Source: Allorhizobium sonneratiae (GTDB taxonomy: Bacteria; Pseudomonadota; Alphaproteobacteria; Rhizobiales; Rhizobiaceae). From it: 64,000 bases of DNA. The notes below the pieces were generated by a model. It made no database searches and was not told the DNA's origin. It was given only the letters and a program-made list of their open reading frames with translations. The translations under genes and the position numbers were made by a program. Positions 1 through 64,000 of the stretch are shown in pieces (position 1 is the stretch's first letter; each line of letters opens with the position of its first letter). The DNA lies in the NCBI RefSeq assembly GCF_023700755.1, contig NZ_JAMKOJ010000002.1:126329-190328 (forward strand), written 5' to 3'.

Positions 1-306
1 ACCCGGTTCGCGGGCAGCAACCAGCTTGGCCTTGATGTCGGAAACGACGTCGATGGCGGCGTTCATGCCGGTATAAGCCGTATCGGTCTTGGCAGCGCCC
101 ATGCCGAGCGCATCCTGAACCGAAGACATGGCCTTGTTGTCAGAGCGCATCGTCGTTGCGATCGACCAGTAAGCGGCGTTGTCGGAAGCGTCCTTGACCT
201 TGTAGCCGGACGAAATCGCATTCTGCGTGCTATCAAGCTGATTGTTGATCGAACGCAGGGTGGAGAGGGCCGAAATGGCCGCATTGTTTGTCATGATGCT
301 GGTCAT
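1..306 (-). CDS. Flagellin, N-terminal part (cut by window edge)
   Basis: Structural subunit of the flagellar filament, exported by the flagellar type III apparatus. Translating the minus strand from the ATG at 306 gives MTSIMTNNAAISALSTLRSI followed by a typical D0/D1 helical region with SGYKVKDASDNAAYWSIATT; this is the conserved N-terminus of alphaproteobacterial flagellins. The frame runs open to base 1, so only about 102 codons are visible. A purine-rich ribosome site (AAGGGACAG) lies 6 bases before the ATG. An internal ATG at 294 is possible but has a weaker site. Rhizobia carry several flagellin paralogues, so the exact copy (flaA/B/C/D) cannot be assigned. Confidence 0.93.
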   Translation of the reverse strand, partial: MTSIMTNNAAISALSTLRSINNQLDSTQNAISSGYKVKDASDNAAYWSIATTMRSDNKAMSSVQDALGMGAAKTDTAYTGMNAAIDVVSDIKAKLVAAREPG

Positions 307-560
307 GAGATCTGTCCCTTTGGATACAAAAAACGATAGAGGGACATGCCGGGTTCACAATACCGGCAGAAGCGATCGACATCATGTCAATTAACTGTAG
401 TCCGCATTAATTCGCCTCTGAGAGCCAAAAAACACCGCTCCGTTTAAGGTTGGCTGAACGGAAATAGTTAACCAGGTGTGAACATGGCAAAACCACCTGA
501 TTTACGGTGTAATATGCCCGGCTAAGGCGGAATATAGTTTATGGGGGGTAAAAGACGCCG
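307..560 (-). promoter_or_regulatory. Flagellin promoter and leader region
   Basis: This non-coding stretch lies upstream of the flagellin start and downstream of fliP. The leader holds a small stem, TGCCGG at 347-352 pairing with CCGGCA at 363-368, just ahead of the ribosome site. An AT-rich segment around 390-480 is the likely promoter. No further gene is visible. Confidence 0.4.
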
Positions 561-1301
561 TCAGTGGAAGGAGCGGACAAGACTGCCGACCAGAAGGTTC
601 CAGCCATCGATCAAGACGAAGAACAGGATCTTGAAGGGCAGCGAAATCGAGGTCGGCGGCAGCATCATCATGCCCATGGCCATGGTGATGGTCGAGACGA
701 TCATGTCGATGACCAGAAAGGGCAGGATGATCAGAAAGCCGATTTCAAAACCGCGACGGATTTCCGAAAGCATAAAGGCCGGCACGAGGACGCGGTAATC
801 CACCTTGCCATTGTTGACCGGTGTCTGACCGCGTTCCTTGGCAAGTTCGATGAACAGCGCCAGATCCTTGTCGCGGGTGTTGTTCTGCATGAAGGTGCGG
901 AACGGCTCGGCGATGAGCGGCACGGCCTGCGTCTCGTTGATCTGGTTGTTCAAGAGCGGCTGCACACCATCCTTCCAGGCCTGATCCATGGTCGGCGTCA
1001 TGACATAAAACGTCATGAACAGCGCCATGCTGGTCAGGATCATGTTCGAGGGTGTACTGGAAAGCCCCATGCCGGAGCGCAGAATGGAAAAGGCGATGAT
1101 GAAGCGCGGAAAGCTCGTCACCATGATCAGAATGCCCGGCGCAATCGACAGCACCGTCAACAGGCCGAATGTTCGGATGATCCAGGACGCGGCAGAGCCT
1201 TCTATCGGCCCACCATTGAACAGATTTGCCGGAAACTGCTGCGCCTGCGCCAGCTCCGGGACCGCGATCATGACGGCAAGCAGAAAAAGGAATCGAATCA
1301 T
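561..1301 (-). CDS. fliP: Flagellar type III export gate protein FliP
   Basis: Integral membrane component of the FliPQR export gate of the flagellar secretion system. The 246-residue product has a cleavable-looking signal (residues 1-20, ending AQA), a conserved hydrophobic block after SAAS with RTFGLLTVLSIAPG, and the family segments SFPRFIIAFSILRSGMG and a C-terminal four-helix region ending VLIDGWNLLVGSLVRSF. Length matches the family. The ATG at 1301 overlaps the fliL stop (ATGA), so it is translationally coupled as last gene of the flgB-to-fliP operon. Confidence 0.97.
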   Translation of the reverse strand: MIRFLFLLAVMIAVPELAQAQQFPANLFNGGPIEGSAASWIIRTFGLLTVLSIAPGILIMVTSFPRFIIAFSILRSGMGLSSTPSNMILTSMALFMTFYVMTPTMDQAWKDGVQPLLNNQINETQAVPLIAEPFRTFMQNNTRDKDLALFIELAKERGQTPVNNGKVDYRVLVPAFMLSEIRRGFEIGFLIILPFLVIDMIVSTITMAMGMMMLPPTSISLPFKILFFVLIDGWNLLVGSLVRSFH

Positions 1302-1819
1302 TCGATGACAAATGTCCTGAACATAAGTCTCGATACCCGCCCTTGGGAGCGAAGGTCAACACGCTCCTGCAGATCGTCCTTCAAATAATCGAAACCGCGC
1401 GGCCCCTCGATCTGCTGCAGCGACACCGTGCGCATATAGGCAAGGATGTCCTGATGGATTTCCTCCGCAAGCTTGGCATCGACTGGCCCGTTGAACACCA
1501 GTGCCACTTCGAGCCGCACCCAGTTTTCCGAGGGATAGGCCAGATTGGTGGTGATCGGATCGAGCTGAACGATATTGCCGGCAATCGCGGAAAGCTTTGG
1601 CAGGTCACCCTCGCCTTTTTTTCCGGCGTCCTTTTTTTTCTGCGCTGCCTCGGCTGCCGCCTTCTGAGCATCCTCGGCGTTTTTCACCTTGGGCGCGACC
1701 ATGGTGCCGACAAGCCAGCCGCCGCCACCGGCAACCAGTGTCAGGCCAGCCAGTGCCGCGATGAGAATGATCATCGCGGATTTTTTCTTCGGTCCCTCAA
1801 GGGCAGGCACATCTGTCAT
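1298..1819 (-). CDS. fliL: Flagellar basal-body-associated protein FliL
   Basis: Inner-membrane protein that surrounds the stator units and supports torque. The 173-residue product has a charged N-terminus, one membrane span at about residues 15-37 (MIILIAALAGLTLVAGGGGW), a lysine/alanine-rich linker (AAAEAAQKKKDAGKK) and a periplasmic SPFH-like domain with the typical LRTFVIE-like C-terminus (MFRTFVIE). It overlaps fliP by 4 bases and follows flgH after 30 bases. Confidence 0.95.
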   Translation of the reverse strand: MTDVPALEGPKKKSAMIILIAALAGLTLVAGGGGWLVGTMVAPKVKNAEDAQKAAAEAAQKKKDAGKKGEGDLPKLSAIAGNIVQLDPITTNLAYPSENWVRLEVALVFNGPVDAKLAEEIHQDILAYMRTVSLQQIEGPRGFDYLKDDLQERVDLRSQGRVSRLMFRTFVIE

Positions 1820-1849
1820 GGCACAACCGCTCCTTCCTGTTTCAAACCG

Positions 1850-2626
1850 TCAGAACGGCGAATACATGTCGACGATCTGCTGGCCGACCGGAGGCTGCTG
1901 CACCTCCGTCAGGCGGCCGCGGCCACCATAGGAAATGCGGGCTTCGGCGATCTTGTCGTAGGAGATCGTGTTGCTGGAATCGACATCCTGCGGGCGCACG
2001 ATACCGGCGACGTTGAGGATACGCATTTCCTGATTCACACGCACTTCCTGAGAACCGCTGATCAAGAGATTGCCGTTTTCCAGAATGCCCGTCACCACCG
2101 CAGCAATCTTCAGATTGAGCGTTTCCGACCGGTCGATAGAACCCTTTCCATCCGTACTGGTATTGGAATCCGTGCCGAGATTGCCCGTTCCGTCCGGTGT
2201 CTTGAGACCGAACAGATTGATCAGAGTGTTCCAGGTCAGTGAGGTGGAGTTCTTGCGGCTGCGCGAGGTGTCGTTGGAGAACTTCGCCTTGTCATTGATC
2301 GAAATTGTCACTGTCAGCAGATCGCCGACATTGATGGCGCGCGAATCCTTGAACAGCGCCGCCTGTCGGTCATTCCACAGCGAATAGCCGTTCGTCACGG
2401 TCTTGGCCTGTTTCGGATAGCTGTTGAGCTGCGGCGCCTGGCTGTAGCGCAGACCGCTGCCGACAGGGCTCATCGCCGGAGCATTGCCGATATCCCGGTT
2501 CGTCTGGGTGTTGCCGCAGCCTGCCAGCGCAGACGATATCAGCAGGAGGCCAACAAGCCGCGGCAGAGACGAACTGCGCCGCTGCCTTGAATGGTCCGGT
2601 CTCGCTTTTGCTAATGGTTCGCTCAT
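1850..2626 (-). CDS. flgH: Flagellar L-ring lipoprotein FlgH
   Basis: Forms the outer-membrane bushing (L-ring) around the flagellar rod. The 258-residue product has a positively charged N-terminus and the lipobox LAGC at about residues 34-37, so the mature protein is lipidated at that cysteine. The family block with DRQAALFKDSRAINVGDLLT and the C-terminal DISYDKIAEARISYGGRG-type segment are present. The start at 2626 is 2 bases after the motE stop. Confidence 0.97.
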   Translation of the reverse strand: MSEPLAKARPDHSRQRRSSSLPRLVGLLLISSALAGCGNTQTNRDIGNAPAMSPVGSGLRYSQAPQLNSYPKQAKTVTNGYSLWNDRQAALFKDSRAINVGDLLTVTISINDKAKFSNDTSRSRKNSTSLTWNTLINLFGLKTPDGTGNLGTDSNTSTDGKGSIDRSETLNLKIAAVVTGILENGNLLISGSQEVRVNQEMRILNVAGIVRPQDVDSSNTISYDKIAEARISYGGRGRLTEVQQPPVGQQIVDMYSPF

Positions 2627-2628
2627 GA

Positions 2629-3153
2629 TCAGCCTTTGGATGTCGTGGGGTCAGCGGCACTCGACATGATGCCAGCGATGATCGCAGCCTTGTCCGGCTG
2701 CATTTCAGCGAGAATGGCGCTGGATTGCTTGGCTGGCAGCTTCATCACGATCGCCGCTGCCAGAAAGGGATTGACCAGTGCCAGTTGCGGGGCTGCCGCA
2801 TCCGGCGCCATGGTCTTATAGATATCGACAAGACCGTTCTCGGCTTTCTTCATGAAATCATCGCGCTTGGACAACCAGTCCTGATACTCGGCCTTGCGCT
2901 TTTCCAGAACTGCGATGCGCTGGTTGACCTCAGCCTGAAGTTTTTCCAAATCCTGCTTTTGCAGGAGATAACGCTGGTCCCGCGCGGGATCGGCGATATT
3001 GGTGCAATATTTCTGGATCTCCTCCAGGCTGGACCCCGGTGAGGGAACAGCGTTCTGGGCGCTGCCCGGCAAAACCGATAGCGCCAGAAAGCCGAAGACC
3101 AGACCCGCCATGGAAAGCGTGGTTGCAGATGTGCGATATTCGATCCCAGTCAT
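2629..3153 (-). CDS. motE: Motility protein MotE (MotC chaperone)
   Basis: Periplasmic chaperone described in rhizobia as needed to fold and stabilise the stator-associated protein MotC. The 174-residue product has a signal peptide (cleavage near GSA-QNA, about residue 32), a coiled coil at about 65-105 rich in Glu/Lys, and a C-terminal MgtE-N-like helical domain (NPFLAAAIVMKLPAKQSSAI). It lies between flgI and flgH as in Sinorhizobium and Agrobacterium, and its ATG overlaps the flgI stop. The function is assigned from family and context. Confidence 0.9.
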   Translation of the reverse strand: MTGIEYRTSATTLSMAGLVFGFLALSVLPGSAQNAVPSPGSSLEEIQKYCTNIADPARDQRYLLQKQDLEKLQAEVNQRIAVLEKRKAEYQDWLSKRDDFMKKAENGLVDIYKTMAPDAAAPQLALVNPFLAAAIVMKLPAKQSSAILAEMQPDKAAIIAGIMSSAADPTTSKG

Positions 3154-4268
3154 TGAAGAACGAGCTCCGCTTGCAGGGCGCCAGCCGATTTGATCCCTTG
3201 CAGGATGGCGATGATGCCATCCGGCTTGACACCGATATTGTTCAGGCCGGTCACGAGCGTACGCAGATCCGGTCCATCGACGACGGCGACCTTGCCGCCA
3301 TTTTTCTGTGCTGTGATGCTGCTTTGCGGCTGAACCGCCGTCTGCCCGTTCGAGAACGGCATCGGCTGCACCACCTGCGGGGTCTCATTGACCTGCACGG
3401 TCAGCGTGCCATAACTGACCGCCACCTTCGAGACCTTGACATCGGCGCCGATAACGATGGTGCCGGTGCGCTCGTTGATGACCACCTTGGCTGGTGTATC
3501 GGTTTCGACCACGAGATTTTCGATATCCGCCATCAGTTGCGTCAGATCGGCCGTGCGCGGCTTCTGGACGGTGATGGTCTGGGAATCATTGGCTTCGGCA
3601 ATCGGGGAGCCGTAGGTTGTCTTGGCGTAATTGTTGATGGTGCGGGCCATGCCAAGTGCTGTGGTGAAATCGGGATTGCGCAATTGCAGCACCAGATTGA
3701 CCGAATCCTTGAACTTGGCTGGCAGTTCCCGTTCGATGATCGCCCCGTTCGGCACCCGACCGGTGGTGGTGACCCCCTCCGTCAGGCTGCTGCCCGACTG
3801 GCCTTGTGCATTAAAACCGGAAACAACGACGGAGCCCTGCGCCACGGCATAGATCTGGCCATCGGCGCCTGACAGCGAGGTCATGATCAAGGTGCCGCCG
3901 CGCAGCGAGCTGGAATCGCCCAGCGAGCTGACGGTCGTATCGATCCGACTGCCGGGGCTGGCAAAGGGCGGCAGCGTCGCCGTCACCATGACTGCGGCGA
4001 CATTCTTGGCCGCCGACTGACCGCCCTGGGTCGAAATGCCGAGATTTTGCAGCATGGCACGCATCGACTGTTCGGTGAAGGGCGCCGAACGCAGACTGTC
4101 GCCGGTGCCTTGCAGGCCGACTACCAGACCATACCCGATCAGCTGGTTGTCACGCCCGGCCTGAAGCGAGGCGATATCCTTGATGCGTGAGCCGACCGCC
4201 AGCGCAGGCTGCGGCAGGATCAGCGCCAGAATGGTCATCAATGTGAAGAAAGGACGGAACAGTTTCAT
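3150..4268 (-). CDS. flgI: Flagellar P-ring protein FlgI
   Basis: Builds the periplasmic P-ring in the peptidoglycan layer. The 372-residue product starts with a Sec signal peptide (about residues 1-24, ALA cleavage) followed by SRIKDIASLQAGRDNQLIGY and GLVVGLQGTGDS, the family hallmark. The C-terminus ends with the typical IKSAGALQAELVLQ. Both ends overlap neighbours by ATGA, which couples translation to flgA and motE. Confidence 0.98.
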   Translation of the reverse strand: MKLFRPFFTLMTILALILPQPALAVGSRIKDIASLQAGRDNQLIGYGLVVGLQGTGDSLRSAPFTEQSMRAMLQNLGISTQGGQSAAKNVAAVMVTATLPPFASPGSRIDTTVSSLGDSSSLRGGTLIMTSLSGADGQIYAVAQGSVVVSGFNAQGQSGSSLTEGVTTTGRVPNGAIIERELPAKFKDSVNLVLQLRNPDFTTALGMARTINNYAKTTYGSPIAEANDSQTITVQKPRTADLTQLMADIENLVVETDTPAKVVINERTGTIVIGADVKVSKVAVSYGTLTVQVNETPQVVQPMPFSNGQTAVQPQSSITAQKNGGKVAVVDGPDLRTLVTGLNNIGVKPDGIIAILQGIKSAGALQAELVLQ

Positions 4269-4750
4269 TTTGCCTTCACCTGCACCGTTCCATCGGCCAT
4301 CACCGTGCCACTGACGATCTGGCCGGAATCGAGATTACGCACCCGGATCACGTCGCCGATATTGGCGTCGTCCATCGGCGTGCCTGCTGCAGAAATCGTC
4401 AGATTGCCGATATGAAAGACAATCCTGAGCTGGGAGCCGCGGGTGACCGCATAAGGTTTTTTCAAAGATGAGAGCGGAATTGTCCGACCGGGCAAAAGCG
4501 TGCGGGTGCTGAGCATTCCAACCACTTGATCCATATCGGAGGCATAGCCACCGATGAGATTGGGATTGGTAACCTCGACCCGATCCAGCTTACCGGAAGA
4601 AATGGTTTCGCCCGGATAGATGACGTCTGTGGGCACGATAGCGAAACGCTGCGCAGCAAGCGCCGGAACGGTCAGCGCCAGCAGGAAGCAGAGCGCGACC
4701 GGAACCGTTTCTTTCGATCTGAACACGTTTTTCATCAGGCGAAACATCAT
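4265..4750 (-). CDS. flgA: Flagellar P-ring assembly chaperone FlgA
   Basis: Periplasmic chaperone for P-ring formation with a C-terminal SAF-like domain. The product has a signal peptide ending near VPALAAQ and the conserved segment with YPGETISSGKLD and a final VRNLDSGQIVSGTVMADGTV. I place the start at the ATG at 4750 because GGGAGG sits 5 bases before it; an in-frame TTG at 4768 would run through this ribosome site and touch the flgG stop. The protein is 161 residues and short compared with enteric FlgA, as usual in alphaproteobacteria. Confidence 0.93.
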   Translation of the reverse strand: MMFRLMKNVFRSKETVPVALCFLLALTVPALAAQRFAIVPTDVIYPGETISSGKLDRVEVTNPNLIGGYASDMDQVVGMLSTRTLLPGRTIPLSSLKKPYAVTRGSQLRIVFHIGNLTISAAGTPMDDANIGDVIRVRNLDSGQIVSGTVMADGTVQVKAK

Positions 4751-4768
4751 GTTTGCCTCCCGTTTCAA

Positions 4769-5563
4769 TCAGTTTTTCAAGTTCTTGCTAACGACCTGTT
4801 CCATTTCGTCAGCGGTGGTGATGACCTTGGAATTCATCTCATAGGCACGCTGAGCGGAGATCAGATTGGTGATTTCCGTCACGGAATCGACGTTGGAGGA
4901 TTCCAGATAGCCCTGTTTGAGGTAACCGTAACCGGCATCGCCGGGCGTGCCGTTGATCGGCTTGCCGGAAGAGGCCGTTTCCTGGAAGAGATTGTCGCCG
5001 ATCGCCTTCAACCCGGCCGGGTTGACGAAAGCAGATGTCTCGAGCTGGCCGATCGTGTTATAGGTGCTGCTCGTACCCTGGAGAACGGACACGACGCCCG
5101 ATTCACTGATCTTGATTTCCGTCGCATCGGTCGGAACGGTAATGTTCGGAATGATCTTGTAACCGTCGCTGGTTACCAGATTGCCATTGGAATCCTTGTC
5201 CAGCGCACCGGCGCGCGTATACCAGGTGCTGTTGCCATCCGGGCTTTGCACCTGCAGATAGCCGCGTCCGACAATAGCCACATCCAGCTCATTGCTGGTC
5301 TGGGAAAGCTCACCCTGCGAATTCAAGGTTCTGACCGCTGCCGTCTGCACGCCGAGACCGATATTCGCCCCTTCCGGGACTTCCGACTGGTTGGCGCGGT
5401 TAGCAACCCCCACAGCTCGCTCGCTTTGATAGAGCAGATCGGAAAATTCCGCGCGCGATTTCTTGAAACCGGTCGTGTTGATGTTGGCGATGTTGTTGGA
5501 GATAACCTCCAGATTGGTCTGCTGGGCGTTCATGCCGGTGGCGGCGATGGCGAGAGCTCTCAT
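4769..5563 (-). CDS. flgG: Flagellar distal rod protein FlgG
   Basis: Major distal rod subunit. The N-terminus [20 protein letters not shown] leads into the rod-protein motif [19 protein letters not shown], and the C-terminus has the paired helix [16 protein letters not shown]. The 264-residue product matches the family (about 262). The start is the ATG at 5563 with AGAGGAAAG upstream; a reading frame 10 codons longer lacks support. It precedes flgA directly. Confidence 0.97.
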
Positions 5564-5588
5564 GTCTGCTTTCCTCTGAAGGCGTTGG

Positions 5589-5634
5589 CGCATTTCCGAC
5601 AGAAATCGAAACCGGTGCTGCGGTCGGAAATGCG
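5589..5634. repeat. Inverted repeat between fliE and flgG
   Basis: CGCATTTCCGAC at 5589-5600 and its exact complement at 5623-5634 form a 12-bp stem with a 22-base loop. In transcripts of the flg operon it would sit in the 118-base fliE-flgG gap. No T-run follows on the minus strand, so it looks more like an intercistronic stability or processing hairpin than a terminator. Confidence 0.55.
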
Positions 5635-5681
5635 AAAAAACAAAGCTTTGAGCGTCGATCCGATGCGATCAGACCGGCGCC

Positions 5682-6059
5682 CTAGATCTGCATCTTGGTG
5701 ATGTCGAGATAGGCCGACACCAGCTTGTCTCTGAAGGCCATGGCAGTCTGCAGTGTGCGATCTGCGGCCATCACCGAATCCACCACTTCACGGGTGCTGA
5801 CCTTGCCCAGCATGCCCCCGATCGAATTCGTTTCCGCCGTCTTCAGCGAATCCATGGCATCGGTCATCATGCTGCCCATGACCTCTCCGAAAGAGGCGCC
5901 AGTGGCGGTGCCCGGCGTCGAATTCTGTGTCGTGACCCCTTGTGTGGAAAAGGTACCTGCACCAAGACCCAGCGATGCGGTTGTCGAAGAGGTACCACCT
6001 GTCTCGTCCGTCAGGCCCGAGGCGGCGAATGAACCGATTTTGCTGATTGTATCGATCAT
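5682..6059 (-). CDS. fliE: Flagellar rod/MS-ring junction protein FliE
   Basis: Small protein that joins the MS-ring to the rod and is needed for export of rod subunits. The product is 125 residues with a low-complexity Gly/Thr/Ser N-terminal half and the family C-terminus with [19 protein letters not shown] then [17 protein letters not shown]. The ATG at 6059 overlaps the flgC stop, so the genes are coupled. Confidence 0.95.
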
Positions 6060-6493
6060 GACGAGCTCTTCAGCAGATCAAGGGTAGACATGATCATGTC
6101 GCGGGTCTGCTTGACGGACTGAAGGTTGGCTTCATAAGTCCGGTTCGCCTCGCGCATGTCGGCCATTTCAATGAGCACGTTGACATTCGGCATTTTGACA
6201 TAGCCTTTTGAATTGGCTGCCGGATTGCTGGGATCGTATTGCTCGGTAAAATTCGACTGGTCGTAGCCAAGCTTCTTGACCTTGACGATGTCGGCGCCCG
6301 TGGCCTTGTCGACCGCTTCACCGAATGTCACGGTCTTGCGTCGATAAGGGTCTGCGCCGGGCGTGTCGCCGGTGGTCTGGGCGTTGGCGATGTTTTCCGA
6401 AACAATCCGCAAACGGGTGGATTGCACATCAAGTCCGCTGCCGGCAATCTTCAGGGCTGCCTTGAGCGGATCGGTCGCTGTCACTGAATCCAT
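6056..6493 (-). CDS. flgC: Flagellar proximal rod protein FlgC
   Basis: Proximal rod subunit, 145 residues. It has the rod motif [20 protein letters not shown] and the conserved [19 protein letters not shown] block and a C-terminal heptad helix ([22 protein letters not shown]). It starts 3 bases after the flgB stop and overlaps fliE. Confidence 0.97.
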
Positions 6494-6496
6494 GTC

Positions 6497-6889
6497 TTAC
6501 CTCTTCACAGTCATCAGCATCATGCTATTGAATTTACTGACGAGGTTGGTGTTAAGCTGGCTCATTTGCCGGATTTCGCCCATCTTGGTCATTTCATCGG
6601 CAATCGAGACCGAATTGCCCGAGACCTGCACACCAACCTCATCGGTCAGCGGTGCTGTACGAACGTCGACATCGAGATTGGTGTTGAGATCGTTCGAAGC
6701 AATGTCAGCCGGATTTGTCCGTGCCATGACGGTCTGGCTGTGGTCCAGCACAGCCTTGAAGGGGGTGATGTCCTTGGCCTTGTATTTCGGCGTATTGGCG
6801 TTGGCGATGTTGCCGGCAACGACTTCCTGACGCAGCGACAGCCATTCCGCCTGTCGGGATGCCAAGTCAAAAAGTTGTATCGGTTCCAT
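6497..6889 (-). CDS. flgB: Flagellar proximal rod protein FlgB
   Basis: Proximal rod subunit and first gene of the flgB-to-fliP operon. The product has the motif GNIANANTPKYKAKDI and a C-terminal helix typical of rod proteins. The start is the ATG at 6889 (MEPIQLFDLASRQ) with GGAG 8 bases upstream; the in-frame ATG at 6910 has no good ribosome site. The protein is 130 residues, the normal size. A promoter is expected in the AT-rich stretch 6890-7078. Confidence 0.96.
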   Translation of the reverse strand: MEPIQLFDLASRQAEWLSLRQEVVAGNIANANTPKYKAKDITPFKAVLDHSQTVMARTNPADIASNDLNTNLDVDVRTAPLTDEVGVQVSGNSVSIADEMTKMGEIRQMSQLNTNLVSKFNSMMLMTVKR

Positions 6890-7079
6890 GGTTTTTTCTC
6901 CAATCTGCATCCTGGAGACTAGGCTGACAATCTTGCGTCAGACTGACCGAAAACAGGCTTTTCCAAGCTTGGTTAACTTTTCTGAAATTACCATTTAAAC
7001 CATTGATAAAATTTTATTATTTTAACGCTTAGTTTGCGCTTCCCGTATGCAGATCACACAGAGACCGGTGGGCATGACA

Positions 7080-7106
7080 AAGGCTGCGCCGGTGTGGCGC
7101 AGCCTT
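7080..7106 (-). terminator. Intrinsic terminator after the fliI operon
   Basis: AAGGCTGCGCC (7080-7090) pairs perfectly with 7096-7106 around a 5-base loop, and a short T-rich tail follows on the minus strand. It lies 23 bases behind the stop of the gene ending at 7129, so it separates flgF-fliI transcription from the flgB operon. Confidence 0.75.
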
Positions 7107-7128
7107 GAAGAGAGGATAAAAATTTCAA

Positions 7129-7713
7129 CTATTGATTTTCGTAGATGGCGCCGGTCGAGGTGATGATCACCCACTTGCCGTTTTTCTGTTCAAGACGGGC
7201 AAGACGGCTGTTATCGGGCAGGACCGAACCGACCTTGACCATGTACATGCCGGAGGAATCCTCGATCAACGCCTGTCCGTTGGCCACATGCAGCAGACGG
7301 AAAACCGAACCGGGAAAAGGCTGGGCCAACGCCTCGCCGCCCTTGCCATCGGGGGCATCCGGACCTTGCGGCAGGGTTGCCGTCTGCATCCGGTCAATAT
7401 CCTTGGGCAGTTTCTGCGGCGTGGGATTACTGTTGACGACGGCCATGGGCGCAATCGAGAACACCGATTTCGCCTCCTTGGCGGGCATGTCGCGTGCCTG
7501 CTGAACCGCATCATTGCGGAAGCTGAATTTCTGCGGATTGAGAAAGACATACCAGGGAAACGCCGCAGCAGCCAACGCGAGCGACACGCCGGCCATCATG
7601 AGCAGCCGGTCGGCGAGGCCGCGTTTTTCACGGGGGGGATTGCTGGGCGGCGGCGGTACCGGCGGCATGTCGTCTCGGGTGAAGTCGTCAAAAAGATCAG
7701 GATCGACGCGCAT
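7129..7713 (-). CDS. Flagellar-cluster one-span membrane protein, unknown function
   Basis: A conserved uncharacterised protein lies at this position in rhizobial flagellar clusters; I cannot give it a name. The 194-residue product has a Pro-rich cytoplasmic N-terminus (PPVPPPPSNPP, about 17-27), one membrane span at about 37-56 (MAGVSLALAAAAFPWYVFL) and a periplasmic domain. The C-terminal 60 residues (RLLHVANGQALIEDSSGMYM, then SRLARLEQKNGKWVI) resemble small beta domains that bind partners in secretion systems, but this is only a resemblance. It overlaps the end of fliI by 17 bases, so it is likely made together with the export ATPase. Confidence 0.75.
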   Translation of the reverse strand: MRVDPDLFDDFTRDDMPPVPPPPSNPPREKRGLADRLLMMAGVSLALAAAAFPWYVFLNPQKFSFRNDAVQQARDMPAKEAKSVFSIAPMAVVNSNPTPQKLPKDIDRMQTATLPQGPDAPDGKGGEALAQPFPGSVFRLLHVANGQALIEDSSGMYMVKVGSVLPDNSRLARLEQKNGKWVIITSTGAIYENQ

Positions 7714-9088
7714 TGTTGTTTCCAGTCGTGTTGGCGGCCTTCAGGGCATGGGCGAGGTCGGCATAGGCATCGGCGGCAGGTCCGTCGGCAGGGGTCTGCT
7801 TGAGGACTTCGTAGAGAACCGGCACCTGCTTGATCGCCATATCGAGATCGGAATCGCTGCCGGCGCGGTAGCCTCCGATCAGTCTGAGATCGCGGGTTTC
7901 CTCATAGCGGTGGATCAGGGTTTTCAGACGCGACACCAGCTTTTCCTGATCCGGCGTCCAGGCCTTGCGCGCCAGACGCGAAATGGAAGAAAGCGGATTG
8001 ACCGGCGGATAACGCCCCTCATCGGCGAGAGAACGGTCCATGACGATGTGACCGTCGAGAATGCCGCGGGTGGAATCGGCGATCGGATCATTGTGATTGT
8101 CGCCATCGACGAGAATGGAGATGATCGCGGTGATCGTGCCGGAACCATCCACACCGGGACCGGCGCGCTCAAGCAGGCGCGGCAGTTCGGTAAAGACGGA
8201 GGCAGGAAAACCGCGTGCGATCGGTGGCTCGCCAGCGGCCGTCGCCACCTCGCGGATGGCATGGGCAAAACGGGTGATGCTGTCGGCAATGAACAGGACA
8301 TTATCGCCCTGATCGCGAAAGTGTTCGGCAATGGTGATGGCCGTCAATGGCGCCATTTTGCGCAGCATCGGGCTTTCATCGCTGGTGGCGACGACGGCGA
8401 CTGTCTTGGCCATGTTGTCACCCATCGTATCCTCGATGAATTCACGCACTTCACGGCCGCGCTCGCCAACCAGCGCGATGACCACCTTGTCAAAGGCATC
8501 GGCCCGAGCCAGCATTGACAGAAGCGTCGATTTGCCCACACCCGACCCGGCGAAAATGCCGAGACGCTGACCAAGGCAGAGCGGAGCAAAGATATCGATG
8601 GCCTTGACGCCGGTACGAAAGCCGGTTTCGACGCGCGAGCGCGTCATTGAGGGCGGCGCGGTGTTGGCAATGGAGCGGCGGTTCAGACCGGATTTCAACG
8701 GCCCGCGATCATCAATCGGTTCACCGAGCGCATTGATGGTGCGACCGCACCAGCTGTTTTCGGCGGCCACGCGGAACGCGCCCTTGCGGATGATGGTGTC
8801 GCCAATGGCGATCGGCTCTCCCGGTTCGATCGGGCAGACATAGGCAAGCTCCGGCTCCACCCGCACCACTTCGCCAAGATGAATGCCGGACGGGCTGCGA
8901 TGAGCGACAAAATCGCCCAGATGCAGGTGCTGTGACAGACCGGCAACGGTATAATGGCCAGCGGCGATGGTTCTGACGAAACCGCCCTGCGCCACAGCCT
9001 GATCCGGCTTTACGTATCGCTCAGCCAGCGCCGCCATGGCCTGCAGCTTCGCATTGGGTGCGATAACGGGATTGAAGTCGAGGCTCAT
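7697..9088 (-). CDS. fliI: Flagellum-specific ATPase FliI
   Basis: Cytoplasmic ATPase of the flagellar type III export apparatus, a rotary-ATPase beta-subunit relative. The 463-residue product has Walker A AGSGVGKST at about 180-188, the GERGREVREFIED segment, Walker B in VLFIADSITRFA and the PARGFPASVF-like GFPASVFTELPRLLERAG block. It follows flgF after 18 bases and overlaps the downstream membrane-protein gene. Confidence 0.97.
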   Translation of the reverse strand: MSLDFNPVIAPNAKLQAMAALAERYVKPDQAVAQGGFVRTIAAGHYTVAGLSQHLHLGDFVAHRSPSGIHLGEVVRVEPELAYVCPIEPGEPIAIGDTIIRKGAFRVAAENSWCGRTINALGEPIDDRGPLKSGLNRRSIANTAPPSMTRSRVETGFRTGVKAIDIFAPLCLGQRLGIFAGSGVGKSTLLSMLARADAFDKVVIALVGERGREVREFIEDTMGDNMAKTVAVVATSDESPMLRKMAPLTAITIAEHFRDQGDNVLFIADSITRFAHAIREVATAAGEPPIARGFPASVFTELPRLLERAGPGVDGSGTITAIISILVDGDNHNDPIADSTRGILDGHIVMDRSLADEGRYPPVNPLSSISRLARKAWTPDQEKLVSRLKTLIHRYEETRDLRLIGGYRAGSDSDLDMAIKQVPVLYEVLKQTPADGPAADAYADLAHALKAANTTGNNNARRS

Positions 9089-9106
9089 TCTCTGTCATCC
9101 ACCCCG

Positions 9107-9841
9107 TCAGCTGCTGCCGCCAAGCGTCTTGATCGCCTCGCCGAGACTGTCTTCAGACTGGCCCATGCTGGCTGAAATGCTTTCAAAGGCACGGCTGACC
9201 TTGATCAGCTCGGTCATTTCCTTGATGCCATTGACATTCGATTGTTCGAGATAGCCCTGCTTGATCTGCACCGAGCTATCATCGACCACGGCCTGCGGCG
9301 CCTGCGTGGTCTTGATGCCGCTGTTGTCGTAGCGCAGATAGCCTTGAGAGATATCGGCGCGGAACATACCGATCTGGCCGACATTGCGACCGTTCTGGGT
9401 GATGGTGCCGTCCGAACCCACCTGCGGCTCACCGCCTTGCGGATCAAGCTGGATCGGTGCGCCGCCCGTATCAAGCACCGGATAACCACGCACCGTGACC
9501 AACTGACCGTTTGCGGTCATATTGAAGCGCCCGTCGCGCGTCAGCACCTCGCCAGCCGGCGTCTGCATGGCAAACCAGGCATTGCCCTTGACGGCGAAAT
9601 CGAGATTATTGCCGGTTTCCTGGATTTCGCCGGTTTCGGTCGACAGATAGTCGTTGCCCTGCGAGACGAAGGCGACCTTGGCGTTGAGATCGTTGCCGGT
9701 GCGGGCAACAACCTCGTCGAATTTGACCTCGGTGGCACGAAAGCCAACCGTATTCACATTGGCCATATTGTCGGCAATGGTTGTCAGACGCTTGTCGAGG
9801 GCGCGTTGCGCCGACAAGGATACATACATGCCTGATTGCAT
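9107..9841 (-). CDS. flgF: Flagellar rod protein FlgF
   Basis: Proximal/distal rod subunit. The 244-residue product begins MQSGMYVSLSAQRALDKRLT and has the rod motif ADNMANVNTVGFRATEVKFD plus a C-terminal ESISASMGQSEDSLGEAI helix. It is the first gene of the flgF-fliI-membrane protein operon and is divergent from motA across a 595-base gap. Confidence 0.96.
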   Translation of the reverse strand: MQSGMYVSLSAQRALDKRLTTIADNMANVNTVGFRATEVKFDEVVARTGNDLNAKVAFVSQGNDYLSTETGEIQETGNNLDFAVKGNAWFAMQTPAGEVLTRDGRFNMTANGQLVTVRGYPVLDTGGAPIQLDPQGGEPQVGSDGTITQNGRNVGQIGMFRADISQGYLRYDNSGIKTTQAPQAVVDDSSVQIKQGYLEQSNVNGIKEMTELIKVSRAFESISASMGQSEDSLGEAIKTLGGSS

Positions 9842-10436
9842 GGCATTTCCTTCCGAGCCTTGTGCATCACTCCAGCCAAAAGCATCCGCCAGGACTGGAA
9901 AATCGATGCATCAACAAAGGTGAGTGCACGCAAACGGGAATTGAGAAATGCGTCCGTGCACAGGTGTCGGTTCGGGACCAGCAGGCCTGACGCTTGCCGC
10001 AACCGCCTTTCAGGAACAGGATCATCCAGCCTTTCGGGGGTATCATGCGGACCGTCACGGTTGCTCGCCTCCATCATGGAACGTGGTTTACCGTTTGAGG
10101 CTCAAGGCCCGGTCCTTGAAGACCGCGCTTCGAGCCCTTGTTTTCAAAGCCGAGGCACAAGACCGGAGCCGGTCCAGCAGCAGCATGACTTCACTCATGC
10201 GCGATGGGGCTTGTGCGAAGCTTTACCCTTGAGGCGACACAAACAGGCAGCCAGCGGACCGCAGCCGGACGGACATCCGATTTCATTGAATTCGTTAGCT
10301 TTTTAGAAAATAAACGTTTCTACGCTTTCGCGGAGGGTGCACGGATGGCCAAAGGAAATCCGTTTCTCGACAGCCTCACACAAGCCAGACTGCCTATCGG
10401 TTGCGATGAGACGTAACGTGCGGATGTAGGCGCAAC
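9842..10436. other. Divergent intergenic region flgF/motA
   Basis: A 595-base stretch without a convincing gene. Reading frames here are short, basic and without a ribosome site. The most AT-rich part (about 10285-10325) lies 110-150 bases before motA and is the likely motA promoter area; the flgF promoter should be near 9842-9950. Confidence 0.5.
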
Positions 10437-11312
10437 ATGATCATCTTAATTGGATTTGTCATCATCATGGGCAGCGTGCTTGGCGGATATATGGCCGAGC
10501 ACGGACCGATCGAGCGGCTGTTTCAGCCCTTCGAGCTGCTGATCATCGGCGGCGCAGGCGTTGGCACCTTTGTCATGTCCAACAACATCAAGGTGGTGAA
10601 GGATTCCGGCAAGGCACTGGCCGAAGCCTTCGGCAACAAGGTGCCGAAGGAGCGAAACTATCTCGACGTGCTCGGCGTGCTCTATTCGCTGATGCGGGAT
10701 CTGCGCACGAAATCGCGCAACGAGATCGAGGCCCATATCGACAATCCCGAGGAATCCTCGATTTTCCAGACGGCGCCGACCGTGCTGAAAAACAAGGAGC
10801 TGACCTCCTTCATCTGCGACTATGTCCGCCTGATCATCATCGGCAATGCCAGAAGCCATGAGATCGAAGCGTTGATGGACGAGGAAATCAACACCATCCT
10901 CACCGACAAGATGAAGCCCTATCACCAGATCACCGCCGTCGGCGACGCCTTTCCGGCCATCGGTATCATCGCCGCCGTTCTCGGCGTCATCAAGGCGCTG
11001 AGCTTCATCAACGAGCCGCCGGACGTGCTGGGTGAGCTGATCGGCGCGGCGCTCGTCGGCACCATGCTCGGCATTCTTCTGTCCTACTGCCTCGTCAACC
11101 CGCTCTGCTCGCAGATCAAGATCGTCCGCACCAAGCAGCACCGCCTCTACATCGTGGTGAAACAGGCCCTGCTCGCCTATATGAACGGCTCCGTGCCGCA
11201 GGTGGCGCTGGAATATGGCCGCAAGACCATTTCCTCCTATGAGCGGCCCTCGATCGATGCCGTCGAACAGGAAATGATGAATCCCGGCGGCGGTGGCGAG
11301 AAGGCGGCCTGA
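10437..11312 (+). CDS. motA: Flagellar stator protein MotA
   Basis: Proton-conducting stator subunit of the inner membrane. The 291-residue product has the N-terminal helix [20 protein letters not shown], the segment with [13 protein letters not shown], the cytoplasmic loop with [13 protein letters not shown] and the conserved pair of helices with [19 protein letters not shown] and [16 protein letters not shown]. No motB follows; in rhizobia motB lies elsewhere with motC. It leads the motA-fliM-fliN-fliG operon. Confidence 0.97.
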
Positions 11313-11314
11313 TC

Positions 11315-12262
11315 ATGAGCACCGAAACGCAAACCAAACCGCATACCATGGATCACGCCCTGCTGGCCCGGCTGACCGGCGGACTCGGCGACCGCAAGAC
11401 GGTGGAAAAGCTGTGCCAGGACTTTGGCCAGCTTTACAGCGAATTCCTGCCGGACGTGTTTCACAGCGAAACCAACCTGAGCATCGAGGTCGGCTATCTT
11501 GGCCATGCAAGCGGGCTGATGAGTGAGCTGATTGCCGGTCTCGGCGATCATTACGCACTGGCCGACACATCGCTGCGCAACTGGTCGCCGAATTTCGTCA
11601 TGGCCTGTGGCAACGGCTTCATCATCACCCTGATGGAAAACCTGCTCGGCGCCCTGCCGGAATTCATCGCGCCGCCGGTTGCCCGCCCTCTCTCGGCCAT
11701 CGAACTCGATCTCGCCGTCATGGTGTTCGAGCGCATCGCCAACGTTTTGCGCTCCGGCGTCAATGCGCCGGGCGGCTTCGAACCGATCTCAGAGCGTCCG
11801 CACAATGCCAGCCAGCGTCCGCAACCGGCCAAGGACCATGTCGATGAATTCGGCGCGCTGATCAAGCTCAGCATCACGCTCGGCAAGATCACCTCCGATT
11901 TCGCCCTGATCATTCCGCAAAAGGCCCTGCTGAAAACCAGGGTCACGATGCCGAAATCCAAGGGACAGACCTCGCGTATTCGCAAGGAATGGGCCGAACA
12001 GCTGGCCGAACAGGTGCGCAAGAGCCAGGTGACACTGGAGGCGCGGATTTTTCTGCAATCTCTCAGGCTCGACACCATCTCCCGTCTGGCGCCCGGCGAT
12101 GTGATCCCCTTCATGGACAAGGGCGATGTGACGGTCAATGTCAGCGCCAACGGCAAGGAACTTTACAGCTGCGATTTCGGTCGCGCTGGCGAACGTTACA
12201 CCGTCAGGGTCAAATCGACACACAGCAGCGATGATGAGCTTTTGCGCCATCTGATGAAATAA
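11315..12262 (+). CDS. fliM: Flagellar motor switch protein FliM
   Basis: C-ring protein that binds phosphorylated CheY and contacts FliG and FliN. The 315-residue product has a divergent N-terminus, a CheC-like middle domain (GGLGDRKTVEKLCQDFGQ onward, with MACGNGFIITLMENLLG) and a C-terminal SpoA domain (SLRLDTISRLAPGDVIPFMD). It starts 2 bases after the motA stop. Sequence divergence from enteric FliM is usual for rhizobia. Confidence 0.9.
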   Translation: MSTETQTKPHTMDHALLARLTGGLGDRKTVEKLCQDFGQLYSEFLPDVFHSETNLSIEVGYLGHASGLMSELIAGLGDHYALADTSLRNWSPNFVMACGNGFIITLMENLLGALPEFIAPPVARPLSAIELDLAVMVFERIANVLRSGVNAPGGFEPISERPHNASQRPQPAKDHVDEFGALIKLSITLGKITSDFALIIPQKALLKTRVTMPKSKGQTSRIRKEWAEQLAEQVRKSQVTLEARIFLQSLRLDTISRLAPGDVIPFMDKGDVTVNVSANGKELYSCDFGRAGERYTVRVKSTHSSDDELLRHLMK

Positions 12263-12325
12263 TGGAATTGCGGCAGTGCACCAGCACTGCAGGTTGAGGC
12301 AAGTTTCAACAGGAATAATGATTGC

Positions 12326-12928
12326 ATGGCAACGAAAAAGACCCCCACTCCGGATCTCGATCCGCTGGACATTTCAGCAGGTGAAAATGACCTTGATCAG
12401 GCCATCGACAACCTGCGTGGCGTTTTGAAAAGCGATAGTGACGGCACAATGCCCGATATGGGCTCGGATTTCGGCTCCGATATCGGCGGCGATTTCGGTG
12501 AGGCGACCAGCGGCGGCCTTTCCGGCATGGACACGGATTTTGCCGCCTCTTCCGGCTCCGACTTCGGCGGCGGCGATTTCGGCAGCTCCGACTTCGGCGG
12601 CGCCATGGGCGGTTCGGATTTCGGCGGCGACAGTTTCTCATCGGCGGCAACACCGGCCCCGGGCAGCGCACTCAACGCCAATCTCGACATGATCATGGAC
12701 ATCCCGATCGATGTGCAGATCGTACTCGGTTCCAGCCGGATGCAGGTTTCGGCCTTGATGAATCTCGAAGAAGGCGCGATCATTGCATTGGACAAAAAGA
12801 TCGGTGAGCCTGTGGAGATTATGGTAAACGGTCGACGGATCGCCCGCGGAGAGATTACTGTTCTCGAAAATGATGATACACGATTCGGTGTGAAATTGAT
12901 CGAAGTAATGGGCAGCAAGGCGTCCTGA
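12326..12928 (+). CDS. fliN: Flagellar motor switch protein FliN with SDFG-repeat N-terminus
   Basis: C-ring subunit. The C-terminal SpoA domain (about 120-198: [20 protein letters not shown], then [20 protein letters not shown]) is clear. The 200-residue length exceeds the usual 90-140 because residues about 45-105 form a low-complexity Gly/Asp/Ser/Phe tract with SDFG-type units repeated at least five times. The tract may be a flexible, acidic tether. It lies between fliM and fliG. Confidence 0.93.
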
Positions 12929-12956
12929 CCCTGTTTCGGGCCAGAGAGGGAAGACC

Positions 12957-14027
12957 ATGATGGACTTTGACGATTTCGGCGGCTCCGCCGTGGACAAGCC
13001 CTTAAGCCAGGCAGACAAGGCAGCCGCGGTGCTGCTTGCCATGGGCAAGGGTGTTGCCGGCAAGCTGCTGAAATATTTTACTCAGGCGGAGTTGCAGACC
13101 CTCATTCAGTCGGCCCAGACCTTGCGCACTATTCCGCCGGACGAACTGGCGGATCTCGTCAATGAATTCGAAGACCTGTTCACCGAAGGTGCAGGCCTGA
13201 TGGACAATGCCAAAGCCATTGAGGAAATTCTCGAGGAAGGCCTGACGCCGGAAGAGGTGGATGGGCTTCTCGGCCGACGCACAGCATTCCAGTCCTACGA
13301 AACGTCGATCTGGGACCGGCTGCAGGATGCCGAACCCGATTTCATCGCCGCCTTCCTGCTCAAGGAACATCCGCAGACCATCGCCTATATCCTGTCGATG
13401 CTGCCCTCGTCTTTTGGCGCAAAAGTGCTGATCAAGCTGCCCGACAACCGACGGGCCGACATCATGAACCGTACGGTCAACCTGAAGAATGTCAGCCCTC
13501 AGGCCGCTCAGATCATCGAAAACCGGGTCATCGAGCTGATCAACGAGATCGAGGCGGAGAAGAATTCCACCGGAACGGCCAAGGTAGCCGAACTGATGAA
13601 CGAGCTGGAAAAGCCGCAGGTGGATACACTGCTCGATTCGCTGGAAACGATCAGCAAGGAATCGGCAACCAAGGTGCGCCCGAAGATCTTCCTGTTCGAA
13701 GATCTGCTGGCTATGCCGCAGCGCAGCCGTGTCATGCTGTTCAACGATATTTCCGGCGATATCATCACAATGGCGCTGCGCGGTGCGCCGGGCGACATCC
13801 GCGAAAGCGTGCTTTCCTCCATCAGCCCGCGCTCGCGCCGCATGATCGAATCCGACCTGCAGTCCGGCACAACCGGGGTCAATCCGCGCGAGATTGCCAT
13901 GGCGCGGCGCGCCATTGCCCAGGAAGCCATCCGACTTGCCAATACCGGACAGATCCAGCTCAAGGATCCCGCAACCGAAAAAGCCAAAGAGGGGGGCGAA
14001 GCCGGCAGCAGCGATGCCGCCGCCTGA
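12957..14027 (+). CDS. fliG: Flagellar motor switch protein FliG
   Basis: Rotor protein that contacts MotA and generates torque. The 356-residue product has the N-terminal domain after LSQADKAAAVLLAMGKGVAG, the middle domain with KEHPQTIAYILSMLPSSFGA, and the C-terminal domain with FLFEDLLAMPQRSRVMLFND and the charged ridge helix. Ribosome site GAGGG lies 9 bases before the ATG; a second ATG follows at once (12960). Confidence 0.97.
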   Translation: MMDFDDFGGSAVDKPLSQADKAAAVLLAMGKGVAGKLLKYFTQAELQTLIQSAQTLRTIPPDELADLVNEFEDLFTEGAGLMDNAKAIEEILEEGLTPEEVDGLLGRRTAFQSYETSIWDRLQDAEPDFIAAFLLKEHPQTIAYILSMLPSSFGAKVLIKLPDNRRADIMNRTVNLKNVSPQAAQIIENRVIELINEIEAEKNSTGTAKVAELMNELEKPQVDTLLDSLETISKESATKVRPKIFLFEDLLAMPQRSRVMLFNDISGDIITMALRGAPGDIRESVLSSISPRSRRMIESDLQSGTTGVNPREIAMARRAIAQEAIRLANTGQIQLKDPATEKAKEGGEAGSSDAAA

Positions 14028-14366
14028 CGGAAGACGCAAGGTCTGGCTGACAGTTGCGTTATGCTGGATATGTTGGATAATCCTCATAAAAGGCCTCATC
14101 GCCATCGATGGGGCCTTTTCGTTATGACGTTCAGGCAGTAGATTTCGGATGCGTCTTATCCGCAAGGCAGGCCTTGTCTTGCGGCTGCTCGCTTACAGCC
14201 GCATGTGCGTTATCAAAGGCATTATGCTGTAATACGTTACATCTGCTGCATACTGCTCTCCTTAAATACCATCGGGTTTAAGGGATTTTGCGGCACATCG
14301 TCTTGAAGCCACCATCCGGTTGCGCCAAAAGACCCGTCAGAACAGCTCTCTTCGCAAGGATCGCCC
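14028..14366. other. fliG-flhB intergenic region
   Basis: Contains the fliG-side terminator at 14088-14119, then about 245 bases without a gene. The spacing implies that flhB has its own promoter, probably in the AT-richer part 14215-14285. Confidence 0.5.
14088..14119 (+). terminator. Intrinsic terminator after fliG
   Basis: Bases 14088-14101 pair with 14106-14119 (14 bp with one G-T wobble) around a CCAT loop; the stem ends in a TTTT run. It closes the motA-fliM-fliN-fliG operon. Confidence 0.85.
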
Positions 14367-15452
14367 ATGGCCGAGGAAGACGATCAGGACAGCAAAACCG
14401 AAGAGCCGACCGAGAAAAAAATTCGCGACGCCATCGAAAAAGGCAATATTCCCATGTCGCGGGAGGCGCCGCTTTTTACGGCGATGCTGGCCTTTTATAT
14501 CTATTTCATCTTCTTCCTGCCCAATGGCGTGAAGACCATGACCGGCACGCTGAAGGATCTGTTCGAAAAACCCGATCAGTGGCAGCTCGAAACCGGACCC
14601 GACGTGATGTCGCTGTTCATCCATCTCGGCTGGTCGATGGCCGCCCTTCTCACACCCATGCTGTTGTTGACCATGCTCTTCGGGCTGGCGCAATCCTTTG
14701 CCCAGCACATGCCGTCCTTCGTGCTGGACCGAATTGCGCCGAAAGCCTCACGCCTGTCCTTTTCCGGCGGCATTGCCCGGCTGTTCTCCGTGCCCGGCAT
14801 TGTCGATTTCGGCAAGTCGCTGTTCAAGATCATCATCGTCTCGATCATCATGGTCGTGACGCTGCGCGGCCAGTATTTCGGCACGCTCAATGCGATGTTT
14901 TCCGATCCTCAGGTGATTTTCGTCAAGCTTAACGACATCATCCGCGAAATGTTGATCGTGGTACTGATGTCCACCGGCATCCTGACTGCCGTCGATGTGG
15001 TCTGGACCCGCTATAACTGGCATCAGAAACTGCGCATGACCAAGCAGGAGGTCAAGGAAGAGCACAAGCAGTCGCAAGGCGATCCGATCGTCAAGGCCCG
15101 TCAGCGTTCGGCCCAGCGCGACCAGGCACGGCGGCGCATGATCGCCAATGTGCCGCGCGCCACCATGGTGATCACCAATCCGACTCACTTTGCCGTAGCC
15201 CTGCGTTATGTGCGCGAAGAGATGGAAGCGCCAACCGTGATTGCCAAGGGCCAGGATCTGATCGCACTGAAGATCCGCGAAGTGGCGGAAGAAAACAATA
15301 TTCCGATTTTCGAGGATCCGCCGCTCGCACGCTCCATGTTTGCGCAAGTCTCCGTGGATAGTGTCATCCCACCAGTATTCTACAAGGCCGTCGCAGAACT
15401 GGTTCAGCGAATCTTTGCTGCGGAGGCCAAGAAAAAGAGGCGGCTAAAATAG
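14367..15452 (+). CDS. flhB: Flagellar export gate/specificity switch protein FlhB
   Basis: Membrane protein of the flagellar type III export gate. The 361-residue product has the acidic N-terminus with TEEPTEKKIRDAIEKG, four membrane spans between about 35 and 215, and the cytoplasmic autocleavage motif NPTH at about 271-274. Cleavage there switches export from rod/hook to filament subunits. A small gene follows 5 bases later. Confidence 0.98.
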   Translation: MAEEDDQDSKTEEPTEKKIRDAIEKGNIPMSREAPLFTAMLAFYIYFIFFLPNGVKTMTGTLKDLFEKPDQWQLETGPDVMSLFIHLGWSMAALLTPMLLLTMLFGLAQSFAQHMPSFVLDRIAPKASRLSFSGGIARLFSVPGIVDFGKSLFKIIIVSIIMVVTLRGQYFGTLNAMFSDPQVIFVKLNDIIREMLIVVLMSTGILTAVDVVWTRYNWHQKLRMTKQEVKEEHKQSQGDPIVKARQRSAQRDQARRRMIANVPRATMVITNPTHFAVALRYVREEMEAPTVIAKGQDLIALKIREVAEENNIPIFEDPPLARSMFAQVSVDSVIPPVFYKAVAELVQRIFAAEAKKKRRLK

Positions 15453-15457
15453 ATAAC

Positions 15458-15901
15458 ATGAAAAAATGCGAATATACTACTGAACGCGAGAAAATTGTTG
15501 CCGAAGCGATTAGCCCCGTTGCCTCTGAACTGCGCCTGCTGGATGCGGCAGATCTGATTTCTCTTATTCGGCTGGAATTTTTCGGCAATCTCTCAGATCT
15601 TGTCTCCTCGGCGGCGGAATTATACTTTCACCCCGGCACGGTCAATTTCGGCGCCGGCGGCTCTTACAAGCTGGATTGGGGTGAAGTGCCGGAAGTGGTG
15701 CTCGATCTGGAAATCAAGCCGCAGGATATCACCATCTACGCGCAACTGACGCTTTCGGCCGATTATGCCGGTCTGGAGATCAACCATATCGCCTTCCAGA
15801 ATCCGGCCGCCGATCCGGATCAGAATACAGCGCTTTTGATGCGCAATCTGCATATGGCACGGTTCCAGCCCAATCTACCGGCCCAGAGTTTCGCCGCTTG
15901 A
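15458..15901 (+). CDS. Conserved protein downstream of flhB, unknown function
   Basis: I do not recognise a named family. The 147-residue product is soluble, with an N-terminal helix region (ASELRLLDAADLISLIRLEF) and a beta-rich middle containing DLEIKPQDITIYAQLTLSAD. The start lies 5 bases after flhB with a weak ribosome site, so it is probably co-transcribed with flhB and may have a role in export or motility; this is inference from position only. Confidence 0.7.
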   Translation: MKKCEYTTEREKIVAEAISPVASELRLLDAADLISLIRLEFFGNLSDLVSSAAELYFHPGTVNFGAGGSYKLDWGEVPEVVLDLEIKPQDITIYAQLTLSADYAGLEINHIAFQNPAADPDQNTALLMRNLHMARFQPNLPAQSFAA

Positions 15902-15919
15902 CGGCAACTGCCATGAAAA

Positions 15920-15973
15920 ATGGCTCCTACAGCACCGTGCGTTGTGTAAAACGCACGGTGCTGTAGGAGCCAT
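15920..15973. repeat. 24-bp perfect hairpin between convergent genes
   Basis: Bases 15920-15943 are exactly complementary to 15950-15973, with a 6-base loop. The right arm abuts the stop codon of the minus-strand gene ending at 15973. Position suggests a shared bidirectional terminator, but there is no T-run on either side. Confidence 0.75.
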
Positions 15974-16902
15974 CACCATCTCTGTCGGGGGAACAGAAAC
16001 AGGCCATCATAGGGGCGAAAGCGCGAGGCCTTGGTGAAAAACGCCCTTGTCTGCTGTTCCAGCACACCGTCATCCTCCACCATCATCATCACATTATAGC
16101 GGGCGTGCCCGGCAAATTCCTTTTGCAGGGACAGGGATATTCCGAATCGGTGGCTTTCCACCGACTGAAATCGCAAAAGGCGCTCGAAATCCGGATCGAA
16201 ATCTTGCCAGCCGAATCGCTTCAACAGATCGATCGCCTTGCGATAAAACGTCATGACCTCGCCATTGCCCTGAGGTTCGATGATTTTCAGCCGTACCTGC
16301 ATGATCACACCGGCCGCATCGCCTTTGACCATAATGAAAAATGAGGGCGCATCCTCATCTGGATGAGCAACCGGAAAGCTTTTTTCAAAGAAACATTCAT
16401 GATCCTGCTGATTGAAGGGATTTTTCTTCCAGCCTTCATTCACCATGCCCTCCGATTGCATCCGCTTACACAGAACCGGTCCTGTTATCGGCATATCCCG
16501 GACAAAGGCGCTGGTCTGCAAAATATCAGGCATCTCGAAAAACGGGGCTGGCAGAAAAATCCTTGTCTCTGGCCGTGTCTCTGGCCGCGGATGCCTCTGC
16601 AAAATATGGGGCTGCGCTCTGACGGTTTCGTCAGCAACCGTCATCTGCCGGGAAAACCCGGTGCGAAAATGGCTGAGGCTGCTGCGCTCAAGGGAAAACA
16701 GCAGGGCTGCGGCAATGGTCAGACAAAAGGCAGCCACGATCCCGGCGAAAACAAGCCGTCCCCGGCGACGTTGCCGGCGCGCTGCATGCTGCGCATCGAC
16801 GGTGGAGGGCCTTGCTTTTGGCCGATGCTGACGCATGGCTTCGATCTTTCTTTTCAAACGCCCATCCCAAATGCTGCGCGATGAGACAACACGCGCCAGC
16901 AT
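15973..16902 (-). CDS. Membrane-anchored protein of unknown function (possibly DUF6030-like)
   Basis: The 309-residue product has a strongly basic N-terminus (RRQRRRGR at about 43-50), one membrane span at about 52-70 (VFAGIVAAFCLTIAAALLF) and a long extracytoplasmic domain. The segment with MPITGPVLCKRMQSEGM and a Cys at about 170 (DHECFFEK) suggest a structured periplasmic domain with a disulfide. It resembles an uncharacterised Rhizobiales family from memory; no function can be stated. It faces the flhB operon convergently. Confidence 0.75.
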   Translation of the reverse strand: MLARVVSSRSIWDGRLKRKIEAMRQHRPKARPSTVDAQHAARRQRRRGRLVFAGIVAAFCLTIAAALLFSLERSSLSHFRTGFSRQMTVADETVRAQPHILQRHPRPETRPETRIFLPAPFFEMPDILQTSAFVRDMPITGPVLCKRMQSEGMVNEGWKKNPFNQQDHECFFEKSFPVAHPDEDAPSFFIMVKGDAAGVIMQVRLKIIEPQGNGEVMTFYRKAIDLLKRFGWQDFDPDFERLLRFQSVESHRFGISLSLQKEFAGHARYNVMMMVEDDGVLEQQTRAFFTKASRFRPYDGLFLFPRQRW

Positions 16903-17178
16903 GGCATCTCTGTCAGCTCATTCCGTTTCACAACGCGCACCACACATCTATGGCAAGCATATCCACGAAATCTGAACAAGGAGAAAAACCGTCACGAAAG
17001 CGTCATGCTACAATCATGTAACTGTCATGTCATGCCCCTAGATATCGGGGGGAATTTGGCAGGGTCAGGCAGGATTTTCATCCTGCTGCTGCAGCTTGTC
17101 CAATCATCCCACAATCGAAGGGCAGCCTTAGCTTTTGTTTCAGCCGGCTTGCCTCTGTCCGCGCTCTGGAGACCGCCG

Positions 17179-18324
17179 ATGAAACGCCGTACCTTCCTTG
17201 CCGCCGCATCTGCCACTGCAGCTCTGCCTGTCCTGCCGTCCATGGCCTTTGCCGATGACAAGACCATCTCCGTTGTGATTGGTGCTGATTCCAACATTCT
17301 CGATTTCTGGACCAATATCGTGCGTCCGGCCTTTGAGAAGGCCAATCCGGGCCTCAAGGTGAAGGTGGTCAATGCCGGTGATGCCAGTGGTCTTCAGGCC
17401 ATGGCCCAGCGCTCCATGGCGGCACTGGCCAATCATGGCGACCCCAAGATCGACATGTTCGAAGCCTTCGACCCCAATCTTCCCGCCGGCGGGCTGAAGG
17501 CCGGGCTCTGGGTCGATATGAAGACGGCTGGCATTGCCGGTTACGACCATATCAACCCCATGGCATTTCAGGGCGACTACTCCCTGCCCTATCGCGGCTC
17601 GCAGGTGCTGCTTGCCTATGATACGACCAAGCTCAACGCCAAATCCGCGCCGAAGACCTGGGAAACGCTGGTCGCCTGGATCAAGGCCAATCCCGGCCAG
17701 TTCATCTATAACCGTCCCGACAAGGGCGGTTCGGGCGGCAATTTCGTTCGCCGCGCCATTCACGAGGTCAATGGCCGCGATCCGTCGAAATTTACCGTCA
17801 GCAATTATAGCGAAGCCTATGCCGAAAAGACCCTGACGCCCGCCTGGGCGCTGTTGAAAGAGCTTGCGCCGTCGCTTTACGGCAAGGGGTCCTACACTTC
17901 CGGCAACACCCAGTCGATCCAACTTCTCGCCCAGGGTGTCGTCACCATGACGCCGGTCTGGTCGGATCAGATTCTGACCGCCATCAAGCAGGGCGTTCTG
18001 CCGGACACCACCGGCCTCGTACAGCTGACCGATCTGGCATTGTGCGGCGATTTCAACCGCATGATGGTGCTCTCCAACGCACCGAACAAGGACGCGGCCA
18101 TGAAGCTTGCCGGTTTCATGCTGACGCCCGAGATGCAATCGGCTGTCATCACCGAAATCGGCGGTTTCCCCGGCGTGTCGTGGGATTATGTCGCCAAGGA
18201 TCTGCGCGACAAATATGCCGATGTCGTGCCGAAGAGCATCCCGACCTTCCCGAACGGTCCCTGGAATGCTGCGGTCAATGACGGCTGGTATCGCAATGTC
18301 GCCCCCGGTCTGACGCGCGGCTGA
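17179..18324 (+). CDS. ABC transporter periplasmic substrate-binding protein
   Basis: Extracytoplasmic binding protein of the importer encoded by the next three genes. The start is the ATG at 17179 with GGAG 9 bases upstream; a longer frame back to 17005 lacks a site. The product has a Tat/Sec-like signal (MKRRTFLAAASATAALPVLP, Ala cleavage near residue 26), then a two-lobed cluster-D-type fold with PWNAAVNDGWYRNV at the end. It belongs to the broad group that binds iron, polyamines, thiamine or phosphate esters; sequence alone does not name the ligand. The attached phosphodiesterase and facing phosphatase point to a phosphodiester or phosphoester. Confidence 0.88.
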   Translation: MKRRTFLAAASATAALPVLPSMAFADDKTISVVIGADSNILDFWTNIVRPAFEKANPGLKVKVVNAGDASGLQAMAQRSMAALANHGDPKIDMFEAFDPNLPAGGLKAGLWVDMKTAGIAGYDHINPMAFQGDYSLPYRGSQVLLAYDTTKLNAKSAPKTWETLVAWIKANPGQFIYNRPDKGGSGGNFVRRAIHEVNGRDPSKFTVSNYSEAYAEKTLTPAWALLKELAPSLYGKGSYTSGNTQSIQLLAQGVVTMTPVWSDQILTAIKQGVLPDTTGLVQLTDLALCGDFNRMMVLSNAPNKDAAMKLAGFMLTPEMQSAVITEIGGFPGVSWDYVAKDLRDKYADVVPKSIPTFPNGPWNAAVNDGWYRNVAPGLTRG

Positions 18325-18328
18325 GCCA

Positions 18329-19219
18329 ATGGCGACGACCTCTCCTGCGTTCACGGCAGGCAAAACGCAGACCCCGTCGCGAGGAGGCCTTATCGGCCTC
18401 CTCCTTGTTGCGGCCCCTGTATTGATTGTCGGCTGGCTGATCCTTTACCCGATCATCATCGCCATTTTATCCACTCTGCATGTCGAGGATGGCGACAAGG
18501 CCGCCTGGACGGTGAAGAGCTACCGCTTTTTCTTCAGCGATCCCTATAGCCTTGCAAGCCTGAGGATCACGCTTTGGACAACGGCGGTCTGTGCCGTGCT
18601 TTTGATTATCACCGGCTTTCCGATCGCGCTTTACCTGCGCTTTGCCAAAACCCGCCTTGCGGGCTATGTGCAGGGTCTGGCGATCTTTCCGATGTTCGTG
18701 CCATCGATCATTCTGGGGTTTGCGCTGATCCGCACCATCGGCCCCAATGGAGCGGTGGACATTCTGCTGCATGCTGCGGGTCTGCCGAAACTGCCGAGCC
18801 CCTATCTGACGCCCTGGGGGCCGGTGATCGGCCTTGTCTGGGACAATATTCCGCTGACCGTGCTGATGCTGACCTCAGGACTGGCGCGGATTTCCGATGC
18901 CTCGATCGAGGCGGCGCGCGATGTCGGGGCCGGACCGCTCAGAGTGTTTGTGCATATCATTCTACCGCGCATGGGCAACAGCATCATGGTGGCGTCGGCC
19001 TTTGCCATTCTCGGCATTTTTTCGTCCTTCACCTTTCCTTATCTGCTGGGTCCCGCCACGCCGGAAATGATGGGGCCGCTGATGCTGCGCACCTTCAACG
19101 AGCTTTACGATCCGCTCGCCGCCAAAACCCAGGCGGTTGTCAGCTTCGGCTTCTGCCTCGTCTTCGGCCTCTTCTACATCTATTCCATGGCGAAAAACCG
19201 CGAGGCGGGCAAAAGATGA
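18329..19219 (+). CDS. ABC transporter permease, first subunit
   Basis: Inner-membrane channel subunit, 296 residues, with six predicted spans. The binding-protein-dependent permease motif that docks the ATPase is seen as EAARDVGAGPLRVFVHIILP (about 193-212). It starts 4 bases after the binding protein and overlaps the next permease by ATGA. Confidence 0.93.
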   Translation: MATTSPAFTAGKTQTPSRGGLIGLLLVAAPVLIVGWLILYPIIIAILSTLHVEDGDKAAWTVKSYRFFFSDPYSLASLRITLWTTAVCAVLLIITGFPIALYLRFAKTRLAGYVQGLAIFPMFVPSIILGFALIRTIGPNGAVDILLHAAGLPKLPSPYLTPWGPVIGLVWDNIPLTVLMLTSGLARISDASIEAARDVGAGPLRVFVHIILPRMGNSIMVASAFAILGIFSSFTFPYLLGPATPEMMGPLMLRTFNELYDPLAAKTQAVVSFGFCLVFGLFYIYSMAKNREAGKR

Positions 19220-20037
19220 CGCATCTCCCCCTCTCCCGCCGCACGGACTGGACCGGCATCCTGCTTGCAACCGTGCTCTCGGTCATCGTCATCCTGCCAT
19301 TGCTGGTGGTGGCTGTCTGGGCCTTCACCGAGGTCTGGCGCTATCCCTCCGTCCTGCCACAGCAATTCGGCCTCAAATTCTGGCACCAGACGATGATGCG
19401 ATCCGACGTCTGGGATGCGCTGTCGATCAGCCTGAGATTGACGACCGTGGTCACGGCGCTCTCGGCCATCATCTGCCTGCCTGCGGCCTATGCCTTTGCG
19501 AGGCTCACGTTTCCCGGGCGCAATCTGTTTTTCCTGTCGTTTCTGGCCACGCACGCCTTTCCGAAATTCGGCCTGCTGGTCGCGATTGCCGGGATTTTCC
19601 TGCAGCTCAATCTCATCGCCACCTTCTGGGGCGTGGTGCTGATCCAGCTCGTCGGTACGCTGATGCTGATGATCTGGATTCCCGTTGCCGCCTTTCAAGG
19701 CGTCGACCGGCGCATGGAAGAGGCCGCGCGCGACTGCGGCGCGGGGCCGCTCACGGTGTTCTGGGCAATAACCCTGCCGCAGGCAGCCCCCACCATCTTT
19801 GCCGCCGTTCTCCTCACCTTCGTTTCGACCTTTTACGAGACCGAAGGTGCCTGGCTGATCGGCGCGCCGCAAATCCGCACCATGCCGGTGCTGATGATTT
19901 CCTACATCAATCAACAGATCGTCGTGCAATATGGCGCGGTGCTCTCCGTCATGCTCTGGGTGCCGTCGCTTCTGGCGCTGCTTGCGGCACGGCGGCTGAT
20001 CGGCACCAATGCGCTGGCCAAGGGATTTGGCGCATGA
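19216..20037 (+). CDS. ABC transporter permease, second subunit
   Basis: Second channel subunit, 273 residues, six predicted spans. The coupling motif is EEAARDCGAGPLTVFWAITL. The start is the ATG at 19216, which overlaps the previous stop; a reading frame opening at 18574 overlaps the first permease and its N-terminal part is not coding. Confidence 0.93.
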   Translation: MTHLPLSRRTDWTGILLATVLSVIVILPLLVVAVWAFTEVWRYPSVLPQQFGLKFWHQTMMRSDVWDALSISLRLTTVVTALSAIICLPAAYAFARLTFPGRNLFFLSFLATHAFPKFGLLVAIAGIFLQLNLIATFWGVVLIQLVGTLMLMIWIPVAAFQGVDRRMEEAARDCGAGPLTVFWAITLPQAAPTIFAAVLLTFVSTFYETEGAWLIGAPQIRTMPVLMISYINQQIVVQYGAVLSVMLWVPSLLALLAARRLIGTNALAKGFGA

Positions 20038-20065
20038 CGGCATTTTTACGCAAGACAGGTGACAT

Positions 20066-21142
20066 ATGGCGCGGCTGACAGTTCACGGTTTGGAAAAGCG
20101 CTTCGGCCAGACGGCAGCGGTCGATGCCGTGTCGCTCGATGTGGAGGATGGCGAACTGGTCTGCCTTCTGGGCCCGTCCGGTTCGGGCAAATCAACGCTG
20201 TTGCGCATGATCGGCGGTTTCGAGCAGCCGACAGCCGGCACGATCCTGATCGACGGGCAGGACGTGACCCGGCTGCCGCCGGAAAAACGTCCAACCGGCA
20301 TGGTGTTTCAAAGCCATGCGCTGTGGACGCATATGAGCGTTGCCAAAAACATCGGTTTCGGCCTGAAGCTCCGGCACCTTCCACGCGCCGAGATCAAGGA
20401 GAAGGTGGATTGGGCGCTGGAGCTTGTCGGGCTTTCCGGTTTCGCCAGCCGCATGACCTATCAACTGTCCGGCGGTCAGCAACAGCGCGTCGCACTGGCA
20501 CGCTCGCTGGTGCTGGAGCCGAAAATCCTGCTGCTGGACGAGCCTTTCGCCAGCCTCGACCAGCACTTACGCGAAAGGCTGCGCGAGGAAGTGCGCGATA
20601 TCCAGCAAAGGATCGGCATCACCACGCTCTTCGTCACCCATGGACAGGATGAGGCTCTGGCGATTTCCGACCGGATCGCCGTGCTCAAAGATGGCCGCAT
20701 CGAGCAACTCGACCCGCCCGACCGGCTCTATCGCCAGCCAAAGACCCGTTTTGCCGCAGGCTTCATCGGCATGATGACCTTTCTCGACGGCGAGATCGAG
20801 GATGGGCGCTTCATCCATCCCGATCTTGACGTTAATATTGCCATAAGCAATGGTCCGGCAACGCTGGCGCTGCGCCCGGAAGCGGTGCAGCTCAAAGCCG
20901 CCACCGCCGATCACGGCCCGGTCGTGACGAAAGCGGTGGATTTCGGCAATCACCTGATGGTCGATATCGATCTCACCTGCCGACGGCGGCTGCGTGTGAT
21001 GGCAGATGCCGCCAGCCGCTGGAAAAGGGGCGACAGGGTGCGTCTTTCCGTGCTGAGCCACGCCGTTTTCCGCGATGGGCTGGCCGTGACGGCCGAGCCT
21101 GCAGCAGCCCCTGTTGAAACTGGAATGGCCTCTCATGTCTGA
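20066..21142 (+). CDS. ABC transporter ATP-binding protein
   Basis: Cytoplasmic ATPase of the importer, 358 residues. Walker A GPSGSGKST is at about 37-45, the Q-loop in GMVFQSHALW, signature LSGGQQQRVALARSL, Walker B ILLLDEPFASLD and H-loop FVTHGQDEAL. A C-terminal TOBE-type domain (about 240-350) fits the MalK/PotA/FbpC group. It overlaps the following phosphodiesterase gene by 8 bases. Confidence 0.95.
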   Translation: MARLTVHGLEKRFGQTAAVDAVSLDVEDGELVCLLGPSGSGKSTLLRMIGGFEQPTAGTILIDGQDVTRLPPEKRPTGMVFQSHALWTHMSVAKNIGFGLKLRHLPRAEIKEKVDWALELVGLSGFASRMTYQLSGGQQQRVALARSLVLEPKILLLDEPFASLDQHLRERLREEVRDIQQRIGITTLFVTHGQDEALAISDRIAVLKDGRIEQLDPPDRLYRQPKTRFAAGFIGMMTFLDGEIEDGRFIHPDLDVNIAISNGPATLALRPEAVQLKAATADHGPVVTKAVDFGNHLMVDIDLTCRRRLRVMADAASRWKRGDRVRLSVLSHAVFRDGLAVTAEPAAAPVETGMASHV

Positions 21143-21986
21143 CGCAATCAGCCTCAATCACGAAAACCGCCGCACCTGGCTGAAATGGCATCGCTGCCAC
21201 AAGCAAGCAGGCGACATTTCCTTCACGCCCGAGCGCATCATCGAAGGCATGCGGCTGGGCGCCAGTGTTGAGGTCGATATTCTCTGCCATGCCGAGGGCG
21301 GCTTTGCCGTGCTGCATGACACGATGCTGGACCATGCCACCACAGGGCATGGCCCGGTCACAGAAGCCAGCGCTTCCCTGCTGCGCGGGCTATATCTGCG
21401 CGACGATGCGGGCAAGGCCAGTCCCCATCGCGTCATGCTGCTGGAGGATCTTGCCGCGCTTCTGCTGGCCGAAGGTTGCGCCGAAACCGCCTTGCTCCAG
21501 CTCGATCTCAAGGAAGAGAATGACGCACTGACGCAAGAGGTCGTTCTCCGTTTCAGCGCAACGATTGCGCCGGTGGCGCGCCATATGATTCTGTCGGGTG
21601 GCGATGCACAGGCCGTCGCGCGGCTGGCAGCGGCAACGCCCGGCCTTGGCGTGGGTTACGATCCCTGCCACCATGGGGCCATGGAAGAGGTTCTGGCCTC
21701 ACAGGATTTTGCCGGGTTTGTCGACAAGGCAGTCAAGGCGATTGCCGCCACGCGAATGATCTATCTCGACCATCATCTGGTCGAGGCAGCCTATCGGCGC
21801 CATGGCGTCAATCTGATCCGGGATTTTCAGGCGCATGGCATGACGGTGGATGTCTACACCATCAAAACGACCTCGCCTGAAACGCTCTCTCTGGTGCAAC
21901 TGCTGATGGCACTTGGTGCCGACCAGATCACCACCGATGATCCGGTCGGGCTTCAGGCGCAGTTTTCAGGCCTCACGCAGGTTTGA
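21135..21986 (+). CDS. Glycerophosphodiester phosphodiesterase family protein
   Basis: Members cleave glycerophosphodiesters to glycerol-3-phosphate and an alcohol. The 283-residue product lacks a signal peptide, so it acts in the cytoplasm after uptake. The catalytic elements are partly visible: HR at about 20-21 (KWHRCHKQAG), EVDI (about 46-49), VLHDTMLDHATTGHG with the HD pair, LQLDLKE, and a TIM-barrel end ADQITTDDP. The usual ENT after HRG is replaced (FTPERI), so specificity may be unusual. Its start lies inside the ATPase gene, so it is the last gene of the transporter operon. Confidence 0.85.
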   Translation: MSDAISLNHENRRTWLKWHRCHKQAGDISFTPERIIEGMRLGASVEVDILCHAEGGFAVLHDTMLDHATTGHGPVTEASASLLRGLYLRDDAGKASPHRVMLLEDLAALLLAEGCAETALLQLDLKEENDALTQEVVLRFSATIAPVARHMILSGGDAQAVARLAAATPGLGVGYDPCHHGAMEEVLASQDFAGFVDKAVKAIAATRMIYLDHHLVEAAYRRHGVNLIRDFQAHGMTVDVYTIKTTSPETLSLVQLLMALGADQITTDDPVGLQAQFSGLTQV

Positions 21987-22803
21987 AACCCTTGATCAGC
22001 CAGTCATGCAGGGCCGGATTGGCAACGAGAAAGCCACGGGGCAGCATGACCGGCTCACCGTGAAAGCCGCTGACAATGCCGCCCGCCTCTTCGACGATCA
22101 GCATGGAAGCACCGACATCATGCATCGACAGGCCATCCTCGAAGAAGCCGTCCAGCCGGCCGCAGGCGACATAGGCCGTTGACAGCGCCGAAGACCCCAG
22201 CCGCCGCACGCCCGCCGTCTCGGCCATCAGCCGTTTCAGCGCGGCAAAATAGGTGTCCTCGCTGACGGTCTTGACCTGACCCGGCACCGGAAGACCGGCA
22301 CCGATCAGCGCATTTTCCACCTCACCAAAGAGCTCGATCACCAGTTTTTCGCCATTGAGATAGGCACCGGCACCGCGTTCGGCGGTGAAAAGCTCATCCA
22401 GCATCGGATCATAGACCGCGCCGCAGACCACCTTGCCCTCTTCGACCAGCGTCAGCACGATGCCGAAATGCGGCAGACCCCACGCGTAATTGGTGGTGCC
22501 GTCAATCGGGTCGATATGGATGATCGGCTGGCCGGGGGTGGGGTCGCTGTTCCCCACACCTTCTTCTCCGGCAATGGCGTGATCGGGAAACAGCAAACGC
22601 AGGCGATCGACGATCAGCTGCTCCACGGCCACATCGATTTCTGTCTGATAATCGCGTGGCGCCTTGGCGACCATCTGGCTGGCATAGCGGCGGCGGAGCG
22701 ATCGGCGGGCAAGATCGCCCGCGGCGATCAGGATTTCAGCGAAATTGATCAGGCGGCCGGAAGCAGCGGGGCCAAGCCTAGTGATAACAGCAGAAGAGGA
22801 CAT
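21973..22803 (-). CDS. Inositol monophosphatase family protein
   Basis: Mg-dependent phosphatase of the IMPase/CysQ/FBPase superfamily. The 276-residue product has the first metal-site Glu pair in AIAGEEG, the signature DPIDGTTNYAWGLPHFG, and the second motif as HDVGASMLIVEEAGG, where the usual Trp of WDVAAG is His. It converges with the phosphodiesterase gene and overlaps it by 14 bases. Activity on inositol phosphate, histidinol phosphate or another phosphoester cannot be told apart here. Confidence 0.9.
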   Translation of the reverse strand: MSSSAVITRLGPAASGRLINFAEILIAAGDLARRSLRRRYASQMVAKAPRDYQTEIDVAVEQLIVDRLRLLFPDHAIAGEEGVGNSDPTPGQPIIHIDPIDGTTNYAWGLPHFGIVLTLVEEGKVVCGAVYDPMLDELFTAERGAGAYLNGEKLVIELFGEVENALIGAGLPVPGQVKTVSEDTYFAALKRLMAETAGVRRLGSSALSTAYVACGRLDGFFEDGLSMHDVGASMLIVEEAGGIVSGFHGEPVMLPRGFLVANPALHDWLIKGFKPA

Positions 22804-22813
22804 GGAAAAGAAA

Positions 22814-22852
22814 AGCCTGTCAAATGTTTAAGACGCGTCTTCCTGACAGGCT
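22814..22852 (-). terminator. Hairpin with T-rich tail directly before the IMPase start
   Basis: 22814-22822 and 22844-22852 are exact complements (9 bp), with an inner palindrome AGACGCGTCT at 22831-22840. On the minus strand the stem is followed by TTTTCTTTT and the IMPase ATG at 22803. It probably ends transcription of the glycosyltransferase-like gene that stops at 22963, or attenuates read-through into the phosphatase. Confidence 0.6.
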
Positions 22853-22962
22853 AATCCGACATGATGATGACAGTCCAGCACATTTATCAGGCTGGCGAAC
22901 AATCCGACATGACGAGCAGCGGCGAGAGCGCCACCCTGCTGCATAATGAAAGTCTTACAACG

Positions 22963-24090
22963 TCAAGCCAGGAGCTTGACCTTCTCATCCGTCATGATCC
23001 GCACAGGTGTGAGAATGGCGCTCATGACGCGATAGAAATCCTGGGCCGTTTTTGCCTGACCGATGAAACGGTCCACAAGCAGGGTCTTGCCGTAGAGGCC
23101 AAGCCGCTCGTCACCATAAGGCGTTGACGAAAAGGGCGGCTGGAACCCCTGCAACAACGATTGCCCCCCGGGCATGGCGGCGATAGCCTGGCGATAGGCA
23201 GCACATTTTCCTTGAAAGGCTGATGCATCGTGCTCCATGGCGCAATCATACATGCAGGCGGTGACAAAGGCCTCACCGAAACCGCTCCATTCGCTGCCAA
23301 GCTCCATCAGTGTGCGGGCCTGAACCTCGGCAATGGCTGCCGTGAGGCCAACGCCGGCATGAAGCGGAAAGCCGCGCAACACCGAGGGGACATCGCGCGT
23401 GGCAAACGGTCTGACATGCACAGCCGACAACGTCCGATTGCAATAGGCCAGAGCCTCGGCAAAAATCAGCACCCTTGCCGCCCACTCATACTGGGGCACA
23501 AGCGTAAGCCAGCTGATCTCTCCACAGGCATCGATAACTGCCTGCATCAGTTCGCGTTTAATCGCGCCATGATAAAGGCCGAAGGGCATACGCGGCGTCT
23601 GGCGAGCATCTTTCCAGAAAAAGAAGGCTTCCAGCATCGGTGCCTTGTCGAAGGCGGTGATGTTGTGCAGCACCGGCACCGCAACATTGGTTCTGACGTC
23701 CGGCGACATTGCGGCATCGATCTGGAACGGGCTCCAGCCCAAAGCCGTGGCCTCAGGCGTCACACGCTCAACATATGTCAGAAGCTCCGGCAAATGCGGT
23801 TCAATCATGTCTTCGGGGTAGATCAGAGAAACCCAGTCGCCTTCGGCGGCCCGAACGGTTCCAACCCAAAGCTGGGCGGAAGAGATGCTTTCCGGTGCCG
23901 GCGGCAAAAGCCTGAGACGGGCATCGTTTGCGGCAATTGCCGTGATCTCCGGTGATTGATGCAGCACATCGCCAAAAGCGGACAGAATGATTTCCAGATC
24001 ATTCCCCTTGTCCTTCAGCAGTTCACGCACAAGATAAAGCGGCAGATCATGGCCGGGTTCGACAGGAATGCATAGAGAAAGCTTCGGCAT
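22963..24090 (-). CDS. Glycosyltransferase-2-like protein
   Basis: The 375-residue product has a GT-A-type start (MPKLSLCIPVEPGHDLPLYL) and a nucleotide-binding-like stretch with GDWVSLIYPEDMIEPHLPEL where a GT2 DxD motif would sit (here PED). The middle segment FGLYHGAIKRELM parallels the glycosyltransferase at 47902-49233. It is soluble with no membrane span. Sugar donor and acceptor are unknown; it may be a divergent or inactive member. Confidence 0.7.
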   Translation of the reverse strand: MPKLSLCIPVEPGHDLPLYLVRELLKDKGNDLEIILSAFGDVLHQSPEITAIAANDARLRLLPPAPESISSAQLWVGTVRAAEGDWVSLIYPEDMIEPHLPELLTYVERVTPEATALGWSPFQIDAAMSPDVRTNVAVPVLHNITAFDKAPMLEAFFFWKDARQTPRMPFGLYHGAIKRELMQAVIDACGEISWLTLVPQYEWAARVLIFAEALAYCNRTLSAVHVRPFATRDVPSVLRGFPLHAGVGLTAAIAEVQARTLMELGSEWSGFGEAFVTACMYDCAMEHDASAFQGKCAAYRQAIAAMPGGQSLLQGFQPPFSSTPYGDERLGLYGKTLLVDRFIGQAKTAQDFYRVMSAILTPVRIMTDEKVKLLA

Positions 24091-24761
24091 GGGCAGCTCA
24101 CGGACAAGGCGGCGCTTGAACGACAGTCACGGCTTAAGATCAAACCGGTGTTTCTCGGCTTTTCTGCCGCACCAGACCGGCGTCCGTCTCCATTCCTGCG
24201 TCAATACAAGCGCCGCAAACACAAGGGTTCCGGACATGGTGTCATGCCCGGCGTTCATCCTTTCTGCGGCAAAGGCGGATTTTCGATAGCCTCGCCAGCA
24301 GATTTCATCTTCACGGTCGATGTTCATGGTGGCGATCCACGCCACCTTGACAGCACCCTAGCAAGGCAAACTGGCGTGAAACTGGCAGAGCAAGCCGAAA
24401 ACAACGAGACGGCTCAGACAAGAGACCGATTTTAAGAGAAAATATAAATATATACCAAAATATATAAATTGACAGATGGATACGATTTAACCGTTTTTAA
24501 GCCGAAAATCTCTATGAAAAAAACTGTTTTCGTTTTCCGCAGGGCTGACCAGCAAAGATTATGGTCGCAAAAATGAAAACAAAGAGAATTGAGGCTCTGT
24601 CTGGTTGCATATGAACCTGACGGCTGCGTTGTTTAAAAACTGTTCAGATTGTCGGCATCATGCATAAATATCATCCAAAGGCTTTTGAGAGGCCGATGTT
24701 GACGCAAAAGACAGTCGGGGGAGGATCGACAATCCGTGAGCTTGCGGACATGGAGACAGAT
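24091..24761. other. Intergenic region with AT-rich patch
   Basis: No convincing gene. From 24430 to about 24500 the sequence is very AT-rich (runs of AAATATA and ATATATAAAT), unlike the surrounding GC-rich DNA, and is a likely promoter or acquired DNA ahead of the thioesterase gene. Confidence 0.4.
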
Positions 24762-25865
24762 ATGACCCTCGCGGGACAGGTGCAGATGGCCTGCGAACAG
24801 GTTCTGCGGCGTCATGTTCTTCCCCAGCGCGCATTGATCGCGCAAGGCCTGACCATCAATCGAGCCTTGAAACTCATCCGCATCCTGCATGCGGAAACCG
24901 GCATAGAGCTGAATGTCAACAGTTTCTATCTCTGGCCCAGCATGGAACAGCTTGTCGCGGCGATGGACAGCGGCACCTGCCATGAGACGCCGAAACTCAT
25001 TCCGCTTCGCAATAGCGAGAGCACCGAACCGGCACTGATCCTGTTTGCCGGTGGACTGAGCTGCTTTCTTGAAATGCAGGATGTCATCGATCATCTGACC
25101 TATACCGGTCCGATCCTGGGCATGGCCCTCACCGATTTTGACCGCCATCACAGCGCGCCCGCACGGGTTTCAGACGAAATTGCCGCCTGCCGGGATGTGC
25201 TGCGGCAACTTCCTCATCCGCCTTTCGGTGTGATCGGCTATTCCTTTGGCGGCGTCTTTGCCCTGGAACTGGCGCGCTCCCTGGCGGAGGGCGGCACGCC
25301 GGTCAAGTTTCTGGCAATGATCGATACGCCGCAAAGCGAACACAGCTGGCCCTTTTCCGTCTGGCTCGGCTTCATGGCCAAACGCCTTCGCCGCCGCCTG
25401 AGCGCCTCATCCCCGCCGGGAAAGACCGCGGACAAAACCGAAACACCCACTTGCCTCGAACAACCGATAACGACACGGGATAAAGCACAGACCATAAGCC
25501 GCACCGCTTCTCTGCTGCGGCCTTTGCTCCTTCGCTTCAAAACGCCCACCTGCGCCGACTATCCGGAGGCAACCCCGCAATGGGCCGGCGGCTACCCGCC
25601 CGACTATGACCGCGCCGCCCGTCAACTCCTGCGGATGAAGGGCCTCTACCGCCCCCGCCGCTATGACGCGCCGCTGACCTTCTACCGCGCCAAAGGGGGA
25701 TCGCCCGTCGATTGCGACCCCGCCTTGATCTGGCCGCGCAGCCTGCCCAAGGCCGAATGGATCGAGATGAACGGCAACCACCAAAGCCTCATGGTCGGCC
25801 GCCACGCCCGGATGCTGGCCGAGGATATCAATCAGAGAATTGAGCGGCTTTCAGAAGGCGTTTGA
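24762..25865 (+). CDS. Carrier-like/thioesterase protein lacking the carrier serine
   Basis: Resembles the last two domains of a nonribosomal peptide or polyketide synthase. Residues about 1-70 align with a phosphopantetheine carrier domain (helix pattern with GLTINRALKLIRILHAETGI and LYLWPSMEQL-like end), but the DSL serine is absent (INR). Residues about 90-365 are an alpha/beta-hydrolase thioesterase with GYSFGG around the nucleophile, MIDTPQ and a late His in GNHQSLM. I use the ATG at 24762 because GGAG lies 6 bases before it; in-frame ATGs at 24660, 24696 and 24750 are alternatives. No synthase genes are nearby, so it may act in trans or have another role. Confidence 0.75.
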   Translation: MTLAGQVQMACEQVLRRHVLPQRALIAQGLTINRALKLIRILHAETGIELNVNSFYLWPSMEQLVAAMDSGTCHETPKLIPLRNSESTEPALILFAGGLSCFLEMQDVIDHLTYTGPILGMALTDFDRHHSAPARVSDEIAACRDVLRQLPHPPFGVIGYSFGGVFALELARSLAEGGTPVKFLAMIDTPQSEHSWPFSVWLGFMAKRLRRRLSASSPPGKTADKTETPTCLEQPITTRDKAQTISRTASLLRPLLLRFKTPTCADYPEATPQWAGGYPPDYDRAARQLLRMKGLYRPRRYDAPLTFYRAKGGSPVDCDPALIWPRSLPKAEWIEMNGNHQSLMVGRHARMLAEDINQRIERLSEGV

Positions 25866-26037
25866 CGAAAGAAGACATCCCGAAAAAGCCCACACTTGTG
25901 CGCCACAGATGGTGATGAAGGACACTTCAAATCTTCTCCATAATTCCTTAAACCGATTCCAATTTCAGTAATTATGGATAGGCTGCTCATATAGCAGATA
26001 ATAGATCAGCTATCTAACCTAAAATTTCTTGATCTAA

Positions 26038-26511
26038 TTACTGCCCTTCCCAACGCCACAGATCAGGAAGAATACAAGATAAGATCGGACCTTTTAAAAC
26101 ATAAAGAGTAACAGGCTGCGCCTTTGCCAATACCGCAGCAACAGCTCTGTGATTTCCATCCAAAAGAAAATACTTTTCATCAGGCAATCCATAAACAGGA
26201 AAATCTAATGAAATTTTACAATCACCTAAATTTAGTTTTTCTTTAATTTTTTCAATTCGATCAGAATGACAAAATTTAATTGTGCGGCTTCCATCAACAA
26301 TATCTTTAACTGTAATGTTTACTTTTTTATAATCCTTGTAATCAGTAGATTCATCATCCTGAGGGGCATACCAAGCTGTACACAATCTCTCTAAGTTTTC
26401 AAAACCCTCTAAATCAATTTTTTCTATTTCAACATCATCATTTAACAAATTCCACTGCAGTTGCACAATGATATTACTATCGTATTTTTTCTTAAATTCT
26501 TCTAATTTCAT
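26038..26511 (-). CDS. AT-rich orphan protein with ParB-like DGNHRA motif
   Basis: The 157-residue product is soluble, rich in Lys, Asp and Ile, and coded by DNA far more AT-rich than its neighbours, which suggests recent acquisition. Near the C-terminus FLLDGNHRAVAAVLA resembles the nucleotide-binding core of ParB/sulfiredoxin-type domains. AGGA lies 8 bases before the ATG. It sits just outside the left end of the tRNA-Phe element. Function unknown. Confidence 0.65.
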   Translation of the reverse strand: MKLEEFKKKYDSNIIVQLQWNLLNDDVEIEKIDLEGFENLERLCTAWYAPQDDESTDYKDYKKVNITVKDIVDGSRTIKFCHSDRIEKIKEKLNLGDCKISLDFPVYGLPDEKYFLLDGNHRAVAAVLAKAQPVTLYVLKGPILSCILPDLWRWEGQ

Positions 26512-26601
26512 TTTTAAAATCCTAACGTATACATAAAACTCAACGACATAGACACAACAGTGATGTTGCTTATATTTCTTACTTTTTATTTAGTGGGAGT
26601 G

Positions 26602-26621
26602 ATTACGTCATCTGACGTAAT
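26602..26621. promoter_or_regulatory. Palindrome ATTACGTCA-N2-TGACGTAAT
   Basis: Perfect 9-bp arms with a 2-base centre, about 90 bases upstream of the AT-rich gene at 26511 and 6 bases from the attachment repeat. It is a candidate operator for that gene or a host-factor site near the junction. Confidence 0.45.
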
Positions 26622-26627
26622 TTAAAT

Positions 26628-26676
26628 AAAATGGTGCCCGGAGGCGGATTTGAACCACCGACACGCGGATTTTCAA
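26628..26676. repeat. Left attachment repeat (partial tRNA-Phe copy)
   Basis: Identical over 49 bases to 39029-39077. It copies the tRNA-Phe 3' half only (anticodon loop to CCA end) and then departs into unrelated sequence, so it is not a working tRNA gene. Confidence 0.93.
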
Positions 26677-26896
26677 CAGGACTGGGAACTGTGGCAACTT
26701 GGCTCATCTCACAACAGTTGGTTTCAGTAAGATATTGATGGCGCAACAAATAAAGGTGCCACACTGTTTCATCTTACTTCAGAACTGAGCAAACAAGCGT
26801 ATGAGGTATGGCTCCCATGTGATACCCAGCGGCCTATCTCAATTCTTCGCTTACACCCTTTTGTCCAAATCAATCAGGGATGGGTTGTCCAGTCCT

Positions 26897-27730
26897 CTAC
26901 CGGAAACCCCCACTGTAAAACCAGTCAGAAGAGGCCAAGGCTCGGTACATAGCAGTTTGCCAAGAATTTCTTGATGCCTCGGCACAGCTTTCGAAACGTA
27001 ATAACAACTCCGACTGAACCTGCGCCGCCGTCCCTCGCTCCAAAATTTTACCTAGGGCGTAGCGCATATTTGCTATCTCCACGGCGGAATGAGAAGCATA
27101 CAGTGCACCCAAACCAAATGTTTTAAAGTGAAGCTGTACTCGCTCGACTTTGATCTGAGGCCAATTCGCGGGTCCGCGGACCTGAAAACGTAAAGCTGCT
27201 GGCGATGTCATTTGCACATCAGCAAAAAGCCAATCAGCGTCATCTACCTCATCAAAGTACGGATGTAGCGTTTGTTCTACCTCGCTCTGGGGCTGAGCAT
27301 CGAGCTTTGCTTTGTTACAGTCACCACAGGAAGGCAGCAGATTAGCAGGCGTCACAACTAAAGCAGGATGGAGAGACTGCGCCAAGTAATGATCAAGGGT
27401 TCCTACCGTCCGTTGGCCACACATCGGACAAATATCGTTTTCTGGGAGTTTTTTTATTAAGTCGTAAATGGGGCGCGTTGTTTTACTTTTAGCAAATGTA
27501 CCTTTGTACACTCTTTTCATTTCATCAACGGTCACCTGACCGACACAGTCACTTTTTGGAATGTCGAAAAAGGCGTATCGATCAGCCGAATTGAGGTAAA
27601 CCTCTTCAGCCGTTTCTACCGCGTCGGCTAAATCGCCGACACGCCTCTTCAAGTCGTTATCTCTGATACTTGAGGCGCAGAGGACCACGATATCGCGCGC
27701 AGAAAATTTAATTGGACTGAGTTTACGCAT
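26897..27730 (-). CDS. HNH endonuclease, Septu PtuB-like
   Basis: Nuclease partner of the ATPase encoded 5 bases upstream. The 277-residue product has a Cys4-type HNH core at about 101-141: CPMC, DHYL with the catalytic-type His114, ANLLPSC with Asn130, and CGDCNKAK. In Septu, PtuB-type HNH proteins act with a PtuA ATPase against phages; the gene order and core motif fit, but identity is inferred. It is the distal gene of a two-gene operon and its base composition is lower in GC than the host genes. Confidence 0.82.
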   Translation of the reverse strand: MRKLSPIKFSARDIVVLCASSIRDNDLKRRVGDLADAVETAEEVYLNSADRYAFFDIPKSDCVGQVTVDEMKRVYKGTFAKSKTTRPIYDLIKKLPENDICPMCGQRTVGTLDHYLAQSLHPALVVTPANLLPSCGDCNKAKLDAQPQSEVEQTLHPYFDEVDDADWLFADVQMTSPAALRFQVRGPANWPQIKVERVQLHFKTFGLGALYASHSAVEIANMRYALGKILERGTAAQVQSELLLRFESCAEASRNSWQTAMYRALASSDWFYSGGFR

Positions 27731-27735
27731 TCACA

Positions 27736-29358
27736 TCACGCCTCAGCATCCCGCTCGGCGACCAAGGCTCGGATCACACCGCGAGCTTCCGCTCCCACTT
27801 GTCCAGCGAAGAAATCAATTGCCGCATCGTAGTCCAGCCCTCTAAAGTTTACGGCTTCGTCAAGCATCCTATGAAAGCCAGACTTCGTGATCTCGAAGCC
27901 AAAGACCTCTCGTGTTAAGACGCCTACATTTTCACCGAAGGTTTCAACTACGGGTCGCTCTGCTATCGACACTGCGCCAGAGCGACGAAGTTTCCAAGCG
28001 CAGGAGCGAGGCACCTCCTGTAGAACGACAGGCGAATGGGTAGCAACGATTGCAACCCCATTCCTTTTTACTAACAAATCAGAAAGCGCCCGGATAAACG
28101 CAGATAGTAGAGGTGGATGAAGGTGGCCTTCTGGTTCATCGAGCAGTACCAAAGTCCGTTCATCTACAAGTTCGACAAGTTTAGTTACTGTTAATAGAAC
28201 AATTGCATGCCCTGAACTGAGGCGTCTAAAAAGGCGAAATGCCTCTTCTTGCCAGACATCATCCCCGAGTTCCAGAAGAGAAGATACGTTTGCCTCGGCG
28301 AAAAGATCGTCTCCTTCCAGCGTTTTTACAGCCGCTGCCCAACGGTCTGATCGTAAACCTCTTCGACATATAGAAAAACTTGACTTAAAATCATTGGCCA
28401 GATCATTAGGGGTCTTTCGAGTTAAATACTCCTCCCCGTCTTCATCAGTTTTCCACTGAAGTAGGCCGACTTGGGCAGACCGAATAGGGTCTGATGGTAA
28501 TGGCCGAAGCTGCACGTCGTCGAATGCGCTAAAGGAAACTATTACCAGTCCAGTGAACGACCACTCTTCGCCTTCGTTTGCGTCTTCAACAATTCTTCCA
28601 ATGGCATCATCATCATTTTCTGGTTCCCGCTTTAATAGCGCGAGACTGATACCCCGCATACATCTAGTCTTACCAACACCATTTCGCCCGATCAGCACGT
28701 GCACATTAGTCGGAGGACGAGATTCAGGGACCACTTCAAATCGTATTTTTGGTGGCTCCACTTCTTCTGATTGCGAAGGAAAAATATAGTTGAATTTAAA
28801 CTCGGTGAGTGTCGCGTCTCCGTTAGCTAATCGGTGTAGTCGACCGCGTACGCTGGAGACACTCGTACTTCGAAGAACCGATGTAGTCATAACTGGTTCA
28901 TCTCGGACGGATTCGAATATATTCAAATCATAAGCACAGTCTCTTAGACCAATCAATATACGTTGCCGCATTGTAGCACTGAGACCGCTTAGAGTTTCAT
29001 AATAATCTTCTTCTTGTCCCAAAGAAAAAAAACGATCGTCTAGAGCGTCAAACTTTTTCTCTAAATCAGGCGACCGGACTCCTGGTCCTAATTCAACACC
29101 AGCCCCTGATGGCTTTAGGCCTATTTGACCGATCTTCACAGAACCCAGATGATGTTGCTCTGCGTTTTCATCAAACACCCAAAGAGTGAACATTGTTTGG
29201 TACTTAAACCAGTCATCCCAGCGATCTACCACCAAGAAAGCTTGATTTTTGGCATCGGGAGGCACTTCATTCCAGTTTTGTATAACAGAAAAGAACATAT
29301 CTTGGTTGACTACCATATTGCGCACTATTTCGAAGCTATTCAAATAGTACCCTGACAC
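27736..29358 (-). CDS. AAA/ABC-type ATPase, Septu PtuA-like with long N-terminal region
   Basis: Predicted sensor/energy subunit of the Septu-like module. The 540-residue product has Walker A GRNGVGKT at 224-231, an ABC-signature-like LSSGHA at about 380-385, Walker B LVLLDEPEGHLHP at 403-415 and H-loop ATHSP at 439-443, the pattern of the OLD/RecF-like AAA proteins. Unlike typical PtuA, about 215 residues precede Walker A; I recognise no known domain there. The first codon is GTG at 29358 with no clear ribosome site, so the start may lie further in (for example ATG at 29316). Confidence 0.82.
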   Translation of the reverse strand: MSGYYLNSFEIVRNMVVNQDMFFSVIQNWNEVPPDAKNQAFLVVDRWDDWFKYQTMFTLWVFDENAEQHHLGSVKIGQIGLKPSGAGVELGPGVRSPDLEKKFDALDDRFFSLGQEEDYYETLSGLSATMRQRILIGLRDCAYDLNIFESVRDEPVMTTSVLRSTSVSSVRGRLHRLANGDATLTEFKFNYIFPSQSEEVEPPKIRFEVVPESRPPTNVHVLIGRNGVGKTRCMRGISLALLKREPENDDDAIGRIVEDANEGEEWSFTGLVIVSFSAFDDVQLRPLPSDPIRSAQVGLLQWKTDEDGEEYLTRKTPNDLANDFKSSFSICRRGLRSDRWAAAVKTLEGDDLFAEANVSSLLELGDDVWQEEAFRLFRRLSSGHAIVLLTVTKLVELVDERTLVLLDEPEGHLHPPLLSAFIRALSDLLVKRNGVAIVATHSPVVLQEVPRSCAWKLRRSGAVSIAERPVVETFGENVGVLTREVFGFEITKSGFHRMLDEAVNFRGLDYDAAIDFFAGQVGAEARGVIRALVAERDAEA

Positions 29359-29386
29359 GCGGACGTTGCAATCTTATTGTTGCGTT

Positions 29387-30616
29387 ATGCGAAAAAAACT
29401 CACACCCAAACTTCTCGACAATCTCCCTCCCGCTGAAGGCAAGCGGTATGAGGTCCGTGACGAATTGGTCACTGGCCTACATATCCGCGTATCGAACGCG
29501 GGCGGAAAGGTCTGGTATCTGGCAACCCGGGTTGATGGCGTATCGCGCCGCATCAAACTCGGAACCTATCCAGTTCTGTCGCTAAAGGATGCGCGTGAAC
29601 AAGCGCAAATGATCCTGCGCGACATTCAATTGGGCACGTTCCAGCAACGCGACATTGAGCCAGAACCGCCGGTTTTGACACTTGGCGATGTCATACCTCA
29701 GTTTATCACACGATACGCCCAGCGGCAGACCAAAGACTGGAAAGGAACCGAGAGCATTTTGATGCGTATGAACGGCCTTCACGTGATGCCGATCAATGCC
29801 ATCAAGCGTGGCGACGTGACGCGTGAACTTGAACGTCTGATAAGCGATATCGGTGCAAAGGGAGGCAAAGGCACGCGGGCGAACCGTGGGCTGGCTGCGA
29901 TCAAGAAACTCTATTCTTGGTGCGTCGATCAGGGCATTGTCGAAAACTCGCCTGTAGTCGGTCTGAAGCCGCCTATCAAGGAGGAGTCGCGTGACCGTGT
30001 TCTGACCGATGACGAAATTATCGCCTATTGGAAGGGATGCGAGGCCGAAGGTTATCCCTTCGAGCAATTCGGTAAGCTGCTGTTGCTGACCGGACAACGC
30101 CGTGATGAGATCGCCTCCATGCGATGGTCGGAAATAGATATGCATCGTGGAACGTTGACGCTCAAAGCCGAGCGCACGAAAAACGGCTCTGCACATATCG
30201 TGCCGCTGTCTCGTCAGGCACTCGACATTCTGCGGTCTATCCCGCGTTTTCTTAATTCGGAATATGTCTTTACCTCAACCGGCAAAACACCGATTTCCGG
30301 CTTCGGTCGTTTCAAGGATCGTCTCGACACGTTCGTTGGGATGGATGCCGAGAATTGGCGGTTTCATGATGTCCGCCGTACTGTCGCAACCAATATGGCG
30401 ATCCTGAAGGTGCAACCGCACATCATCGAAGCTGTGCTGAACCACAAATCCGGGATAGTCTCCGGTGTGGCTTCCATCTACAATCGCCACGCGTATTTAG
30501 ACGAAAAACACGAGGCATTGCAGATATGGGGCGATTATGTCGAAAAACTTACCGCGCCCAAGGCCCCGCCTATTCGCCATGTATCGACAGGTGCCGAGAC
30601 CGTCGCCTACTCGTGA
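29387..30616 (+). CDS. Tyrosine recombinase (P4-type integrase)
   Basis: Integrates and excises the element at the tRNA-Phe gene. The product of about 409 residues has an N-terminal DUF4102-like arm-binding region (LTPKLLDNLPPAEGKRYEVR), a core-binding domain (about 98-190) and the catalytic domain with Arg238 (TGQRRDEI), His327-x-x-Arg330 (FHDVRRT), His353 (LNHKSG) and Tyr365 (YNRH). The start is the ATG at 29387; an in-frame TTG at 29366 is less likely. It diverges from the ATPase gene with only 28 bases between starts. Confidence 0.95.
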   Translation: MRKKLTPKLLDNLPPAEGKRYEVRDELVTGLHIRVSNAGGKVWYLATRVDGVSRRIKLGTYPVLSLKDAREQAQMILRDIQLGTFQQRDIEPEPPVLTLGDVIPQFITRYAQRQTKDWKGTESILMRMNGLHVMPINAIKRGDVTRELERLISDIGAKGGKGTRANRGLAAIKKLYSWCVDQGIVENSPVVGLKPPIKEESRDRVLTDDEIIAYWKGCEAEGYPFEQFGKLLLLTGQRRDEIASMRWSEIDMHRGTLTLKAERTKNGSAHIVPLSRQALDILRSIPRFLNSEYVFTSTGKTPISGFGRFKDRLDTFVGMDAENWRFHDVRRTVATNMAILKVQPHIIEAVLNHKSGIVSGVASIYNRHAYLDEKHEALQIWGDYVEKLTAPKAPPIRHVSTGAETVAYS

Positions 30617-30731
30617 GGGGTAAGGAAGCTGTATTATCGATTAGCGCCCAATAAGATGCACGTACGCATGGGGACAGAAAGTTTCCGACTTTCCCCTATG
30701 TATATCCGCTGGAAACTTGGAAAGTTTTTCA

Positions 30732-31337
30732 ATGCCTCCGAAATCCCTTCAGTCACGATTGCCGCGAGACGAACAAAAACAACGCTCGCGTGACCGTATG
30801 ATCGACCTTTTGTTGTTGGGGATAATTATTGCGAACCCGATTGAGAAGGGAAAAACCAAAGACGTAACGCGACTCGCCCGAGCAAGAGCTGCACTATTTG
30901 GCGACGAAAACAAGCAAGGACAGAAATCCACACACAATCCTGTTCTTCTCTTTCCTATCATTGCCGAGGCGCTGAAAGCTGACCGAGACCAGATGATGCG
31001 TTTTCTTAAGAGTGTGCAAAAACAAGAGATACAAGTTGAGTGGGACGCAAAGCTGGCTGAAGCCGAACCATCATTCCGCGGTCTTGCCAAGAAATACGCC
31101 CCTGACTTTGCAAAGGCCATGACGTCGATGACAAGCACAGAAGATTGGTTGCGCAGAGCAATCGACGATATCCCGGTGACAGAGCAGGACATGGCTGATC
31201 TTGAAGGGCTGTTCCATGGCGACTCCCCGAAAGCCGAGCGCCTAAAGCGCATATTCGATGATTTGAACGGTCTCGGTATCGCCTGCGAAAATCCGATTGG
31301 GACCAAAACCACGGATATAACGCCCGAGCGGGGCTGA
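30732..31337 (+). CDS. Element protein of unknown function
   Basis: The 201-residue product is helical and basic at the N-terminus (SRLPRDEQKQRSRDRMIDLL), with no membrane span or motif that I recognise. The start is the ATG at 30732 with GGAAAG 7 bases upstream. It lies between the integrase and the AlpA-type regulator, a position often held by excision or copy-control genes, but this is only context. Confidence 0.65.
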   Translation: MPPKSLQSRLPRDEQKQRSRDRMIDLLLLGIIIANPIEKGKTKDVTRLARARAALFGDENKQGQKSTHNPVLLFPIIAEALKADRDQMMRFLKSVQKQEIQVEWDAKLAEAEPSFRGLAKKYAPDFAKAMTSMTSTEDWLRRAIDDIPVTEQDMADLEGLFHGDSPKAERLKRIFDDLNGLGIACENPIGTKTTDITPERG

Positions 31338-31382
31338 ATTTTATCGGATAAATAGATGGCCTCTTAAGAATGGAGGTCTGAA

Positions 31383-31631
31383 ATGAATGAACATACAACG
31401 GCACGCAAAAGCGTGTCACACCATGCCAAGGTTTTGCTCTCACGGGACGATTTGAAAGCCCTTGGCATCACCGTCAGCAATTCCAGCTTATTGCGCTGGG
31501 AGCTTGCTGGTCGTTTTCCTCGCCGTATCCGTATGGCAGGCACTACGGTTGCGTGGCTGAAAGCCGAAGTCGATGATTGGCTCGAAGCCCGTGCCGAAGA
31601 ACGCAAGCGGCACGTCTATGCCGATTTCTGA
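31383..31631 (+). CDS. AlpA-family/excisionase-like DNA-binding protein
   Basis: The 82-residue product has a MerR-like winged helix: LLSRDDLKALGITVSNSSLL, then WELAGRFPRRIRMAGTTVAW and LKAEVDDWLEAR. Proteins of this type activate integrase genes or act as excisionases in P4-like elements. A ribosome site GGAGG lies 10 bases before the ATG. It is followed by the primase-like gene. Confidence 0.85.
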   Translation: MNEHTTARKSVSHHAKVLLSRDDLKALGITVSNSSLLRWELAGRFPRRIRMAGTTVAWLKAEVDDWLEARAEERKRHVYADF

Positions 31632-31741
31632 TCACCGGGCATAGCGCCCGCATCCTCCTGAAAATTCATTGGCAACAGCACGCTCGTCTCGGTGTGAGCG
31701 GATATCTGCGTGCATTGCTGGGCACTCCCAAGGTCAAGAAC

Positions 31742-32701
31742 ATGGCAATCTATAAAACCCGGAAATATTCCCAAAGCGGGGCGAACGTATTTCGCAATCT
31801 CGAAAACGATGAAGATGTCATTCGCAGCCAGCGTCTTTTTTTACGGGATGTCTGGAGTGATTTTACCTATGGCAGCTATACGTTCCTCGGCTTCAAGAAG
31901 GTGACCACAGGAAAATGGACCGACCATGCTATTGGGCATTCGGATCTTCTATCGGATGTTCCCAATCTGCTGCATCATCATCCTCGCAGGGATTATGATC
32001 AATATTTCTGCCCAAACCCATTTTCCGAACCTCGTCGTAAGCAGCAATATGCGCTCCCGACGCCGTTCGGCTGGTGCGATATGGATGAAAGCGACCCTCA
32101 CGCCTACGCCCCTCGCCCGAGCTTGGTCTGGAAAACCTCGCCCCGGCGCTATCAGGCGCTTTGGCAGTGGGACAAGATATACAGAGCCAACGAGGCTGAG
32201 CAGTTCTCCAAGTCGCTTGCCTATCGGCACGGCGGCGACAAAAACGGCTGGTCTGCGACCAAGATGCTCCGCATTCCCGGCTCGGTGAACCACAAGCCTC
32301 AGTATGACGAACCGTTCGTCAAAATCACCATATGCGACTGGTGTGCAATTGCTTCGCGACCACAAACATTGGAAGGCATTCGGTATTCGGTGCCTACGGC
32401 GTTGCCCGCTATCGATGTCGATCCCACCACTCATGACCGTAATGCGGTGTTGAAGCGTTATTTCAAATCACTGCATCCGAAAGTGCGCACCCTCATTCGC
32501 AGCAAAAAAGCCTATGAGCCTGATCGGTCCGCGCAGGTTTACCACATGATCGTGGGGCTGCATGAGGCCGGGGCGACATCAGATGAAATCGGCTCGGTGC
32601 TTTGGCAGAACCCATACTTCATCGACAAATACGGGCGGGACGCCAATAGGCTCAATGATGAGATTTTCCGTGTCATCGGCAAAATGGAGGGCAGGAAATG
32701 A
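31742..32701 (+). CDS. Plasmid/phage primase-like protein (RepB-like)
   Basis: Probably primes replication of the excised element. The 319-residue product has a first half that fits the archaeo-eukaryotic-type primase fold of plasmid RepB-like proteins (segment with WKTSPRRYQALWQWDK and RIPGSVNHKPQYD, the latter a common signature) and a helical C-terminal part (DRSAQVYHMIVGLHEAGATS). The start is the ATG at 31742; the open frame extends back to 31577 inside the AlpA gene without support. Overlap ATGA with the next gene shows coupling. Confidence 0.75.
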   Translation: MAIYKTRKYSQSGANVFRNLENDEDVIRSQRLFLRDVWSDFTYGSYTFLGFKKVTTGKWTDHAIGHSDLLSDVPNLLHHHPRRDYDQYFCPNPFSEPRRKQQYALPTPFGWCDMDESDPHAYAPRPSLVWKTSPRRYQALWQWDKIYRANEAEQFSKSLAYRHGGDKNGWSATKMLRIPGSVNHKPQYDEPFVKITICDWCAIASRPQTLEGIRYSVPTALPAIDVDPTTHDRNAVLKRYFKSLHPKVRTLIRSKKAYEPDRSAQVYHMIVGLHEAGATSDEIGSVLWQNPYFIDKYGRDANRLNDEIFRVIGKMEGRK

Positions 32702-33684
32702 TCAAGAAAAAGAAAGAAGCGTTTGTTGACCTGTCATCCGTCGAGGCGAGAGAGGTGTCGTGGCTGATGCCACCGATTATTCCTTACGGCATGATAACCG
32801 TGATGGAGGGCGATCCGGGCATCGGGAAGTCCTTCCTCGCCATGCACATCGCCGCGCAAATATCGATTGGTGGCAGCCTTCCCGGTGTACCCAAAGTCAA
32901 GAAAGGTCGCGTTCTCTATATCAGCGCTGAGGATGATCCTGCCTATACCATTCGTCCGCGAATTGATGCAATGGGTGGCGATCCGAGGCGCATTCGTATT
33001 CAGGGGGATTACACCGCACTGGACGAAGCTGGATTAACAGCTTTGTTTGCCGAGGTCAGACGTAAGCCACCAGCGCTCATCATCATTGACCCACTATTCG
33101 CCTATGTCGGTAGCGATAAGGACATGTATCGCCCCAATGTCATCCGAGCGCTGCTATCGGAATTGAAGGAAATCGCCGAGGAAAGCGGTACGGCTATCCT
33201 GCTTGTACGCCATCTTACCAAAACGAAACGGGATAAGGCGATTTATCAGGGCATGGGATCGATGGACGTCATCGGCGCGGCGCGCTCTGCTTTTCTTGTA
33301 ACGGTTCATCCCGATTATCCTGACCAACGGCTTATGCTGCATGTCAAACATAATATCGCCGAGCGTGGCCAGAGTTGGGCTTACGAGTTGAAGAAAGAAA
33401 ACGAGGACGCAATGCCAGTTTTGAACTGGATCGGTCCCAGCCACATCACTGTTGATGATTTGATGGTGGGAGAGGAAGGAGGTCGCAAATCGGCAATGGA
33501 TGAAGCCAAGGACTTTTTGAAGGCAGAACTCAAAGATCGATCTCAATCAGCAACAGAGCTTCTGAAAAAGGCAGAAGGCCGCCAAATATCAAAACGTACG
33601 TTGGACAGGGCACGAGAGGAAATCGGTGTCATAGCGAGGAAAAGAGGGAAGGAGTGGGTGTGGTCTTTGCCTGACGGCACGTAA
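32698..33684 (+). CDS. RecA-fold helicase/ATPase (RepA-like)
   Basis: Likely replicative helicase or loader of the element. The 328-residue product has Walker A GDPGIGKS at 38-45, a strand LYISAEDDP, Walker B ALIIIDPLFAYVG and the LLVRHLTKTK segment, all as in plasmid RepA/RegA-like hexameric helicases. A C-terminal helical part (about 255-328) with RTLDRAREEIGVIARKRG looks like a winged-helix DNA-binding tail. It follows the primase-like gene with a 4-base overlap. Confidence 0.88.
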   Translation: MIKKKKEAFVDLSSVEAREVSWLMPPIIPYGMITVMEGDPGIGKSFLAMHIAAQISIGGSLPGVPKVKKGRVLYISAEDDPAYTIRPRIDAMGGDPRRIRIQGDYTALDEAGLTALFAEVRRKPPALIIIDPLFAYVGSDKDMYRPNVIRALLSELKEIAEESGTAILLVRHLTKTKRDKAIYQGMGSMDVIGAARSAFLVTVHPDYPDQRLMLHVKHNIAERGQSWAYELKKENEDAMPVLNWIGPSHITVDDLMVGEEGGRKSAMDEAKDFLKAELKDRSQSATELLKKAEGRQISKRTLDRAREEIGVIARKRGKEWVWSLPDGT

Positions 33685-34297
33685 CCACAGGTGTCCAGCT
33701 AATGAAGAATGCCAAGGATGCCAATTTTTCTGGTGTTCATCATGGCATTCTTCATTCACCAACATTGCCAAGAAAATGCTGGCAACCTTGGCATTCTTGG
33801 CAGCCTTCATTTCGGCCAGTCCTGCGATTGATCAAGACGCGGCTACGGGTCTCAAACCTTGGCAGTCGATATGCCTCCTGATCCGCGACAAGCGATGTCA
33901 TAAATAAAAAACGACCTCCCCCATACCTGTGGCTGCATAGCGAAGGCCGTGTTTCGATATCGCCATACTGATTGAGATGTTTCGGCACCCAGCGGACCGA
34001 CACTGGGATGTTTTATCAATCTGTCGGCCCGCCGGACCAGGCGACTTTACCAATGAATACAAGGGTGACGGCTTGATGGGACAGGACCAGCACGTCTCCT
34101 GGGTGTCAATTGGGCGAAATGCTGTCGCGGAAATCGCTGATTTTGACCTCTGAGGGCCGTTGATCGTTGAGGCATGTCGAACACTGAGTAATGTACCAAC
34201 AGCGCGTACTGGCTCGCCAGTGAGCGACACGGCGATGTTTCCGGCACTGACGTATAACGCGGCCGCGTGCGCATAGTCCGCACGGTCTTCCGGTCAG
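33685..34297. other. Gap after the helicase gene: iteron-like cluster, no clear gene
   Basis: The first 120 bases hold repeated TGCCA/TGGCA units (see 33701-33804). The rest (33850-34297) has only short overlapping reading frames on the minus strand, none with a clear ribosome site or a family I know. It could hold a decayed gene. Confidence 0.5.
33701..33804. repeat. Iteron-like TGCCA cluster and inverted repeat, candidate replication origin
   Basis: Seven TGCCA or TGGCA units lie at 33710, 33719, 33743, 33766, 33780, 33789 and 33798, several within TGCCAAG contexts. In addition 33701-33714 (AATGAAGAATGCCA) is the exact complement of 33743-33756. The cluster starts 17 bases after the helicase stop, a usual place for an origin in such elements. 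Confidence 0.5.
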
Positions 34298-34576
34298 TTA
34301 AAGACGGCTGCGACGTTCAAGCTCTTTGCGCACTCGCCGCCATTTGCCTTGTTCGAAGTTTTGTGAGTAGCGCCAAGCGCGATCCTCTTCGATGAATGCC
34401 ATTTCTTCGGCACGATCCCCGTGATTGTCGATCAGTTCATCGGCCAGACTCTCGATTTCGGTACGCCGGATGAGCAGCGGGCGAATGCGGCCTTGCCATT
34501 CGACGGACAAGAACGCGCCAGCGGCAAAAGCGGCGATGCCGATAAACGGCGCATAGCTTGACGTCAGAAGTTCCAT
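34298..34576 (-). CDS. Small membrane-anchored protein, unknown function
   Basis: The 92-residue product has an N-terminal membrane span (about 8-26, YAPFIGIAAFAAGAFLSVEW) and a charged helical C-terminal part rich in Arg and Glu. It is divergent from the XRE-type regulator at 34679 and probably controlled by the palindrome between them. Function unknown. Confidence 0.65.
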   Translation of the reverse strand: MELLTSSYAPFIGIAAFAAGAFLSVEWQGRIRPLLIRRTEIESLADELIDNHGDRAEEMAFIEEDRAWRYSQNFEQGKWRRVRKELERRSRL

Positions 34577-34607
34577 TGCTGCACTCCATCAAGAATATGC
34601 AGCACAC

Positions 34608-34644
34608 TATCCCAAAATGGGATAATTCTAAATCGGGATTATTC
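34608..34644. promoter_or_regulatory. Operator region between the small membrane gene and the XRE regulator
   Basis: TATCCCA-AAA-TGGGATA at 34608-34624 is a perfect dyad. Its right half GGGATAATTC (34619-34628) recurs as GGGATTATTC at 34635-34644. This arrangement is expected for a dimeric XRE repressor acting on both divergent genes. Confidence 0.6.
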
Positions 34645-34678
34645 CACTTGCTCCGGAATTTATTGGACGTCGGAGCGC

Positions 34679-34921
34679 GTGACCAAATCCACCCACACAC
34701 CTGAGTACCAGCGTCTCGTCGAACTCCTTATAGAGACACGGCGCGCTGCTCAATTGACCCAGCAGCAGGTGGCCGACCGGCTCGGCAAACCACAGTCCTA
34801 TGTGGCCAAGGTCGAAGGCGCGGAACGGCGGATAGACGTGCTGGAGTTTGCGGCGCTGGCGGAGGCTATGGGCAACAGTCCGACGGCGCTACTCGACAGG
34901 CTCCTGTCCGAACTCGGATGA
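34679..34921 (+). CDS. XRE-family transcriptional regulator
   Basis: The 80-residue product is one Cro/CI-type helix-turn-helix: LIETRRAAQLTQQQVADRLG then KPQSYVAKVEGAERRIDVLE. The start codon is GTG at 34679 with GGAG only 3 bases upstream, which would make for weak expression. It probably represses its own promoter and the divergent membrane gene. Confidence 0.85.
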   Translation: MTKSTHTPEYQRLVELLIETRRAAQLTQQQVADRLGKPQSYVAKVEGAERRIDVLEFAALAEAMGNSPTALLDRLLSELG

Positions 34922-35003
34922 TCCGAACGGCGCGGGATTTTCCCTGACAGCCGCTCAGACCTTGTCTTAATGAAAAGATCGTCTTGAACCGAAGGAGACG
35001 ATC

Positions 35004-35246
35004 ATGACCGACAAGGCCCCCGAAATCATCACCCTCAAGGCGCTGTGCGCTGAATTGAAGATCGACCCGAAGGAGGCACGAGAACGCCTGCGTGATGCTG
35101 TTCGCGACCCGAAGAAGTACCCGGAGCTGGCGAAGTCGCACAAGCCGCGTTCGCCTTGGCAGTGGGTGAAAGAATCGTCAGGCGAGAAGGAGGCGAAGCT
35201 TGTGCTCAAAACCACCGAGGTTTCAGACAGAAATCTAAAAAGCTAG
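35004..35246 (+). CDS. Small conserved protein, unknown function
   Basis: The 80-residue product begins with a short helical, possibly DNA-binding segment (ITLKALCAELKIDPKEARER) and has SPWQWVKESSGEKEAK near its end. A strong ribosome site AAGGAG lies 7 bases before the ATG. I cannot name it; the N-terminal pattern resembles winged-helix proteins of rhizobial plasmids and islands. Confidence 0.65.
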   Translation: MTDKAPEIITLKALCAELKIDPKEARERLRDAVRDPKKYPELAKSHKPRSPWQWVKESSGEKEAKLVLKTTEVSDRNLKS

Positions 35247-35401
35247 CTGGATAGCCCGAAGATGTGTTTGGTGCTCGAGTAGGCCAGCTAACTCGAGTTC
35301 GAGCCAGCGGTGAACGCAAGTGCCGACGATTTTCTTGTTGTGCTACGTTGTATTTCATTTCGGATTGTGTCAACTCGCAGTCCGCTCAAAGAGTGTGGGG
35401 T

Positions 35402-36649
35402 ATGACAACTAAACCGACCACGACGATTCGCATCGATGAAGACCTCAAGAGACGCGCCTGCGAGGTCTTCGACGATATTGGTATAAGTATGTCCGCCGCA
35501 GTTAATACCTTTCTCAAGGCGGTGGTTCGCGAGGGCACCATGCCGTTTGAAATTAAAATTGAGCGTCCGAAGTCAGTTTTCAAAACACGAAACGCGACAC
35601 TCAATAACGCATTCCTACTTAAAAAGGATGAATTCTATACGCAATACGATGACATATCCAAAGAAATTTCGATGTATAGAGGACACCTCAAGGGAAAGTC
35701 TATACTTTGCAACTGTGACGATCCTTTTGAATCAGCTTTTTTTCGCTTCTTCGCTGTGAATTTTGAGCAACTCGGCCTAGCGAAACTTGTTTCTACTTGC
35801 TATGCGGGTTCATCGCTCACCGGAAAAGAATATCCACTTGAGAACGCCACGGCTGCCTACAAAGCAGAGGTGACTGAGGTTCCCGACGAGCCTTTAGTCA
35901 AGGCAGACGGTTCCCTGGATCTCGAAAGCTTGTTCGCGATGCCTGGAAACTCCCTTATGCATCTTCATGGCGACGGCGATTTCCGGTCTGATGAATGTCG
36001 AGCTTTGCTTCAGGAAGCAGACATAATCGTAACTAATCCACCCTTCAGCCTTTTCCGAGAATACATTGGCCTTCTGACACACCATCAAAAGGGATTTATC
36101 ATCCTTGGAAACATGAATGCCGCTACGTATAGGGAAGTCTTTCCCTTATTTCGAGACAATTATGTCTGGTATGGTGAGACGATCCGCTCTGGTGATCGCA
36201 AATTTTACGTGCCGGACGATTACCCGTTAAACGCAGCAAACTGCGGTATGGATGATCAAGGCCGACGATTTATTCGCGTGAAGGGTGTGCGCTGGTTCAC
36301 CAACCTTGACATTAGGAGACGGCATAAGCCTTTAGCATTAACTCGTCACTACCGCGCTGAGGATTACCCAAAATACGAAAACTACGACGCAATTGAAGTC
36401 GGTCAGGTGCATAATATACCTGCTGACTACGACGGGATAATGGGTGTGCCGATTACGTTTTTAGACAAGTACAGCCCTGACCAATTCGAAATATTAATGC
36501 TTGCCAACGGAAATTCTCGCACCAATGTTTCCCCAGAAATACTTAAGTCTGTGGCATATAGAGCCCATTCCGAAGATAGAGGAGGTGTTGGTATTATCAG
36601 CGGCCGACGTGTCTACGCCCGCATCCTAATCCGGAGGAAACTCCGATGA
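35402..36649 (+). CDS. EcoRI-type adenine methyltransferase fused to a RelB/DinJ-like domain
   Basis: Modification enzyme of the restriction system, predicted to methylate adenine N6. Residues 1-52 match the RelB/DinJ antitoxin family: TTTIRIDEDLKRRACEVFDD, then SMSAAVNTFLKAVVREG and MPFEI; this is a ribbon-helix-helix DNA-binding fold. Residues about 75-415 match the EcoRI methylase family: DEFYTQYDDI, ILCNCDDPFES (cofactor-site region) and catalytic NPPF at 212-215. The ATG at 35402 follows GTGGGG; the frame opens earlier at 35264 without support. No YafQ-type toxin follows; the second methyltransferase starts 4 bases before this stop. Confidence 0.88.
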   Translation: MTTKPTTTIRIDEDLKRRACEVFDDIGISMSAAVNTFLKAVVREGTMPFEIKIERPKSVFKTRNATLNNAFLLKKDEFYTQYDDISKEISMYRGHLKGKSILCNCDDPFESAFFRFFAVNFEQLGLAKLVSTCYAGSSLTGKEYPLENATAAYKAEVTEVPDEPLVKADGSLDLESLFAMPGNSLMHLHGDGDFRSDECRALLQEADIIVTNPPFSLFREYIGLLTHHQKGFIILGNMNAATYREVFPLFRDNYVWYGETIRSGDRKFYVPDDYPLNAANCGMDDQGRRFIRVKGVRWFTNLDIRRRHKPLALTRHYRAEDYPKYENYDAIEVGQVHNIPADYDGIMGVPITFLDKYSPDQFEILMLANGNSRTNVSPEILKSVAYRAHSEDRGGVGIISGRRVYARILIRRKLR

Positions 36650-37482
36650 AAGACCCTCTGCGCGTGCCCTGCACTTATCAGGGCGGCAAACAGCGAGTAG
36701 CAGCTCAAATAGTCGACCGTCTTCTTGATGCAGCCCCAGGACCGAGCTCGCAGTTTTATGACCTGTGCTGCGGATCCGCGGCGATTTCAATCGAGCTGGT
36801 CAACCGAGGAGTAGACCCCTCAAGAATTTACATGCTCGACGTCAGTTCCTGGGGATGCTTTTGGTCCGCAATAGGTTCTGGCGAATTCAAAATTGATGTT
36901 TTTGACAAGTATCTAGCTGACTTACCGAGTGATAAACGTGAAATCAAAGCGCACATGGCAGCGCTATCGGCGCGGCCGCTGATCGAACACGAAGCGGAGC
37001 TTTATCCATTGCTTCAGGCCTGCTCTTTTGGCGGCAAGCAGATTTGGCGCAATGGGGAGCGTTGGGCGAATGCCTGCTTTAGGGACTATTGGGAGCCGAC
37101 AGCAACAAGCATCCGACGCAGCCCAGCAAATCCTATGCAGCCGTCTCCAGCAGAACTGCGACGCCGCATCAGCGCCCTCACAAATGGCATGAAAGGAGTC
37201 ACCTGCACTAAAGAAGACATCACCACTATCCTCAGCGCTCCACTTCACAGCGATGCCGTCGTTTACGTGGACCCTCCATATCAGAGTACAACTGGGTATG
37301 CGTTTCGATTCGATTTAGCCTCATTCATACGCCGCTTTCGCTATATGAATCACACACCGCTGTTTGTGTCCGAAGCAAAACCCCTCAACGACACAGCTCA
37401 GCTCCTTACATTTGGAGGCGCGAAAGGAGGTATTAGCGGCAGCAGACAAGTAAAACATCAAGAGTGGCTAAGTCGCTTCTAA
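36646..37482 (+). CDS. D12-class adenine-specific DNA methyltransferase
   Basis: Second modification enzyme, 278 residues. It has the alpha-class order: YQGGKQ (11-16), cofactor motif FYDLCCGSAAISIEL (37-51) and catalytic DPPY at 209-212. Two different adenine methyltransferases for one nuclease suggest an asymmetric target needing each strand methylated by its own enzyme. It overlaps the first methyltransferase by ATGA and meets the nuclease gene tail to tail with a 4-base overlap. Confidence 0.88.
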   Translation: MKDPLRVPCTYQGGKQRVAAQIVDRLLDAAPGPSSQFYDLCCGSAAISIELVNRGVDPSRIYMLDVSSWGCFWSAIGSGEFKIDVFDKYLADLPSDKREIKAHMAALSARPLIEHEAELYPLLQACSFGGKQIWRNGERWANACFRDYWEPTATSIRRSPANPMQPSPAELRRRISALTNGMKGVTCTKEDITTILSAPLHSDAVVYVDPPYQSTTGYAFRFDLASFIRRFRYMNHTPLFVSEAKPLNDTAQLLTFGGAKGGISGSRQVKHQEWLSRF

Positions 37483-38708
37483 ATAACTCCAAGCAACTTT
37501 GCAGACCTTGTCGAACCATTTCGCCCAACTATGCGTGATGCCGCCCTAAAATTTCCAATTTCGCCGCTTGAAAAAACAGACAAAAAGTAGTAGTTCTCAG
37601 AAATTCTTGTAAACGATGCGATCTTTCCTACCAAGAATTTCTCCTCCTCGCCTTTAGACCTGAAAATGTCGGTAATTTTCACGTTTCCTGCGCTAACACC
37701 CTTTATTTGAAGACGCCACGTTCCATTTGCATTTTCTCCTTCTGGAAAAAGTATCGTATTCTCGTAATAGTCAATGCCGTCAAAATTTAAGGTAATATCC
37801 TTACGTTGGGATGTATCCTCGGGATCCAAACCAAAGAACTCGACCGCACCGCGCATAAAGTTTTCTTTATCTGATTCGAAGGATGTTCCGGCTGGATCCC
37901 CAGACTCAATTAAAGACTTCTTCGATAGGTCGAGGATGTTGCGCGATCCTCCTGTCAATTTCCGTGTTTCAAACCATATAGTGCGGTCTTCACCAAATGA
38001 AGGAACTACAGTAGCCGCTTCGGAGTCATTAGGATCGATCTCCTTGCCGGCTTCCTGCGGCTTCGCGATCGCTGGCAGCTTTGCCGCTATGCCGTTGCCG
38101 AATAGACGCTCCTGAGGCCCACCCAACATAGCAGCCTTCGCCACACGAATTTGCTCGGACACCTCCTTGGCGACGTAACCATTTTCGAGGAGCTTATCTA
38201 TGTCGTCTTGTGTATTGATCGGCATGATCGAATCACCGAGCGAGTTGAGCTCTCCGATGTAGTCGCTAAGCCTCTTTTCCAATTCGGCCTTATCAGCGTT
38301 TGATTTGTCCCATTGAATAAATGCTGAGCTTTCGAAGTTGGTCCAAAGACCGCCACCGGTCAGGTTATGAGAGCCAACGACCACGAGCCCTTTGTCCGCT
38401 CCTAGAAACTGGTAAATTTTCACATGAAATGTTTGTCCCTTCTCAGTGTGTACGACGCTCAAAGAATCGGCATAGCGCAGCAGCGCCGTTAGGGCCTCAT
38501 ATGACGTTCCTCCAAGATCAACACCTACAAAGACATTCACAATTCCGCCCCGATCTCTGAACCGCTGCAAACAGTCTTTTATTCTGAGAATTCCACTGTT
38601 CTTCGCGAAGGCGACGGCGATGTTGAGAGTATGATAGTCTTGTGAATCAAGCAGTTCGATCAATCGATTCCCGAGCTGCCCGGTGAACGGCTGGTTCATA
38701 AAATCCAT
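37479..38708 (-). CDS. PLD-family restriction endonuclease (BfiI/NgoFVII-like)
   Basis: Predicted nuclease of the restriction system. The 409-residue product has an N-terminal phospholipase D-type domain with the catalytic set His95-x-Lys97 (FHVKIY), GSHNLTGGGL at 112-121 and downstream Asn124/Glu126. BfiI and NgoFVII use a dimer of such domains to cut DNA without metal ions. The C-terminal half (about 210-409) would be the target-recognition part, possibly B3-like, but I cannot confirm that. It converges with the two methyltransferase genes. Confidence 0.85.
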   Translation of the reverse strand: MDFMNQPFTGQLGNRLIELLDSQDYHTLNIAVAFAKNSGILRIKDCLQRFRDRGGIVNVFVGVDLGGTSYEALTALLRYADSLSVVHTEKGQTFHVKIYQFLGADKGLVVVGSHNLTGGGLWTNFESSAFIQWDKSNADKAELEKRLSDYIGELNSLGDSIMPINTQDDIDKLLENGYVAKEVSEQIRVAKAAMLGGPQERLFGNGIAAKLPAIAKPQEAGKEIDPNDSEAATVVPSFGEDRTIWFETRKLTGGSRNILDLSKKSLIESGDPAGTSFESDKENFMRGAVEFFGLDPEDTSQRKDITLNFDGIDYYENTILFPEGENANGTWRLQIKGVSAGNVKITDIFRSKGEEEKFLVGKIASFTRISENYYFLSVFSSGEIGNFRAASRIVGRNGSTRSAKLLGVI

Positions 38709-39028
38709 CTAGTTATCCTTTAGAGACTGCCACTTGTTTAAATTAGCCCTTGGAGGCGAGTTTCGCCTTCTAGCACAAGAAATATGTGCATGGTCATTTA
38801 CCAATAGCTTTTTCCTGTGCAACGCAGGCGCGCCCCAAACAAGTTAGACAATTGGTGCCTCGCTTATTGCAACAGAGCAATCTCTTACTCAAAAGATAGC
38901 CGTATGAAATAATGCGGTCTGTGGAAGGCCGTTACAGGGCCAGTAACACCCAGAATCACACCCAAACACCTTGGTCACTGGCACTGCCAAAATGCACCGA
39001 CAACACATCTCATTGATTTTTCTAAACA
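38709..39028. other. Region between the nuclease gene and the right attachment site
   Basis: About 320 bases with no gene. It carries the nuclease promoter near 38715-38800 and otherwise shows nothing that I can assign. Confidence 0.5.
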
Positions 39029-39077
39029 AAAATGGTGCCCGGAGGCGGATTTGAACCACCGACACGCGGATTTTCAA
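39029..39077. repeat. Right attachment repeat inside tRNA-Phe
   Basis: Exact 49-bp copy of 26628-26676. It covers the tRNA-Phe CCA end, T-arm, variable loop and the anticodon stem up to the GAA anticodon loop, the standard crossover place for tyrosine integrases. Confidence 0.93.
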
Positions 39078-39108
39078 TCCGCTGCTCTACCAACTGAGCT
39101 ATCCGGGC
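39033..39108 (-). tRNA. tRNA-Phe (GAA)
   Basis: Cloverleaf is complete: acceptor GCCCGGA/TCCGGGC, D-arm GCTCAGTTGGTAGAGC, anticodon arm GCGGATT-GAA-AATCCGC, T-arm with GGTTCGAATCC and encoded CCA. Length 76. Its 3' part serves as attachment site and is restored by the element. Confidence 0.98.
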
Positions 39109-39267
39109 ATCCGGCGAAATCGGCTTGTTTAGAAGGTCGATTTCTGCGAGAGGGTGTTGTTTCCCTCGGAAGCGAGGGCGGTTATAGCATCTAATTCAGC
39201 CATGTCCAGCGTCAAATGGCACTTTTTTGACAAGACCGGCAAGAAGACCATAACCTCCTGCTATGTC

Positions 39268-39465
39268 TTATCTTTCTTCATTCGGCAGTGTTTCGTCCTC
39301 GCTGACGGGAATGGCGTAGGAACCCTTCAGCCAGCGCGACAGGTCAAGTGTGCGGCACCGGTCCGAACAGAAAGGATAGTGTTCACGCGCAGACGGTTTA
39401 GCGCATTCCGGGCAGGGACGCGGCTTGCGCAAAGGTTCTATTCTGGCTGTCTCCTCTGTGCTCAT
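39268..39465 (-). CDS. yacG: DNA gyrase inhibitor/zinc protein YacG
   Basis: Small zinc-binding protein that in enterics inhibits gyrase. The 65-residue product has CPEC (18-21) and [20 protein letters not shown] (32-51), the four zinc cysteines and the family signature. It overlaps maf by 4 bases, the standard order in this order of bacteria. Confidence 0.95.
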
Positions 39466-40085
39466 GTGCCCTTTCCTTCTTCCGCCCTGTTGCGAAAACC
39501 TTCGCCTTGCAACAGCAGCATGGTTTCATAAAGTGGCAGGCCGACGACATTGGGATAGGAGCCGACCAGTTTTTGCACGAAAGCGCCGGCAAAGCCCTGA
39601 ATGGCATAGCCGCCTGCCTTGCCGCGCCACTCCTCTGAGGCGAGATAAACCGTTTTCTCCTGCCTGGAGAGGCGCTTGAACTGCACTCTCGTTTCCACCA
39701 GCCGGTGGCGCATCTTTCCTTCCGGCGTGATCAGGCAAACGCCGGTGAACACCATGTGATTGCGCCCGGACAACAGGTCCAGACATTGCATCGCCTCATC
39801 CTCACCTTCGGTTTTCGGCAGGATGCGCCGACCGACGGCCACCACCGTATCGGCAGCGAGAATGAAGCTCCCTGTCCAGTCCTGATCCTGCCGCACCGCT
39901 TCGAAAGCTGCCCTGGCCTTGTCCTGCGACAGGCGGCGGGCAAGCGCACGCGGCAGTTCGCCCTTTTGCGGCGTCTCGTCGAGATCCATCGGCATCAGCC
40001 GATCCGGCGTGATGCCAAGCTGGGCGAGAAGCTCTACCCGGCGCGGCGAACCGGAGGCGAGGATCAGCTTGCTGTCGCGCGCCAT
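39462..40085 (-). CDS. maf: Maf-family nucleotide pyrophosphatase
   Basis: Hydrolyses noncanonical or methylated nucleoside triphosphates and is linked to septum formation. The 207-residue product has [19 protein letters not shown] (7-25), the catalytic region with [16 protein letters not shown] and the late [13 protein letters not shown]. It lies between infA and yacG and overlaps yacG by 4 bases. Confidence 0.96.
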
Positions 40086-40098
40086 GAAACGGGCCCGC

Positions 40099-40317
40099 TT
40101 ACTTGAAGCGATAGGTGATGCGGCCCTTGGTCAGGTCGTAAGGGGTCATTTCCACCAGCACCTTGTCGCCGGCCAGAACACGGATGCGGTTCTTGCGCAT
40201 ACGACCTGCCGTATGGGCGATGATTTCATGTTCGTTTTCCAGCTTGACGCGGAATGTCGCATTGGGCAGCAATTCCGTGACAATGCCGGGGAATTCGAGG
40301 ACTTCTTCTTTTGCCAT
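40099..40317 (-). CDS. infA: Translation initiation factor IF-1
   Basis: Binds the ribosomal A site at initiation. The 72-residue OB-fold protein is complete: [40 protein letters not shown] and the end [12 protein letters not shown]. It leads the infA-maf-yacG operon; maf follows after 13 bases. Confidence 0.99.
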
Positions 40318-40439
40318 TGAGGATGGTTCTTTCTATCTGTTTCTTTGCAACGGGGAGAAACCCCGGTCAAAATGTGGGCGGAAACTACACAATCGCCGGG
40401 CTTTTGTGAACCTTGTAGAACGGGCTTTTGGAATTTGTT

Positions 40440-40928
40440 TCACATGCCGTCCAAAGGCAGGGTTCCGGGCGGGTGAAAGGCGTCCCGGATAAGGGCCGTC
40501 AACCGGTCGCGCACCTCGCGATAGGCATCGAGCCGCTGGTCGCGGGTGTCCGTCTCAATCGTCGGATCGGGCATCGGCCAATAGACCACCTCAACCGAGG
40601 AGGAACGGGTCAGTTCAAGGGCCGCGTGATGGGCTTCTGGTGCCAGCGTGACGATCAGGTCGAAATAGGCATCTTCCAGATCATCCAGCACCTGCGGCTG
40701 GCGCTTGCCGAGCGACAGGCCGATTTCGTCCAGCACCGCATCGACGAAGGGATCGCGTTCGCCATGGCGCACGCCCGCCGAAGCGATATAAATGCCGGAG
40801 GGCAGAAGACGCCGGGCAATCACCTCAGCCATGGGCGAGCGGATGGCGTTCATGCCGCAGAGAAATAACACCGACCGCGGCAACGGTCGGTCCCGCAGTC
40901 TTTGGGTAACGTCGGCAGGCTCGCTCAT
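40440..40928 (-). CDS. Low-molecular-weight protein tyrosine phosphatase
   Basis: Cytoplasmic phosphatase of the LMW-PTP/ArsC fold. The 162-residue product has the CX5R loop CGMNAIRS (Cys24, Arg30) and the general-acid loop MPDPTIE. The loop differs from the classic CxGNxCRS, so an arsenate reductase or protein arginine phosphatase role is also possible. It lies between UPF0262 and infA as in other rhizobia. Confidence 0.88.
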   Translation of the reverse strand: MSEPADVTQRLRDRPLPRSVLFLCGMNAIRSPMAEVIARRLLPSGIYIASAGVRHGERDPFVDAVLDEIGLSLGKRQPQVLDDLEDAYFDLIVTLAPEAHHAALELTRSSSVEVVYWPMPDPTIETDTRDQRLDAYREVRDRLTALIRDAFHPPGTLPLDGM

Positions 40929-40941
40929 CGCGCCATTCCCC

Positions 40942-41415
40942 TCAACCGCGCCAATAGAGCACGCAGACCAGCGTGAACAGGCGTCTGGCCGTATCGAAAT
41001 CCAGCCCGATCTTGCCTTTCAATCGATCCATCAGGGTTTGGGAACCGTCATTGTGGATACCGCGGCGGCCCATGTCGATCGCTTCGATCTGGCTTGGCGT
41101 CGAGGAACGGATCGCCTCGTAATAGCTTTCGCAGATCATGAAATAGTCCTTGATGATCCGGCGAAGCGGTGTCAGCGACAGAATATGGGTGGCGACATCC
41201 GCTCCCGTCTCCGTCTTCACGGTCAAAACCAGTTTGGCATCCACCAGAGACAGAAACAGATGATAGGGGCCGCCCTCATGACCAACGGGCTCGAAACGGT
41301 TTTCCTCGATCAGATCGAAAATGGCGACAGCCCGCTCATGCTCGACATCGGGCGTGGAGCGCCCGATCGTGTCGTCCAGCACGACGTCGGAGAGCCGGAA
41401 ATCGCCTTTCGCCAT
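40942..41415 (-). CDS. UPF0262 family protein
   Basis: Conserved alphaproteobacterial protein of unknown function. The 157-residue product includes [20 protein letters not shown] near the start and [20 protein letters not shown] in the middle, typical of the family. It starts 3 bases after the hisD stop, so it is part of the hisD operon. Confidence 0.92.
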
Positions 41416-41418
41416 CGC

Positions 41419-42717
41419 CTATCCTTCGAGATTGACACGGATGGCGACGGAGCGGGCATGGGCATCCAGCCCCTCGCTCTTCGCCAGCGCAATGGCGGCA
41501 GGTGCAAGAACGCGCAACTGCTCTGCCTCCAACCTGAGGATCGAAGAGCGTTTGACGAAATCCAGCACAGAAAGCCCGGAGGAAAACCGCGCCGAGCGCG
41601 CCGTTGGCAGCACGTGATTGCAGCCGCCGACATAATCGCCGATCACTTCCGGCGTATGATGGCCGATAAAAATCGATCCGGCATTGCGAATGCCCGCCAT
41701 CAGCGCATCGGGATCGGCCACCGCCAGTTCCAGATGCTCGGCGGCAATGCGGTTGGCCAGCGGCACGGCATCCTGCACATGTTTGACGATGATGATCGCG
41801 CCGAAATCGCGCCAGCTTGCCGCCGCCGTCTCGGAACGGCCAAGGCTTTGCAATTGCCGCTCGACAGCGGCCTCGACCGCTTTCGCCAGCGCCGGATCGT
41901 CGGTCGCAAGGATCGATTGGGCGCCGCGGTCATGTTCGGCCTGAGCCAGAAGATCGGCGGCCAGCCAGTCAGGATCATTGTCCTTGTCGGCAATGATCAG
42001 CACTTCGGAAGGTCCGGCGATCATATCAATGCCGACCGTGCCGAAGACCTGCCGCTTGGCGGCGGCAACATAGGCATTGCCCGGGCCGACGATTTTCGCC
42101 ACAGGCTGAATCGTATCCGTGCCATAGGCAAGCGCGGCCACGGCCTGCGCCCCGCCGATGCGGTAGATTTCGCTGACCCCGGCGATCTTTGCCGCCGCCA
42201 GCACGGTGGGATTGATCTTGCCAGCAAGGGCTGGAACCACCATGACAATGCGCGGCACGCCCGCCACACGCGCCGGAACGGCATTCATCAGCACCGAGCT
42301 TGGATAGCTTGCCGTACCGCCCGGCACATAAAGACCGACCGCTTCAATTGCCGTCCAGCGCGAGCCGAGGGTGACACCCAGCGCATCCTGATAGAGATCG
42401 TCCTTCGGCATCTGCCGGGCATGATGGCGCTCGATGCGCTCTGCCGCCAGTTTCAACGCCTCCAGCACCTCAGTCGAAACCTCGGCGAAAGCGGCGTCGA
42501 TTTCAGCCTGACTGACCTGCATCGGTGTTTCAGAAAAATCGAGACCGTCGAATTTTTTCGTATAATCCGCCAGGGCCAGATCGCCGCGCGCGCGGACATC
42601 GTCGATGATCGCCTTGACCACCACGTTTACATCTTCCGACACTTCGCGCTTGGTCGTCAGAAAGGCGGCAAAGCGCGCCTCAAAATCGTCCGAAGCCTGT
42701 TCAAGCCAAATCGCCAC
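41419..42717 (-). CDS. hisD: Histidinol dehydrogenase
   Basis: Zinc enzyme of the last two steps of histidine synthesis (histidinol to histidine with NAD). The product of 432 residues shows the cofactor/substrate regions with LYVPGGTASYPSSVLMNAVP, GPGNAYVAAAKRQVFGTVGI and the zinc/substrate His in AEHDRGAQ and AAEHLEL. I choose GTG at 42717 because GAGGG lies 6 bases before it and family members start with AIWL; the ATG at 42741 has no site. Confidence 0.97.
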   Translation of the reverse strand: MAIWLEQASDDFEARFAAFLTTKREVSEDVNVVVKAIIDDVRARGDLALADYTKKFDGLDFSETPMQVSQAEIDAAFAEVSTEVLEALKLAAERIERHHARQMPKDDLYQDALGVTLGSRWTAIEAVGLYVPGGTASYPSSVLMNAVPARVAGVPRIVMVVPALAGKINPTVLAAAKIAGVSEIYRIGGAQAVAALAYGTDTIQPVAKIVGPGNAYVAAAKRQVFGTVGIDMIAGPSEVLIIADKDNDPDWLAADLLAQAEHDRGAQSILATDDPALAKAVEAAVERQLQSLGRSETAAASWRDFGAIIIVKHVQDAVPLANRIAAEHLELAVADPDALMAGIRNAGSIFIGHHTPEVIGDYVGGCNHVLPTARSARFSSGLSVLDFVKRSSILRLEAEQLRVLAPAAIALAKSEGLDAHARSVAIRVNLEG

Positions 42718-42750
42718 TCTACCCTCACATACCCTGAACACTCGATGACA

Positions 42751-43191
42751 TCACTTTACCGGATGACGCGGTCTGGATGTGGTTTCCCACGCCCCGCCAA
42801 GATCGGCAAGCTGAACTTCGATACATTCGACATCAAGCGCAATCGCCGCCCCCCCGGCGCAGACCAGACGCAATTCGCCTTCCGGCCCCTCGCCCTTTTT
42901 ATGGAATTCGACGGCCAGCAGCGCCAGAACCTCCTCGCCGCTTCTGCGATCGAAGCCGAGCGATCGGACAGCCCCAACCCGCTTGATCGTCAAGGCAGCG
43001 CGACGACGCTCGAAACTCTTGTCTTTGCGCTTGGCTTTTTCCCAGACGAAGCGATTGGCTGCAATGGAAAATACGCCGGATTTCGCCGCATATTCCACAT
43101 CTTTCGGCTTGAACACGGCATCCTGCATATGAGCCGAAACGACGGTCAGGTCTTCAGCATCGAGGGCAAGCAGTTTCAGGTCTGTCATCAC
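42751..43191 (-). CDS. DUF2948 family protein
   Basis: Conserved rhizobial protein of unknown function placed between murA and hisD. The 146-residue product begins MMTDLKLLALDAEDLTVVSA and has VFSIAANRFVWEKAKR in the middle. No membrane span or catalytic motif is visible. It belongs to the murA-hisD gene row. Confidence 0.9.
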   Translation of the reverse strand: MMTDLKLLALDAEDLTVVSAHMQDAVFKPKDVEYAAKSGVFSIAANRFVWEKAKRKDKSFERRRAALTIKRVGAVRSLGFDRRSGEEVLALLAVEFHKKGEGPEGELRLVCAGGAAIALDVECIEVQLADLGGAWETTSRPRHPVK

Positions 43192-43272
43192 ACTATCCCG
43201 GCCACGGTTTTCATGACCGAGATAAGGATTTCAGGCCGCCACTGCAATGCAGAAACGGTGAAAGACGGAAGA

Positions 43273-44565
43273 TCAACCGCTAATCCGCTCAACCACCGCG
43301 CCGCAAAGGCTGAGTTTTTCCTCCAGCCGCTCGAAACCGCGGTCGAGATGGTAGACGCGGTTGACCAGCGTTTCGCCTTCCGCTGCCAGTCCGGCAATGA
43401 CCAGAGACACTGAAGCGCGCAGATCCGTGGCCATGACCGGGGCGCCGCGCAGGCTGCGCACGCCTTCGATGCGGGCGGTCTGACCATGGAGGCTGATTTT
43501 CGCGCCAAGCCGGGCCAGTTCCTGCACATGCATGAAACGATTTTCAAAAATCGTTTCCGTCACATGGGAAATGCCCTGCGAGCGGGTCATCAGCGCCATG
43601 AACTGCGCCTGAAGGTCGGTCGGGAAACCCGGTACCGGTTCGGTGACGATATCCACCGGGCGAATGGCATCGCCATGGCCGATCACCCGAATGCCGTCAT
43701 CGAGGTGAATAATTTCAGCGCCCGCGGCTTCCAGTGGTGCAAGCGCCGAGGCAAGCAGCTCGGCGCGGGTGCCGGTCAGCGTCACATCGCCGCCGGTCAT
43801 GGCAACAGCCATGGCATAGGTGCCGGTTTCGATCCGGTCGGGCAGAACCTGATGGCGCGCGCCCGAGAGGCTGGTGACGCCCTCGATGGTGATGGTGCGC
43901 GTCCCCATGCCGGAAATTTTGGCACCCATGGCGTTAAGGCAATGGGCGAGATCGACCACTTCCGGCTCGCAGGCGGCATTTTTCAACACCGTCGTGCCAC
44001 GCGCCAGTGAGGCGGCCATCATCATCACATGGGTTGCGCCGACCGACACCTTGGGGAAGGTGAAATGCGCGCCGACCAATCCACCGGAAGGTGCCTTCGC
44101 ATCGACATAGCCGCTATCGATCTCGATGATCGCGCCCAGCGCCTGCAGCCCCTCGATGAAGAAATCCACCGGACGCGTACCGATGGCGCAGCCGCCCGGC
44201 AGCGAGACGCGGGCACGGCCTTCACGCGCCAGAAGCGGTCCGATGACCCAGAAGCTCGCCCGCATTTTCGACACCAGATCGTAGGGTGCGGTGGTATCGA
44301 CAATGGTGCGGCAGGTGAAATGGATCGTGCGGGCATAGCTGCCGGACTGTTTTTCCCGACGGCCATTGACGGCGATATCGACGCCATGATTGCCGAGAAT
44401 GCGCAGGAGCAGCTCGACATCAGCCAGATGCGGCACGTTTTCCAGCGTCAGCGTATCGCTGGTGAGCAGCGAGGCGATCATCAGGGGAAGAGCTGCATTT
44501 TTTGCGCCGGAAATAGGAATGACGCCATTCAGGGCGTTGCCGCCGACAATTCGAATACGATCCAT
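43273..44565 (-). CDS. murA: UDP-N-acetylglucosamine 1-carboxyvinyltransferase
   Basis: First committed enzyme of peptidoglycan synthesis; it adds enolpyruvate to UDP-GlcNAc and is the fosfomycin target. The 430-residue product has the substrate loop [20 protein letters not shown] and the fosfomycin-reactive Cys126 in [13 protein letters not shown]. The C-terminus [12 protein letters not shown] is conserved. It leads the row toward hisD. Confidence 0.98.
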
Positions 44566-44715
44566 CGATGTTTACCAAGGGCGACATTGCGCCCACGCCT
44601 TTCCATAAAATCCGACGACCCCCAGAAGCAGCCCCATCCGGTCGTCCAACAGACAGAAGCCATGACAAAGGAGGCTCTTTAGAGCAAAAGCCGCACCGCA
44701 TCAATTCAGCCGGAA

Positions 44716-44940
44716 CTATTCATCCTGATGCGGCGAATGTGCGGCAGGCAAGCCATCCGTCTCATCCGCCTCGCCCGCCCGGCGCGCCCGGGCCTGATGT
44801 TTGCGACGCGCCAGATTCTCGCGCAGCTTCTTTGCCACCCGCTCGCGGCGCAAACGCGCCTCGATATCGGATTTTTTCCGGGCCTTCTTCGACCCATCCG
44901 TCCCATCGGACACGGTTGAAATGTCACTGTCATCGCTCAT
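44716..44940 (-). CDS. Small basic conserved protein upstream of murA
   Basis: The 74-residue product is acidic and Ser-rich at first, then a Lys/Arg-rich helix (EARLRRERVAKKLRENLARR). Similar short basic proteins sit next to murA in other rhizobia. The start is set at the ATG at 44940; an upstream ATG at 44958 is possible. Function unknown; RNA or ribosome binding is a guess from charge. Confidence 0.7.
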   Translation of the reverse strand: MSDDSDISTVSDGTDGSKKARKKSDIEARLRRERVAKKLRENLARRKHQARARRAGEADETDGLPAAHSPHQDE

Positions 44941-45092
44941 GGGCGCGTCATAACGCAAATGTGGAAAAACCGGAAGATGGAAGATGTTTTCCCATTTTCT
45001 TTGCGAAAGCGCGTTTTGCCGCTTGCGCTCCGTCAGAAGCTATGGCAATAGGCCCCTCGTTCCGGGGCGACACACTGATCCGCTCCGAAGAT

Positions 45093-45167
45093 GCTGCTAT
45101 AGCTCAGGGGTAGAGCACTCCCTTGGTAAGGGAGAGGCCGAGAGTTCAAATCTCTCTAGCAGCACCA
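45093..45167 (+). tRNA. tRNA-Thr (GGT)
   Basis: Acceptor GCTGCTA/TAGCAGC, D-arm GCTCAGGGGTAGAGC, anticodon arm CTCCC-TTGGTAA-GGGAG with GGT anticodon, T-arm AGAGTTCAAATCTCT and encoded CCA. Length 75. Confidence 0.97.
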
Positions 45168-45242
45168 TTACACCCACCGTAAATCGCTCATTTTCTAAGC
45201 TTTTTAATACCTAGAATCGGCATCGATCTAAGGTGTTATCAA

Positions 45243-45722
45243 TTAGCCTCTCATCGCGTCGGAAGTTGTCTCGTTTTTATGTGCGGCTTCGACAAGATAA
45301 CGGGTCGCATAGGCAATATTTCGCGGAATGGGCTTTTCCTTTCTATAGTCGGCGACTTGCCTTCTGGAGATTTCCAGAGCGGCAGCCATTCCCTCCAGTG
45401 TCATGCCCAGGTCGTCCATGGCATCGCGAAATGAGGCGTTGTCAAATTCTACCGATGGCAGTTTGCTCAGCCATAGCGCCGAAAAGTCCAGACCACCCGG
45501 CCATTCGATGCAGGTGCCGTACTCATCGACACGAAGCTTGGCGAACAGAGCGTCATCGTCCCGCAGAGACATATACACTCTCCGGCTCAGCAGAGCGGGC
45601 GCCAAGTCCACAGCCGAGGTCTTTCCCGTCTTCCAGGTGATGCGAACAAGTCGCTTTTCGATCCACTCAGCCTTTGAGATGCGAGGTAAAGGCGTGCCGA
45701 CAGAAATGAGGTCATTGTGCAT
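45243..45722 (-). CDS. DUF2442 + helix-turn-helix protein, antitoxin-like
   Basis: The 159-residue product has an N-terminal DUF2442 domain (about 15-85, with LSRRVYMSLRDDDALFAKLR and GTCIEWPGGLD) and a C-terminal helix-turn-helix (about 98-140, LGMTLEGMAAALEISRRQVA). The ATG at 45722 has GGAG 9 bases upstream and lies inside the end of the DUF4160 gene, so the two are coupled. DUF2442/DUF4160 pairs look like toxin-antitoxin modules; the HTH would make this the repressor/antitoxin. Confidence 0.82.
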   Translation of the reverse strand: MHNDLISVGTPLPRISKAEWIEKRLVRITWKTGKTSAVDLAPALLSRRVYMSLRDDDALFAKLRVDEYGTCIEWPGGLDFSALWLSKLPSVEFDNASFRDAMDDLGMTLEGMAAALEISRRQVADYRKEKPIPRNIAYATRYLVEAAHKNETTSDAMRG

Positions 45723-45948
45723 TGAGGCGACTCCATTCATTTTTCAGCGTCTGTCTATTCTCATCAACCGATGCCCATTCGATAACCTTATCAAGGTTCT
45801 TCCTGGTAATTTCACCTTGAAGAACAGTTAGATCGGCTATCAAAATCAGCGCGTCATGATCTGGCGTGGAGACGTGGAAATGCGGTGGATTATGGTCGTT
45901 TGCATAGACATGAATCTTTAGATTTCCGAATTGGACCACCACCGGCAT
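45712..45948 (-). CDS. DUF4160 family protein, toxin-like
   Basis: The 78-residue product has the DUF4160 signature NDHNPPHFHVSTPDHDALI. Start at the ATG at 45948 with GGAG 8 bases before; ATG at 45960 is an alternative. It overlaps the DUF2442 gene by 11 bases. Members are small proteins paired with DUF2442 partners and suspected to be toxins; activity unknown. Confidence 0.85.
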   Translation of the reverse strand: MPVVVQFGNLKIHVYANDHNPPHFHVSTPDHDALILIADLTVLQGEITRKNLDKVIEWASVDENRQTLKNEWSRLNAQ

Positions 45949-45967
45949 TGAGCACTCCATACATATG

Positions 45968-45990
45968 AATAGTGCACATGGCGCACTATT
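45968..45990. promoter_or_regulatory. Dyad operator of the DUF4160-DUF2442 operon
   Basis: AATAGTGC (45968-45975) and GCACTATT (45983-45990) are exact complements with a 7-base spacer, 20 bases upstream of the DUF4160 start. The place and symmetry suit autoregulation by the HTH protein. Confidence 0.55.
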
Positions 45991-46012
45991 TCAAGCTTCA
46001 ACGCCCGACCCC

Positions 46013-46855
46013 TTACCGCCCCACAACATTGCACACACCCACCACCGCCAGCGGGTCGGAGGGATGGATCTCCGCCGTGCCAAATTCCAAAAGATCGCGA
46101 CGGCCGTATTCATCGGCAATGGCTTCGGCCAGGGCGCGGATGGTGATGGGCTGGCCGGAGCAGATATTGACCGGACCGGTCTGGCCGGTCTCAACGAGAT
46201 CGGCAATCATCTGCCCGGCGACAGCGACATCGAGAAAATCGCGCAATTGCGTGCCTTTGGAGAGTTTCGCCACCTCGCCGCGGCTGAGGCGGTCGCGCAG
46301 GTAGGGCACGAGCCGGGCTGGATGTTCGTTTTCCCCGTAGAGATAAAAGACGCGGGCCCAGGTGAAATCCGTATTGCGGATGGCGAAAAACCGCTCCAGC
46401 ATCTGGAAACTGGCAAGCTTTGCAGCAGCATAAAGGGTTTTCGCCTCAAGCGGTGACGCGACCGTCAGATGGTCTGAGGGCAATCTGTATTCGACGCAGG
46501 TGCCAAGGCCGATCAGATGTTTCACGCCGGCCTCCGCCGCCCCTTGCGCCAGCGCCATGGTGCCTTTGACGCAATCGAAATTTTTCGGCGAATCGAGATA
46601 GTGTCCGGTTTCGACATACCAGGCCGCATGGATGACAGCATCGACGCCCTGCAAATGCCCGATCCAGTCGGCTTTAACGAGGGCAAAGACATCATCCAGG
46701 CTCAGGATGCGGCAGGATTTTCCCTCTTCGCCCAGCTTGTCTTCCGATCCGGGCCGCACCGTCACCAACACGTCATAGCCGTTTGCCAGCAGCCGTTTCA
46801 GGATCTGACGACCGACGAAACCGGTGGCACCGGTCAACAGCACTGTCTTGGCCAT
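46013..46855 (-). CDS. NAD-dependent epimerase/dehydratase (extended SDR)
   Basis: Nucleotide-sugar-modifying enzyme, likely for surface polysaccharide. The 280-residue product has the Rossmann motif TGATGFVGRQI and the catalytic triad region with GLGTCVEYRL and, where YxxxK is expected, YAAAKLASFQ. ATG at 46855 has GGAG 9 bases upstream; a longer frame to 46951 lacks a site. It diverges from the hydroxylase-family gene. Substrate unknown; reductase or epimerase activity on a CDP- or dTDP-sugar is plausible from the nearby genes. Confidence 0.85.
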   Translation of the reverse strand: MAKTVLLTGATGFVGRQILKRLLANGYDVLVTVRPGSEDKLGEEGKSCRILSLDDVFALVKADWIGHLQGVDAVIHAAWYVETGHYLDSPKNFDCVKGTMALAQGAAEAGVKHLIGLGTCVEYRLPSDHLTVASPLEAKTLYAAAKLASFQMLERFFAIRNTDFTWARVFYLYGENEHPARLVPYLRDRLSRGEVAKLSKGTQLRDFLDVAVAGQMIADLVETGQTGPVNICSGQPITIRALAEAIADEYGRRDLLEFGTAEIHPSDPLAVVGVCNVVGR

Positions 46856-46961
46856 GATGCTTTCTCCAGCATTTGCCTCTTCGGCAAAGCGCGAAAAGGT
46901 CAGTCTCACACAGGCATGGGTGTCTAGCTTTGCCGCCAACATGGGTATCAATCAAGCGGAC

Positions 46962-47780
46962 ATGGCAATGAGCGTTGTGGAAGACTTCAAGGCGACGGTG
47001 CGTCAGAACATCGAAGCGATCGGGAACGACAAGGCATTTCTCGACCTGTCGAATCACTGGATGGAGAAATGCATTCCGCTGGGATATATGTATAATTTCT
47101 CCTGGATGGGCCGTCCCGTCATCCAGATGCCGCAGGACATCTACGCCATTCAGGAGATGATCTGGTCGGTCAAGCCCGATCTCGTCATCGAAACCGGCAT
47201 TGCCCATGGCGGTTCGCTGATCCTCAGCGCCTCCATTCTGGCAATGATCGATTATTGCGAAGCCGTGGAAAAGGGCGAGAGCCTCGATCCCAAGGCCAGC
47301 CGCCGCAAGGTGATCGGTGTCGATATCGACATTCGCGCCCATAACCGCGCCGCCATAGAGGCGCATCCGCTGGCGCACAAGATCGAGATGTTTCAGGGCT
47401 CCTCGATTGCGGCGGAAACGGTGGATGCCGTCAAAAAGGCCGCCGAGGGCTACAAGACCGTCATGGTCTTCCTCGATTCCAACCACACGCACGAGCATGT
47501 TCTGGAAGAGCTGGAGCTTTATGCACCGCTGACCTCGAAAGGCTCCTATTGCGCCGTCTGGGACACGCTGGTCGAAGACATGCCCGCCGACATGTATCCC
47601 AACCGTCCCTGGGGGCCGGGCGACAACCCGAAAACCGCCGTATGGGCCTATCTGGACAAGCTGAAAACCGAAGGCCGCACCGCCGCCGATGGGGACAGGC
47701 TGATGCTGGATTACGACCGCAGCCTGGAAAACAAGCTGGCGATCACCGTCTCGCGTGACGGTTTTCTGAAGCGGGTTTGA
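46962..47780 (+). CDS. Cephalosporin hydroxylase (CmcI) family protein
   Basis: Despite the name, this family has a SAM-methyltransferase-like Rossmann fold and in polysaccharide loci is thought to methylate sugars. The product of about 272 residues has PDLVIETGIAHGGSLILSAS (cofactor loop) and VMVFLDSNHTHEHVLEELEL. In-frame starts at 46941, 46962 and 46968 are all possible; no strong ribosome site decides. A terminator follows 20 bases after the stop. Confidence 0.85.
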   Translation: MAMSVVEDFKATVRQNIEAIGNDKAFLDLSNHWMEKCIPLGYMYNFSWMGRPVIQMPQDIYAIQEMIWSVKPDLVIETGIAHGGSLILSASILAMIDYCEAVEKGESLDPKASRRKVIGVDIDIRAHNRAAIEAHPLAHKIEMFQGSSIAAETVDAVKKAAEGYKTVMVFLDSNHTHEHVLEELELYAPLTSKGSYCAVWDTLVEDMPADMYPNRPWGPGDNPKTAVWAYLDKLKTEGRTAADGDRLMLDYDRSLENKLAITVSRDGFLKRV

Positions 47781-47799
47781 AATCCGCCATCCCAATCTG

Positions 47800-47828
47800 A
47801 AAAAAGCGGCCTTTCGGGCCGCTTTTTT
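47800..47828 (+). terminator. Intrinsic terminator
   Basis: AAAAAAGCGGCC (47800-47811) pairs with GGCCGCTTTTTT (47817-47828) around a 5-base loop; it carries a T-run and, read on the other strand, an equal run, so it works in both directions. Confidence 0.92.
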
Positions 47829-47901
47829 CATGTCTTCATCTGTGGTGTGGAGACCCCTTACGGCGTTGATACAACAGCCATAAAGAATTGCGGCAGTTCA
47901 A

Positions 47902-49233
47902 TCACCGCCGCCCGCCGCTGACCTTCTTGCGCTTCGGCTTGTTTTCCGGCTTTGGTGCCTTGACGCGCTGAATGGTCTGGCCGGTCGCCTGAATAAGCTC
48001 TTCCGAGGCAATTTCAGCTTCCCAGGGAAAGGGCAGGCCCTTTTCATCGACATGGATATCTTCCGGTCTCGCCACCATGGCGCTGACCACATCCCACAAT
48101 TCGGCAGGCGTTTGCGCGCCGCCCGCATCGCCGCGCACCAAAATGGCGCTGGCCTGCGCGCCGCTGACGGGCACAATCGGAATATCGCCTTTCCATGCCG
48201 GCTGATAGTCTTTCAGGAAACGCCCGCCCTTCCAGTTGCGGAAGGCGGTTTCGTAACCGGCGCGGATGGTGTCGAAGGCTTCCCGGTCGCGATAGGCTTC
48301 CGTGTTCATCGCACAGGCCTTGGCATAGCCGGTTTCCCAGCCGGGCAGATCCGGCACCTTGTATTTTTCCCGGAACCATTGCTGGGTCACGCCGATGGTT
48401 GCCGTCGAACCGAGGAAGGAGCTGAAGGGAAAATCACGCAAGCCCGGATCGTCTTCGAAATTGCGGCCAAACTCCTCCATGAAGATTTTCGCCCTGAGCT
48501 TGGTGTCTTCCAGACGACCGATGGAGAAGGAATTGCTTTCCGGGCAGGCGCCGAAAATCGAAAATGGCCGCTGGCAGAAGGCAAAGCCTTCTCCTTCCAG
48601 GATCACCTTCATCGCCATATCGTAATCCACGACCGCATGTTCGAAATAGCGGTTGTTGTATTTGGCATAGATGCGGTCCAGCAGCCTGCGACGAATAGCC
48701 GAATGATAGATCGAATAGCCTGATGTTGGCACGGAGGTCGGTTCGAACCAGCCGAACATACGCTTGATCGGCTCGCTTTTCGGCAGCCGCATCACCGAAC
48801 GGTCAAAAGCGACGCTGACAATCGAGACCGGCTCACCTTCAACCGGCCAGGAATAATAGAGCGCGCCCCATGAGAACGCCTCGATATCGGGGTTGTGGGC
48901 CACCACCCGCTCGAGCAGCCCGGCCACATCCGGCTCGACGAAATCGTCATCGCCGATAAAGGTGACCCATTCGCCCGTTGACGCATGGGCGGCACGCTCC
49001 CAGTTGTCCATCATCGACAGCACCTGATCGGTCGCCGGCAGATAGATGACGCGCGGATCGTTTCGGTAATCGGCCATGAAATCGTTCATCACCGCATGAT
49101 CGTCGGAATTGTCGGCAAAGATGAACTCGACATCCTGACGGCGGTTGCGCAAAAGACCTTTGATCGTTTCCTTGAAATAGCGCTGCCGGTTACGCGAAGG
49201 TACGCAGATCGAAAGCATCGGTTTATCGCTCAT
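47902..49233 (-). CDS. Glycosyltransferase family 2 protein
   Basis: Transfers a sugar to a growing surface glycan. The 443-residue product has the GT-A start MLSICVPSRNRQRYFKETI and the metal site FIGDDDFVEPD. The later part is helical with a basic C-terminus (PKPENKPKRKKVSGGRR). Start at the ATG at 49233 preceded by GGAG; upstream ATG at 49260 is unlikely. A shorter related gene is at 22963-24090. Confidence 0.88.
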   Translation of the reverse strand: MSDKPMLSICVPSRNRQRYFKETIKGLLRNRRQDVEFIFADNSDDHAVMNDFMADYRNDPRVIYLPATDQVLSMMDNWERAAHASTGEWVTFIGDDDFVEPDVAGLLERVVAHNPDIEAFSWGALYYSWPVEGEPVSIVSVAFDRSVMRLPKSEPIKRMFGWFEPTSVPTSGYSIYHSAIRRRLLDRIYAKYNNRYFEHAVVDYDMAMKVILEGEGFAFCQRPFSIFGACPESNSFSIGRLEDTKLRAKIFMEEFGRNFEDDPGLRDFPFSSFLGSTATIGVTQQWFREKYKVPDLPGWETGYAKACAMNTEAYRDREAFDTIRAGYETAFRNWKGGRFLKDYQPAWKGDIPIVPVSGAQASAILVRGDAGGAQTPAELWDVVSAMVARPEDIHVDEKGLPFPWEAEIASEELIQATGQTIQRVKAPKPENKPKRKKVSGGRR

Positions 49234-49387
49234 TTCAAGCTCCACGACAGGAAACAGCACACGACCTGCGCCGTTTCACTTCATATTGTTGTTTTCAGGT
49301 TCATCCAGCCCGGTCACTTGACCGGGTGCGTCTCGACCGGTGCAGGCGGTCGCTTGCTGACGGCAACAGGCGGCACATCCTCAGGCT

Positions 49388-50617
49388 TTATGGATGAACC
49401 GTCAGGCTCGGCACTGCTGTCACGAATTTCCCACCCCAATCGCTGATATAGGAAAGCTGCGTCTTGATTTCTGTTGTCAGGTTCCATGGCAGAATGACCA
49501 CCCTGTCCGGTTTTTCGGTTTGCAAAACCTCCTCGGAAACGATCGGTATGCGGCTTCCGGGAAGATACATGCCCTGTTTCGCCGGGTTCTTATCGACGAC
49601 AAAGGCGATCTGACCGGCCTTGATGCCGGCGAAATTGAGAAGCGTGTTACCTTTGGCAGCCGCACCATAAGCGGCGACCTTCAGGCCTTTTCGGTTGCAG
49701 TCGATGAGAAATTCGAGAAAATCGTCGCGTACCTTGTCGGCTTTCGCCTGGAAGGCCGCATAAGGAGCGGGATCGGCGAGACCCGCCGCCTTTTCCTTCT
49801 CCAGCATGGCCTCGACGCGGGGCTGACGCGGGTGCGCGCTGTGATCGGCGCGGCAGGCAAAGACCCTGAGGCTGCCGCCATGCCAGGGCGTGGTGTCGAC
49901 ATCGAAGACCATCAGCCCGTTTGCGGCAAAGATCCGGTCGACGGCCAGAAGTGACAGATAGGAATAATGTTCGTGATAGGCGGTATCGAACTGGTTTTCC
50001 GCCAGCATCGTCATCAGATGCGGAAATTCAAAGGTCGCAACCCCTGTGGGCTTCAAGAGCCGGGCAAAACCGGAGACGAAATCATTGATATCCGGCACAT
50101 GGGCCAGCACATTGTTGGCCGCCGTCAGATCGGCGGACCAGCCATCGGCCACCAGCCGTTCGGCCAGCGCCACGCCGAAAAATTCGCTGACGATCTCAAT
50201 GCCCTTTTCACGCGCCGCTTTTGCCGTGCTGGCCGTCGGCTCAACCCCGAGACAAGCGATGCCGCGCTCCTTCACATATTGCAGCAGATAGCCGTCATTG
50301 GCGGCAATCTCCACCACTCGGGCACTTTGATCGAGGCCAAAACGCTCGACCATCCCGGCGACATAGGCCTTGGCATGGGCAAGCCAGGACGACGAGAAGG
50401 AGGAGAAATAGGCATAATCCTCGGAGAAGAAGGTTTCGCGCGCGGCAAAGTCTTCCGTCTGCACCAGAAGGCAGTTGTCACAGACCCGGATCACCAGCGG
50501 ATACCAGAGTTCCGGCCCGGCAAGCTCATGCGCCTTGACATAGGAGTTGGACGGAGGCGCGGTGCCAAGATCGAGAAAATCCCGCATGGTCTGCGAGGCG
50601 CAGTGACGGCATTTCAT
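49388..50617 (-). CDS. Sugar C-methyltransferase (TylCIII/NovU-like)
   Basis: SAM-dependent enzyme that adds a methyl branch to a nucleotide-linked keto-sugar. The 409-residue product has an N-terminal zinc domain (CRHC at 3-6 and CDNC at 46-49), the SAM domain with VVEIAANDGYLLQYVKERGI, the HEHYSY active-site segment and a C-terminal domain with AYGAAAKGNTLLNF. All are typical of the Methyltransf_13/11/14 architecture. It overlaps the epimerase gene by 4 bases. Confidence 0.93.
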   Translation of the reverse strand: MKCRHCASQTMRDFLDLGTAPPSNSYVKAHELAGPELWYPLVIRVCDNCLLVQTEDFAARETFFSEDYAYFSSFSSSWLAHAKAYVAGMVERFGLDQSARVVEIAANDGYLLQYVKERGIACLGVEPTASTAKAAREKGIEIVSEFFGVALAERLVADGWSADLTAANNVLAHVPDINDFVSGFARLLKPTGVATFEFPHLMTMLAENQFDTAYHEHYSYLSLLAVDRIFAANGLMVFDVDTTPWHGGSLRVFACRADHSAHPRQPRVEAMLEKEKAAGLADPAPYAAFQAKADKVRDDFLEFLIDCNRKGLKVAAYGAAAKGNTLLNFAGIKAGQIAFVVDKNPAKQGMYLPGSRIPIVSEEVLQTEKPDRVVILPWNLTTEIKTQLSYISDWGGKFVTAVPSLTVHP

Positions 50618-51177
50618 ATATCAAGTCCTTGAAAATCGATAGAGATCGCCTGATGACCCTGATCGCGGGCCGACAGGCGGGAAATGGCGAGCGGCCAGGC
50701 AATACCAAGCCGTGGGTCTTCCGGATGAAGCCCGCCTTCGGCCTCTGCACGGTAAGGTGCGGAATGCACATAGATCATCCGCACATCGTCACTCAGCGCC
50801 TGAAATCCATGGGCAAAGCCTGCTGGAATGAGAAGCGCCTTGCCGTTTTCTGCTGACAGTTCCACCGCGACATGCCGGAGAAAGGTGGGCGAACCATGCC
50901 GCAGATCGACAGCGACATCGAAAATCGCGCCTTGCACGCAACTGACCAGCTTCCACTCGGCAAAGGGCGGATGCTGGAAATGCAGGCCGCGTACCGTGCC
51001 TTTCTCGGTCGTGCCGGTCTCGTTGACCTGCATGACCGGGCCGGGCCAGCCGAAATCCCGCAGCTCTTCTCCGCAGAACAGCCGGCTCAGAAAGCCGCGT
51101 TCGTCGCCGAAACGGCGGCGTGTCAGTACAGTGACGCCATCGAGAGCGGTGGTTTCGGCGGTGAAGCGTGCCGTCAT
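50614..51177 (-). CDS. dTDP-4-dehydrorhamnose 3,5-epimerase family protein
   Basis: Epimerises a 4-keto-6-deoxy nucleotide sugar. The 187-residue cupin has GTVRGLHFQ with the catalytic His, [14 protein letters not shown] and [13 protein letters not shown] at 51177 overlaps the cytidylyltransferase stop, which fixes the start. With a cytidylyltransferase before it and a C-methyltransferase behind it, the substrate is more likely a CDP-sugar than dTDP-rhamnose. Confidence 0.9.
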
Positions 51178-51947
51178 GACCAGTTTTTCCACGGCGCATT
51201 GCCGCCGGCCCAGAGCGCTTCAAGCTGGTTCTTGTCGCGCAACGTGTCCATGGGCTGCCAGAAACCGTCATGCAGATAGGCGCAAAGCTCGCCATCCTCG
51301 GCCAGACTGGTCAGCGGATCGGATTCCCACGGCATGTCGTCGCCCGTGATGCGCTCAATCACCTTGGGCGAAAGCACGAAAAACCCGCCATTGATATAAC
51401 CGGCCTGCCCGACCGGCTTTTCGACAAAGCCGCGCACGGCCTGTCCATCCAGCTTCAACGCACCATAACGGGCGGGCGGCTGCACGGCGGTGACGGTTGC
51501 CAGCCGGCCATGCTCCTGATGAAATTTTATGGTGGCGGAGATGTCGATGTCGGAGACACCGTCGCCATAGGTGAAGCAGAAGGCCTCCTCATCCTTGAGG
51601 TAGGGAGCAACCCGCTTCAAACGACCGCCGGTCATCGAGCTTTCACCGGTATCGACCAGGGTCACGCGCCAGTTTTCCGCACTTTTCCGGTGAAATTCGA
51701 GCGAATTGCGTGAGAGATCGAAGGTGATGTCGGACATATGCAGGCCGTAATTGGCGAAATATTCCTTGATCACATAGCCCTTGTAACCACAGCAGATGAT
51801 GAAATCGCGGATACCGTGGCTGTAATACATCTTCATGATGTGCCACAGGATCGGCCGTCCGCCGATTTCAACCATCGGCTTCGGTTTCAGGTGGGTTTCC
51901 TCGGAAATACGGGTTCCCAAGCCGCCCGCCAGGATCACGGCCTTCAT
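51174..51947 (-). CDS. rfbF: Glucose-1-phosphate cytidylyltransferase
   Basis: Makes CDP-glucose from CTP and glucose-1-phosphate, first step to CDP-dideoxy or branched sugars of O-antigen. The 257-residue product has [13 protein letters not shown] followed by [19 protein letters not shown], then [11 protein letters not shown] with the metal Asp and YINGGFFVL. First gene of the rfbF-epimerase-methyltransferase operon. Confidence 0.95.
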
Positions 51948-52086
51948 GTCACAACTCCCATGCCGGGCAGAAACGCCGCATACGCCGATAACGGCGCATG
52001 AGCACAGCGGATCAACCCATCTGCTTCCATTCGATCTGCAGATTAGCGCGGGAAACTGTCGTCAAACTTGAGTAGAGGAAAACGGC

Positions 52087-53163
52087 TCACTGAATGGTCT
52101 GCACCGCCGGCACGCGGCCAAGACCGTGGCCTGCCGCAACAAGGCGGGGCGAACGCGGCGGGGCATCCAGACAGATCTGCTGACCGTTGAGCCTGCGCTC
52201 CCAGTTGAGCGCCGTTTCAACAATCAGGTCAAGGCCGGGATTTTGCGGACACCAGTTCAGCGTCTGGCAGGCAAAAGAGGGATCGGCCACCACACAGGCG
52301 GCATCGCCGGGTCTTCGAGCTTCCCGGCGCAGTGTCAGCTTGCAACCCGCGACCCGCTCCACGGCGGCAATCACCTGCAGAACGCTTGCTCCTTCGCCAT
52401 ACCCGCAATTGGCACTGACCGAAGCGCCACCATCGGCAAGATAGGCCAGCGCCCTGCCATGGGCGGCGATCAGGTCGTCGATATGGATATAATCGCGAAT
52501 GCCGGTGCCGTCACATGTCGGATAATCCGTGCCGAATACCTGCACCACGTCCCTGAAGCCGAGTGCGGCCTCACAAGCCGCCTTGATCAGATGGGTCGCA
52601 CCGCGCCCGTAAGGACCAAGACGCCCCTTGCGGTCGCAGCCGGCAACGTTGAAATAGCGAAGCGCCACATAGCGGAAATCCGGATGCGCCTTTGCTGTAT
52701 CGGCCAGGATCGTCTCGGTCATCACCTTGGATTGCCCATAGGGGCTTTGCGGCAAAAGCGGATGGTTTTCGGCAACGGGACGGCCATCAACAGGCGGCGC
52801 ATAGACGGCAGCCGTGGAGGAAAAGATAAAGCGTCCAATCCCGGCCCGCACGATTTCCTCGATCAGCACACACGTCTTCATGGTATTGTTGGTGTAATAA
52901 TCGAGCGGATTTTTGATCGAGTCCGACACAACAATCGAACCGGCGAAATGAAACACCGCTTCAATGCTGTTTTCGGCAAAAATCCGCCGCAACAATTCAC
53001 GATCACCGATATCACCGAGATAAAACCGGGCTGAGGGCTGGACCGCACGGCGAAAACCGGTGGACAGCCGGTCTAGCACCACGACATCATGGCCGCAATC
53101 GGCAAGCCACAGCGCCATATGGCTGCCGATATAGCCTGCTCCACCGGTGATCAAGAATGCCAT
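52087..53163 (-). CDS. galE: UDP-glucose 4-epimerase
   Basis: Interconverts UDP-glucose and UDP-galactose for polysaccharide synthesis. The 358-residue extended SDR has GGAGYIGSHMALWLAD, SSTAAVY with the catalytic Ser, and YGQSK as YxxxK. It is slightly longer than the usual 330-340 because of a C-terminal tail ending LGRVPAVQTIQ. The ATG at 53163 has GGGGAG 7 bases before it. Alone between the rfb-like operon and the aminotransferase gene. Confidence 0.93.
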   Translation of the reverse strand: MAFLITGGAGYIGSHMALWLADCGHDVVVLDRLSTGFRRAVQPSARFYLGDIGDRELLRRIFAENSIEAVFHFAGSIVVSDSIKNPLDYYTNNTMKTCVLIEEIVRAGIGRFIFSSTAAVYAPPVDGRPVAENHPLLPQSPYGQSKVMTETILADTAKAHPDFRYVALRYFNVAGCDRKGRLGPYGRGATHLIKAACEAALGFRDVVQVFGTDYPTCDGTGIRDYIHIDDLIAAHGRALAYLADGGASVSANCGYGEGASVLQVIAAVERVAGCKLTLRREARRPGDAACVVADPSFACQTLNWCPQNPGLDLIVETALNWERRLNGQQICLDAPPRSPRLVAAGHGLGRVPAVQTIQ

Positions 53164-53325
53164 GGCCGCTCCCCGCAAAGGATCATCCCTTGCTCTCCCT
53201 ATAATGGCCCCTTGTTTCTCAAGTGGTTAAATTCGTCACTGACCGCTTTTGAACGCCATTGGTTTTTAAAGAAAGAGCTAAAGACGGTTTAACGCAAGAG
53301 CAACAATTTGACTTATCAACGACAA

Positions 53326-54498
53326 TCAAAGAGCTGCGATGTAACGGCTCAGGCGTTCTGCCGCATCGGCAATCTGGCGCGGATCGCGCAGAAAACAGGC
53401 CCTGAGAAATGATGCCCCACCCGCACCAAAAGCCGTTCCGGGCGCAAGACCGACACTGGCCTTGTCAACGATATCGAGGGCAGCAGCCCGGGTGTCGCGG
53501 ACACCATCGATTTCGAGAAAGGCATAGATCGCCCCATCCGGCTTGGCCGATCTCACCCGGTTGGTGGCAATCAGCGCATCGAGCAGAAGATCGCGCGAGG
53601 TTCTTGCACGGGCAATGTTGTCGCGCACAAAATCATCGCCTTCATCAAGGGCGGCCACCGCGCCGCGCTGCATGAACTGCGCCACGCCGGAGGTGGAATA
53701 CTGGATGAGATTTTCCAGCACCTGACCGATTTCCGGCGGCGCGACCAACCAGCCCACACGCCAGCCGGTCATGGACCAGTTTTTCGAGAAGGAATTGGCG
53801 AAGATGATCCTGTCATCCGCCTCCATCACATCGAGAAAGGAAGGCGCCCTGCCCTGCCCGGCAAAATGATAGAGCGCGTAGATTTCATCGGCCAGAATCC
53901 AGATGCCGCGCTTGCGAGCCATGGCGAGAATGGCTTTCAGATCGTCATGGCTTGCCGTCCAGCCGGTCGGATTGGAGGGCGTATTGATGAAAAGCGCCTT
54001 TGTCTTCGGCGTGATTGCCTGCTCCAGCCGCTCAAGATCGAGCTGCCAGCGGCCATCGGTATAGGCAATCTCCACACCGACCGCTCTTGTCCCGGCAATC
54101 TCGATGGCGGAGACGATGTTGGGCCAGCAGGGCGAAAGATAGATCATCTCGTCGCCCGGCGCCGTCAGTGCCTGCACAGCAAGCTGAATAGCCTGCATGC
54201 CCGAACCGGTCACATAGAAATGCTCCGCGGGCAGTTCTGCGGAAAAATGCCGGAGGTAATAGCGCGACAAGGCTTCCCGCAGTTCGGGAATGCCGCGCTG
54301 CCAGGTATAAAAGGTCTCGCCGCCCAGGAGGGCCTCGCTTGCTGCCCGGCTGATGAAGGCCGGTGTTGCCAGATCACCCTCGCCAGCCCAGAGCGGCACC
54401 ACATCAAGCGCACGGGCGCGGGCATAATTAATGATCTCGACAATTCCGCTTTCGGGTGCGGCGATGGCACGCGGGCTTAGGCTATCAATCAAAGACAT
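53326..54498 (-). CDS. PLP-dependent aminotransferase, class I/II
   Basis: Transfers an amino group between an amino acid and a keto acid. The 390-residue product has NTPSNPTGWT, the pyridoxal lysine in SFSKNWSMTGWR, and ALGEGD-like WAGEGDLATPAF at the substrate arm. It fits the aspartate aminotransferase superfamily; substrate unknown. The start at 54498 is preceded by GGAG; a GTG at 54522 is less likely. Confidence 0.92.
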   Translation of the reverse strand: MSLIDSLSPRAIAAPESGIVEIINYARARALDVVPLWAGEGDLATPAFISRAASEALLGGETFYTWQRGIPELREALSRYYLRHFSAELPAEHFYVTGSGMQAIQLAVQALTAPGDEMIYLSPCWPNIVSAIEIAGTRAVGVEIAYTDGRWQLDLERLEQAITPKTKALFINTPSNPTGWTASHDDLKAILAMARKRGIWILADEIYALYHFAGQGRAPSFLDVMEADDRIIFANSFSKNWSMTGWRVGWLVAPPEIGQVLENLIQYSTSGVAQFMQRGAVAALDEGDDFVRDNIARARTSRDLLLDALIATNRVRSAKPDGAIYAFLEIDGVRDTRAAALDIVDKASVGLAPGTAFGAGGASFLRACFLRDPRQIADAAERLSRYIAAL

Positions 54499-55055
54499 TC
54501 GGCTCTCCTGATGGTCGGACACTCATATGTTAGAATCAGAAAAAAAGCTCATAAGAAAGCGTGAGGAATGAATTGGTTTTTGTGATGGGGTCCAGACAGG
54601 TCGTCATGACAGACCAGGTCATCTTGGGCTGATGCCTTTTGAGACCTTTCCATGTGTCACGGAAACTCTGAAAGCGTTAACCCTTTGTTTTTCCGCATTT
54701 CCGGACGGAAAACCGCTACGCATATTCGGCCCGCGCTCTAAAGAACGTTGCGGCTTATCAGACTCAGTCCACGTGCTTTAAGCCTTTGTTTTGTCGCATG
54801 TACGGTCTCGTTTTATTGAGGACAACAAAACGAGACATGCTTTTGGCTCGTCGATTTTACAAGCAGAGAAAAACAGTCATAAGCAACATAATTTATCAAT
54901 ATTTAATTTAACAAAACATAATAATATTAAAAGAAGTAAATACGATAGTACAAACTGTACTAAATACTGATTCACCATCAAATTTCAGGGATGATTATTA
55001 TCGGATACGGAACTAAGCTTACCTCATATTTAAATGTTCATTGAAGGCGATTTTG
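54499..55055. other. Long AT-rich intergenic region with two dyads
   Basis: No gene in about 557 bases. A hairpin lies at 54805-54836 (10-bp stem GTCTCGTTTT/AAAACGAGAC, then three more pairs around AGGA) and a perfect dyad AGTACA-AAC-TGTACT at 54947-54961. From 54890 to 54980 the DNA is very AT-rich. It is probably the control region of the membrane glycosyltransferase. Confidence 0.5.
54947..54961. promoter_or_regulatory. Dyad AGTACA-N3-TGTACT, candidate operator
   Basis: Perfect 6-bp arms with a 3-base centre, 95 bases before the glycosyltransferase start, within its AT-rich promoter area. The regulator is unknown. Confidence 0.4.
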
Positions 55056-57062
55056 ATGTCCTCGATTTTCCAGGGGCCGGATTACGGTCGTTTGCCGACT
55101 GGTGCACGCGGACAACAACAACATCGTCACCTTGAAGACAGCAGCCTTTACCCCGTTTCGCCCGTGCAGCATCCGGATGCTCACGTGTCTTGCCATGAAA
55201 CAGCCCCGCATTCCTTAGACCAGGAGAGAGTGCCGTCCTCTTCCGTCTATCGGGAGCTTGCCCTCGCCTCCAGATTGGGTATCGAGGATGATATCCTGTG
55301 GCAGTGTCTTCATGATGCCCTTGTGCAGGGCACAAGTCTTGAAGAGGAACTGCTGGCGCAGGGCGTCATTCTACCGGATCAATATTATCCAGCACTGGCG
55401 AAGATGGCTGGTCTCGTCTATTTACCGGCCTTGCCGGACGCGCATGTGATCGACCTTCCGTTTCTCGACAGTCAGTTGCTGCGGCCAAGCTTTTTGCGTC
55501 TTTATCAGGGCAGTAAACCGCCACTGACGGTGATCGTGCCGCAGGCAGCGACCTTTCACACCCTGCTGGACCGTCTTGACCATATGCCGCACCTGGCAGA
55601 GCGGATGGCTGTGGTATCACCGCAAGTGCTGCGGCAGGCTGTCTGGCGCGCGGGGGCTGAACGGCGTATCCGCGATACTCAAAGCCATCTGTTCGACACG
55701 GCACCCCAACGCTCTGCCCGAACCGTTTTGACGGGACCTCAGGGGTTTTACATCGGTGTCTGCCTGAGTCTGCTTGTGATTGGCCTGCTGCTTTTTCCCC
55801 TGCCGATACTCACTCTGGCCCACGTGCTTCTGTCTCTGATCTATCTTGCCATGCTCTGTGTCCGCATTGCCGCCCTGCCCTCCCGCAAAGGTCCGTTCCG
55901 ATCGGGAGAAGCTCTGCCCGACATGCAAAGACTGCCAATCTATAGCGTTCTGGTTGCGGTGTATCGAGAGAAGGAGGTCATAGCGCAATTGATCGCGTCT
56001 CTTTGCCGCCTCGACTGGCCAGCCTCACGGCTGGACATCAAGCTTGTCTGCGAAGCCGATGATCATGAAACGCTGGCGATGATTGCCGAGATCGGTTTGC
56101 CGGGCCATTTCGAGCTTGTCCTGACCCCGCATGGCACGCCGCGCACAAAGCCGCGGGCTTTGAGTTATGCGCTTGCCGGTGTTCGTGGTGATTATCTGGT
56201 TGTCTATGATGCAGAAGACCGACCGCATCCGGGCCAGCTGCGTGAAGCCTATGCGCGTTTCTGTCAGGCACCCGCCGATGTCGCCTGCCTGCAGGCACCG
56301 CTGATCATCGCCAATGGCGGAAAATCCTGGATCAGCGCTCTCTTCGCGCTCGAATATGCCGCCCTGTTTCGCGGCATCCTGCCCATGCTGGCGCGTCATC
56401 GCCTGCCCTTGCCGCTGGGTGGAACCTCCAATCATTTCCGCGTCGATCCCTTGAAAGCCGTCGGGGGCTGGGACCCCTACAATGTGACCGAGGATGCCGA
56501 TCTGGGCTTGCGCTTTTACCGGGCGGGATATCGCTGCGAAACCATGGAGAGACAGACTCTGGAAGATGCGCCGACAACCGCCCGCGTCTGGCTGGGACAG
56601 CGCTGCCGCTGGTTCAAGGGATGGCTGCAGACCTGGCTTGTGGTCATGCGCCACCCGCGCAACAGTCTGCGGGAAATGGGCATGCCGGCTTTTTTCATGT
56701 TTCAGCTGCTGATTGGCGGCATGCTGTTATCGTCACTCGGCCATCCAGCCTTGCTGCTGTTCTTTGCCTCGACAATCTGCACGATGATGAAGATGAAGAC
56801 GGCCAATCTTCCGGCTGGCGAAACGCTGCTCTTTGCCATAGACCTGATCAATGTGCTGGGCAGCTACGTCATTTTCATCATGTTAGGACGGCTGGCCATG
56901 ACCGGCTTTGAACGCAAACAGATCGGTGCACGCTTTTGCTGGCTGCCTGTTTACTGGATGATGACAGCACTGGCCGCCTGGAAAGCCGTGATCGAGCTCA
57001 AGACCAGGCCCTTTTACTGGCACAAGACGCCACATCAGCCCCGTACCGTCATAAAAACATGA
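55056..57062 (+). CDS. Membrane glycosyltransferase family 2 with GspE-N-like domain
   Basis: Processive-type sugar polymerase. The product of about 668 residues has an N-terminal region (about 65-125, SRLGIEDDILWQCLHDALVQ and YYPALAKMAGLVYL) like the GspE/EpsE N-domain seen in some bacterial synthases. Two membrane spans at about 225-270 follow, then a GT-A domain with VYDAEDRP (DxD), TEDADLGLRF and QRCRWFKGWLQ (QxxRW), then further spans. This set fits cellulose-synthase-like enzymes. Start at the ATG at 55056; an in-frame TTG at 55041 is possible. It reads alone, with tRNA-Gly opposite its end. Confidence 0.92.
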   Translation: MSSIFQGPDYGRLPTGARGQQQHRHLEDSSLYPVSPVQHPDAHVSCHETAPHSLDQERVPSSSVYRELALASRLGIEDDILWQCLHDALVQGTSLEEELLAQGVILPDQYYPALAKMAGLVYLPALPDAHVIDLPFLDSQLLRPSFLRLYQGSKPPLTVIVPQAATFHTLLDRLDHMPHLAERMAVVSPQVLRQAVWRAGAERRIRDTQSHLFDTAPQRSARTVLTGPQGFYIGVCLSLLVIGLLLFPLPILTLAHVLLSLIYLAMLCVRIAALPSRKGPFRSGEALPDMQRLPIYSVLVAVYREKEVIAQLIASLCRLDWPASRLDIKLVCEADDHETLAMIAEIGLPGHFELVLTPHGTPRTKPRALSYALAGVRGDYLVVYDAEDRPHPGQLREAYARFCQAPADVACLQAPLIIANGGKSWISALFALEYAALFRGILPMLARHRLPLPLGGTSNHFRVDPLKAVGGWDPYNVTEDADLGLRFYRAGYRCETMERQTLEDAPTTARVWLGQRCRWFKGWLQTWLVVMRHPRNSLREMGMPAFFMFQLLIGGMLLSSLGHPALLLFFASTICTMMKMKTANLPAGETLLFAIDLINVLGSYVIFIMLGRLAMTGFERKQIGARFCWLPVYWMMTALAAWKAVIELKTRPFYWHKTPHQPRTVIKT

Positions 57063-57064
57063 TG

Positions 57065-57138
57065 TGGAGCGGGTGAAGGGAATCGAACCCTCGTATTCAG
57101 CTTGGGAAGCTGCTGCTCTACCATTGAGCTACACCCGC
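57065..57138 (-). tRNA. tRNA-Gly (CCC)
   Basis: Acceptor GCGGGTG/CACCCGC, D-arm GCTCAATGGTAGAGC, anticodon loop TTCCCAA with CCC anticodon, T-arm GAGGGTTCGATTCCCTT and encoded CCA. Length 74. The first pair of the anticodon stem is a G-A mismatch. Confidence 0.94.
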
Positions 57139-57230
57139 AATCACGCCCCTTGCATCAGCGTGACAGGACAGTTCCTATACAAAGCCGCCTCTGTCAAGAG
57201 CCAATGCAACGCGACTTTTCTCCATGCTGA

Positions 57231-58328
57231 TTAGGTCAGGCGGAAATGTTTGGAGAGTTTCAGCCCCTGTGCCTGATAATTCGAGCCGAGGCCCGTTCCG
57301 TACAGCCCCTGCGGACGTGTCAGCATATGCTCATAAACAAGCCGACCGACAATCTGCCCGTCTTCGAGAATATAGGGAACCTCGTGGCTGCGCACCTCCA
57401 GCACGGCGCGGCTTCCCGAGCCGCCTGCCGCCGCATGGCCAAAACCGGGATCGAAAAATCCGGCATAATGCACGCGAAATTCCCCAACCAACGGATCGTA
57501 AGGCGTCATTTCCGCCGCATAAAGCGGCGGCACATGCACGGCCTCGCGGGAGACGAGGATGTAAAATTCATCCGGGTCGAGGATCAGTTCGTTGCGGCCA
57601 CGGCTGTAAAGCGGCTCCCAGAAATCGAGCAGGTCATGCGCGGCTTTCTTGTCCACGTCGATCACGGCGGTATGATGCTTGCCGCGATAACCGATCAATC
57701 CGTCCGGGCCGCTGCCCTTCAGGTCGATGGAGAGCGCAATGCCGCCATGGGATACATTTGGCGTGTCGCTGGCCACCAGTGTTTCTTTATGATGCAGATC
57801 GAGAAGCTCGCTGTCACTCAGCATCGCCTCACCGATGCGAAAACGGATCTGCGACAGCCGCGAGCCTTGCCGGACAATGATCGGAAAGGTGCGCGGGCTG
57901 ATTTCCAGATAAAGCTGGCCCTTATAACCCGCAGGGATCTTGTCGAATTCCTGCGCGTGGTCGGTCATGACGCGGGTGAAAATGTCGAGACGGCCGGTCG
58001 AGCTTTTCGGATTGGTGGAGGCCGAAAGGTCATCCGGCAGGTCGAGGCTTTCCATCAGCGGCACGATATAGACGCAGCCCGTTTCCAGCACCGCGCCGTG
58101 GCTGAGGTCGATTTCATGCAGCGTCAGCCGGTCGAGCTTGTCGGCCACCGTATGATTGCGCCCGGGCATGAAGCTGGCGCGCACCCGAAGCGCTCTTGCT
58201 CCCAGCCGGAGATCGAGGCTCGCCGGCTGAATCTGGTCATGATCGAGCGCCATCCGGCTGATCAGACGGCCACTATCGAAAAGCTCACCGATCGCCTGAT
58301 CGGCCAGAATGCCCGCATTGCGTTTCAT
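57231..58328 (-). CDS. dcd: dCTP deaminase, long two-domain form
   Basis: Converts dCTP to dUTP for thymidylate synthesis. The 365-residue product is two fused trimeric-dUTPase-type domains, as in other alphaproteobacteria, with IQPASLDLRLG in the first, STNPKSSTGRLDIFTRVM, and HYAGFFDPGFG in the second domain. ATG at 58328 with GGGATAAG upstream; longer frame to 58367 is not supported. The riboswitch leader of metZ diverges from it. Confidence 0.93.
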   Translation of the reverse strand: MKRNAGILADQAIGELFDSGRLISRMALDHDQIQPASLDLRLGARALRVRASFMPGRNHTVADKLDRLTLHEIDLSHGAVLETGCVYIVPLMESLDLPDDLSASTNPKSSTGRLDIFTRVMTDHAQEFDKIPAGYKGQLYLEISPRTFPIIVRQGSRLSQIRFRIGEAMLSDSELLDLHHKETLVASDTPNVSHGGIALSIDLKGSGPDGLIGYRGKHHTAVIDVDKKAAHDLLDFWEPLYSRGRNELILDPDEFYILVSREAVHVPPLYAAEMTPYDPLVGEFRVHYAGFFDPGFGHAAAGGSGSRAVLEVRSHEVPYILEDGQIVGRLVYEHMLTRPQGLYGTGLGSNYQAQGLKLSKHFRLT

Positions 58329-58372
58329 ATCGCTTATCCCTTGGTCGGGCCGACAAAACCAAATCACAGGAA

Positions 58373-58401
58373 TTGACGCAAGCCCGGTATGGGATTAGAA
58401 A
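58373..58401 (+). promoter_or_regulatory. Promoter of the metZ leader
   Basis: TTGACG at 58373-58378 and TAGAAA at 58396-58401 are 17 bases apart, a good housekeeping promoter. Transcription would start near 58408, right at the riboswitch. Confidence 0.65.
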
Positions 58402-58407
58402 CGGCTT

Positions 58408-58468
58408 ATCCCGTGGTGATTTGGCCGGTCGGCTTGCAGCCACGTTAAACAAGTGGCTAAAAAGACCG
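58408..58468 (+). promoter_or_regulatory. SAM-II (SAM-alpha) riboswitch
   Basis: The leader has the conserved SAM-II pattern: CCGTGGTGATTTGGCC, GGCTTGCAGCCACGTTAAAC and AAGTGGCTAAAAAG, which form the H-type pseudoknot that binds S-adenosylmethionine. The class is known in front of met genes in alphaproteobacteria. It sits 59 bases before the metZ start, with a terminator in between, so high SAM should lower metZ expression. Confidence 0.93.
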
Positions 58469-58476
58469 GGTATGCC

Positions 58477-58507
58477 AAACCGGTCCGTATTCGCGACCGG
58501 TTTTTTT
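58477..58507 (+). terminator. Terminator between SAM-II riboswitch and metZ
   Basis: AAACCGGTC (58477-58485) pairs with GACCGGTTT (58495-58503), followed by a run of T to 58507. The same CCGGTC occurs in the aptamer (58425-58430) and GACCGG just after it (58464-58469), which allows exclusive pairings and so a terminator/antiterminator choice. Confidence 0.8.
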
Positions 58508-58526
58508 GTGTGTGAAAGGCATGACA

Positions 58527-59711
58527 ATGAGCAAGACCTGGCGGCCCGCAACCCAACTCGTTCATGGCGGCACCCTGCGCTCTCCTTACGGTGAAACCTC
58601 CGAGGCGATCTATCTCACTCAAGGCTTCGTCTATGATACGTCAGAAGCGGCGGAAGCCCGGTTCAAGGGCGAAAGCGAAGGCTATATCTATGCCCGCTAT
58701 GGCAGCCCGACCAATGATATGTTTGAAAAGCGCATGTGCCTTCTGGAAGGGGCCGAAGATGCCCGCGCCATGGCATCGGGCATGGCGGCGGTGGCCGCGG
58801 CCATTTTATGTCAGGTGCGCGCTGGCGATCACATTGTCGGTGCACGCGCCCTGTTCGGCTCCTGCCGCTGGGTGATCGAGACGCTCGCGCCGAAATATGG
58901 CGTGGAGTTTACCCTGGTCGACGGGCGCGATCTCAAGAATTGGGAAGCGGCCATTCGCCCCAACACCAAGGTCTTCTTCCTGGAAAGCCCGACCAACCCG
59001 ACGCTCGAAGTCGTCGATATCGAAGGCGTGGCAAAACTGGCCAACCAGATCGGCGCCAAGCTGGTGGTCGACAATGTGTTCGCCACCCCGCTCTTCCAGA
59101 AGCCGCTTGAACTTGGCGCGCATGTCGTCGTCTATTCAGCCACCAAGCATATCGACGGTCAGGGCCGCTGCCTTGGCGGCGTCGTGCTCTCGTCGAAAGA
59201 CTGGATTACCGAGAACCTGCAGGATTATTTCCGCCACACCGGCCCGGCCATGTCGCCCTTCAATGCCTGGACCCTGCTGAAAGGCATCGAAACCCTGCCG
59301 CTCAGGGTGAAACAGCAGACGGCAAATGCCGCGCGCATTGCCGATATCCTTGCCGATCATCAGAAAGTGGCCCGCGTGATCTATCCCGGACGTGCCGATC
59401 ATCCACAGGCCGACATCATTGCCCGGCAGATGAGCGGTGGCTCGACCCTTGTTGCCTTTGAACTCAAGGGGGGCAAACAGGCGGCCTTTGCCCTGCAAAA
59501 CGCACTTGAGGTGGTCAAGATTTCCAACAATCTCGGCGACGCCAAGAGCCTGATCACCCATCCGGCGACGACGACGCACAAGAATCTGACCGATGAGGCA
59601 CGCGCTGAACTGGGCATTTCTCATGGTACGCTGCGTCTGTCCTGCGGTATTGAAGACGCGGAAGATCTGATCGAGGATTTCGAGCGGGCGCTATCGGCTG
59701 TCGCCGCGTGA
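58527..59711 (+). CDS. metZ: O-succinylhomoserine sulfhydrylase
   Basis: PLP enzyme of methionine synthesis that makes homocysteine from O-succinylhomoserine and sulfide. The product of about 394 residues has YARYGSPTNDMFEKRMCLLE, ESPTNPTLEVVDIEG and the pyridoxal lysine in YSATKHIDGQGRCLGG, plus HPATTTHKNL. I use ATG at 58527, since AAAGG lies 7 bases before; ATG at 58521 would be only one base from it. Controlled by the SAM-II riboswitch; hairpin follows the gene. Confidence 0.96.
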   Translation: MSKTWRPATQLVHGGTLRSPYGETSEAIYLTQGFVYDTSEAAEARFKGESEGYIYARYGSPTNDMFEKRMCLLEGAEDARAMASGMAAVAAAILCQVRAGDHIVGARALFGSCRWVIETLAPKYGVEFTLVDGRDLKNWEAAIRPNTKVFFLESPTNPTLEVVDIEGVAKLANQIGAKLVVDNVFATPLFQKPLELGAHVVVYSATKHIDGQGRCLGGVVLSSKDWITENLQDYFRHTGPAMSPFNAWTLLKGIETLPLRVKQQTANAARIADILADHQKVARVIYPGRADHPQADIIARQMSGGSTLVAFELKGGKQAAFALQNALEVVKISNNLGDAKSLITHPATTTHKNLTDEARAELGISHGTLRLSCGIEDAEDLIEDFERALSAVAA

Positions 59712-59724
59712 TCATGTGTCCGGC

Positions 59725-59752
59725 TGCCGCGCGTTTTATCAAACGCGCGGCA
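59725..59752 (+). terminator. Hairpin after metZ
   Basis: TGCCGCGCGTTT (59725-59736) pairs perfectly with 59741-59752 around TATC. No T-run follows, so termination may be weak or use Rho. Confidence 0.6.
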
Positions 59753-59959
59753 TAATCGCATCGGCGCGACTGTGTGCAACACATCCAAACCGGTAGCCAC
59801 AACTCCCTTCAGCGCGACCTTTCCCGCTGTTTTGACCGGTTGTGCAAAAAAAAGATAAAAAATCAGGATTGATTCACGTTAAATTAATCTCATAGAGCTG
59901 CAAATATATAATCGGATCATCCGGTATCATTAAACACCTCAACCCTATGGCGACATCAT

Positions 59960-60388
59960 ATGCATGTCCATGAAAACGTCGCAACAGCCCCTTTTCTCTA
60001 TCGCGCCCTGACGCGCGACATTGAGGTCTGCGTCGAACCCTTTTATCTGGCGGAGCAATCCGACCCCGAGGACAGCCGCTATGTCTGGGGTTATCGGGTC
60101 ATCATCGTCAATCACTCCAGCATCGCTGTGCGTCTGACCTATCGTTACTGGCACATCACCGACCAGAACGGGCAGGTGGATGAGGTCAGCGGTCCGGGTG
60201 TCATCGGCGAGCAGCCGCGGCTGATACCCGGCGAGCGCTATGAATATTGTTCCGGCTGTCCGCTCGATACGCCTTCCGGCATGATGTTCGGTCACTATCA
60301 GATGCAGACCGACGAGGGTGATCTCTTCGATGTCGCCATTCCCGCCTTTTCCCTCGATACGCCCGATCTCAATCGCACGCTCAATTGA
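59960..60388 (+). CDS. apaG: ApaG family protein
   Basis: Small beta-sandwich protein linked to Co/Mg resistance in enterics. The 142-residue product has [40 protein letters not shown] and [20 protein letters not shown]. Starting at 59960 adds about 10 residues to the usual 130; an internal start near the [10 protein letters not shown] segment is possible. It follows metZ, as in other rhizobia. Confidence 0.95.
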
Positions 60389-60433
60389 GCAAGGCCGTCA
60401 CGGCGTCATCCATCATGCCGTCGCTGACATGGT

Positions 60434-60847
60434 TCAGGCCCTGCGGTAACGGGCAATAGCGCTGCGCTCGATGGCGGCACAGGTAAGTTTGTCGAGGTCG
60501 AGCCTGTCGCGCAACAGCTGGAGAAAGCGGATTTCTTCCGGCTTGACTGAGAGGTCCGCCGAGGCCACCTCAACGGCCAGCGCATAGGCCGTATCATACA
60601 GTTTTTTCGGCAAGGCGTCGCGAATGGTCTCAAGCGTGATGTCCAGCCCTTCGGGCCCGGCGACCATGGAAGCGCAACGCCGGGCAATCGAAATCAATTG
60701 GCTGTTGTCGAAATCCTCGAAGACCGGTGAGTGTTCGACGAGATGACCGATGCGTGCAAGCTCCCGTTCCGACATGGTATTATCCACTGCCGAGGCCATG
60801 ACCATGGCGAAAATCAAGGCATCATGCAGGCTGACACTCTGGCTCAA
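60434..60847 (-). CDS. TerB-family protein
   Basis: Tellurite-resistance-type helical protein, 137 residues. It has DALIFAMVMASAVDNTMSER, VLEHS-like HLVEHSPVFEDF and VASADLSVKPEEIRFL, the duplicated acidic helices of the fold. I place the start at the TTG at 60847 because GAGGAG lies 7 bases before it; an ATG at 60898 has no site. It faces apaG convergently with 45 bases between. Function in rhizobia is unknown; metal or stress response is inferred from the family. Confidence 0.85.
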   Translation of the reverse strand: MSQSVSLHDALIFAMVMASAVDNTMSERELARIGHLVEHSPVFEDFDNSQLISIARRCASMVAGPEGLDITLETIRDALPKKLYDTAYALAVEVASADLSVKPEEIRFLQLLRDRLDLDKLTCAAIERSAIARYRRA

Positions 60848-61024
60848 GGGATACTCCTCATGGTGATCGATAAGATTGTGGGCTGCCTGATTCAACATCT
60901 TTGGCTGATGTCAGATAAGGGTGAGATTGCGTAGAAACAAGAAGAGGCCAGCGCGGCTTGTTTCGATTTTACGGAACGGTTGCCAAACCTGTGTTTCATC
61001 CGCAGCGGAATGGGCAAGGCTGTA

Positions 61025-61690
61025 TCACTGACTGACCCAGATGATCCGGGCCATCCAGGCAATCGTCGAGCTTTCGCAAGTGCGCGCCGGATGTTCGGGA
61101 TTGAAGGATAGAAGTTCTATGCTGCGCGCCGTCTGCCGTCCTAGCACCCTGGTGATGATGGCGCCATCAACCGGCTTGACCACCACCCTGTCGCCGCGTC
61201 GCAGTTCGGCTGACGGATCGACAATCAGGATATCGCCATCGCGGTAAAGCGGCCTCATATGATCGCCCTGCACCTCCAGGGCATAAAGCCCTGCGCGGGT
61301 GCCGGGGGCGGCGGGAAAGTCGACAAGATCCCAGCCGGAACCGGAAGGAAAGCCGCCGTGATCGAAAAAACCGCCCGCTCCCGCCTCATTGAAACCAAGA
61401 AGCGGAATCCCGGTCATTTGCGGCGGAAAATCACCCTCCGGCAAAGACTGGCCGGTCATACCGTAACCGATCAGGGAGACGAACTGATCGATGCTGGCGC
61501 CGGTGGCCTCCAGAACCTTGGCAATGGATTCGGTCGAGGGCCAGCGCATCCGCCCATCCGGCCCAACCCGCTTTGATTTGTTGAAGGCCGTTGGGTCCAG
61601 ACCGGCACGCCGCGCCAGCCCCGAAGGCGTGAGATGATGTTGCTCTGCAAGCCTGTCAATGGCGCTCCAGATCGTCTCATGTGAAAACAT
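61025..61690 (-). CDS. HTH/S24-type regulator with substituted catalytic residues
   Basis: LexA/CI-like repressor, 221 residues. Residues 5-70 are an XRE-type HTH (LTPSGLARRAGLDPTAFNKS). Residues about 95-221 are the S24 peptidase fold with YALEVQGDHMRPLYRDGDIL and GDRVVVKPVDG. The nucleophile serine of GDS is His144, and the dyad lysine appears as Arg181 (ITRVL), so self-cleavage is unlikely. Start at the ATG at 61690 with GGAGG 10 bases upstream. Confidence 0.87.
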   Translation of the reverse strand: MFSHETIWSAIDRLAEQHHLTPSGLARRAGLDPTAFNKSKRVGPDGRMRWPSTESIAKVLEATGASIDQFVSLIGYGMTGQSLPEGDFPPQMTGIPLLGFNEAGAGGFFDHGGFPSGSGWDLVDFPAAPGTRAGLYALEVQGDHMRPLYRDGDILIVDPSAELRRGDRVVVKPVDGAIITRVLGRQTARSIELLSFNPEHPARTCESSTIAWMARIIWVSQ

Positions 61691-61961
61691 ACCCACCACC
61701 CTCCGTTTCACAAAAGCTTTGAAATCAGCCGTAAATCAAAACTTTTATCGGGCAGATGCGCCAGAGAGTAAAGATCGTGAAGGAATAAAATCCTTTGAAG
61801 GTGGTGCAAAAACCGGTTATTTTTGCGCTTCTCCGGATGTTCTGATCGCGCAATCCAGTGATTTTGACGGGTCGCCTTGCTCATGAAGAAACGGCCACCA
61901 TCCATGCCCTGCCAGTCTTTGCTTTTGCCTGGAGCGGGTTATGCGGCAGGATTTGGCACCC

Positions 61962-62609
61962 TTATGCCATCATGGCCATGTTCAACCGTCCCAGTTGCAC
62001 CACAGCCTGGGTGCGGCTGTCGACATTGAGTTTCAGCAGAATGGCCGAGACGTGAGCCTTGACGGTGGCTTCCGACACATTGAGCTCATAGGCGATCTGC
62101 TTGTTCAGCAGTCCCTCGCAGACCATGCCGAGAACCCGGTTCTGCTGTGGCGTCAGGGTTTTCAGCCGGGCCATCAGATCGGCAAGATCGCCATCCTCAC
62201 GCATATCGGCGCCGGTCATGGGTGGACTGTAGATGTCCCCCTGCAACACGGTCTCTATGGCAGCGCGAATGTCGTCGATCGGGGCGGATTTGGAAATGAA
62301 GCCAGACGCGCCGAGATCGAGCGAGCGACGAATGGTAGCCGTGTCGTCACTGGCCGAGCAGATGATGATGGCAAGGGCCGGAAATTCCGCCCGCAGCGCC
62401 ATCAGGCCGGAAAAACCGCTGACACCGGGCATGGCCAGATCGAGCAACAGAAGGTCCACTTCCGGATGAGCCTGCGCCGCGAGGCGAACCGCCTGAAGGT
62501 CGCCCGCCTCGATGATCAGGCCATTCTGGGTCATGCTGCTGACCGCCTGTCGCAGGGCGCCGCGAAACAGCGGATGATCATCGGCAATGATGATGTGATA
62601 TGCAACCAT
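61962..62609 (-). CDS. LuxR/NarL-type response regulator
   Basis: Two-component regulator, 215 residues. The receiver has the acidic pair Asp10/Asp11, phospho-acceptor Asp57 in LLLDLAMPG and Lys in FISKSAP. The C-terminus is a LuxR HTH with LTPQQNRVLGMVCEGLLNKQ, IAYELNVSEATVKAHVSAIL. Start at the ATG at 62609 with AAGGA directly before; a frame to 62633 is less likely. No kinase is adjacent, so it is an orphan here. Confidence 0.93.
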   Translation of the reverse strand: MVAYHIIIADDHPLFRGALRQAVSSMTQNGLIIEAGDLQAVRLAAQAHPEVDLLLLDLAMPGVSGFSGLMALRAEFPALAIIICSASDDTATIRRSLDLGASGFISKSAPIDDIRAAIETVLQGDIYSPPMTGADMREDGDLADLMARLKTLTPQQNRVLGMVCEGLLNKQIAYELNVSEATVKAHVSAILLKLNVDSRTQAVVQLGRLNMAMMA

Positions 62610-62965
62610 TCCTTGCTCCCTCCCAAGAGCCATTGATCAGGTATCTGGCTTGAAAAGCGATCTTCTGGCCGCTCTTGCGCCACGCCTGCATCACACCCGC
62701 CCTGCCATGATGCTTTCTGCGGATGATGACATCAGCCTGCATCCTTGCAAAGATCAGAACCGCAGTCTTCCCGACGATCTCTCCTCCAAAATCCCCGGTC
62801 AGTCTGCCTGTTTTATCTTTACCGGCACAGCAAAGCGCATACAATCACTATGACATGGCATGGTTTGTCTTTCCATGAAAAATCCGGAAAGATTTCACAA
62901 GAATTTTCTTATATAGATCATGTCGAGACAGAATGTGCAGCCGTTTTGCATGAGTGAGGGGCAAA
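62610..62965. other. Divergent region response regulator/YitT
   Basis: About 356 bases with no gene. AT-rich segment 62880-62925 is the likely promoter for the YitT-family gene. Nothing else assigned. Confidence 0.4.
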
Positions 62966-63655
62966 ATGGCTGCCGTTATGGGATTGGCGGCGGCAGACAG
63001 GGAACAGCCCATGGCGATGGCAGAGATGAAAAGCGGATTCTTCAAGGCGATAGCATCGCGCCCGGAACGGCATTCCCTTATCGACGATATTCAAGGCCTG
63101 CTTGCTGGCAGCCTTCTGGCCGGGCTTGGCGTGATGTTTCTCTCCGGTGCCAAACTTTTGTCAGGCGGAACGGCGGGCGTTGCCTTTCTGCTGCATTACG
63201 CCGCCGGCTGGAGTTTCGGCCTGCTCTTCTTTCTCATCAATCTGCCGTTTTACTATTTTGCCTTTCGTCGCATGGGTCCTGCCTTTACGATAAAGACGTT
63301 TCTGGCTGTAACGCTGACATCGTTTTTCTCATCGGCCCTGCCGAAATTCATCGGTTTCGGCGCGCTTGATCCGTTTATTGCCGCACTTGTCGGCGGGCTG
63401 TTGCTGGGAACGGGCATGCTTGCGCTGTTTCGCCATCGGGCAAGCCTTGGCGGTTTTGGCATTCTGGCGCTGTTTCTTCAGGATCGCTTTGGCTGGCGGG
63501 CGGGACTGGTGCAGCTTTGCTTCGATTGCACGGTGCTGGCCCTGTCCTTTCTGGTGGCAAGCCCCTTCATCATTGCCTGCTCGGTCGCCGGTGCTGCGGT
63601 GCTCAATCTGACGCTGGCCATCAATCACCGCCGCGACCGTTATATCGCTGTTTGA
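62966..63655 (+). CDS. YitT family membrane protein
   Basis: Inner-membrane protein of the YitT family, 229 residues with five to six spans. Typical parts are GVMFLSGAKLLSGGTAGVAF and GGLLLGTGMLALFRHRASLG, then GFGILALFLQDRFG. Transport role unknown. ATG at 62966 has GAGGGG 6 bases upstream; a GTG at 62954 lies before that site. A terminator follows. Confidence 0.9.
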   Translation: MAAVMGLAAADREQPMAMAEMKSGFFKAIASRPERHSLIDDIQGLLAGSLLAGLGVMFLSGAKLLSGGTAGVAFLLHYAAGWSFGLLFFLINLPFYYFAFRRMGPAFTIKTFLAVTLTSFFSSALPKFIGFGALDPFIAALVGGLLLGTGMLALFRHRASLGGFGILALFLQDRFGWRAGLVQLCFDCTVLALSFLVASPFIIACSVAGAAVLNLTLAINHRRDRYIAV

Positions 63656-63680
63656 ATCTATACCGTGATTCCGGCTTGAT

Positions 63681-63706
63681 AGGCTGCGATCGCAGCTTCT
63701 TTTTTT
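63681..63706 (+). terminator. Intrinsic terminator after the YitT gene
   Basis: AGGCTGC (63681-63687) pairs with GCAGCTT (63692-63698) around GATC, followed by seven T residues. Confidence 0.8.
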
Positions 63707-63725
63707 GCAACAAGGATAACACTGA

Positions 63726-64000
63726 ATGAAGCTTTGGCATTTTGCGCTTTTTGCAGCGCTTTTCTCATCTGTGGCAACAGCTCAGGCCGAGGATGGAACG
63801 CTTGCCGCGATCCGGCAGGCTGGTGTGCTGCGCATCGGCACAACAGGTGACTACAAGCCTTTCAGCTACAAAGGGCCGGATGGTGATCTGCAAGGAGCAG
63901 ATATTGCCATGGGCAAGGAACTGGCCGGTTCTCTTGGCGTGAAGCCGGATTTCGTCATGACGACATGGAAAACCATGCTGGATGATTTCAAGGCCGGGAA
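63726..64000 (+). CDS. Periplasmic binding protein/cyclohexadienyl-dehydratase-like, N-terminal part
   Basis: The open frame runs to the window end (about 91 codons). It has a signal peptide (MKLWHFALFAALFSSVATAQ, cleavage near AQA) and the cluster-F binding-protein start GVLRIGTTGDYKPFSYKGPD then GADIAMGKELAGSLG. GTTGDYKPF with a following DxA segment matches periplasmic cyclohexadienyl dehydratase (PheC) as well as amino-acid ABC binding proteins. The part seen does not settle which. AAGGA lies 9 bases before the ATG. Confidence 0.88.
   Translation, partial: MKLWHFALFAALFSSVATAQAEDGTLAAIRQAGVLRIGTTGDYKPFSYKGPDGDLQGADIAMGKELAGSLGVKPDFVMTTWKTMLDDFKAG

Follow-up and report, generated by a model that had tools for sequence, protein, structure and literature searches.

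A gene in the window, the 64,000-nucleotide stretch of Allorhizobium sonneratiae DNA analysed here, encodes a RelB/DinJ-type ribbon–helix–helix (RHH) domain fused in frame to an EcoRI-type adenine methyltransferase. The RHH is probably (about 0.77) a built-in autorepressor of a restriction-modification system that is carried by a mobile element and has two methyltransferases and a BfiI-like nuclease. In the proposed mechanism, the fusion would be the first methyltransferase gene of this system. Its N-terminal RHH would dimerise and bind a palindrome-like operator at the promoter of the methyltransferase operon, and the accumulating methyltransferase would repress its own operon. The effect on the nuclease, if any, would be indirect and, speculatively, due to fewer transcripts entering its 3′ end. 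Promoter position, dimerisation, binding, repression and timing are what we infer in this mechanism. A methyltransferase acting as its own repressor is known; our searches gave no precedent for an adenine methyltransferase that carries an antitoxin-type RHH as the means.

There is a long history of comparing restriction-modification and toxin–antitoxin systems as addiction modules, and the fusion is probably an exchange of parts between the two, both of which serve bacteria in self-defence or addiction. In two bacterial classes, a restriction system contains an antitoxin piece, apparently together with its type of operator. If true, this would be the capture of a control cassette, with a restriction-modification system running on toxin–antitoxin wiring, and the fusion bears on the timing of mobile restriction systems in a new host. 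Coordinates of the features are given in Table 1.

Table 1. Features of the fusion locus and of the element that carries it (window positions).
Feature	Positions	Strand	Basis or remark
RelB/DinJ RHH – EcoRI-type adenine methyltransferase fusion, 415 aa	35402..36649	+	uninterrupted frame; Pfam and NCBIfam profiles
RHH domain, residues 1-57; predicted helices 13-26 and 30-44	35402..35572	+	profile, predicted structure
EcoRI-type methyltransferase domain, residues 67-413, NPPF 212-215	35600..36640	+	Pfam, alignment
Putative operator GTGCTACGTTGTATTTCA	35340..35357	+	62 nt before start codon
D12-type DNA adenine methyltransferase	36646..37482	+	start overlaps fusion stop (ATGA)
PLD-family protein, likely restriction endonuclease	37479..38708	-	convergent, 4 bp overlap with D12 gene
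49-bp direct repeat, one element end	26628..26676		
49-bp direct repeat, other element end	39029..39077		overlaps end of tRNA-Phe (39033-39108, minus)
Tyrosine-recombinase-like integrase of element	29366..30616	+	matches below curated cut-offs

Both halves of the fusion were recognised by family profiles. Residues 9-58 matched Pfam RelB (PF04221) with an E of 2.9e-11 over profile positions 6-55 of 82, above the cut-off, and residues 1-57 matched NCBIfam TIGR02384 (RelB_DinJ) with 56.2 bits (cut-off 45.65) over positions 1-56 of 85. Residues 67-413 matched EcoRI_methylase (PF13651) with an E of 6.7e-131 over nearly the whole family length, which together with the NPPF motif places the enzyme half in the EcoRI type, that of M.EcoRI, which methylates GAATTC. 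The original prediction of a RelB/DinJ domain in frame with an EcoRI-type methylase was therefore borne out, all three profiles being significant in one frame, and NPPF stands at residues 212-215 as predicted, invariant in both alignments made. Its RelB/DinJ domain of about 52 residues needed correction: the RHH is present, but about a third of the RelB profile, at its end, has no counterpart in the fusion. The C-terminal toxin-binding half of RelB/DinJ is absent from the fusion, where the profile match stops at position 55-56 of 82-85, and the head is thus the DNA-binding and dimerising half. The frame is open upstream as far as a GTG at 35264; ATG 35402 is the probable start, in agreement with the starts of the relatives.

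A PDB sequence comparison of the fusion head only gave DinJ (9lew, 4q2u, 4ml0) and, weakly, RelB. Arg10 of the fusion aligned without gaps with Arg10 of E. coli DinJ and was invariant in 11/11 fused proteins. According to the accessible part of PMC9592637, R10 matters for DNA binding, and the equivalent arginine is required in L. paracasei. The same source describes a 20-bp inverted repeat covering the −10 box as the binding site of E. coli DinJ, and states that the RHH of DinJ arises through dimerisation; the head is accordingly expected to dimerise the fused enzyme. In the predicted structure of the fusion, the head has two helices, most of the enzyme was well predicted, and linker 46-76 was of low confidence. 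The fold search with this model gave no match at E < 0.001; a DinJ chain was found with a probability of 0.98 (E 0.019) and a RelB chain with 0.95 (E 0.15).

The search of genome contigs, viral contigs and plasmids returned at least ten further full-length fusions, 68-77% identical to the window protein, in Alpha- and Gammaproteobacteria, on a plasmid and on viral contigs. They belong to Psychrobacter plasmid pA3H10 (L002, fusion 73% identical), Rhizobiales IMCC20636 (L004), a strain labelled E. coli (L005), Brenneria (L006), Alloalcanivorax (L007), Ferrovibrio (L008), Pseudidiomarina (L009, GTG start at 5977), and three viral contigs (L084, L085, L146). The homologues therefore do not all start after residue ~60, and a sequencing error joining two genes is ruled out because the identical joint is carried by eleven sequences. 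The module around the strain labelled E. coli is not common in that species, as 3.6 kb around it was unmatched in 20,395 E. coli records.

The EcoRI-type set consisted of the best 80 of 574 genome-contig relatives, all 40 viral ones, one relative genome and one plasmid; the plasmid search covered, among the matches listed, 40 of 80 records. Each of the first 123 loci, L003 excepted, contributed one ORF, and L146 was added later. RHH profile matches were present in 10/122 of these ORFs, namely nine relatives and the window copy (L001), and the other 112 showed none even at E 10. The fusion is thus the minority form among the EcoRI-type ORFs compared. Its members formed one fully supported clade in a tree of 56 enzymes calculated with the head left out. 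A viral-contig scan with the RHH alone gave fused loci only, and a scan with a Shewanella RelB gave one match. No EcoRI-type match was found in 35 other genomes of the same genus, some of them incomplete, which suggests that Allorhizobium sonneratiae acquired the gene recently.

For all pairs of the 11 fused genes, pN/pS was 0.138 in residues 1-51 and 0.152 in the enzyme, compared with 0.585 in the linker, as raw proportions with synonymous sites near saturation. The first 51 residues contain 27 that are invariant in the 11 sequences, and linker identity across the fused proteins was 43% on average. Purifying selection on the RHH is comparable to that on the enzyme, and the linker is poorly conserved. 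These values bear on the possibility that the RHH is an evolutionary relic, in which the start of an antitoxin gene was captured as a donor of promoter and start codon and the domain is now functionless. The operator and the RHH do both resemble pieces of a RelB operon; however, the pN/pS of the head and its 27 invariant residues make a relic highly improbable.

The fusion is accompanied by two further genes. The fusion, the D12 gene (67-79% identical), and the convergent PLD gene (59-65%) were together at 9/9 other loci compared, with the PLD gene of L084 ending with the contig. At the tenth fused relative (L146/L195), the D12 protein was 76% identical and the PLD protein distant at 26%. This PLD gene (L195 5958-6998, minus strand) stands apart though both methyltransferases are 76% identical to those of the window, and the nuclease may have been replaced or have diverged there. 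The junction of fusion and D12 is an ATGA overlap in 9/11 loci, TTGA in L004, and TGATG in L007. The Pfam match of the D12 protein was partial. Among viral contigs the D12 protein had 34 relatives, just three of which, the fused contigs, hold the fusion and the PLD gene alongside; D12 alone is therefore no pointer to this system.

The Pfam match of the PLD protein was below the cut-off, and its HxK...GSxN motif was present in 8/8 sequences. Its structural model was of low confidence (pLDDT 60.5). The best PDB match of this model was BfiI, a PLD-type, type IIS restriction enzyme (E 3.3e-11, TM 0.34, rmsd 17.9 over 414 columns), followed by SauUSI with an rmsd of 3.1 over 166 columns; the C-terminal recognition domain of BfiI (3zi5) matched weakly (E 6.9e-3). 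On this low-confidence model the PLD protein may be BfiI-like, and we infer that it is likely the restriction enzyme of the module. Five of seven distant plasmid relatives of the PLD protein besides pA3H10 were compared, two from Burkholderia (25% coverage) being left out, and 4/5 had an annotated DNA methyltransferase no more than about 4 kb away. On a Rhizobium anhuiense plasmid, two methyltransferase genes were present with the PLD gene tail to tail with them, and the Halobacterium plasmid relative had no methyltransferase annotated within the stretch compared. Type IIS enzymes usually come with two methyltransferases, one per strand, as stated in the accessible part of PMC4081073. The module looks like a three-gene restriction-modification system.

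The same three genes in identical order are found on Psychrobacter plasmid pA3H10. In the parts of PMC10457243 available, this is called a putative type II restriction-modification system, and the fusion relative was tested in 2023 as a putative methyltransferase. Cloned one at a time in E. coli, the two pA3H10 methyltransferases did not protect DNA, and the fusion relative alone gave no protection against EcoRI; the authors supposed that both enzymes are required (PMC10457243). Enzyme activity in this clade is therefore putative. The original prediction had known of no described enzyme with this architecture. A relative has thus been published, but RHH and RelB are not named in it, and the accessible description contains no operator or BfiI either (PMC10457243).

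Across the 160 nt that precede the fused genes, little aligned apart from the motif GTGCTACRWTGTA. An operator-like palindrome (TGTGCTACATTGTA...) lay upstream of the fusion in 11/11 loci, with at least one exact copy of GTGCTACRWTGTA in each, and shuffled upstreams gave a mean of 0.008 loci with one mismatch allowed. The centre base apart, the site is fully palindromic in Psychrobacter (TGTGCTACAATGTAGCACA) and Pseudidiomarina (GTGCTACATTGTAGCAC). In its own genome the motif had one perfect match, the window site at 35340-35357, and one further site with 3 mismatches that was no better than the backward control. Among the relatives listed, 0/109 unfused loci had GTGCTACRWTGTA at ≤1 mismatch, 2 had it at two mismatches, and 13 at three or fewer; L077, L117, and L119 were excluded from this count because their alignments begin late. 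The conserved palindrome is the putative operator of the fusion gene.

Two close copies, 26-28 nt apart, were present in five fused loci, with a mismatch in one of the ten copies. A second copy in L009, third-rate with 3 mismatches, is outside this five-locus count. The distance from TTGnnn in copy 1 to TACnTT in copy 2 was 16-18 nt in 5/5 two-copy loci, which is a sigma-70 spacing. In the window a single copy is intact, and the sequence 27 nt downstream of it, at the position of the relatives' second copy, is far from consensus as read by eye. A consensus promoter scan gave no plus-strand promoter upstream in the window, L007, or L146.

The core of the site, GCTACRWTGTAGC, was also found before stand-alone RelB/DinJ genes. 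Exact cores were present in 3/41 upstreams, cores with ≤2 mismatches in 6/41, and with ≤3 mismatches in 11/41, compared with shuffle means of 0.00, 0.11, and 1.31, respectively; an example is TTGTGCTACAATGTAGCTCAA before the RelB gene of L156. The 41 upstreams came from an even draw of 142 class genomes (23, with starts set by script) and from plasmids (18). Random windows of the same RelB loci gave 4/820 exact and 7/820 with ≤2 mismatches, a control that could contain the sites themselves. The remaining 35/41 stand-alone RelB genes had no GCTACRWTGTAGC site within 2 mismatches. The palindrome GTGCTACRWTGTAGCAC was also seen without RelB: 14/20 exact viral-contig matches adjoined integrase-like or dus-like genes by eye, one of each confirmed by Pfam, and it lies between or before such genes in L127, L128, L133, L135, L137, L141, and others.

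The upstream regions of 9 nuclease genes (200 nt each) contained no site within 3 mismatches, the best having 4-6 mismatches forward and 4-5 in reverse. The nuclease gene as a target of the same operator was rejected on these values, and direct control of restriction is not indicated. We also compared 993 frames of ≥45 codons in the flanks (up to 6 kb per side) of the 11 fused loci. The twelve frames with the widest sharing each have a relative at a single other locus, which leaves the fused loci without a further regulator in common. Besides the second methyltransferase and the nuclease, the fusion is the sole DNA-binding protein common to the 11 loci. A Cro-type HTH gene and an 80-residue ORF lie just upstream of the fusion in the window (34679-35246, plus strand). 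Neither was found in the nine other fused loci compared, and the HTH gene (34679-34921), considered as a conserved regulator, was rejected on this ground.

The RHH could instead serve the enzyme, by dimerising it or holding it on DNA, and so raise its affinity or alter its target, the motif being bound otherwise. The absence of an RHH from 112/122 EcoRI-type ORFs fits this, the domain being an addition able to change enzyme behaviour, and so does the low-confidence prediction of linker 46-76, as if it were flexible. Against it, the motif is tied to the fusion (11/11 fused, 0/109 unfused) and resembles sites before some RelB genes, and the flanks of the fused loci share no further gene whose product might bind it, a host factor being possible. 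We consider this explanation unlikely.

The original prediction had offered two functions for the head, and one of them was a tie between restriction and a toxin partner elsewhere. The RHH would then still neutralise or sense a RelE/YafQ-type toxin. The head scores above the RelB/DinJ cut-off, and the Psychrobacter copy of the fusion is annotated as an antitoxin, which illustrates how single-domain annotation can mislead. However, the RelB match ends before the toxin-binding half, the linker that follows is poorly conserved (43% on average), and no RelE/StbE family gene was found in the own genome (94% complete), with a control positive in E. coli and three others. YafQ by PF15738 was not found in the own genome either, with a weak control that missed E. 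coli, nor was another RelB (94% complete). No toxin gene lies next to the fusion; the D12 methyltransferase adjoins it in the window and ten relatives. Toxin coupling was therefore rejected, with next to no chance left to it.

The other function, a built-in controller, is supported by comparison: at up to one mismatch the putative operator accompanies the fused form only, the arginine predicted to contact DNA is conserved, and small DNA-binding genes stand before some unfused enzymes. In L028 (Sulfuricurvum) the D12 protein was 72% and the PLD protein 57% identical, the unfused EcoRI-type enzyme (52%) begins at the core, and a separate 79-residue DUF6471 gene (E 3.4e-19) lies 2 nt upstream of the methyltransferase. 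DUF6471 was not found in the open-access papers looked at. In L021 an 89-residue ORF, with no Pfam match above cut-off, overlaps the enzyme start by 8 nt; its D12 gene was 75% identical over 92 residues before a stretch of N, and no nuclease gene was seen in the 3.5-kb contig.

Co-directional upstream ORFs of 50-160 residues were present in 33/106 unfused loci with enough upstream sequence. Twelve of the 33, picked by eye, were scanned with profiles; many of the other 21 resemble chance ORFs. Among the twelve, a Cro-type HTH was above cut-off in L036, L046, L066, L073, and L099, DUF6471 was found in L028, RHH-like matches below Pfam cut-offs in L011, L018, and L022, and three had no match above cut-off. 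Besides L028, small HTH or RHH-like ORFs thus abut or overlap 8 unfused methyltransferases. The RHH-like ORFs of L011, L018, and L022 have 50-54 residues, are 82-84% identical to that of L011, and overlap the starts of unfused EcoRI-type methyltransferases. Small DNA-binding genes thus recur before methyltransferases, a position into which the fused head fits.

Among unfused plasmid relatives of the head, the best (60%) was a 65-residue, RHH-only RelB on a Collinsella plasmid, which ends directly 5′ of an N-6 DNA methylase gene (L147 2486-5144, in an IS-rich stretch). By its arrangement this pair appears to be an unfused analogue with another methylase type, and no operator of the GTGCTACRWTGTA kind was found upstream of the Collinsella RelB. 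Somewhat short of even odds, we suggest that the RelB/DinJ promoter, operator and RHH were captured in one event, the methyltransferase replacing the toxin-binding half, and that controllers of several kinds (RHH, Cro-type HTH, DUF6471) can be plugged into a slot ahead of EcoRI-type methyltransferases, either fused to the enzyme or as genes of their own. In another viral locus (L117 3537-5570, IMG/VR 3300028454_000004), the EcoRI-type methyltransferase is split at NPPFS by about 350 in-frame residues; the insert resembles an intein by eye, and Pfam named the methylase parts only.

The EcoRII, SsoII, Ecl18kI, and ScrFI methyltransferases are cytosine-5 enzymes, and they repress themselves with an N-terminal DNA-binding domain. 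Their head is an HTH, whereas here an antitoxin-type RHH, for which DNA binding is predicted, stands on an EcoRI-type adenine methyltransferase. Autorepression is established for methyltransferases with an N-terminal HTH, according to the accessible part of PMC3874152. With RelB/DinJ antitoxins the fusion shares the RHH sequence, the conserved arginine, and an inverted-repeat operator, putative in the fusion. Unlike DinJ–YafQ, it has no toxin-binding half and no adjacent toxin gene, and an enzyme follows the RHH. NsoJS138I, a fusion of a C protein and a restriction enzyme, also joins a regulator to a restriction-modification enzyme (PMC3850674, accessible part); the C protein is on the nuclease there, and the RHH is on the methyltransferase in the window. 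RptR (2025), a separate small repressor of type I systems, binds short palindromes over the −10 box in the part of PMC12255303 available, which is the same logic in an unrelated protein. No published description of the fusion was found in the open-access literature, subscription journals and REBASE being outside the scope, and the accessible texts of that literature contained no account of the RHH head, of the operator and its link with the fusion, of the BfiI-like nuclease, or of the controller slot.

The module is carried on a 12.4-kb tRNA-Phe element. Near its other end (26897-29358, minus strand) lie genes for an HNH-like protein, recognised by eye, and an AAA ATPase. This pair matched PADLOC PDC-M01B (E 1.2e-97) and PDC-M01A/PtuA (E 2.1e-194) and is Septu-like, which suggests a second defence module on the element. 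Outside the module, shared flank frames in the twelve best-shared rows were found between the window and L004 only, all of them downstream, as if the two elements had been inserted at the same chromosomal place.
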